IMG/VR virus record: IMGVR_UViG_3300042861_000797
Location: 1 to 25,551 of that record
Length of the DNA stretch: 25,551 bases
Direction: 5' to 3' (one strand)
From: a virus
In this document: positions 1 through 25,551 of the stretch, one piece after another
How positions within the stretch are numbered: the first letter of the stretch is position 1
How the letters are laid out: the number at the start of each line of letters is the position of its first letter
Position numbers and translations under genes: made by a program
Notes under the pieces: model-generated
Databases searched by the model: none
Seen by the model: only the letters and a program-made list of their open reading frames with translations
Told to the model about the DNA's origin: nothing

Positions 1-75
1 GTTGTTTGTGTCTTCGAAGTAAACATACCCTTTGGCTTTAACGGCAGCCTCGACCTGTTCTCTTGTGTATCCCAT
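1..75 (-). CDS. N-terminus of a phage conserved hypothetical protein (partial)
   Basis: An open frame starts at an ATG at 73-75 and runs off the left edge. The visible 25 residues begin MGYTREQVEAAVKAKGY and continue to an acidic FEDTNN. I recall this kind of start (YTREQ, then AxxAKGYxxFE) from a small protein common in phages and prophages of Bacteroidota, often near lysis genes. That family link is from memory and only the first 25 codons can be seen. It diverges from the endolysin at 184, so bases 76-183 must hold both start regions. I see no clear promoter of the TAnnTTTG type on either strand there. Confidence 0.6.
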   Translation of the reverse strand, partial: MGYTREQVEAAVKAKGYVYFEDTNN

Positions 76-183
76 AAATATGTTTTTTCTATAAGTATCT
101 TAAAGTTGACGATCTGGCGTTTTTTTTACTATTAAATCTTTACTTTGTTTATGATTTTACTATTTATAGGAAAATAAAATATT

Positions 184-1020
184 ATGGTACTAAAAGTTGG
201 ATCAGAAGGAGCTGACGTAAAAAAACTCCAAGAAAAATTAGGTGTAGAAGCTATAGGTAAATTCGGGCCTAAAACTGAAGCCGCAGTTAAAGCATGGCAG
301 AAAGCAAATGGTTTAAAAGATGATGGTATCGTTGGTGATGCTACTTGGTCTAAACTATTTGGTGAAGCAAAACCTAAAGCTGAGGTTATTAAAGAGGATG
401 TTGTAATTGCACCTGTAGGTTCATTAAACATTGGTAAGTTGAAGGGTCATATTCCTGATGCGGTAATCGCACAGATCCCTGAAACTGCAAAGAAATTCAA
501 CATCACAAACAATTTGAGATTGGCTCACTTCTTATCACAATGTGGTCATGAATCAGGTAATTTCAAAGCAGTAAGTGAAAACTTGAATTATTCTGCTGAT
601 GGCTTGAAGAAGATTTTCGGTAAGTATTTTCCTGGTAACTTAAACGAGTCATACGCTCGTCAACCTGAAAAGATCGCCGCTCGTGTTTACGCATCAAGAA
701 TGGGTAATGGTGATGAAGCATCAAAAGAAGGTTTCAAATTCAGAGGAAGAGGTTATATTCAATTAACAGGTAAAGCAAACTACACTAACTTCACAAAATT
801 TATTGGTGAAGATTGTGTTGCAAATCCTGATTTAGTTGCAACCAAATATCCTTTGGCGTCTGCGGCATTCTTCTTCGATTCAAATAAATTGTGGGCAATC
901 TGTGATAGAGGAGCTGACGATGCTACGGTAACTGCGGTAACTAAAAGAGTGAATGGTGGGACAATCGGTTTACCTGATCGTATCAAACACTTTAAAGAAT
1001 ATTACAACTTACTTAAGTAA
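184..1020 (+). CDS. Endolysin: peptidoglycan-binding domain plus GH19 lysozyme/chitinase-like domain
   Basis: This 278-residue protein should cleave the glycan strand of host peptidoglycan at the end of infection. Residues 3-60 form a PG_binding_1 repeat (VGSEGADVKKLQEKLG, then GIVGDATWSKLFG). After a linker rich in K, E and A comes a GH19 catalytic domain at about 90-278. CGHESGNF carries the likely catalytic Glu123, SENLNYS holds the second acidic residue Glu132, and FRGRGYIQLTGKANY (187-201) is the typical substrate-cleft motif. No signal peptide or membrane helix is visible, so release would need a holin not seen here. It is the only plus-strand gene in the window. It ends in a strong terminator at 1024-1052 shared with the convergent minus-strand unit. 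The start is preceded by an A-rich stretch with only a weak AGGAAA. Confidence 0.93.
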   Translation: MVLKVGSEGADVKKLQEKLGVEAIGKFGPKTEAAVKAWQKANGLKDDGIVGDATWSKLFGEAKPKAEVIKEDVVIAPVGSLNIGKLKGHIPDAVIAQIPETAKKFNITNNLRLAHFLSQCGHESGNFKAVSENLNYSADGLKKIFGKYFPGNLNESYARQPEKIAARVYASRMGNGDEASKEGFKFRGRGYIQLTGKANYTNFTKFIGEDCVANPDLVATKYPLASAAFFFDSNKLWAICDRGADDATVTAVTKRVNGGTIGLPDRIKHFKEYYNLLK

Positions 1021-1023
1021 AAC

Positions 1024-1052
1024 AGAAAACCCCGATCACTCGGGGTTTTTTT
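1024..1052. terminator. Bidirectional intrinsic terminator between convergent units
   Basis: The stem AACCCCGA / TCGGGGTT (8 bp) closes a 4-base loop TCAC. It is followed by seven T on the plus strand and by TTTT on the minus strand. It lies right after the endolysin stop and right after the last gene of the long minus-strand unit, so it probably stops transcription from both sides. Confidence 0.88.
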
Positions 1053-1299
1053 ATGATATAATATTTATATCACTTGTTGTTTCGATAACTACTCTTGCTC
1101 CACAACTCAAGAGTGGTTTGGCATCAATACCGTTTCCTCCGTATATAATCTTGGATGGACCTAAGATTTCAACTTCATTACAATAGGTATTTGTTTTACC
1201 TTCCTTTATTGTAATCACAGGTAGATCTGTTCCTTTTGTTTTGTTAGACCTGACGTTGTGTTGATTAACGTGAATACGTTTTACTTTTGGTCGTGCCAT
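1051..1299 (-). CDS. Conserved small phage protein of unknown function (82 aa)
   Basis: The start is placed at the second ATG (1297-1299), giving MARPKVKRIHVNQHNVRSN. An ATG two codons upstream (1305) is possible. The basic N-terminus is followed by DLPVITIK, TNTYCNEVEILGPSKIIY and a C-terminal LSCGARVVIET. I recall similar small proteins with MARPKVKRxHVNQH and EVEVLGPSxxxY from phages and bacterial genomes without a known role. No domain or catalytic site can be named. It is the last gene of the minus-strand unit, overlaps its upstream neighbour by about 19 bases and ends at the terminator. Confidence 0.75.
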   Translation of the reverse strand: MARPKVKRIHVNQHNVRSNKTKGTDLPVITIKEGKTNTYCNEVEILGPSKIIYGGNGIDAKPLLSCGARVVIETTSDINIIS

Positions 1300-1562
1300 T
1301 TCCAACCTAACAATAGTTTGGTAAAGAATCTGTAAATCGCTTTTGGTTTTTCTTCAAAAAATACATGAAAACTTTTACCAATTTTATAGTACCCAACTTG
1401 TTTTGGTAATCCTTTAATATTTGGAACTTCTTCAGACCTCATAACGAATTCTTCACTTAAATCAAATTTAGTTTCTTTTTTCTTTCTTGGTTTGTAATTT
1501 CTTTTTTTAGGTGTCACAGGTTTATCCTGTCTTACCGTTTCTTTTAATATTGATTTTTCCAT
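1281..1562 (-). CDS. Hypothetical protein with basic N-terminal half (93 aa)
   Basis: I do not recognise this protein. Residues 1-30 are strongly basic (TPKKRNYKPRKKKET) and look disordered, which suggests nucleic-acid or acidic-partner binding. The second half (VGYYKIGKSFHVFFEEKPKAIYRFFTKLLLGWKWHDQK) is aromatic and could form a small folded or membrane-associated segment. The gene lies 37 bases after the clpP stop and overlaps the following gene, so it is probably co-transcribed with both. The reading frame is supported by the tight packing rather than by homology. Confidence 0.65.
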   Translation of the reverse strand: MEKSILKETVRQDKPVTPKKRNYKPRKKKETKFDLSEEFVMRSEEVPNIKGLPKQVGYYKIGKSFHVFFEEKPKAIYRFFTKLLLGWKWHDQK

Positions 1563-1599
1563 ATTTTAATTATAAATGAAAATATTTGGGTGTAAATAT

Positions 1600-2325
1600 T
1601 TACTTTACACCCAATACTTCCTTCTTGTAATAATCATCAAACCCATCCAAGTAGTTTGTGATTGATTTGTTTTTATCCGCTCCGATTATCTCATCAATAA
1701 GTCCGAACTCTTTTGCTTCTTCTGAATTGTACCATCTATCTCTTGATGAGAAATCCAATACCTCTTGGAATGTTCTACCACAATTCTCTGCCAAGATTTT
1801 GAATAGGATGTAATTGTATTTCTCACCTTCCATTTGATCAATACGAGTGTCTTGGATGTTTCCTCGTGTTCCGTGACTTACTTGGTGAGTCATTACTTTT
1901 GCATGAATCAAAGATGATCTTTTTCCTTTTGTCCCTGATGATACTAAAACTGAACCCATCGACGCACACATACCCAAATTTGTGGTTACGATATCTGAAC
2001 TTACATAGTTCATCAAATCCACAATACCGAGTCCACACATAACAGATCCACCAGGACTATTGATGTAAAGTGTGATGTCTTTCTTTTCAACTGAATCCAA
2101 GAACAATAATTGTGCTTGTACAATATCAGACATTCTTTGATCTACCGGTCCTGACAACCATAAGATACGATCACGCATCAATCTCGAGAAGATATCGATT
2201 TGTGTTGCCCTTAATTCTCTTTCCTCCAAAATGTAGGGGGTTAGTGACGCTTCAAACTGGTCTAACGCCAGTGAACTAATTCCTTCGCTCTTTGCGAAAC
2301 TTCTAAACTCTTTTCCGTAATTCAT
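1600..2325 (-). CDS. clpP: ClpP-like ATP-dependent protease proteolytic subunit
   Basis: This 241-residue protein has the whole ClpP signature. YINSPGGSV (residues 88-95) forms the oxyanion-strand region. The catalytic triad is Ser122 in CASMGS, His147 in MTHQ and Asp196 in RDRWYNSEEAKEFGLID. Its length is slightly above the roughly 200 residues of bacterial ClpP because of N- and C-terminal extensions. In cells ClpP forms a tetradecameric chamber fed by ClpX or ClpA. No unfoldase of that kind lies next to it; the AAA+ gene at 22727 is far away and of another type. A phage ClpP could mature virion proteins or redirect host proteolysis, but which is unknown. The start overlaps the upstream 56-aa gene by ATGA, suggesting coupled translation. 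Confidence 0.95.
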   Translation of the reverse strand: MNYGKEFRSFAKSEGISSLALDQFEASLTPYILEERELRATQIDIFSRLMRDRILWLSGPVDQRMSDIVQAQLLFLDSVEKKDITLYINSPGGSVMCGLGIVDLMNYVSSDIVTTNLGMCASMGSVLVSSGTKGKRSSLIHAKVMTHQVSHGTRGNIQDTRIDQMEGEKYNYILFKILAENCGRTFQEVLDFSSRDRWYNSEEAKEFGLIDEIIGADKNKSITNYLDGFDDYYKKEVLGVK

Positions 2326-2492
2326 CTTTTCTTTTCACTTAATTCTTTATATCTTTCATAATCACCTTTCTTATCATAACCTTGAGTTACAACGTACTCT
2401 AAGGTTATTAATTCTCGGTATTCTTCATTGGTTAGATTACCTCGTAAGTCTTCAACTATCTCATCGTAAATTTCGTCAAATGTTCTTTCCAT
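2322..2492 (-). CDS. Small acidic hypothetical protein (56 aa)
   Basis: This short frame starts MERTFDEIYDEIVEDLRG and ends KELSEKKR. It is rich in E, D and Y and likely helical. It begins one base after the stop of the 80-aa gene upstream, and its TGA overlaps the clpP ATG (ATGA). That tight fit on both sides is the main evidence that it is real. No family is recognised. The position invites the guess of a ClpP partner or adaptor, but nothing in the sequence shows it. Confidence 0.65.
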   Translation of the reverse strand: MERTFDEIYDEIVEDLRGNLTNEEYRELITLEYVVTQGYDKKGDYERYKELSEKKR

Positions 2493-2493
2493 T

Positions 2494-2736
2494 TTAATGA
2501 AGTTTTATCATTGGGTATTCAATGATCTCAACATGTTTTCTACACACTTGATAATGTTTATCTAAAACCTCATCAAGTAATGCTTCTTTTGTTTTGGCGG
2601 TATATATCATATAAAAACCACCATATCCCATATCAACACTATAACCAATATCTTTCCATCTACCAAACCATCCTTTTCTTTGGATGTAGTAGGAACCTCT
2701 TTTGTTTTTTACAAATCTGATTTTAATTGTTCTCAT
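2494..2736 (-). CDS. Hypothetical small basic protein (80 aa)
   Basis: I do not recognise a family. The N-terminal half (IKIRFVKNKRGSYYIQRKGWFGRWKDIGYSV) is basic and aromatic with the look of a small beta-sheet domain. The middle, GGFYMIYTAKTKEALLDEVL, could be the strand and helix of the same fold. The C-terminus ends in IIEYPMIKLH. It lies three bases after the P-loop gene and one base before the 56-aa gene, so it belongs to the same transcript. Confidence 0.7.
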   Translation of the reverse strand: MRTIKIRFVKNKRGSYYIQRKGWFGRWKDIGYSVDMGYGGFYMIYTAKTKEALLDEVLDKHYQVCRKHVEIIEYPMIKLH

Positions 2737-2739
2737 AAT

Positions 2740-3177
2740 TTAATCAATTACATCTGCCAAGTACTGACCTGACCCTAATTTAACTTTGTACAATGTTTGA
2801 CCTTTTGGTGCTTCCATTTGATCCATCTCGTCCATCCAAGTATCCCAATTTTTTTCCAATAAGTCAACAAACGCATCGTTGTTTCCTCTGTCTTTGTATC
2901 GTTGAATGTATTCATCTTTGATGTCTCTGTTTGGATAAACCAATACAAATGGAATTCCTTTTTTAAGAAGTGCGTCTCTCACATCTTTATGTGATGATAC
3001 TAAAATCTTATCCACTTTTGGATCCATAACATTTCTTTCAATGTGTTCAATGTAGTTATCAGGAAAATGTTTCTTATCGAACTTTGAACTATCGCTATCC
3101 AACACATTTCTATCTGTAGTGTTGAAGTAGGTTGTCTTCCCTACACCGGGGAATGCTGAATATACTTTTGTTGTCAT
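2740..3177 (-). CDS. P-loop NTPase, small nucleotide/polynucleotide kinase-like
   Basis: This 145-residue protein starts VYSAFPGVGKTTYF, a Walker A P-loop with the invariant G-K-T (residues 13-15). The first glycine of the usual GxxGxGKT is replaced by Ala8. Asp-rich LDSDSSKF follows at 26-33, as in small phage kinases where it helps bind the phosphate acceptor. KILVSSHKDVRDALLKKGIPFVLVYPNRD (57-85) reads as the Walker B strand and the following alpha/beta unit, and the helical YIQRYKDRG fits a lid region. Its size suits a nucleotide or nucleoside kinase. The substrate cannot be read from the sequence, and an RNA 5'-kinase role beside the window's RNA ligase is only a possibility. Confidence 0.7.
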   Translation of the reverse strand: MTTKVYSAFPGVGKTTYFNTTDRNVLDSDSSKFDKKHFPDNYIEHIERNVMDPKVDKILVSSHKDVRDALLKKGIPFVLVYPNRDIKDEYIQRYKDRGNNDAFVDLLEKNWDTWMDEMDQMEAPKGQTLYKVKLGSGQYLADVID

Positions 3178-3178
3178 A

Positions 3179-3310
3179 TTATTTAATTGTTATTTCAATG
3201 TTAGTCGCTCGTTTTGGTGGTTTAGGTGGTGGCGGAGCTTGTCTTCCTTGACCAGTAAATGGTTTACTATTACTCTTTGTTTTTCCTTCTTTGATTGGTT
3301 GTGGTTTCAT
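3179..3310 (-). CDS. Small proline-rich basic protein (43 aa)
   Basis: The frame starts MKPQPIKEGKTKSNS, carries a PPPPKPPKR stretch (residues 27-35) and ends NIEITIK. It lies one base upstream of the P-loop gene start and 12 bases after the 69-aa gene, so it fills the gap exactly. The composition predicts a disordered chain. The proline run could bind a partner protein, but no family is recognised. Confidence 0.55.
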   Translation of the reverse strand: MKPQPIKEGKTKSNSKPFTGQGRQAPPPPKPPKRATNIEITIK

Positions 3311-3322
3311 ATCTATTTTATT

Positions 3323-3532
3323 TTACCAACTATCTACATCTGTTAATACTAAATCAATTTTCACCAAGTGACTATAGACAATGATTTCCTGACCGATCCC
3401 ATTTGAACTATACTTCCATGTGAATTGTCCGTACTCTCCGTGTAACGCCTTTATGTGCGATATCCATTCGTCGTAACGAGCTTGTTGTTTGTCGTTTAAT
3501 TGGAACGATATTTTTGTGTTTTCTTTTTCCAT
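3323..3532 (-). CDS. Hypothetical protein (69 aa)
   Basis: The start MEKENTKISFQLNDKQQ at 3530-3532 is preferred because it falls four bases after the stop of the homing endonuclease. An ATG ten codons upstream would run back into that gene. The chain alternates short strands and a helix (QARYDEWISHIKALH, then GQFTWKYSSNGIGQEIIVYSHLVKIDLVL). The C-terminal half looks like a beta-hairpin pair. No family is recognised. Confidence 0.65.
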   Translation of the reverse strand: MEKENTKISFQLNDKQQARYDEWISHIKALHGEYGQFTWKYSSNGIGQEIIVYSHLVKIDLVLTDVDSW

Positions 3533-3536
3533 AATT

Positions 3537-4271
3537 TTAATCTTTGTATTTGTAATTGTCAAACTTTTTGTTTTTACTTTTAACTCTCCATCTAATGGTC
3601 ACCATAGGTATGTTAAGTATTTTAGACGCTTCACCAGCAGACCTATATTCCACATTATCAATTATTATAGGTATGTTCTGTTCTCCATTGTAGGTTCCTT
3701 TTCTTTTCTCACTTAATCTCTTTTTAGTTTCTTCAGTGTGTTGTTTACCAAAAAAAGGATTTTTATTACCACTCTTGTCTCTACAATTTATACAACTATT
3801 GTTGGTTGGTGATATTTTTACACCACATTCACAATATTTAAAACTTGTACCACCTTTCCAATTTGGATTTTTATCCATCGGTTGGGAATGTTTTTCTTTT
3901 CTTTCATCTTCAGACATTAATTCATATCTTTTTCTAACTGATTGAGTCATTCTACGAACAATGTCTTCTTTATTTGGGTTCTTTGTTAGATTATCTCCAC
4001 CACTTGATTTAATCCCTATATTGAACTCAGGGTGTAAGTCCAAGTATTTTTGTTCTAACTCAAGTAAAAGAGTTTCATCACACTCCTCAACTAACTCAAA
4101 CACAAAATTATTATCACCATACTTATCCCAAGACCTTTGTAAGTGGTCATTATGGTGTTTTCCGTTTTTTAAGTTGTTTAAATGTGTTCTCCATCTTTTT
4201 TCTATATTTTTAGAAGAACCATAATAACACTTTTTGTTTTTCAAATTTTTTATTCTATAAATTCCAATCAT
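3537..4271 (-). CDS. GIY-YIG homing endonuclease with zinc-finger, NUMOD3 and NUMOD1-like DNA-binding modules
   Basis: This 244-residue protein should be a free-standing homing endonuclease that nicks or cuts DNA near its own insertion site. The GIY-YIG nuclease domain fills residues 1-90: GIY at 3-5, the second motif as YYG at 16-18, an arginine-rich helix (KRWRTH, 25-30) and the likely catalytic Glu73 in LEQKYLD. A CxC...CxxC cluster at 147-163 is a probable zinc finger. NUMOD3-like FFGKQHTEETKKRLSEKRKG follows (about 173-192), then a NUMOD1/IENR1-like helix-turn-helix (SAGEASKILNIPMVTIRWRV). It sits directly downstream of thyA, a frequent home for such elements. Its ATG is part of a 16-bp hairpin (4271-4328), which suggests translational control. 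Confidence 0.92.
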   Translation of the reverse strand: MIGIYRIKNLKNKKCYYGSSKNIEKRWRTHLNNLKNGKHHNDHLQRSWDKYGDNNFVFELVEECDETLLLELEQKYLDLHPEFNIGIKSSGGDNLTKNPNKEDIVRRMTQSVRKRYELMSEDERKEKHSQPMDKNPNWKGGTSFKYCECGVKISPTNNSCINCRDKSGNKNPFFGKQHTEETKKRLSEKRKGTYNGEQNIPIIIDNVEYRSAGEASKILNIPMVTIRWRVKSKNKKFDNYKYKD

Positions 4272-4328
4272 AGGACTACCTTTTAATATAAATATCTACC
4301 AAAGTTAAAAAGTTAAAGGGTAGTCCTA
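4271..4328 (-). promoter_or_regulatory. Long hairpin enclosing the start region of the homing endonuclease
   Basis: Arms at 4271-4286 and 4313-4328 pair over 16 bp with a single G-T wobble around a 26-base loop. In the minus-strand transcript the second arm contains AAAAGG and the first base of the ATG, so the structure would hide the ribosome-binding region. No U-run follows, so it is not a normal terminator. In T4, hairpins that hide the ribosome-binding site of I-TevI keep the endonuclease silent until a late transcript starts inside the stem. A similar role here is inference. Confidence 0.6.
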
Positions 4329-4333
4329 AAAAA

Positions 4334-5410
4334 TTAGTTAGAAAGTGGAAAATAAATTTTAGGGTGTGATTGGTAGTTTTTAAGTGTGAAATCACCAATA
4401 ACATAAGATTCAATAGATGGTCTTGAACCTTCGTATGTTGGGAACTGATTTAATACAGGTAACTCAAATGGTTCTCTTGTTAATTGTTCTTTTACACCAT
4501 CAATCTGATTAAGGTATATGTGACAATCACCTAAATTCCCAATCAATTCATCTGGAACCATATTAACCTCTTTTGCAATTATCGTTAAAAGTAACGCATA
4601 TGATGCGATATTCATCGGAATTCCGAGTGGGAAATCACAACTTCTTTGATTCCACATTAAAGAGATTGCTCTGGTTGGTATTTTGTAAGGTGTGTTATCC
4701 ACATTAGTTGGAACCATCGTATCAGCTAATGGACCATATTTTTCTTTCCATATTGGAAATGCTATTTTATATCTCTCTTCCAAACTCAACTCTCTAGTAT
4801 AAACTTGAAATCCATAATGACAAGGTGGAAGAACTTGATTTGGTAAATCTGATGGGTTCCACGCAGTAACCATTAATCGTCTTGAATCAGGATTCGTTTT
4901 AAGGTCGTTGATTAGGTTTTGGATTTGGTCTATACCTGTTGTTGTAATATCGTAAATACCATCCCCAGTTTCATTTGGTATTTGTTTGAAATCCTTACCC
5001 CAACTTCTCCATTGTGATCCATACACAGGACCAAGTGATCCCCACTTCTTAGCAAACTCATCATCTGTTTTAATCATCTCAATGAACTGTTCCTGGTTCC
5101 AAATTAAATCAGGGTCACCTTCACTCGTATCCATAAAGTTTTTAAAAGCATCACCATCCCAAATATGACAACCATTATCAACAAGGAACTTAATGTTTGT
5201 ATCACCACGAAGGAACCATAATAACTCGGTCACCATAGTTTTCCAAGCCATCTTCTTGGTTGTCAATAAAGGAAACCCTTCACTCATTTTATGACGGATC
5301 TGTCTACCGAATACTGAAATGGTGCCAGTCCCAGTACGATCCGATTTTGTTACTCCATTATCTAAGATGTCTTGGAGTAATTGTTGGTATTGTTTATCTA
5401 GTTTGTTCAT
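4334..5410 (-). CDS. thyA: Thymidylate synthase (ThyA type) with a central insertion
   Basis: It makes dTMP from dUMP with methylene-tetrahydrofolate. Using MNKLDKQYQ at 5408-5410 as start gives 358 residues; earlier ATGs (5411-5416) are equally close, and the frame further upstream only overlaps the neighbour. Key motifs are present: DRTGTGT with the phosphate-binding Arg25, TELLWFLRGDTNI, GPVYGSQWRSWG, PDSRRLMVTAWNP, catalytic Cys197 in PPCHYGF, RSCDFPLGIPMNIASYALL and GDCHIYLNQ. Between the catalytic Cys and RSCD there are about 40 more residues than in E. coli ThyA (ELSLEERYKIAFPIWKEKYG onward). It lies in an operon with small genes and is followed by a homing endonuclease. Phages carry thyA to raise dTMP supply for replication. 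Confidence 0.96.
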   Translation of the reverse strand: MNKLDKQYQQLLQDILDNGVTKSDRTGTGTISVFGRQIRHKMSEGFPLLTTKKMAWKTMVTELLWFLRGDTNIKFLVDNGCHIWDGDAFKNFMDTSEGDPDLIWNQEQFIEMIKTDDEFAKKWGSLGPVYGSQWRSWGKDFKQIPNETGDGIYDITTTGIDQIQNLINDLKTNPDSRRLMVTAWNPSDLPNQVLPPCHYGFQVYTRELSLEERYKIAFPIWKEKYGPLADTMVPTNVDNTPYKIPTRAISLMWNQRSCDFPLGIPMNIASYALLLTIIAKEVNMVPDELIGNLGDCHIYLNQIDGVKEQLTREPFELPVLNQFPTYEGSRPSIESYVIGDFTLKNYQSHPKIYFPLSN

Positions 5411-5582
5411 CATCATTTGATTTGTTTTTCCATTCTTTCCAAGTTTCAAAATCCTTGAGGGATTCCAATTTTTCATTCTCCATTTGTTTAGCCTTTTCCG
5501 CCATACTAATAGAAATCCCACCAACTTTCTTGTACTGTTCCACTAACCAGTCTACAGGACTTTGTTCAATATTATTTTCCAT
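5394..5582 (-). CDS. Small phage protein of the SPVDWLVEQ type (62 aa)
   Basis: Residues 8-17 (SPVDWLVEQY) followed by a helix with AEKAKQMENEKL match, from memory, a small helical protein that recurs in phages of Bacteroidota (SAVEWLVEQ..., then QAKEMEKEQ). Its role is not known. The C-terminus is acidic and polar (KNKSNDDEQTR). The gene overlaps the preceding gene by 11 bases, and its last codons overlap the thyA start, so translation of the three is likely coupled. Confidence 0.75.
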   Translation of the reverse strand: MENNIEQSPVDWLVEQYKKVGGISISMAEKAKQMENEKLESLKDFETWKEWKNKSNDDEQTR

Positions 5583-5889
5583 CTTTAATAATTCCTAATT
5601 CAATTCTGTATTTTTTTATTTTGTCTCTGACAGGTTGGAACTCATCTCCGTTACTTGCCTTGTGTCCTTTACCGATCGCTTCATTGATCATTCCCTCGTT
5701 TTTTAAAATAAAAGACATTTTTTCTGAATTTGTCAACTCATAAGGAACAACTTCTGTTCTAATGAACTCTCGGATCATATCTTTTATTTTACCAATCTGT
5801 TCTGCTGGGTTCTGTTTTGTTCCGTGAACCATTACAGATGTTTGGTAGATCGTTCTACTCAAATCTAATATCTTCTTATCAAATCCCAT
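5572..5889 (-). CDS. Hypothetical helical protein (105 aa)
   Basis: No family is recognised. The sequence looks alpha-helical throughout (DKKILDLSRTIYQTS, AEQIGKIKDMIREFIRTEV, EKMSFILKNEGMINEAIGKG) with a basic C-terminus. It overlaps the 471-aa repeat gene by 11 bases upstream and the 62-aa gene by 11 bases downstream, so it belongs to the same unit. It shows none of the VEDTIQNGVK repeats of its neighbour. Confidence 0.7.
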   Translation of the reverse strand: MGFDKKILDLSRTIYQTSVMVHGTKQNPAEQIGKIKDMIREFIRTEVVPYELTNSEKMSFILKNEGMINEAIGKGHKASNGDEFQPVRDKIKKYRIELGIIKDGK

Positions 5890-7294
5890 CTTTATCTGTA
5901 TTTCTAATTACACCTTCAACTCTACCTCTATGGTTGTAAGAATCTTCAATTACTTCTTTCACATATTCTGTATGTGGTTTTGTTCTATCTTCTTGTCTAT
6001 GGTAATATAATCCCCAATCTCTATTACCATCTTGTGCTGGTAGTGGTTGTATTTCTTTAACACCATTTTCAAGTACATCCTTAACTTGAATCATAGGTGT
6101 GTATGTTGGAATCCCATCAACAAGTTCAAAATAACCGTGATCTTCACATCTATTGGATTTCCATGCTTTAAGTGCTTTAACACCATCTCTTATTGTTTGT
6201 TTCGCTTTAACCTTAAAAATTTCAGACATTAAACTAATATTTGAAATTTCTTTAGTTTCTTTAACACCATTTTCAATTGCGTCGTTAATGTTTTCTGTAA
6301 TCTCACAATTAGTTACCTGATGGTCTATTTGTTCCAAACTTTCCAACATACTTTCTTTGGTTTCTTTAACACCATTTTTAATTGTATTCATAACACGTAT
6401 GGTACGGAAAAGTCTATCCTCTTTGGCTTCCTTCACACCATTTTCAATAACATCATCAAGTAATTTTTGGACATCCAATGTATTATTTTCATTCATAAAT
6501 TCCATTGTAGATTCAAGGTCTCCAACACCAGGTGTTCTAACGTCTTTAACACCATTTTGAATTGTGTCTTCAACCGCACCCACTGGAGGCCACATCCGTG
6601 TTTGGGTCTCCTTTACCCCATTTTGAATGGTGTCTTCAATTATGAACTTGTTTCGGAATTCTATGTCGATGGTGTGTTTCACCCCATTTTGAATGGTGTC
6701 TTCAACGGTTTCTTTGCTGATATGCACCGTGTCTTCAGTGTGTTTCACCCCCTCTTGAATGGTGTCTTCAACTACACCGAACGCACTCCCATTTGCGTAT
6801 TGGGTGTACTTCACCCCCTCTTGAATGGTGTCTTCAACTTTTAAATCTAAAATTCGATTGTTTAATTTGGTGTCCTTCACCCCATTTTCAATTGTATTTT
6901 CCATTTTTTTATCAAAAAACTTCATAACATCAACATGATGGGCCTCTTTCACCCCATTTTGAATGGTGTCTTCAACGGCTTGGTTGCTATCAATTGCGTG
7001 ATTAAAAGTTGCCCACACCTTTGGTTTATTCAAAAATCTTGATTCAAACCAGTCCTTAATCAAATCTCTTTCTTCAGTACAGTCCTTACCTATTAGATCC
7101 AACTCATTTTGAAATAGATTATAGTTGAACCATAAGGTTTTATCTTTTGTGAACTCAATTATCCATTTTTTACTTTCAGTGAAGATCAACCAAGTTGATC
7201 CTTGTTTTGTCACATACTTGTCGGCACCTTCAACCATTTGGTCAAATATCCTAAAGACAAGTTTCTCTAATTTATTTCCTGTTGGATTTTTCAT
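5879..7294 (-). CDS. Repeat protein with about 12 copies of the motif VEDTIQNGVKxT (paralogue B)
   Basis: This 471-residue protein has two parts. Residues 1-95 form a folded domain (LWLIFTESKKW-type strands, then DCTEERDLIKDWFESRFLNKPK) clearly homologous to the start of the gene at 7291. From residue 107 a 12-residue motif recurs, with its conserved Ile at 111, 135, 157, 179, 201, 223, 245, 283, 305, 340, 368 and a Leu at 408, followed by two worn copies near 449 and 463. Between 135 and 245 the period is exactly 22 residues; later spacings are 22-40. Linkers between motifs share almost nothing. Signal peptide, membrane helix and enzyme motifs are absent. It starts by ATGA overlap with its paralogue. 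The function is unknown. Confidence 0.85.
   Translation of the reverse strand: MKNPTGNKLEKLVFRIFDQMVEGADKYVTKQGSTWLIFTESKKWIIEFTKDKTLWFNYNLFQNELDLIGKDCTEERDLIKDWFESRFLNKPKVWATFNHAIDSNQAVEDTIQNGVKEAHHVDVMKFFDKKMENTIENGVKDTKLNNRILDLKVEDTIQEGVKYTQYANGSAFGVVEDTIQEGVKHTEDTVHISKETVEDTIQNGVKHTIDIEFRNKFIIEDTIQNGVKETQTRMWPPVGAVEDTIQNGVKDVRTPGVGDLESTMEFMNENNTLDVQKLLDDVIENGVKEAKEDRLFRTIRVMNTIKNGVKETKESMLESLEQIDHQVTNCEITENINDAIENGVKETKEISNISLMSEIFKVKAKQTIRDGVKALKAWKSNRCEDHGYFELVDGIPTYTPMIQVKDVLENGVKEIQPLPAQDGNRDWGLYYHRQEDRTKPHTEYVKEVIEDSYNHRGRVEGVIRNTDKDGI
6050..6976 (-). repeat. In-frame repeat array of paralogue B
   Basis: The repeated core on the plus strand begins TTCACCCCATTTTGAATGG and is 28 bp long. 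Full-identity copies lie at 6678-6705 and 6948-6975. Close copies lie around 6611, 6747 and 6811, and outer copies differ mostly at wobble positions. The regular part has a 66-bp period; towards the gene's 3' end copies are diverged and irregularly spaced. Linkers are unrelated to each other. Confidence 0.85.
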
Positions 7295-8601
7295 TTTAAT
7301 TCAATTTTTTCTCCGTGTTTAATTGCATCATTAACAAGTGGTTGAAGTGGTTTATGTTCGTGTTGAGTATATTTCACACCGTTTTTAATAACCTCATCGC
7401 CATATAATTGGTATTTATCGTGAGATGTTTTTGTGATCTTAACCCCATTTTGAATGGTGTCTTCAACCCGATGCGGGCGTACAGAGCTGTTTGTTTTGGT
7501 GTGTTTCACCCCATTTTCAATGACATATTTTGTTCTCTGTTTTCTTGAACCATCATAACTTCGTTCTGTTTGTTTCACTCCATTTTTAATGGTGTGTTCA
7601 ACTATCTTTGTTTTGGTATAAATATTTTGTTTAGTTAACTTCACGCTATTTTCAATGAAGTATTCAACAACTTTTTCGTCATCCATCTCAAGGTCAATAG
7701 TTTCTTTCACTCCATTTTGAATCACATCTTTAATATCGGATATGATTTTGTGTTCATCGACTTCGGTGCGTTTCACTCCATTTTGGATGGTGTCTTCAAT
7801 GTGTGATGCCATATCAATGAATACTTCACGACTTTCTTTAACCCCATTTTGGATGGTGTCTTCAACTGGATACGATCTTTTAGTTGGGTTGGACATTGTG
7901 TGTTTCACCCCATTTTGAATGGTGTCTTCAAGGGAATTGAGATGGTTGCGAGTCCAATGTCGAGTGTGTTTCACCCCATTTTGAATGGCGTCTTTAACCC
8001 CCATATCCATACGAATTTTGGAAAAGGAGGTGCGTTTCACCCCATTTTGAATGGCATCTTCAACATATCCAATATGCAATTCCTGTAACTTCTCGGTCTC
8101 CTTCACCCCATTTTGAATGGCGTCTTCAACCAATATTAAGACTGATTGATTCCCTGTGTTGGTACGCTTCACTCCATTTTGAATGGTGTCTTCAACTTGG
8201 CGTTGTACCAATAGTTTTCCACTACTGGTGTGCTTCACCCCATTTTGAATGGTGTCTTCAATCTTGAGGGAGTCTATAGTTCCAAAGTCTGTGGTACGCT
8301 TCACCTCATTTTGAATGGTTTTATCAACCTTTGGTTTATTCAAAAACCTATCTTCAAACCATCTGGTTATGTATTCTTTATTTTCAACGCAATCCATACC
8401 AACCAATTCCATTTCATTTTTGAATAGTTTGTAATTATACCATAGAGTTCCCCCTACAGTATATTCAACAACCCATTGTTTTTCATTGGTAAAGATGAGC
8501 CATAAACTACCACTATGATTGTATTGGTCAACACCTTCAATCATTTCGTCAAATAGTTTGAACAAAATCTTGTCTAATTTTTTTCCTGTTGGATTTTTCA
8601 T
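7291..8601 (-). CDS. Repeat protein with 16 copies of the motif VEDTIQNGVKxT (paralogue A)
   Basis: Residues 1-91 of this 436-residue protein are the same domain as in the following gene (MKNPTGKKLDKILFKLFDEM, LWLIFTNEKQW, LWYNYKLFKNEMELVGMDC, ITRWFEDRFLNKPK). From residue 92 to the C-terminus a 12-residue motif recurs 16 times at a 22-residue period, with one 23-residue step. The order is conserved Val/Ile, Glu, Asp, Thr, Ile, Gln, Asn, Gly, Val, Lys, variable, Thr. The ten residues between motifs are all different. Protein-level conservation with wobble-base changes in outer copies shows real coding. Inner copies are nearly identical in DNA. No family is recognised; a scaffold, binding array or processed polyprotein are all possible. 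It begins one base after the Janus-like gene. Confidence 0.87.
   Translation of the reverse strand: MKNPTGKKLDKILFKLFDEMIEGVDQYNHSGSLWLIFTNEKQWVVEYTVGGTLWYNYKLFKNEMELVGMDCVENKEYITRWFEDRFLNKPKVDKTIQNEVKRTTDFGTIDSLKIEDTIQNGVKHTSSGKLLVQRQVEDTIQNGVKRTNTGNQSVLILVEDAIQNGVKETEKLQELHIGYVEDAIQNGVKRTSFSKIRMDMGVKDAIQNGVKHTRHWTRNHLNSLEDTIQNGVKHTMSNPTKRSYPVEDTIQNGVKESREVFIDMASHIEDTIQNGVKRTEVDEHKIISDIKDVIQNGVKETIDLEMDDEKVVEYFIENSVKLTKQNIYTKTKIVEHTIKNGVKQTERSYDGSRKQRTKYVIENGVKHTKTNSSVRPHRVEDTIQNGVKITKTSHDKYQLYGDEVIKNGVKYTQHEHKPLQPLVNDAIKHGEKIELK
7300..8328 (-). repeat. In-frame repeat array of paralogue A (66-bp period)
   Basis: Sixteen copies of the core are present. The 28-bp core is identical at 8234-8261 and 7904-7931, and these match full-identity copies in paralogue B. 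Copies between about 7770 and 8261 differ from it at only one to three positions. Copies at the gene's 3' end (7300-7720) are worn but keep the peptide. Linkers of about 38 bp are all different and look richer in G and C than neighbouring genes. Confidence 0.87.
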
Positions 8602-8602
8602 T

Positions 8603-8920
8603 TTAATATCCTACTCCCGTATCGTTAGTAAATTCAACGCCATTTTCTTTTGCAAACTCTGAAACAAGTTCTTCAACAACATCTTGATCCATATATCCGT
8701 AGTCAATTGATCGTCCATACACTCTAATTTCACCGTCAGACCATATAACTCTTCCACCACCACGGATTCTCCAATCCTTTAGTTCTGGTTCAAGTTCTCT
8801 GGATCTTTTTGCAACATCTTCGTGGAACTCTCCCGGTCCTGAACGAAATACAAATTCACCATCTTTTTCCAAGATGACACATTTGCGTAATTTATCTTTT
8901 TCAATAATAACTTTTTCCAT
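8603..8920 (-). CDS. Janus/Ocnus (PHPT1-like phosphohistidine phosphatase) family protein
   Basis: The 105 residues match the layout of the eukaryotic 14-kDa phosphohistidine phosphatase PHPT1. An initial strand KCVILEK is followed by GEFHEDVAK with His33 at the place of the catalytic His53 of PHPT1 (EYHADI). Next come GGGRVIW (54-60, as LGGGRI), IRVYGRSIDYGYMDQD (65-80, as IHVYGYSMAYG) and a C-terminal VEFTNDTGVGY (as VTWANDGY). PHPT1 removes phosphate from protein histidines. Whether the phage protein does so, or uses the fold otherwise, is unknown. It is the first gene of the long minus-strand unit, right behind the promoter at 8925-8955, so it is likely expressed early and strongly. Confidence 0.72.
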   Translation of the reverse strand: MEKVIIEKDKLRKCVILEKDGEFVFRSGPGEFHEDVAKRSRELEPELKDWRIRGGGRVIWSDGEIRVYGRSIDYGYMDQDVVEELVSEFAKENGVEFTNDTGVGY

Positions 8921-8924
8921 AATA

Positions 8925-8955
8925 CAAAGATATAAATTATTTTTTGGTTGGACAA
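8925..8955 (-). promoter_or_regulatory. Bacteroidota-type promoter of the long minus-strand unit
   Basis: On the minus strand TTG (8953-8955), 20 bases, then TATCTTTG (8925-8932) fits the -33/-7 consensus of Bacteroidota primary sigma factor (TTG and TAnnTTTG). The ATG at 8918-8920 follows within five bases, so the leader must be very short. The same spacing is seen at 16238, 18014 and 20568. Confidence 0.72.
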
Positions 8956-8967
8956 CGGGTAATTATA

Positions 8968-9339
8968 CTAAACTTTTCGTTCAAAATAAAAAATTACCGG
9001 TTTTTCTATAACTTCAATTAAACCATAGTCACGAGCCAATCTGAAATTAGGTGTGTCTCGTTCTAATCTATCTAATGAAGTTTCTACTACTTTTCTAAAA
9101 TGTTCAACACTATATGTTGATTTCCATTTATTACAACGAGCACAGGATGGATTTAAGTTATCCAAATCGTGTGATCCTTTGACTATCTTCACCTGCGATG
9201 CTTCTTGTTCTGTAAAGGTATGCCAGTGAGGTTGTATGTGATCAACTTGCATTTGTTTGATCGTTATTTCAACACCACAATACGCACAGTGACCATCGCA
9301 CTTATCATAAACTTGTTGTCGTTTTTCTTTGTTAGTCAT
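8968..9339 (-). CDS. HNH endonuclease
   Basis: The 123 residues carry a standard HNH fold with structural zinc. C18-x2-C21 (HCAYC) is followed by the catalytic V-D33-H34-I in QVDHIQPHWH, then LDNLNPSCARCNKWKST with C66-x2-C69 and the Asn of the motif, and His80. It is a metal-dependent DNA nuclease. Free-standing HNH genes in phages may be homing endonucleases or packaging and repair nucleases; no DNA-binding module beyond the core is seen. The start overlaps the upstream gene by eight bases. The gene ends the unit that begins at 11877, just before the promoter at 8925-8955, with no clear terminator in between. Confidence 0.9.
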   Translation of the reverse strand: MTNKEKRQQVYDKCDGHCAYCGVEITIKQMQVDHIQPHWHTFTEQEASQVKIVKGSHDLDNLNPSCARCNKWKSTYSVEHFRKVVETSLDRLERDTPNFRLARDYGLIEVIEKPVIFYFERKV

Positions 9340-9694
9340 TCACTTTTTGAAAATAGATGTTCTTTGGGAACTCATCAAAGACGAACTTCGTCACATCGCA
9401 CAACCACATCGTTAGTTCATAGTCAATTCCCATATAACCAATCATCTTATACCAAGCACCTTCACCTAACTCCCAACTTTCAATTCTACCAAGTTCCTTG
9501 AATTCTAATATGTCAGCACCTTCAAATGCGACGGTAGAAAGTATAACATTTACCGTTTGCTCTCCATCCGACAGTATTTCAAGGAATAAGTCGGCACCGG
9601 CAACCATCTCCAGTTCATCAACACTACCTTCCCACTCAGGAAGATCCACATACCAACGACCAACTTCGGTCTTGTAAAACTTAAATGTTCTCAT
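9332..9694 (-). CDS. Conserved protein of unknown function (120 aa, RTFKFYKTE...RWYVDLPEWEG type)
   Basis: The start MRTFKFYKTEVGRWYVDLPEW and the end MWLCDVTKFVFDEFPKNIYF match, from memory, a conserved family of unknown function found in Bacteroidota and phages, possibly the family filed as DUF6717. The protein is acidic and rich in aromatic residues, with alternating strands and no evident catalytic cluster. It overlaps both neighbours (8 and 14 bases), so it is translated as part of the same unit. The family name should be confirmed by a profile search; the role is unknown. Confidence 0.75.
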   Translation of the reverse strand: MRTFKFYKTEVGRWYVDLPEWEGSVDELEMVAGADLFLEILSDGEQTVNVILSTVAFEGADILEFKELGRIESWELGEGAWYKMIGYMGIDYELTMWLCDVTKFVFDEFPKNIYFQKVND

Positions 9695-10322
9695 TCATCA
9701 AACAATTTGGTAGGTAAAGTAAAGTTGGATTTTTCTTTTGTACATCAACATCAGGATATCTCTCTTTAAACTTCATTACGTTGAATGGTTGAGTGATGAT
9801 ATGGAAACCTGATTTGGTTTTAACAAAAGTCATACTCTTATCTTTACCGGCTTCTTCTTGTAATTCATTTATGTACTCTCTCATTGAGGTATAGTATTGG
9901 TCGTGAGCAAAACTATCTGTAGAAACATCATCTATATCTATGATCCATCTTTTCTCGTGAGTTTTTAATTGACCAACAACAGAATCAAATAAGTGTTGTT
10001 GTTTGAGATTACCATCCTGTATTCTTTGAGCAAGAGCAACCATCATATTCAACGATACATCTTTATGGTTTTGTTTCTGAACGTGGATATAAGCACGAGC
10101 CTTAAACATCTCACAGAGTTGTTTGATCTCATCATATCGTTTTTCAAGATACTCAACACTATCAACACAATAAGTTTTTATTGTACGAACTGACTGGTGA
10201 TTATCTCTTTCACCTTCAGGTTGGTCTTTCTTACGCTTAAAAACATAGAGCATATAAAAATCACCCTCGTTTTCGAAGTTAAGAAGTCTTTTTATAGTGT
10301 TTATGTTATCTATGTTATTCAT
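9681..10322 (-). CDS. Possible archaeo-eukaryotic primase (AEP/PrimPol)-like protein
   Basis: The start at 10320-10322 (MNNIDNINTIKRLL) is chosen because its ATG overlaps the stop of the HAD gene as TAATG. A longer frame upstream would lie inside that gene. The 213-residue protein has RWIIDIDD (125-132), which looks like the metal-binding hhhDhD motif of AEP primases, and TKSGFHIITQPF (169-180), which looks like their second motif with a conserved His. The third motif is not obvious; LLYL near 201-204 may belong to the last strand. It might act as a primase-polymerase or a degenerate relative. I hold the family call at moderate confidence, as it rests on two motifs only. Confidence 0.6.
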   Translation of the reverse strand: MNNIDNINTIKRLLNFENEGDFYMLYVFKRKKDQPEGERDNHQSVRTIKTYCVDSVEYLEKRYDEIKQLCEMFKARAYIHVQKQNHKDVSLNMMVALAQRIQDGNLKQQHLFDSVVGQLKTHEKRWIIDIDDVSTDSFAHDQYYTSMREYINELQEEAGKDKSMTFVKTKSGFHIITQPFNVMKFKERYPDVDVQKKNPTLLYLPNCLMNENI

Positions 10323-10951
10323 TATCCAAATATTTGAATTTTCGCATCTACCTCTTTCAAATCGGACCATGTACCCAAATAGGTAATAGCCCTTACTTTC
10401 TTATTGTCGATCCACACATATTCTTGTTGATCGTTAATTCTTGGTTTGTCCATCACCAGTCCGTGATACTTGAACCCGTGTTTGTCTAACCATTGGAGTG
10501 TTACCTCTCTGTCTTTTGTTTCTCTTGCGGTGAAGAAGGTAATCACATTTCCTTCGTCATACCACTTGTTGATGATCTCCAATGCTTTGGGATATACATT
10601 TGCGTCAGGATATAAATGCGAGTCCTCATTCAAAATGTCATCACAAATTGTCCCATCAATGTCAATCAAAAACAACTTTTGTTTGTTTTCTTTCTCAAAG
10701 ATTATTTTTGATTTGGTTGAGTGCACCGCTACATTTCTTTTAGGGTCAATATAACAATCCGTAATCAATTCGTATTCAACCTCATCACCATGTTTGATCA
10801 ATCCTTGTCTATGTTTATCCCTAACAACTCGGTCAGATTCTTCACATACAAAATAACTTTCAAATCTACGATCAATAGATTTAACAACCCATCCCTCAAC
10901 ACTATTTATGAATTCAGGGTCTGCATCATAATATTCAATTATACCTCTCAT
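10322..10951 (-). CDS. HAD-superfamily phosphatase with an N-terminal extension
   Basis: Residues 92-209 form a HAD domain: KLFLIDIDGTICDD with nucleophile Asp97 and acid/base Asp99, TARETKDRE with Thr141 as motif II, KP at 169-170 as motif III, and WIDNKKV with Asp182 as motif IV. This arrangement (TAR, then a helix with W-L-x-K-H-G-F, then DKPR) resembles phage and T4 PseT-type 3'-phosphatases and related acid phosphatases. Residues 1-90 (INSVEGWVVKSIDRRFESYFV, ELITDCYIDPKRNV) are a separate domain I do not recognise. A role in removing 3' phosphates from broken RNA or DNA is plausible given the RNA ligase in the window, but the substrate is not shown. Confidence 0.82.
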   Translation of the reverse strand: MRGIIEYYDADPEFINSVEGWVVKSIDRRFESYFVCEESDRVVRDKHRQGLIKHGDEVEYELITDCYIDPKRNVAVHSTKSKIIFEKENKQKLFLIDIDGTICDDILNEDSHLYPDANVYPKALEIINKWYDEGNVITFFTARETKDREVTLQWLDKHGFKYHGLVMDKPRINDQQEYVWIDNKKVRAITYLGTWSDLKEVDAKIQIFG

Positions 10952-10956
10952 CTTAT

Positions 10957-11391
10957 TTATTCATCATCTTTATGTCTATCCAAATAATACTTTTCAAATA
11001 CAGTAATGTTTGGGAGTCCTACTTCACTAATACGATCCAATACATCATCAACGGTAATATTCTCACTCAAGTATTTCTCCAACTTAAACATGAACTCTTC
11101 GGATAACACTTGTGGGTCTATCGATAATAGTTCGGTTTGATCAACAATGACGTATGGGACTTCATATTTTTCTAAAATCTCATCAATCTTAACTTTCAAC
11201 TTATCTTCGGTAAAGAAAGTATCATAAGATCCTTCTGCCAACTCACCAGTATCACTTACACTTTCAAGAGTTAGTTTGATTGCCCATCTACGGTCAAGCT
11301 CATCCATTTTATCCCATATCTTCTCTCCCAACTCGTCGGTTGAATATGGGTAAACATATTTCAATATTTTATAGTTTGTTAGATCTATCAT
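10957..11391 (-). CDS. Hypothetical acidic protein (144 aa)
   Basis: No family is recognised. The protein is strongly acidic with helical segments (DELGEKIWDKMDELDRRWAI, DKLKVKIDEILEKYEVP, FMFKLEKYLSENITVDDVLDRI). It ends in a charged DRHKDDE tail. There are no Cys clusters or nucleotide-binding motifs. It starts one base downstream of the 81-aa gene and ends six bases before the HAD gene, as part of the unit from 11877. Confidence 0.7.
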   Translation of the reverse strand: MIDLTNYKILKYVYPYSTDELGEKIWDKMDELDRRWAIKLTLESVSDTGELAEGSYDTFFTEDKLKVKIDEILEKYEVPYVIVDQTELLSIDPQVLSEEFMFKLEKYLSENITVDDVLDRISEVGLPNITVFEKYYLDRHKDDE

Positions 11392-11392
11392 C

Positions 11393-11638
11393 TTAAATAC
11401 TATCGTGTTCTACTCGTTTAATTTTGCCAAAATAGTTTTTGGTAATCTCCTCTTTTGTTTCACAGTATTCACCTTTAACAATAAAGTCAAACACAACCTC
11501 AACACCTTCCTTTAGGAATTTTTGGGTGGCATTTTTTTCAGACCACAATTTAGATGTTGTACACAACGGATAAACTTTATCATCCTCATCGTGTCTAACC
11601 ATCCATTCACCTAATGTTTGTGTTAAATATCCTTTCAT
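11393..11638 (-). CDS. Conserved small phage protein (81 aa, GEWMVRHDE type)
   Basis: The sequence (TQTLGEWMVRHDEDDKVYPL, then EGVEVVFDFIVKGEYCETKEE) resembles, from memory, a small protein seen repeatedly in Bacteroidota phages with WMVRHDExDKVYPLCPxS and EGxEVxFEFV. It is predicted to be mostly beta-strand. No function is known to me. It overlaps the upstream gene by four bases (ATGA). Confidence 0.72.
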   Translation of the reverse strand: MKGYLTQTLGEWMVRHDEDDKVYPLCTTSKLWSEKNATQKFLKEGVEVVFDFIVKGEYCETKEEITKNYFGKIKRVEHDSI

Positions 11639-11877
11639 AACTCTAATTGTTGTTTTAGTAATTGTTGTCGTTTATCGGATAACTTATTCTCCAAAGGTGA
11701 AATGATATCGTAAAAATGCTCTCTCCAAAATTTATCAGGATGTTTTCTTTGGAGTTGTTCTGTAAAATTACGAATTAGTTTCCTCGCAACAAATGTTTGT
11801 TGGTATGTTTCACAAGAATCAATTACTTTCTCAACCCATTTTGAGATGTCCCCGTAGTGTGTGCTTCTATTTTCCAT
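11635..11877 (-). CDS. Hypothetical helical protein (80 aa)
   Basis: The start MENRSTHYGD at 11875-11877 is preferred over an ATG five codons upstream, because the upstream one would lie inside the promoter element at 11882-11889. The sequence is helical with basic and aromatic residues (ISKWVEKVIDSCETYQQ, ARKLIRNFTEQLQRKHP, EHFYDIISPLENKL) and ends in a glutamine-rich helix (QQLLKQQLEL). No family is recognised. It is the first gene of the unit running down to the HNH gene. Confidence 0.65.
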   Translation of the reverse strand: MENRSTHYGDISKWVEKVIDSCETYQQTFVARKLIRNFTEQLQRKHPDKFWREHFYDIISPLENKLSDKRQQLLKQQLEL

Positions 11878-11881
11878 AGTA

Positions 11882-11889
11882 CAAATATA
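11882..11889 (-). promoter_or_regulatory. Probable -7 element TATATTTG
   Basis: TATATTTG on the minus strand lies four bases before the ATG at 11875-11877 and directly after the terminator at 11905-11934. No TTG is found at the 20-base distance used by the four best promoters, so this one is weaker or needs an activator. Confidence 0.45.
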
Positions 11890-11904
11890 CAAAAATAATA
11901 TGAA

Positions 11905-11934
11905 ATAAAAAACCCCACTTTTGAGGGTGGGGTT
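11905..11934 (-). terminator. Intrinsic terminator after the tagged-protein genes
   Basis: The stem AACCCCAC / GTGGGGTT with an 8-base loop is followed on the minus strand by a run of six T. It closes the unit that ends with the gene at 11974, about 40 bases downstream of that gene's stop. Confidence 0.88.
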
Positions 11935-11973
11935 AAATATTTTTTAATTTATATTGTAGACCTCAGACAACCA

Positions 11974-12429
11974 CTACACAATCTTTAATTCCGTTGCGCT
12001 GGGGCTTACTCTCCTCAAATTGTAGACATCACGCAACCATTTTTTCGTAAGTCTTTGTATTTCAGAATACTTAAGACCAAAACCTTCTTCTAAAAATGAC
12101 CAAATAGTATAATAATCAATGTGAATATTATTATGACCTTCATAGTGTAAGATAATATTATGTCCCTTCCCATAACGATATAAGGTTGATGGGGGTCTTC
12201 CTATGCCTTGGGCAACATCCATATCGTTAAACAAATTAAGATAGTCCATAGGAGTTTCAATTCCTGTCAATTTTTTAAGATTCTCAACCCCTCCAACCAT
12301 TTCAACAGCAGTTTGCCAACCTTCGTCTTTAATCATATCAATTAAAGAATCCTTGGCAGCATTTTCTTTAATAACCCTATTTACGATATTGGTTAGATCA
12401 GATTCTGTTAGTTGGATTATTTTTTTCAT
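11974..12429 (-). CDS. Protein with N-terminal LTESDL...RVIKE tag (151 aa), possible packaged head protein
   Basis: The first 22 residues (MKKIIQLTESDL, then IVNRVIKE) form a tag shared with the next gene upstream (MKNIVKLTESDL, then IVQRVIQE), though the rest of the two proteins differs. The tag ends in I-x-E before Asn, which fits the (L/I)-x-E cleavage pattern of T4-type prohead proteases. The tag may thus be a capsid-targeting propeptide, as in T4 internal proteins. The body has SLIDMIKDEGWQTAVEMVGGVENLKKLTG and a C-terminal domain with WSFLEEGFGLKYSEIQRLTKKWL. No enzyme motif is seen. It overlaps the upstream tagged gene by ATGA and is followed by a terminator. Confidence 0.75.
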   Translation of the reverse strand: MKKIIQLTESDLTNIVNRVIKENAAKDSLIDMIKDEGWQTAVEMVGGVENLKKLTGIETPMDYLNLFNDMDVAQGIGRPPSTLYRYGKGHNIILHYEGHNNIHIDYYTIWSFLEEGFGLKYSEIQRLTKKWLRDVYNLRRVSPSATELKIV

Positions 12430-12761
12430 ATTAGATTTTTGATCTCAGTTTTCACTTTACCAAGTTCATTGAAGTCAAACTCTTTGGCGAATTTACTACC
12501 TTGTTTTTTTACGGTAATACCATCTTTTCTGAACATAACTTGACCAACATGTTTACCATCACAATGAATCTCAAAGTCATTTCCAACTTGTTTTACTTTA
12601 CAATCTTGTGATTTGATAAAGTTCTTAATTGTGTCTTGAAATTTTTCAATCTTAACGTCAGCATCTTTTTCCTTAACACCTTTATCTGTTTTTCCTTCTT
12701 GGATCACTCTTTGTACGATTCTTACTAAATCGGACTCTGTTAGTTTTACAATATTTTTCAT
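12426..12761 (-). CDS. Protein with N-terminal LTESDL...RVIQE tag (111 aa), possible packaged head protein
   Basis: The start at 12759-12761 is chosen because it puts the tag MKNIVKLTESDLVRIVQRVIQ at the N-terminus, as in the following gene. A frame eight codons longer is open. After the tag, which ends in VIQEG (I-x-E before Gly), comes a charged linker (KTDKGVKEKDADVKIEKFQ). A small domain follows with a Cys pair region (SQDCKVKQ, FEIHCDGKHVGQVMF). Sharing only the tag with its neighbour, it looks like a second cargo with the same targeting peptide. It is flanked upstream by the terminator at 12784-12811 and has no visible TAnnTTTG promoter. Confidence 0.75.
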   Translation of the reverse strand: MKNIVKLTESDLVRIVQRVIQEGKTDKGVKEKDADVKIEKFQDTIKNFIKSQDCKVKQVGNDFEIHCDGKHVGQVMFRKDGITVKKQGSKFAKEFDFNELGKVKTEIKNLI

Positions 12762-12783
12762 AATAATAAATATTCGGTAAAAC

Positions 12784-12811
12784 AAAAAACCCCTCCGATT
12801 AAGAAGGGGTT
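12784..12811 (-). terminator. Intrinsic terminator after the SPFH gene
   Basis: The stem AACCCCT / AGGGGTT with a 10-base loop is followed on the minus strand by six T. It lies a few bases downstream of the SPFH stop at 12819 and separates that unit from the tagged genes. Confidence 0.87.
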
Positions 12812-12818
12812 AATTTTT

Positions 12819-13769
12819 TTAGTTCTTTATATTAAGTAAGGTTCCTGTACCTCCCGCCATTGTGGTTGGTAGTTTCCCATCCCATGCGTTCCATTTAACA
12901 TATTCAATATACAGAGGCGATAACTGATTCTGTTTAATCTTGATCGCTAATGCCGCCGCCTGTGCGTTGATGATAGTTTCTGCTGAGTCAGCTCGTGCTA
13001 CCGCCACCTTACGTCTACCTTCAGAGATTGCAGCAATTGCTTGTTGTTCTGACGCTTCTGCTTGTTGGATCGCTTTGGTCTTTGCGATGATTGACTCTTG
13101 TAATGCATCCGGTGGAACAATATTAGTTCGTAATTGTGATACATTAAACCATTTAGATAATCTCACATTACATTCCAACACAATCGCAGCTTCAAACGCT
13201 TGTCGGTGATTAAAGATACTATCAACTTCCCAAGTGTTAGATACGTCATTCACCGCTCCGATGATCGCATTTTTTAACCAACCTTGTTCAACATCTTTTA
13301 TATCTCTACGTAAATTAACGAACATATCTCCAATCGCATCCTCACGTAATGAGTAGTTGAATGTGGGTTTAATTGTTGCTGAGAACCCACCTTTTAAGAT
13401 TACCGGTTGGTCATCATATTCAATGTGTTGTTGGTATGTAGGAAACTCTAATACTTGTTCTGTCCAAGTGTTATAAACCACCCATCCTGTTTTGTATTGG
13501 TAACTTGATACTCCACGTTGATTACCAACTAAATTGATTTTTAAACCTTTGTGACCAGAATCAATCTTTTCAATCGCATATGGTTGGAACATTGATAATA
13601 ACAAACCAACAATAAAAATTACTAATGGTTTAATTAACCATGATGATTGGAATTTTTCTCTGTTGTCACCCCATCGGTCAGCTTCAACTTTATACATATT
13701 GTCTCGTGTTTTTAATGCGATGAGACCTGCCGCAATCAAACTTGTAATAAAAATTAATAAACTTATCAT
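12819..13769 (-). CDS. SPFH/Band-7 (prohibitin-like) membrane protein
   Basis: The 316 residues contain two hydrophobic segments (about 3-20 and 46-66), then a Band-7 domain (about 66-230: IDSGHKGLKINLVGNQRGV, YNTWTEQVLEFPTYQQHIEYD, NDVSNTWEVDSIFNHRQAFEA). An alanine/glutamate-rich coiled coil follows at about 229-280 (AIQQAEASEQQAIAAI, ARADSAETIINAQA). The end, LPTTMAGGTGTLLNI, is typical of this family. Such proteins form large ring or cage assemblies at membranes and often restrain membrane proteases. Prohibitin-like genes are known from large phages, where they may guard or remodel the host membrane. It overlaps the upstream 71-aa membrane gene by ATGA, so the two may work together. Confidence 0.88.
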   Translation of the reverse strand: MISLLIFITSLIAAGLIALKTRDNMYKVEADRWGDNREKFQSSWLIKPLVIFIVGLLLSMFQPYAIEKIDSGHKGLKINLVGNQRGVSSYQYKTGWVVYNTWTEQVLEFPTYQQHIEYDDQPVILKGGFSATIKPTFNYSLREDAIGDMFVNLRRDIKDVEQGWLKNAIIGAVNDVSNTWEVDSIFNHRQAFEAAIVLECNVRLSKWFNVSQLRTNIVPPDALQESIIAKTKAIQQAEASEQQAIAAISEGRRKVAVARADSAETIINAQAAALAIKIKQNQLSPLYIEYVKWNAWDGKLPTTMAGGTGTLLNIKN

Positions 13770-13981
13770 TTCTTTTCTCCTTTTAAATAATTGTAAATAA
13801 AACTAACTATGAGTTTTGTTGTATAAATTGTCGTAACCAAAACTCCTAACGTTAAGACAATTTGTATTTCTTTTAATACCTCTCTGTTAATGACGTATTC
13901 GGATAATAATCCAATCATATACAGATTGATGAGTGACAAAATAGTGACTCCCCACCATTTTGTCTTTAAACTTTTTAACAT
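13766..13981 (-). CDS. Small two-helix membrane protein (71 aa)
   Basis: Two hydrophobic stretches (about 10-29, VTILSLINLYMIGLL, and 39-64, QIVLTLGVLVTTIYTTKLIV) with basic ends (MLKSLKTKWW and LKGEKK) predict a hairpin in the inner membrane with both ends inside. It is the first gene of a two-gene unit with the SPFH protein and overlaps it by four bases. No family is recognised. A partner of the SPFH assembly or a holin-like role are both possible. Confidence 0.7.
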   Translation of the reverse strand: MLKSLKTKWWGVTILSLINLYMIGLLSEYVINREVLKEIQIVLTLGVLVTTIYTTKLIVSFIYNYLKGEKK

Positions 13982-14024
13982 ATTACTTCATTTCTATTTT
14001 TTTATGTTTAACACTACTGAAGAA

Positions 14025-14032
14025 CAAAGATA
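14025..14032 (-). promoter_or_regulatory. Probable -7 element TATCTTTG upstream of the SPFH unit
   Basis: TATCTTTG on the minus strand lies about 43 bases upstream of the ATG at 13979-13981, after the RmlB gene. The TTG expected 20 bases upstream is missing (CCC on the plus strand at 14053-14055), so only half of the consensus is present. Confidence 0.42.
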
Positions 14033-14043
14033 ATAATTTTTTT

Positions 14044-14973
14044 TTAATTATTCCCATACTGTTCTTCTAAATAATCATATAGGTTTTTGAACTCAATTGT
14101 TTTATCATTATTCCTATAATAATCCATCATACTTTTTGAATACAAACCATACTTTCTATCGTGACCTAATCTATCTTCAACGTGTTTTATTTGGACTTCT
14201 TTATTTAGAATTGACGCAATTTTATTAATGATATTCAAATTTGTAACTCTAAACGCAGTTCCAATATTCATCACTTTGTTAATCACTGTATCGTCAAACA
14301 TAAGATCACAAATAACTTTTACATTGTCGTAAACATACATCCATTCCCTCACTTGTTTTCCATCACCATAGACAGGTACAGGTTTACCTTCACTGATTGA
14401 TCTTGCAATAGTTGGTAAAAACTTTTCCTCAAACTGATGTTCTCCGAAATTATTACAGGTTCTTGTAATTAAATAAGGTAACCCATAAGTTCTATTTGCC
14501 GATAACACCAACATATCGGATGCCGCCTTGGTTGCCGAATAATATGAACTTGGTTTTAGATCATCCTCTTCCTTAGCCGTGTAATTTATTGCGAAGTGTT
14601 CATCCATATCACCATAAACTTCGTCTGTTGAAATGTGGATAAACTTTTTTAAGTTCTTATTCTTCCTTGAGATTTCGATTAGATTAAATGTCCCTTCAAC
14701 ATTTGTTCTTACAAATGGTAACCCATTACTTATAGAATTATCTACGTGTGACTCGGCTGCGAAGTGAACCATATAATCAAACTCACCCAACTCATCACTT
14801 GTGACATCACAAATGTCTTTTTGTAAGAATGATACATTATGTTTAATATTGGTTTTACTACCAGCATACGTTAGTTTATCCACACAAAGAACATCACATT
14901 CAAAGTTATCTAATAAATGATTGATAAATGCCGATCCAATAAATCCGGCACCTCCCGTAACAACTACCCTCAT
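14044..14973 (-). CDS. rmlB: dTDP-glucose 4,6-dehydratase (RmlB-like), extended SDR
   Basis: It should convert dTDP-glucose to dTDP-4-keto-6-deoxyglucose. The NAD-binding TGGAGFIGS lies at residues 6-14. HISTDEVYGD carries the catalytic Thr116, Asp117 and Glu118, and Tyr145-x3-Lys149 is the SDR pair. RTCNNFGEHQFEEKFLP (171-187), GKQVREWMYVYDN and RLGHDRKYGL match RmlB substrate-binding regions. At 309 residues it is a little shorter than the bacterial enzymes (about 340-360). No RmlA, RmlC or RmlD gene is near, so it must use host sugar nucleotides or act in another deoxysugar path such as phage glycosylation or host surface change. It is the last gene of the unit starting at 16238-16268. Confidence 0.92.
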   Translation of the reverse strand: MRVVVTGGAGFIGSAFINHLLDNFECDVLCVDKLTYAGSKTNIKHNVSFLQKDICDVTSDELGEFDYMVHFAAESHVDNSISNGLPFVRTNVEGTFNLIEISRKNKNLKKFIHISTDEVYGDMDEHFAINYTAKEEDDLKPSSYYSATKAASDMLVLSANRTYGLPYLITRTCNNFGEHQFEEKFLPTIARSISEGKPVPVYGDGKQVREWMYVYDNVKVICDLMFDDTVINKVMNIGTAFRVTNLNIINKIASILNKEVQIKHVEDRLGHDRKYGLYSKSMMDYYRNNDKTIEFKNLYDYLEEQYGNN

Positions 14974-14974
14974 A

Positions 14975-15154
14975 TTAACTCAATAAATTTTCAAGTTTTT
15001 TCATGATCAACATTTGTTGTCTTTGTAATTCGGCAACTCTTCGTTTTTGTTCGTCGTTTAATTCATAACTCTCGGCTTTAATATCGGCAACTTCATTTGC
15101 CAATCTACGATGTTCATTCATCAATTGTCCGTGTATAATTCTTTTGTCTTGCAT
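14975..15154 (-). CDS. Short coiled-coil protein (59 aa)
   Basis: The start MQDKRIIHGQLMNEH at 15152-15154 lies 11 bases after the upstream stop. A frame eight codons longer would overlap that gene by 13 bases and cannot be excluded. The whole chain is a charged helix with heptad-like pattern (LANEVADIKAESYELNDEQK, RVAELQRQQMLIMKKLENLL), so an oligomerising coiled coil is expected. It stops one base before the rmlB ATG. No family is recognised. Confidence 0.65.
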   Translation of the reverse strand: MQDKRIIHGQLMNEHRRLANEVADIKAESYELNDEQKRRVAELQRQQMLIMKKLENLLS

Positions 15155-15165
15155 AATTTTGTTTT

Positions 15166-15747
15166 TTAATCCCACCAATGGGCTACGTTTTCCTCTAAAA
15201 CTCGGAAAAGAAGTTTATTTGCTTTATTATGATTATAGTAAGATACCATCAAACATAAACGTTTTTTGTCATCTTGTTCACCATGTTCTTTGATAATTGC
15301 ACGAACTGAAGAAGGATATTTGTTTAAGTATTCATCAAATCTTCCCGAACTTGTTTCAATCTTAATTTCTTTTAAGTTTTTGTTATCCAGTACATCCTCA
15401 AAACTTATAGTATTATCCCAATAATCCATACATTCTAATGAGTAGTGGTCTTGTCTGACTCTTTCAAGTAAGTTAAGAGCCAAGGTCATATAACGATTAT
15501 CTCTTTCAACCTCTGTATGTCTATTGGCATTGACAAGTTCTTTTCTTTGGTACTCTATTTTCTTCTGTAAGATTTTTAGAATGTAATCTCCATCCCAATC
15601 TCTGTCGTGATACATAGTTGGTATCCATCTGATAATGTTTTTTACACCCTCAAGGAAATACTTTATTCTCCAATGTAGTTTACCGTATAAGGTATTTCTA
15701 CTCCAAGCACTATCTTCAGGGATTTGTAGTTGTTTGTATGTTTTCAT
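15166..15747 (-). CDS. Conserved phage hypothetical protein with RDWD motif (193 aa)
   Basis: The central part (FLEGVKNIIRWIPTMYHDRDWDGDYILKILQKKIEYQRK) resembles, from memory, a protein common in phages of Bacteroidota and other hosts, with F-x-E-G-x-x-N-x-x-x-W, then DRDWD and YxxxILxxKLE. A second conserved stretch here is YMTLALNLLERVRQDHYS. No function is known to me. The C-terminal part (SSVRAIIKEHGEQDDKKRLCLMVSYYNHNKANKLLFRVLEE) is helical. It overlaps the upstream lipoprotein gene by four bases. Confidence 0.75.
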   Translation of the reverse strand: MKTYKQLQIPEDSAWSRNTLYGKLHWRIKYFLEGVKNIIRWIPTMYHDRDWDGDYILKILQKKIEYQRKELVNANRHTEVERDNRYMTLALNLLERVRQDHYSLECMDYWDNTISFEDVLDNKNLKEIKIETSSGRFDEYLNKYPSSVRAIIKEHGEQDDKKRLCLMVSYYNHNKANKLLFRVLEENVAHWWD

Positions 15748-15974
15748 CTCAGCGTATCTATTGTAAATGGTGGATAAATTATAACTTTAGTTTTATTACT
15801 ATTATAGTAATATGCGTATTCATTATCAAACTTCAGATCGTTGGTGAACCAAACCGCATTATATTTTTTATTGTTTTTAACTACAGACCCAACGACTCTG
15901 TATTTGTATTCTTTCACAGTACAGGAAAATAACAAAAGTGTTAATAGTAAAATCTTAATTGTCTTCATCATCAA
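15744..15974 (-). CDS. Small putative lipoprotein (76 aa)
   Basis: The N-terminus (MMMKTIKILLLTLLLFSC) is a short basic region, a hydrophobic core and a lipobox-like LLFSC with Cys18 as the predicted lipid-modified residue. The mature part would be about 58 residues with KYRVVGSVVKNNKKYNAVWF and a tyrosine-rich YAYYYNSNK. Phage lipoproteins of this size can act in superinfection exclusion or as spanin-like factors, but nothing here decides. Three ATGs in a row start the frame. It overlaps the upstream gene by 20 bases. Confidence 0.7.
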   Translation of the reverse strand: MMMKTIKILLLTLLLFSCTVKEYKYRVVGSVVKNNKKYNAVWFTNDLKFDNEYAYYYNSNKTKVIIYPPFTIDTLR

Positions 15975-16233
15975 ATCTTGTATCGTATTCTTTTTTTATT
16001 TCTTCATATTCATTCATAGCACCTCTGAACTTTTGATTCATGTGGTACCAACCAACCATACAAAAAATCCAAATTACCCAATAAAACCCATCAAATTTTT
16101 GAATCCAAAAAATTTCAAAGAAACATTCAATAACCCAAAGAAGTGTAAGTATACCTGAAATTATGTTATAGGTTCTTGCCTCGTTAATTTTAACGATCAT
16201 TTCGTTTAGTAACTCGTACTGTTTGTCTTCCAT
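15955..16233 (-). CDS. Small membrane protein with two helices and acidic tail (92 aa)
   Basis: After an amphipathic start (MEDKQYELLNEMIVKINEA) come two hydrophobic segments (about 24-45 and 50-65, rich in Trp, Phe and Ile). A charged tail follows (NEYEEIKKEYDTRFDDEDN). The layout is like that of the protein at 18303-18596, although sequence likeness is slight. It is the first gene behind the promoter at 16238-16268 and heads the unit leading to rmlB. Confidence 0.7.
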   Translation of the reverse strand: MEDKQYELLNEMIVKINEARTYNIISGILTLLWVIECFFEIFWIQKFDGFYWVIWIFCMVGWYHMNQKFRGAMNEYEEIKKEYDTRFDDEDN

Positions 16234-16237
16234 TTTA

Positions 16238-16268
16238 CAAATATAATAATTTTAAGGTAAATCATCAA
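16238..16268 (-). promoter_or_regulatory. Bacteroidota-type promoter of the rmlB unit
   Basis: TTG (16266-16268), 20 bases, TATATTTG (16238-16245) on the minus strand, five bases before the ATG at 16231-16233. The -33 element lies inside the last codons of the PcfJ-like gene. Confidence 0.7.
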
Positions 16269-18009
16269 GCCAATTATCATATGGTATCGCTTCTTGATCC
16301 AAAGCCATCAACATATCATTTTGCCAATATGAAAGTTCAGGTGTATATGTATCCCATTGTGGTGTCATATTTATGATTCTTCCACCATCTCTTTTATCAC
16401 GAACACTCATTTCATCAAATATTGCCTGTTGCTCAATAACTTTACCACTACGGTATTTTTTAATCAACTTTGGTAACTTCAAGGTTCCAAGTTTATACAT
16501 AAGGTTGATGTTAGCAAGTTGGATTCTGGCAACTTGTGAAAACTCATCCGAAGGTAATTCATTAAACTTTGCTCTTTCTTGAACATTCAATATCTCATTT
16601 TTTCTGTATTGGTATTCAACGGTAATTCTTTCATCACCATCGGTTGATCCTTTACGAATTGAGAAGATCACGCAGTCAGGTCTTTCTGAATACCCACGAA
16701 CACAATTTCTTTGGTGTTGTGATTCTTTTTCATAGTCCGCAGTTTTACGAAGAAGAACAGGATAATATGTTTCACCTTCATGTGCGATTGGTGTTTCTAA
16801 ACTATCAACATCACCGTAAAATCTTTCAACCTCACCTTTTCTATACGATTGTAAAAGACGACTAAACTCCTCGTGTTCTAAATTAAAACTACTCATGTTT
16901 GTGAATTTAAATTTAACATCTTCACCAAGATTCATTAAATCTTTTTTCATATCTAAATGGTCAATTAAAGTTCTCCATTTATAATGGTCAAAATATGGTA
17001 TCAAATCTAAAATTCTATCTTTTTCTTTTGGAGTCAAAGGGACTAATATTCTACCCAAGAAATATTGGCTAAATTGTTCTTTATCTGAATAAAAACATTC
17101 AAAAGACCCTCCCATTTGATTCATTTCCATTGGTATTGTTTCATCACCATAGTATGGGTCAAATACTTTGTTTTCAATTTTATTAAACCTGTCTATACCT
17201 AAAATGTTATAAACCATATACAATCTATCAAAATCAATCCATTCCATTTCATTAAAAATCTGTTTAACTTTGGAACCTTTGAGTTTTAGTTTATCCATCG
17301 CAGTATCAACCAAGTTCATATCAAACTTCTTCAATTCTTTTTTAGAAAAGAATGTACCTGTGAATTTTCTCCAATTGTTTGGGATTTTAATACCATTAAC
17401 CAAATAGTAAGTTAAACTATAAAAAGACCTCATACAATCCCACTGAAAGTTTTGTGGGTTTTCAATCCCCATTCTATCCCAAATCTTTTCCAAGAAAAAA
17501 TAAAGATACTGGTCCACAGCAACACTATTTTCAATTCTAATGTTTCTTAAAAAAGCTTCTATAGTGAAATATGTTGGATTCACTTTCATACTTCTTCCAA
17601 TAACTTGTTTCTTTTTGGTTGAAAATGTTCCTGAATAAAACATTTTCTTTTTGAAATTGAATGTGAAATACTGTGTATTCTTTCTTTCTGTAAAGTACCT
17701 ACCCCCTACTTTTCTATTTTTTTGGTGAAATTGGAACTTAATTGATATTTTATCATCACCCTCTTCTATAAACAATCTTTGTCTATCAAAATGGACTGAT
17801 GCAAATGGATTTCCAAAATGCTCAACAAAGGCATCTTCAGTGTGGAATTGAGCATCAGAAAAGAACTTACCTTTATTTTTTGTTTCAACATACAAGCCTA
17901 AGATATGTCTATCTTTTTGATTTATATCGCAATAATTAAGATATAAACTAGTTCTATAGTTCTTAATCTCAACAAACTTATGAAATGTTTTGCCTTCTAC
18001 TTCTAACAT
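16252..18009 (-). CDS. PcfJ-like protein (585 aa)
   Basis: The C-terminal part holds the PcfJ-like signature. ESQHQRNCVRGY (429-440) stands for the usual Q-x-x-C-V-x-x-Y. It is followed by CVIFSIRKG (446-454), ERITVEYQY (460-468) and ILNVQERAKFNELP (473-486). PcfJ was named from an enterococcal conjugative plasmid. Related proteins occur widely in phages and plasmids with no established biochemistry. Residues 1-390 are charged, with many aromatic residues, and include a long helical middle. It has its own promoter (18014-18044). No terminator follows; the next promoter lies in its final codons. Confidence 0.75.
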   Translation of the reverse strand: MLEVEGKTFHKFVEIKNYRTSLYLNYCDINQKDRHILGLYVETKNKGKFFSDAQFHTEDAFVEHFGNPFASVHFDRQRLFIEEGDDKISIKFQFHQKNRKVGGRYFTERKNTQYFTFNFKKKMFYSGTFSTKKKQVIGRSMKVNPTYFTIEAFLRNIRIENSVAVDQYLYFFLEKIWDRMGIENPQNFQWDCMRSFYSLTYYLVNGIKIPNNWRKFTGTFFSKKELKKFDMNLVDTAMDKLKLKGSKVKQIFNEMEWIDFDRLYMVYNILGIDRFNKIENKVFDPYYGDETIPMEMNQMGGSFECFYSDKEQFSQYFLGRILVPLTPKEKDRILDLIPYFDHYKWRTLIDHLDMKKDLMNLGEDVKFKFTNMSSFNLEHEEFSRLLQSYRKGEVERFYGDVDSLETPIAHEGETYYPVLLRKTADYEKESQHQRNCVRGYSERPDCVIFSIRKGSTDGDERITVEYQYRKNEILNVQERAKFNELPSDEFSQVARIQLANINLMYKLGTLKLPKLIKKYRSGKVIEQQAIFDEMSVRDKRDGGRIINMTPQWDTYTPELSYWQNDMLMALDQEAIPYDNWLDDLP

Positions 18010-18013
18010 AGAA

Positions 18014-18044
18014 CAAAGATAAAAAATCCCCCTGATTATATCAA
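18014..18044 (-). promoter_or_regulatory. Bacteroidota-type promoter embedded in a terminator
   Basis: TTG (18042-18044), 20 bases, TATCTTTG (18014-18021) on the minus strand, four bases before the ATG at 18007-18009. The TTG is in the loop of the preceding terminator, and the T-run of that terminator runs into the TATCTTTG element. Confidence 0.72.
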
Positions 18045-18055
18045 CCAGAGGGATT
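18019..18055 (-). terminator. Intrinsic terminator after the Smr gene
   Basis: Arms at 18025-18034 and 18046-18055 pair with one C-A mismatch around an 11-base loop, followed on the minus strand by six T. It closes the unit that starts at 20521. Confidence 0.8.
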
Positions 18056-18074
18056 ACCTTTTTTTATTTTCTTA

Positions 18075-18299
18075 TTATGTTAACTTCACCACGACCTTAC
18101 CTGGATTGTTCCATCCGTCGTTGTAAGTAAAATCATAATCTTTTAAATTTTTAATCACAATTTCTCTCATTGTAGTGCTCAATCCTGTGATTATCTCCGC
18201 CTCCCTAGCCTTTCTGTTGATCTGTTCCCATAAAAATTGATCCAATATTTTAGGAACGTCTCCGTGTTTAACTCCATGTAGGTCTAACGTTTTTGTCAT
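18075..18299 (-). CDS. Smr (small MutS-related) domain protein (74 aa)
   Basis: TLDLHGVKHGDVPKILDQFL (4-23) is the start of an Smr domain with the hallmark LDLHG. EAEIITGLSTTMREIVIKNLKDYDF corresponds to the second motif, which is usually HGKGxGxLR. Here the His-Gly-Lys is replaced by T-G-L, keeping only the second glycine and the Arg. NPGKVVVKL is the final strand. Smr domains are nucleases or nucleic-acid-binding modules. The altered loop may mean changed or lost cutting activity. At 74 residues it is a bare domain. It is the last gene of its unit. Confidence 0.82.
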   Translation of the reverse strand: MTKTLDLHGVKHGDVPKILDQFLWEQINRKAREAEIITGLSTTMREIVIKNLKDYDFTYNDGWNNPGKVVVKLT

Positions 18300-18302
18300 A
18301 GT

Positions 18303-18596
18303 TTAACTTTTATTATGTTTATCCCGTAGGTCTTGGATGTATTCGATTACGAAATAATTTGTTTTCATTTCCCGGTCGTTGAGCCAAATTTTTACTGCAG
18401 CAATGAGCCAAGGAACATAAACAAAGGCGTTAAATCCAATTACACCCAAAAAAACCAAAACAAACTCAACCAATAGAAACCAACTTATAATTATGTTTAT
18501 ACCGTTGAGTTTAATACTTTTATCAAGTACCTCAATAATCATTTCATTATATTGTTCTTTAGTGAACTTCTCCACTTTATTCGTTTTCCGTATCAT
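18303..18596 (-). CDS. Small membrane protein with two helices (97 aa)
   Basis: The start MIRKTNKVEKFTKEQY at 18594-18596 keeps the overlap with the upstream gene to 20 bases. A longer frame of 113 residues is open. Two hydrophobic segments (NIIISWFLLVEFVLVFLGVI and FVYVPWLIAAVKIWL) sit between an amphipathic N-terminal helix and a charged C-terminal tail. The plan matches the 92-aa membrane protein at 15955. No family is recognised. Confidence 0.68.
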   Translation of the reverse strand: MIRKTNKVEKFTKEQYNEMIIEVLDKSIKLNGINIIISWFLLVEFVLVFLGVIGFNAFVYVPWLIAAVKIWLNDREMKTNYFVIEYIQDLRDKHNKS

Positions 18597-19215
18597 AGAA
18601 CATCCTGTCGCTATCTTCAGTATGCCATTTATCAAATCCCTCACAATTGTAGTAATCCTTGTTTACTAAATAGTCAGGTTTTTCAGGGAATGGTTTGGTC
18701 ACAAAACTTGGTTCAGACCATTTGATTCTGTTGTTTGGTTGGAGAGCAATCTGTCCATTATCAAGTAAGATGATGTGGTGACTCTTGTGCTCCAAAGGAT
18801 CTTCGGCCAATGATATGTCCGTGTTAATATCGTTTGATCCCCAGTTAATCGTAGCGTAATAACTTCCTGAGTAAAACTTCTTATCTTTCATAAAGACCTC
18901 AACCCTTGTATCATACAGATATGATAAATGTAAAAGAGTAAAGTTATATGAGAAACAATTCCAAATCTGTAGATAGTGGAATGGTAGATCATCTTTAGGG
19001 ATCTCAGGTTCGTGTAATAGTGCGTGACTTGGGAGTTTATCTCTTAACACCCCATTCTCTAATAACACTTGAAATAGTGCCGCTTGACCTGGCATACACC
19101 TAACAGATATAATTACACCGGGTGTCAACTCACCTTGTCCTTTTTTATGTTGATACATGTATTCGTTTCGGACCCAAACCTTAAGTGGGAAAAAATTATG
19201 TTCTATATATGCCAT
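18577..19215 (-). CDS. Conserved phage protein of unknown function (212 aa, QPNNRI type)
   Basis: Several stretches match, from memory, a protein found across many tailed phages without an assigned role: LTPGVIISVRCMPGQAALFQVLLENG (30-55), LPSHALLH, LQIWNCFSYNFTLL and the C-terminal LLDNGQIALQPNNRIKWSEPSF. The fold looks mostly beta. An acidic, tyrosine-rich tail follows (DYYNCEGFDKWHTEDSD). The breadth of the family points to a core phage task rather than a local addition. It starts three bases after the small 41-aa frame upstream. Confidence 0.8.
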   Translation of the reverse strand: MAYIEHNFFPLKVWVRNEYMYQHKKGQGELTPGVIISVRCMPGQAALFQVLLENGVLRDKLPSHALLHEPEIPKDDLPFHYLQIWNCFSYNFTLLHLSYLYDTRVEVFMKDKKFYSGSYYATINWGSNDINTDISLAEDPLEHKSHHIILLDNGQIALQPNNRIKWSEPSFVTKPFPEKPDYLVNKDYYNCEGFDKWHTEDSDRMFYDTENE

Positions 19216-19218
19216 TAT

Positions 19219-19344
19219 CTATCTTGTTTCCTTTTTATCCACTTGTAAATTAATTGTACACTGATAAGTAATACCGTTAATGGTATTACTATCACATGCA
19301 AATATGTTTCTAATAAGGTCATAAACTATATTTATATGTCCCAT
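19219..19344 (-). CDS. Possible very small protein (41 aa)
   Basis: The frame starting MGHINIVYDLIRNIF at 19342-19344 fills the gap between its neighbours, overlapping the upstream gene by 26 bases. It contains two cysteines (ACDSN, YQC) and a basic C-terminus (DKKETR). The longer version of this frame reaching to 19476 lies wholly within the upstream gene and is not believable. Support is positional only. Confidence 0.4.
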   Translation of the reverse strand: MGHINIVYDLIRNIFACDSNTINGITYQCTINLQVDKKETR

Positions 19345-19636
19345 TATCAATCTCAACGTCCATGATACCATCGTTCTCCAAGATCTTCTCAATTTGTTCT
19401 GATGTGAAATTAATGTGATCAGGTTCCATAAAAATCTTAAACGCTTGATTTGAGCTGAGTTTATTCTCAATAACAACCCTATAAATTGTTTCGTTATTAC
19501 ATTCTATTATCGAAGGGTACTGACCATTTACAGTTAGAATAACTTTATCACCGATTTCCACTTTGTCTAAAGACACAACATATGGTTTCTCTTCAACCAT
19601 AATCAATTTAACTTTTTGTTTTACATTTTCACTCAT
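19319..19636 (-). CDS. Hypothetical protein (105 aa)
   Basis: The N-terminal half reads as a small beta domain (KVKLIMVEEKPYVVSLDKVEIGDKVILTVNGQYP), perhaps OB- or SH3-like. The C-terminal half has INFTSEQIEKILENDGIMDVEID. No family is recognised. It overlaps the 103-aa gene upstream by four bases, which supports the start. Confidence 0.7.
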   Translation of the reverse strand: MSENVKQKVKLIMVEEKPYVVSLDKVEIGDKVILTVNGQYPSIIECNNETIYRVVIENKLSSNQAFKIFMEPDHINFTSEQIEKILENDGIMDVEIDNGTYKYSL

Positions 19637-19944
19637 AAGATAAACCCGTACATTTTTGATACGGCTCCCATATACTTTTTTAGATTTATTACAGCTTGTT
19701 TAAAGTCCACTCTTGGTGTTTCTTTGAACCTCTCGGATAGTTTGTCGTCTTCCAAAGTTTTACTACAACTCTCATAGATATCCTTAAGAATCTGATGATA
19801 AATCTCTTCTTTACTATAAGTATCCTCGATTTTATTTTCGACCACCTGACCTTCCAACTCAACACAATAATCAATTAACTCCTGAACTTCAGGATGATCC
19901 ATTAATGATGTGTTAGTCTTGAATATTTGTCGTATGTTCTTCAT
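19633..19944 (-). CDS. Hypothetical helical protein (103 aa)
   Basis: The chain looks helical and is mixed in charge (EVQELIDYCVELEGQVVENK, KEEIYHQILKDIYESCSKTL, FKQAVINLKKYMGAVSKMY). No known motif is seen. It begins inside the last 32 bases of the HAD gene upstream and overlaps the next gene by four bases. Confidence 0.68.
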   Translation of the reverse strand: MKNIRQIFKTNTSLMDHPEVQELIDYCVELEGQVVENKIEDTYSKEEIYHQILKDIYESCSKTLEDDKLSERFKETPRVDFKQAVINLKKYMGAVSKMYGFIL

Positions 19945-20521
19945 TTGTTAAAAATTTAATAACTTTTTCTTTAACCCCACTTTGTTTAATTCCCTCACTT
20001 GATTTCGGTGTTAGAACGAAATTCTCTATTGCCCAAGCATCTTTCCAAGGTTCACCATTCCTACCCATATTAAGGTCATCAACTGAAACCCAATGAGTAA
20101 CCTCAGGATGATCGTGTAAGTATTGTTGAATCTCAATAGTTCGTGTTTGCTCTAACTCCCATCGTGGTGACCATATAAATAAATCACTATGAGCAGTACA
20201 ATTCTGTATGTTTGGTGTTAATGCGATTGGTCGTTTTACAATTCCCTGACTTTCGTAGTAGTCACCAAGTTCCTCAAGTGTTGCATGTAATTTCCAATCT
20301 GAACTTACAACGATCTCACATCCCGTTTCTTCGACGATCTCATTTAAGACCTTAATTGCCTTCTTATCGAAATCATCAAAACGATATTCAACAGGGGCTT
20401 CCTTTATGTTTGAGGAAGATTCAGGGTTTGCTGAACGGTATTTCGCCCATTTCTTTGTTCGTCCACCCCAATTATTTGAGAGACAGATTACGCCATCGTT
20501 ATCAAGAAATAAAACTTTCAT
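19913..20521 (-). CDS. HAD-superfamily phosphatase, Swiss-army-knife RNA-repair type
   Basis: The 202-residue protein starts MKVLFLDNDGVIC with nucleophile Asp7 and acid/base Asp9. CEIVVSSDWKLHATLEEL (68-85) supplies HAD motif II with SSDW. HWVSVDDLNM (143-152) is the acidic motif IV. The set D-x-D-G-V, V-SSDW and W-x-x-x-DD is characteristic of the HAD domain found in multidomain RNA-repair proteins (HAD_SAK type) and in small phage proteins. A 3'-end or 2',3'-phosphate removal role on RNA would fit with the RNA ligase at 24247, but that is inference. It is the first gene behind the promoter at 20568-20598. Confidence 0.82.
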   Translation of the reverse strand: MKVLFLDNDGVICLSNNWGGRTKKWAKYRSANPESSSNIKEAPVEYRFDDFDKKAIKVLNEIVEETGCEIVVSSDWKLHATLEELGDYYESQGIVKRPIALTPNIQNCTAHSDLFIWSPRWELEQTRTIEIQQYLHDHPEVTHWVSVDDLNMGRNGEPWKDAWAIENFVLTPKSSEGIKQSGVKEKVIKFLTNEEHTTNIQD

Positions 20522-20567
20522 CTTTTAAGTTTTTGGCGCACATTATACACACCCATTAATAATACCA

Positions 20568-20598
20568 CAAATATAAATAAAAATCCCCACATATACAA
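20568..20598 (-). promoter_or_regulatory. Bacteroidota-type promoter of the HAD-to-Smr unit
   Basis: TTG (20596-20598), 20 bases, TATATTTG (20568-20575) on the minus strand, about 46 bases upstream of the ATG at 20519-20521 and just after the terminator at 20616-20651. Confidence 0.7.
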
Positions 20599-20615
20599 AT
20601 AATAGTGGATTGTAT

Positions 20616-20651
20616 TAAATAAGAAAAGGGGAAGTATCTAATTCCCCCTTT
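20616..20651 (-). terminator. Terminator after the ParB-like gene (left copy of a 36-bp repeat)
   Basis: GGGGAA / TTCCCC-type stem with T-rich tail TTTTCTTATTT on the minus strand. The 36 bases match the copy at 21650-21685 at 33 positions without gaps, including the unpaired flank TAAATAAG, so the two share ancestry. Confidence 0.8.
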
Positions 20652-20673
20652 CATAGTATTAATTAAAAAATAT

Positions 20674-21531
20674 TTAAGATTTAATAGCGAAAGATACTTC
20701 AGTATCACCTAATTGATAAACTAATTTATTTTTAGTTAAACCTTTATTGTAAATATCTCTAACAATAATCTCATAACATTTCTCAACGGTTCTAGAAAAA
20801 GGTAATGTCCCTTTAAATGTTGATACTTTGTTTATTAATCTTTCAATATCAATATTAGGTGTGTACATAATATTTGTTAAAGCTTTTATATAATGTCGTT
20901 TACCGTAGTCTTGGACACTTGGTAACATTCTATAAAGTATTTCTAAATCTTTATCTACTTTATCATATATATCATAGTTAAGAACTAATAACCCTTCTTT
21001 AAATTGTTGGAACCAAACGTATCTACTACTTCCTCTGTATTTGTTAATAACAATCAATAATGTCTCATGTTCTAATGATCTATATTTTGAAAATAATTTT
21101 TGATATAGCACATATGGCTCTAAACCAAGTAACGCTTTTGAAGTCATAAAACAACCAATGTCCCAAGTTTTTGAAGCCGTGTTCAGTAGTTCAACGTCAG
21201 ATAGTGATTTATCTAAAACGTTTATATCAAAATCATTACGTATTATGAATGATACTGGTAAATTTAATTCAGAACAAGCGGTAAACCTATGTTGACCTTC
21301 AATAATTTTAAATGGTTTTTTATCTTTTGGATTGTTATCTAAACCAACAATAATTGCCGATTCCAAAATCTGCTTAGTTTTAAGCGATTCTTTAATGTTG
21401 TTAAGATTTGTTTGGTTAAGTTCCCGATTACCGTTAATAAAACCAAATAGGTGGTAATCATTTGTAACTAATACATCAGTTACTTTTTCTACGTCACAAA
21501 ATGTGCGTAATACATCAATAGTGTTTGTCAT
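20674..21531 (-). CDS. ParB/Srx-like nuclease-domain protein
   Basis: The 285-residue protein carries a ParB N-terminal-type domain at about 30-100: a region with LNQTNLNNIKESL, then SAIIVGLDN, and the signature KIIEGQHRFTACSELNLPVSFII (75-97), whose E-G-Q-H-R matches the family's nucleotide-binding and catalytic site. ParB-like domains act as CTP-binding partition clamps, DNases or transcription factors. The C-terminal 180 residues (SRYVWFQQFKEGLLVLNYD, RMLPSVQDYGKRHYIKAL) show no clear helix-turn-helix. It has its own sigma70-like promoter (21593-21621) and its own terminator and is flanked by direct repeats, so it looks like an inserted cassette. Confidence 0.83.
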   Translation of the reverse strand: MTNTIDVLRTFCDVEKVTDVLVTNDYHLFGFINGNRELNQTNLNNIKESLKTKQILESAIIVGLDNNPKDKKPFKIIEGQHRFTACSELNLPVSFIIRNDFDINVLDKSLSDVELLNTASKTWDIGCFMTSKALLGLEPYVLYQKLFSKYRSLEHETLLIVINKYRGSSRYVWFQQFKEGLLVLNYDIYDKVDKDLEILYRMLPSVQDYGKRHYIKALTNIMYTPNIDIERLINKVSTFKGTLPFSRTVEKCYEIIVRDIYNKGLTKNKLVYQLGDTEVSFAIKS

Positions 21532-21592
21532 AATAAATAATTTAAATTCTTAATGCCGTCTTGTAATACGACCTGTTAATTTCTATATTAGA

Positions 21593-21621
21593 ATTATAAA
21601 ACTTTTATTTTAATTAATCAA
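21593..21621 (-). promoter_or_regulatory. Sigma70-like promoter of the ParB-like gene
   Basis: TTGATT (21616-21621), 17 bases, TATAAT (21593-21598) on the minus strand, about 60 bases upstream of the ATG at 21529-21531. No TAnnTTTG element is present, unlike the promoters at 8925, 16238, 18014 and 20568. Confidence 0.5.
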
Positions 21622-21649
21622 TAAATTATTAGATAAAAATGGTTTAACA

Positions 21650-21685
21650 TAAATAAGAAAAGGGGGAGTAGCGAATTCCCCCTTT
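21650..21685 (-). terminator. Terminator upstream of the ParB-like gene (right copy of a 36-bp repeat)
   Basis: The stem AAGGGGGA / TCCCCCTT with a 9-base loop ends in TTTTC on the minus strand and TTTTT on the plus strand. Its sequence and flank repeat the terminator at 20616-20651. Confidence 0.78.
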
Positions 21686-21690
21686 TTAAT

Positions 21691-21737
21691 CGTTACCCTA
21701 ACGGATAACGGCCCTAAGTCCCACTCCTAAAAGTGGG
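21691..21737 (-). other. Two hairpins between terminators, possible small RNA
   Basis: CGTTATCC / GGGTAACG (21691-21710, one G-T pair, 4-base loop) and CCCACT / AGTGGG (21720-21737) stand between the terminators at 21744-21772 and 21650-21685. A transcript of about 100 bases made only of stems would result if a promoter lies near 21745. None was recognised. Confidence 0.3.
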
Positions 21738-21743
21738 GTCTCG

Positions 21744-21772
21744 TAAAAAACCCCCACATTGATCGTGGGGGT
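21744..21772 (-). terminator. Strong intrinsic terminator downstream of the 144-aa gene
   Basis: The perfect 8-bp stem ACCCCCAC / GTGGGGGT with a 7-base loop is followed on the minus strand by six T. It lies 170 bases after the stop of the gene at 21944, leaving a long untranslated tail. Confidence 0.88.
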
Positions 21773-21943
21773 CTCATATAATTTGATTCAAAGATTAAAC
21801 ATCGCAAAAAAGAAGTTTAAAGTTTAAGTGTAATGAAGTTTCAAAAGTTGAACATTGAGTTTGGGACCATTACATTATCAGAATCATTCACCTAACCATA
21901 TGGTTTCTGAGTAAAACGATATAAGTCTAACCCTATCCTCAAA
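21773..21943 (-). ncRNA. Possible structured RNA or long 3' tail
   Basis: In the minus-strand transcript, 21868-21874 can pair with 21829-21835 (7 bp), enclosing a 5-bp hairpin at 21840-21852. TCAGAA at 21905-21910 can pair with TTCTGA at 21878-21883 around a small palindrome. The stretch then runs into the terminator at 21744. The pairings are short and AT-rich, so this is only a candidate. Confidence 0.25.
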
Positions 21944-22378
21944 TTATATTTCTGTTGTTGCGTTGAACACATCCATTTCGTCTTGGAGGTATTCAATCCT
22001 TTCTTCTAAGTTTTTGATCTTATTATTTCTAACAACCAATGAAATTTCAGAAGTTAAAACTAATTCACTTTCCATTCGGTAACGATCTCTGTTTGATTTA
22101 CCTTCAGTACAATCCAACTTTTGAAGTCCTTTGATTGTCGATTTCAACTCAGACATTTCAAAAATCTTTTCAAACATCGGAGCGTTTGCTCTATGAATTT
22201 TAGATTTCAAATCAATCAACTCATCTGTTGCTTTACTGATCTCAACCATCAATACTGTTGATGAGTATGGTCTTGGATTACCAACCTCAACCGTATTATA
22301 CTGTTGAAGTAATTTTGTATTCTCCGAAATTGATTTAATCAATTTGTTTTTTAACTTAAGCGCTTGTTTAATATTCAT
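21944..22378 (-). CDS. Coiled-coil protein, DIP1984/DUF6847-like (144 aa)
   Basis: The start MNIKQALKLKNKLIKSISENTKLLQQY, the middle ELIDLKSKIHRANAP and the charged helices after it follow the pattern of the DIP1984-type family (EAL-x-x-R-x-x-L-x-x-x-I, then L-x-x-L-I-x-x-I-x-x-T-N). That family occurs in bacteria and phages and has no known function. The last part (NNKIKNLEERIEYLQDEMDVF) is a clear coiled coil. It is preceded by a near-perfect sigma70-like promoter (22400-22428) and followed by a long tail and terminator. Confidence 0.72.
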   Translation of the reverse strand: MNIKQALKLKNKLIKSISENTKLLQQYNTVEVGNPRPYSSTVLMVEISKATDELIDLKSKIHRANAPMFEKIFEMSELKSTIKGLQKLDCTEGKSNRDRYRMESELVLTSEISLVVRNNKIKNLEERIEYLQDEMDVFNATTEI

Positions 22379-22399
22379 AATAAATCTTTTGTGTATGAA

Positions 22400-22428
22400 A
22401 GTATAAGTATTTTATTTTAACGTGTCAA
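22400..22428 (-). promoter_or_regulatory. Near-consensus sigma70-like promoter upstream of the 144-aa gene
   Basis: TTGACA (22423-22428), 17 bases, TATACT (22400-22405) on the minus strand gives 11 of 12 consensus bases at the ideal spacing, with a leader of about 15 bases to the ATG at 22376-22378. The -35 lies in the last codons of the small lipoprotein gene. Confidence 0.55.
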
Positions 22429-22581
22429 GTGAATTGTGTCAATTGTGTAATAACAATAACTTTCTTCATCGATGTGGCAGTGTTCCACTTTAATTTCATA
22501 AGAGTATGCGTCACAACTCTGTTTTGAGGTTTTACAACTTGATAATAAAACCAAACCTAAAATAATACTAAACTTCTTCAT
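22417..22581 (-). CDS. Small putative lipoprotein (54 aa)
   Basis: The frame starts MKKFSIILGLVLLSSCKTS, a classic short signal with lipobox LSSC and Cys16 as lipid anchor. The mature part of about 39 residues is rich in Cys, Tyr and acidic residues (QSCDAYSYEIKVEHCHIDEE). The ATG overlaps the stop of the 50-aa membrane gene (ATGA), so the two are translated together. Small membrane plus lipoprotein pairs can be spanin-like or exclusion factors; nothing here decides. Confidence 0.65.
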   Translation of the reverse strand: MKKFSIILGLVLLSSCKTSKQSCDAYSYEIKVEHCHIDEESYCYYTIDTIHLTR

Positions 22582-22730
22582 TTTAAAAATCTTAAATAAT
22601 AAACTTCACCTAACATTAATAATGCCATACCCCACCCTAAAGATGATAACCAATTACCCAATAATATACTACCTGTAATAGTTAAGGCTGTTATAATAAA
22701 TAGCGGTAAATAATAAATTCCTTTTTTCAT
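22578..22730 (-). CDS. Small membrane protein (50 aa)
   Basis: MKKGIYYLPLFIITALTITG begins a first membrane helix. A second hydrophobic stretch follows after GNWLSSLGW (MALLMLGEVYYL). Basic residues at both ends suggest both termini in the cytoplasm. It overlaps the AAA+ gene before it and the lipoprotein gene after it by four bases each. That arrangement is good evidence for a real gene, although it is short and without known relatives. Confidence 0.65.
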   Translation of the reverse strand: MKKGIYYLPLFIITALTITGSILLGNWLSSLGWGMALLMLGEVYYLRFLK

Positions 22731-23701
22731 CGTGTAAATCCTACTTTTCCTAATTCTTTAATTGTTGGAGCTTTTTTTAACCCTTCAAGATTGTCCATCA
22801 CTTCCTCAAATTCTCTACCCATAACAATAGTTGAAATAACAACTTCTTTCAAGTGTGATAATGACATTCCTTCTGTTCTTTTCACCCATTCTTCAACATC
22901 AATACCTTTAATGTCTTCGTCTGTCAACTTGTGACGGATATACGCCTCACGGATCTCCTCGTTTGGAAGTTCCACTTTGTATCGTCTATCGAAACGAGAT
23001 GGTCGGTTGGTAATACGATCCTGTAGTTTCTCAGGATAGTTAGTGGTTGCAATATATACAACATCTTCAATCTGTTTTACACCATCCAAGATGTTTAACA
23101 ATCTACTTGTTGAGTGACTATTCTCACCGGCAATTGAATCGATATCCTCTAACAATACAATCAATGGTCGGTTAGGTTCGATCTTTCTGAATGTTGCAAT
23201 GAAATCCATAAAGTAATCAACATCGTCTTGGTCTTTAATGTTGATGATAATACCATCATTATCGATCAATTGTTTTGAGATCAACTGAATGATACCTGAC
23301 TTACCACAACCTGGTTCACCATACATTAGAATACCTCGTTTGTGAACAAAGTTATATTGTTTGTATTTGTCTCTGCGATCCCAAAAGTTTTGAATGTCTT
23401 TTAAGATATCTGTGATCTCGTATGAAGGTAATTGGTACAACTCATCAGTCTTGAATGGTTGTTTCTTTAGTGTGTGTTGGTTTAGTTGTCTGTTCCACAC
23501 AACTTCATAAATACCTGATGGTACTTTTGGAACTGATGTAAATGCTGGTACAAACTCTTCATCCTGTAATGTTCCCCAACATGTTGGTGAATTACTCACC
23601 GGTTTTTCTTCTTCGTGTCTATGTGTTCTAATATATGTATTTTCCATCTCCTCAATCATGTTTAACTCGGCAATATAATCATCTATTTGGTCTTCTCTCA
23701 T
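22727..23701 (-). CDS. AAA+ ATPase (FtsH/Cdc48/BCS1-like)
   Basis: The 324-residue protein has a single AAA+ module with intact catalytic parts: Walker A GEPGCGKS (128-135), Walker B LIVLLEDID (180-188), sensor-1 ATTN (218-221) and arginine-finger region RPSRFDRR (233-240). A C-terminal lid helix bundle with SLSHLKEVVIS follows at about 265-300. The first 100 residues are acidic and lack a membrane anchor or protease. It should remodel or unfold a protein or nucleic-acid complex as a hexamer. The target is unknown. It is in an operon with small membrane and lipoprotein genes and overlaps the 81-aa gene by ATGA. Confidence 0.9.
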   Translation of the reverse strand: MREDQIDDYIAELNMIEEMENTYIRTHRHEEEKPVSNSPTCWGTLQDEEFVPAFTSVPKVPSGIYEVVWNRQLNQHTLKKQPFKTDELYQLPSYEITDILKDIQNFWDRRDKYKQYNFVHKRGILMYGEPGCGKSGIIQLISKQLIDNDGIIINIKDQDDVDYFMDFIATFRKIEPNRPLIVLLEDIDSIAGENSHSTSRLLNILDGVKQIEDVVYIATTNYPEKLQDRITNRPSRFDRRYKVELPNEEIREAYIRHKLTDEDIKGIDVEEWVKRTEGMSLSHLKEVVISTIVMGREFEEVMDNLEGLKKAPTIKELGKVGFTR

Positions 23702-23943
23702 CGTACTAAAATTGGGTGTATTATTATCAATATTTCTTCTTTCTTTTCTCTTATTCTTACAACTCTGTCTTTTTTAACCTTTAGAGTTTCTTTTGGGTTT
23801 TTTGATTTTAATCGTTCAAATTGAATTTTCATTTCTGCCTTTGCATCCGATTCTTTTTTGAAGTACCCGAAGTAGTCATCACATCCACCGGCACCTCTTG
23901 TTTTGTCGTAGACCCCAAATATCAGGTCGTTTTCTTTTGTCAT
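23698..23943 (-). CDS. Hypothetical protein (81 aa)
   Basis: The N-terminus DLIFGVYDKTRGAGGCDDYFGYF and the basic helix KNPKETLKVKKDRVVRIREKKEE are the main landmarks. It ends in a hydrophobic ILIIIHPILV. No family is recognised. It overlaps the AAA+ gene by four bases and starts at the very base where the upstream gene stops, so it is coupled to both. Confidence 0.66.
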   Translation of the reverse strand: MTKENDLIFGVYDKTRGAGGCDDYFGYFKKESDAKAEMKIQFERLKSKNPKETLKVKKDRVVRIREKKEEILIIIHPILVR

Positions 23944-24203
23944 TATAGTTTGTTAGCGATTGTTTTAATAGTCTCCTCATCTTCATTTGAAAGTCTGTGT
24001 CTGTTATTCATCAGATTCAAAAGTGTTTTTTTCCACTCCTCATCTAGAAAACTCATACTTTCATTTTTACTTGTGTTTGTTGATATTACCACACCTTCTT
24101 CAACAAGTAAATCTACTAACTTTAAAATTTCACGATCTGATAAATTTTCATAGATCTCATTAACATCCAAATCAATTTCTGCTTCTGTCCAAAATGTTGC
24201 CAT
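23943..24203 (-). CDS. Small acidic phage protein (86 aa, MATFWTEAEIDLD type)
   Basis: The start MATFWTEAEIDLDVNEIYENL and the helix SDREILKLVDLLVEEG resemble, from memory, small proteins of Bacteroidota phages that begin MATFWTE-x-x-IDLD. The rest is helical (FLDEEWKKTLLNLMNNRHRLS). The role is unknown. It is the first gene of the AAA+ unit. The upstream 26 bases are T-rich on the plus strand and show no promoter element. Confidence 0.68.
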   Translation of the reverse strand: MATFWTEAEIDLDVNEIYENLSDREILKLVDLLVEEGVVISTNTSKNESMSFLDEEWKKTLLNLMNNRHRLSNEDEETIKTIANKL

Positions 24204-24229
24204 ATTTTTTTCTTTTTTTTAATTGTAAT

Positions 24230-24261
24230 AAAAAAAGGTGACTCCATCAATGGGAGTCACC
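24230..24261 (-). terminator. Intrinsic terminator overlapping the end of the RNA ligase gene
   Basis: The perfect 9-bp stem GGTGACTCC / GGAGTCACC with a 7-base loop is followed on the minus strand by seven T. The upstream arm lies within the last codons of the ligase gene, so coding and terminator share bases. Confidence 0.9.
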
Positions 24262-25380
24262 AACATTATTTTTCTCACCATAGATCAAGTAATCTGGGTT
24301 GATCACCTTTGCCACTTTGTGTCGTTCACCACTCAAGCACTTAACCACAATACCTTCGTGTGGAACTTTGGTTCCATCAATGAAATTACCGAACACAAAA
24401 CTATCTTGAGTTTCTTTATTCCAGGGACCACTGTATAACAAGTCTACTTTTGGTAAATCTAATTCAAGAAATACACCTCTTTCAGTGAAGAATGGTTGGT
24501 AAACACCATCGATCTCAACATCGAAACCAGCAAAACGAATATCACTTAAACCGTAGTCGTAGTTCTTTTGAATACCGTGTCCATAGATCTCACCGTAGAT
24601 CACAATACCACTACCTAATCTTTCAGGAGTGTAGTATTTTTTAACGTAGTTCCACAACTTATCTTGGATATTGTATTCCTCTGCCACGGTTCTCCATACG
24701 TCGGTTGAGTAGAACCCTTGAGAAGTAGATCCTTTTTCTACGTTGTGTGATCCGTAAATGTAATCAAACTCAACCCATTTGTTTCCAAAGAATTTTTTGA
24801 TACGATCCAAGATAGAAAGTTTTTTCTTTCTCACAATACCATAACGAGCGTTGGTTCCGTGAAGTTTACGAGTGATTGAAACTTTATCCTCTTCAGTGAA
24901 AAGATCAGGTACATTCTTCAAGTTGGGGAACTTGTGGTAAACATGGAAGTTAGGGTTTTGATGGTATTTAACTTTTCTACCACCAACACTCATCTCAACC
25001 ATCTTAACTGGTGGTTCATATTTGACAATACCTAAGAGTTCCATTAAATCTTCCCCTTCTGTAAGAGTGGGGTATTTTCTTAAAGCAGGAATAGTATTCT
25101 TACTCATGATTAAACATTCAGAATATACACCACGAAGTTTTACAGTCCTAACTCTCTGACCTTTTCTCAAGTATCCAGTCACACCCATCAAGTCAGATAA
25201 CTCAACAGGAATTACCGCATCGGTAGTTGCAACAACAACCTTATCACCTACACTATATTCACCTTTCTTGGTGATTGCTTGCCAACCACCAACCATTGCA
25301 AGTTCGATGTTATCAGCCCCTTCTATTGGTCGGATCTCACCGATCACACCAACATAACATACACTATTTAAATTTTCCAT
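24247..25380 (-). CDS. RNA ligase, Rnl5/DRB0094-like
   Basis: The 377-residue protein has an N-terminal OB-like domain (about 5-120: VCYVGVIGEIRPIEGADNIE, VGDKVVVATTDAVIP, KLRGVYSECLI). A nucleotidyltransferase domain follows: motif I KLHGTN with nucleophile Lys172, motif III FDYIYGSH (205-212), motif IIIa IYGEIYG (261-267), motif IV EGIVVK (342-347) and motif V HKVAKVIN (354-361). This order, with the OB fold first, is that of the Deinococcus DRB0094 ligase group, which seals nicked or broken RNA using ATP. In phages such ligases mend tRNAs cut by host anticodon nucleases. It follows a partial gene closely (three bases) and ends in a terminator. Confidence 0.88.
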   Translation of the reverse strand: MENLNSVCYVGVIGEIRPIEGADNIELAMVGGWQAITKKGEYSVGDKVVVATTDAVIPVELSDLMGVTGYLRKGQRVRTVKLRGVYSECLIMSKNTIPALRKYPTLTEGEDLMELLGIVKYEPPVKMVEMSVGGRKVKYHQNPNFHVYHKFPNLKNVPDLFTEEDKVSITRKLHGTNARYGIVRKKKLSILDRIKKFFGNKWVEFDYIYGSHNVEKGSTSQGFYSTDVWRTVAEEYNIQDKLWNYVKKYYTPERLGSGIVIYGEIYGHGIQKNYDYGLSDIRFAGFDVEIDGVYQPFFTERGVFLELDLPKVDLLYSGPWNKETQDSFVFGNFIDGTKVPHEGIVVKCLSGERHKVAKVINPDYLIYGEKNNVGDSH

Positions 25381-25383
25381 TTC

Positions 25384-25551
25384 TTATACTTTTTCAAATT
25401 CTTTTTTTACTAAATCAATTTCTTCATTCACTCTATCAAGTTCTTTAGAGACCATTTCTTTAATAATCTCTTTGTTATAGAAACTAACCTCTCCTTTTCT
25501 GTTGAATCCTCCTGAATGTGTAAATCCAATCGTGACACTCAAACCACAAGA
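25384..25551 (-). CDS. C-terminus of an unidentified protein (partial)
   Basis: An open frame enters from the right edge and ends at 25384. The visible 55 residues run from SCGLSVTIGFTHSGGFNRKGE to a charged helix (KEMVSKELDRVNEEID) ending KKEFEKV. Too little is visible to name a family. The stop is three bases upstream of the RNA ligase start, so the two genes are co-transcribed. Confidence 0.65.
   Translation of the reverse strand, partial: SCGLSVTIGFTHSGGFNRKGEVSFYNKEIIKEMVSKELDRVNEEIDLVKKEFEKV

Follow-up and report, generated by a model that had tools for sequence, protein, structure and literature searches.

Two adjacent genes on a fragment of viral DNA encode proteins that share a 22-residue N-terminal tag, and this tag probably serves as a capsid-targeting propeptide in the manner of the capsid-targeting sequences (CTSs) of phage T4, which would make it part of a new family of T4-like cleavable propeptides. 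We favor this reading because the tag stands at the N-terminus of 145 distinct protein bodies; because it ends in I/L/V-x-E in 65 of the 67 members of an unbiased set; because an S77 protease accompanies a full gp23-type major capsid protein (MCP) in 13 of 13 large records; because two families of bodies, F and Y, swap one type of tag for another; and because an upstream motif, TATTTAT, is common to tagged genes and head genes.

One N-terminus on two unrelated proteins

The window analyzed here comprises all 25,551 nt of the IMG/VR record IMGVR_UViG_3300042861_000797, a virus fragment. Its two tagged genes overlap in the sequence ATGA, have a terminator-like hairpin on either side, and thus form a small isolated unit (Table 1); called mechanically, gene 2 would start at a TTG 24 nt 5′ of the ATG used here. 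A first-pass annotation of the window had described the two N-termini as nearly the same over 22 residues before the proteins diverge, and BLASTP bears this out, with 15 of 22 residues identical (E = 3e-7) and no similarity found beyond residue 22. Among 990 pairs of N-termini in the window this pair is the best match (14/21 identical after the Met), and the chance expectation for pairs this similar in the window is ∼8e-10. The DNA encoding the two tags is identical at 47 of 66 nt and carries synonymous changes at 7 of the 15 shared residues, which indicates that the peptide, not the DNA, is conserved. The tags end in VIKE↓N in protein 1 and VIQE↓G in protein 2 (arrows mark predicted cuts), and are the only two copies of this tag, hereafter type A, in the 25.5 kb.

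The pair adjoins the gene of a Band 7/SPFH protein (phrog_200; window 12819-13769, minus strand), relatives of which occur at 64-100% identity on at least 80 viral contigs. Elsewhere, at 5879-8601 (minus strand), two adjacent paralogues each consist of about a dozen repeats of ∼24 residues with the core VEDTIQNGVK, for which the best match is merely a short Dodecin-like stretch.

Table 1. Features of the tagged gene pair, in window coordinates
Feature	Position	Strand	Remark
Gene 1	11974-12429	-	ORF, 151 aa
Gene 2	12426-12761	-	ORF, 111 aa; counted from ATG
ATGA overlap, gene 2 stop/gene 1 start	12426..12429	-	Two-gene unit
Type A tag, protein 1, residues 1-22: MKKIIQLTESDLTNIVNRVIKE	12364..12429	-	Predicted cut before Asn23
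Type A tag, protein 2, residues 1-22: MKNIVKLTESDLVRIVQRVIQE	12696..12761	-	Predicted cut before Gly23
Protein 1 body, residues 23-151 + stop	11974..12363	-	Multi-copy family
Protein 2 body, residues 23-111 + stop	12426..12695	-	Small alpha/beta domain
TATTTAT motif	12766..12772	-	Late-promoter candidate, 4 nt 5′ of gene 2 ATG
Terminator-like hairpin closing upstream Band 7 gene	12788..12811	-	Separates tagged pair from it
Terminator-like hairpin 3′ of gene 1	11911..11934	-	Plus strand qualifies too

Spread and anatomy of the tag

A degenerate DNA pattern for the tag matched at least 120 stretches in IMG/VR. Together with other viral loci that we fetched, these matches yielded at least 181 tagged proteins with the 145 distinct bodies, and the tag sits essentially always at the very N-terminus. 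Large tagged records (20 in all) hold between 1 and 17 type A copies, so that the occurrence of the tag on unrelated proteins, first noticed in the window alone, extends to many carriers per tagged genome. Cultured phages did not yield the tag, and the consensus had no match by tblastn in 50,697 GenBank phage records. Among 84,980 bacterial and archaeal species genomes the pattern is essentially absent, being found on two contigs; one bacterial match (L288) lies outside any ORF of 80 aa or more. A match to a “virion structural protein” of S-PM2 was dropped: its E-value is 8, and it falls inside the ORF (position 1501, with the start at 1270). The tag strings had no match in the literature searched, in which we likewise found no published virion proteomics or N-terminal sequencing of tagged phages.

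The search pattern had I-x-E partly built in, and conservation figures based on it were therefore replaced by those from an unbiased set of 67 proteins picked by residues 1-12 alone. In that set residue 20 is I in 56 proteins, L in seven, and V in four, residue 21 is variable, and residue 22 is E in all except two (one M, one Q). Residue 23 is Q (14), E (14), N (13), S (6), G (5), or others. Across 127 non-redundant tagged proteins, conservation is strong up to residue 22, partial at residue 23, and falls to background from residues 24-26. The I-x-E ending noted in the window is thus nearly invariant as aliphatic-x-E, and this is the L/I-x-E cleavage pattern of T4 gp21.

The conserved part of the tag, residues 4-19, is a basic amphipathic helix, which, as heads assemble, would dock its protein in the prohead core. 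Protein 2 gave a weak structural model (mean pLDDT 71), with a helix that stops at residue 21 before a disordered linker; in the better model, that of protein 1 (pLDDT 88), the tag helix continues past residue 22 into the body, which counts against a propeptide. The similarity of the tag to residues 29-48 of the scaffold protein is weak (11 of 300 shuffles scored equally well), which likewise counts against it.

Head machinery in tagged records

If the tag is a propeptide of the T4 kind, the phage's own gp21-type S77 protease would cut it after residue 22 (I-x-E↓) and leave the mature body in the head, from which it may be ejected with the DNA. A gp21-like prohead protease, which the first-pass annotation proposed looking for, is found in most large tagged records and not in the window: PF03420 (T4 gp21, S77) scores above its cut-off in 13 of 20, and a full PF07068 (gp23) MCP is present in the same 13. 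The proteases keep the HP and SSRG motifs of T4 gp21. The portal region is followed by the genes of the protease, a small protein, a scaffold-like protein, and the capsid protein, in this order; the predicted MCP propeptide end SFLINE↓A aligns with SFLTE↓A of T4, and in tagged records with a full capsid gene the MCP propeptides end in I-N-E. The residue after the predicted cut (P1′) is mostly Q, N, or E in the tags as against A, S, or T at the MCP sites, and this difference counts against the propeptide reading.

The window holds no prohead protease, as its record is a fragment. Of the seven large records that have none, four have no gp23 family match and three have MCP-like fragments only; the G001-type terminase and the phrog_207 protease are absent from all seven, and a general terminase family, searched for in four of them, gave no match. 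These seven look like incomplete records, and we dropped them as counter-examples since terminase and full-length MCP are missing along with the protease. Absence of the protease from the window and from 7 of the 20 large records nevertheless counts against the propeptide reading, with incompleteness as the sole explanation.

Small ORFs in G013, G014, G015, and G016 (e.g., L286 near 11655) encode separate pieces of a gp23-type capsid protein, and among them is a 207-aa open frame with a propeptide-like part ending LLLSE↓Q.

Some carriers are located in the head gene cluster itself. In G015, which is related to the window phage (Band 7 protein 80%), the gene directly 3′ of the protease gene encodes a 92-aa protein tagged MKKVIKLNEADLEKLVQKIIRE. 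Such positions would suit tags that act in head maturation only, their cleavage marking scaffold-like proteins of the prohead core for degradation or expulsion, with few or none staying in the mature head or reaching the host; most T4 core proteins are indeed cleaved and leave (PMC9026906). The many diverse bodies behind the tag, some with enzyme-like domains (esterase-like, annexin-like, PG-binding), fit cargo better than scaffold, and we consider a role confined to maturation quite improbable.

Exchange of tag types

Two records, G001 and G002, were read gene by gene for N-terminal families, and both hold further tags: type B (MKIIITENQYKLIKE↓N), type C (MNLQESIRRILRE↓E and MKELIRHIIKE↓E), and type D (ILGMHKSAIAREFLGE↓Q). 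With all types counted, each of the two genomes has about 40 carriers as defined by regular expressions, a figure to be read with the caution that the types were drawn partly by eye and some carrier calls may be false.

The same body can stand behind different tags. Family F, to which the body of protein 1 belongs, has a type A tag in the window. In G001 its copies have a type A-like tag, type B (repeatedly), or no tag; the tag is of type C in G002 and L148, and untagged copies occur in L183 and L186 as well. Family Y (RYMFFSNLEQ...), encoded near the MCP gene in many records, has type A or A-like tags in some records and type C in others, all with aliphatic-x-E ends. The conserved proteins beside TerL and MCP mostly have related N-termini, with I-x-E, L-x-E, or V-x-E before A or V: those before TerL have ...KIINE↓APIDY or ...IIKE↓APIDY, and after MCP the sequence is ...KVLRE↓ATSESGSRGSY.

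A wider proposal would be that the interchangeable types A, B, C, and D, all ending in aliphatic-x-E, amount to a general head-import code by which each genome loads about 40 different proteins into a single virion; the head would then deliver many proteins at once, and cargo would be swapped by exchanging tags. We put this forward tentatively, giving it slightly less than an even chance of being right.

A 365-aa protein of G001 (G001:C1:30782, plus strand) has an internal type B-like stretch, TTTENQYKLIKE↓N, directly before its family F body. Family F has more than a dozen copies in G001, some of them fused to larger proteins; copies on G001:C1 (L241-L255) include those at 78977, 166712, 239222, and 283644.

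A motif upstream of tagged genes and head genes

Tagged genes and head genes have the motif TATTTAT upstream in common. It was first picked by eye in the upstream regions of G001 and G002, where ATAAA often follows it, and was then tested on other loci. In G001 it precedes 24 of 25 tagged genes and 24 of 40 untagged structural genes, and 18 of 80 untagged genes in the 12-107 kb region. At loci that played no part in its discovery it is found at 117 of 136 tagged as against 557 of 1484 untagged genes (p = 5e-29), and its enrichment at tagged genes far exceeds that of every other ordering of the same letters. By analogy with T4 the motif is a candidate late-type promoter, and tagged proteins would then be made late, from promoters resembling those of head genes. 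G001 also encodes a sigma-70-like factor.

Given that the tag always begins at the start codon, behind this common promoter-like motif, one might suppose that what is kept is a 5′ coding region serving translation initiation or recombination, for expression or gene shuffling, rather than a peptide. The codons of the invariant residues, however, vary freely, and the different sequences of types B, C, and D stand at this position and share the peptide ending; we regard such a module as very improbable indeed.

Bodies of the tagged proteins

Tagged proteins are smaller than untagged ones (median 146 vs. 214 aa), and membrane-like proteins are rare among them. Known domains are few: PG_binding_1 occurs in five, and LysM, SLT, annexin-like, UPF0227, and alpha/beta-hydrolase domains in single proteins, and some tagged proteins match PHROG tail or baseplate families. 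Both window proteins gave only sub-threshold matches in protein family libraries (YfbU, LEF-11, phrog_5224). Protein 1 has no known fold: a fold search drew a blank in the PDB, where the best E was 0.33, and its matches among uncultured phages were all weak. Protein 2 has relatives in L092, L143, and L286. The homologue in L286 (5357-6013, plus strand) is joined, behind I-N-E↓G, to a family Y body, a family that carries its own tag elsewhere.

The peptidoglycan-binding, LysM, and transglycosylase domains and the tail or baseplate matches among the cargo would also suit a docking role elsewhere, in which the peptide gathers proteins at a different structure of phage or host (the tail or baseplate, a membrane, or a replication compartment) and I-x-E is no cleavage site at all. 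Only the N-terminal helix is common to carriers, and a basic amphipathic helix could bind other partners. We judge this unlikely, given that an invariant Glu after a variable residue, repeated in several tag types, has the pattern of a protease site and not of a helix end, and that the tag is found together with an S77 protease for which the predicted site in the capsid protein is of this form too.

Should the propeptide reading hold, unannotated proteins of widespread uncultured phages would become a testable set of head cargo, and the tagged proteins might be the first that reach the host; that they act there as early effectors, as first suggested for the window pair, is a guess. Capsid targeting of the T4 kind would no longer be a matter of three internal proteins in a single phage but an import code in wide use, and a sequence rule would be at hand for spotting injected proteins in metagenomes.

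Comparison with known systems

The first-pass annotation had likened the tags to T4 targeting peptides, and the likeness is well supported as to kind (the I-x-E end, the protease, the swapping of tags, and the promoter motif). The T4 CTSs of IPI, IPII, and IPIII, processed by gp21, are likewise short N-terminal peptides common to otherwise unrelated proteins, with the same L/I-x-E end and the same split into a conserved docking part and a cleavage tripeptide. T4 also combines a gp21-family S77 protease with a gp23-type capsid, in a head gene order that matches that of the tagged phages. Its gp21 cuts after L/I-X-E, and in the CTSs, of 10-19 residues, residues 4 and 7 serve mainly for targeting and residues 8 and 10 for processing (PMC9026906). 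The type A tag, in contrast, is 22 residues long, has mostly Q, N, or E at P1′, and occurs on up to 17 carriers per genome, in addition to the other tag types, compared with three internal proteins in T4. IPII and IPIII start MKTYQEFIAE↓A in the T4 record, and no homology of the tag to MKTYQEFIAE was detectable, either against the T4 sequences from the record or by tblastn of the tag, which met no T4-like phage apart from the S-PM2 match with E = 8; lacking homology, and with cleavage and packaging as predictions, the tag is not a demonstrated member of the T4 CTS group.

The phages with phiKZ/SPN3US-type ejection proteins (gp175/gp245 protease) are large, as the tagged ones are, and in them many head proteins are cut after x-E by a gp21 relative and a protein bolus is ejected (PMC9026906). 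Unlike these, the tagged phages have a gp23-like capsid and an I/L/V-x-E motif; residue 20 of the tag is I, L, or V in 67/67 proteins, as against S/A-x-E in phiKZ. Huge phages of freshwater Bacteroidetes that encode bS21 have, according to the part of the report used here, genomes that reach 331 kb, a single region that combines terminase, portal, prohead protease, and MCP as in the tagged phages, and late expression caught by metatranscriptomes; that part does not mention N-terminal tags (PMC9723584).

By MCP (about 41%), Flavobacterium phage vB_FspM_immuto (NC_055915) is one of the closest cultured relatives. It lacks the type A tag by tblastn, and no virion proteomics of it was met in those portions of the Baltic Flavobacterium phage paper that we drew on. 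It has a gp21 protease, an MCP site IVSE↓A, and several repeated N-termini of its own that end in x-x-E (MKKSQLRQIIKE↓A and RMQKLAGIITE↓S). In this phage (L238-L240), F(D/N)LKKFLVENKLTxNSxxLxE occurs in about four genes and F(R/K)RMQ(K/F)LAGIITES in two, and some of the repeated N-termini sit just before the terminase gene.
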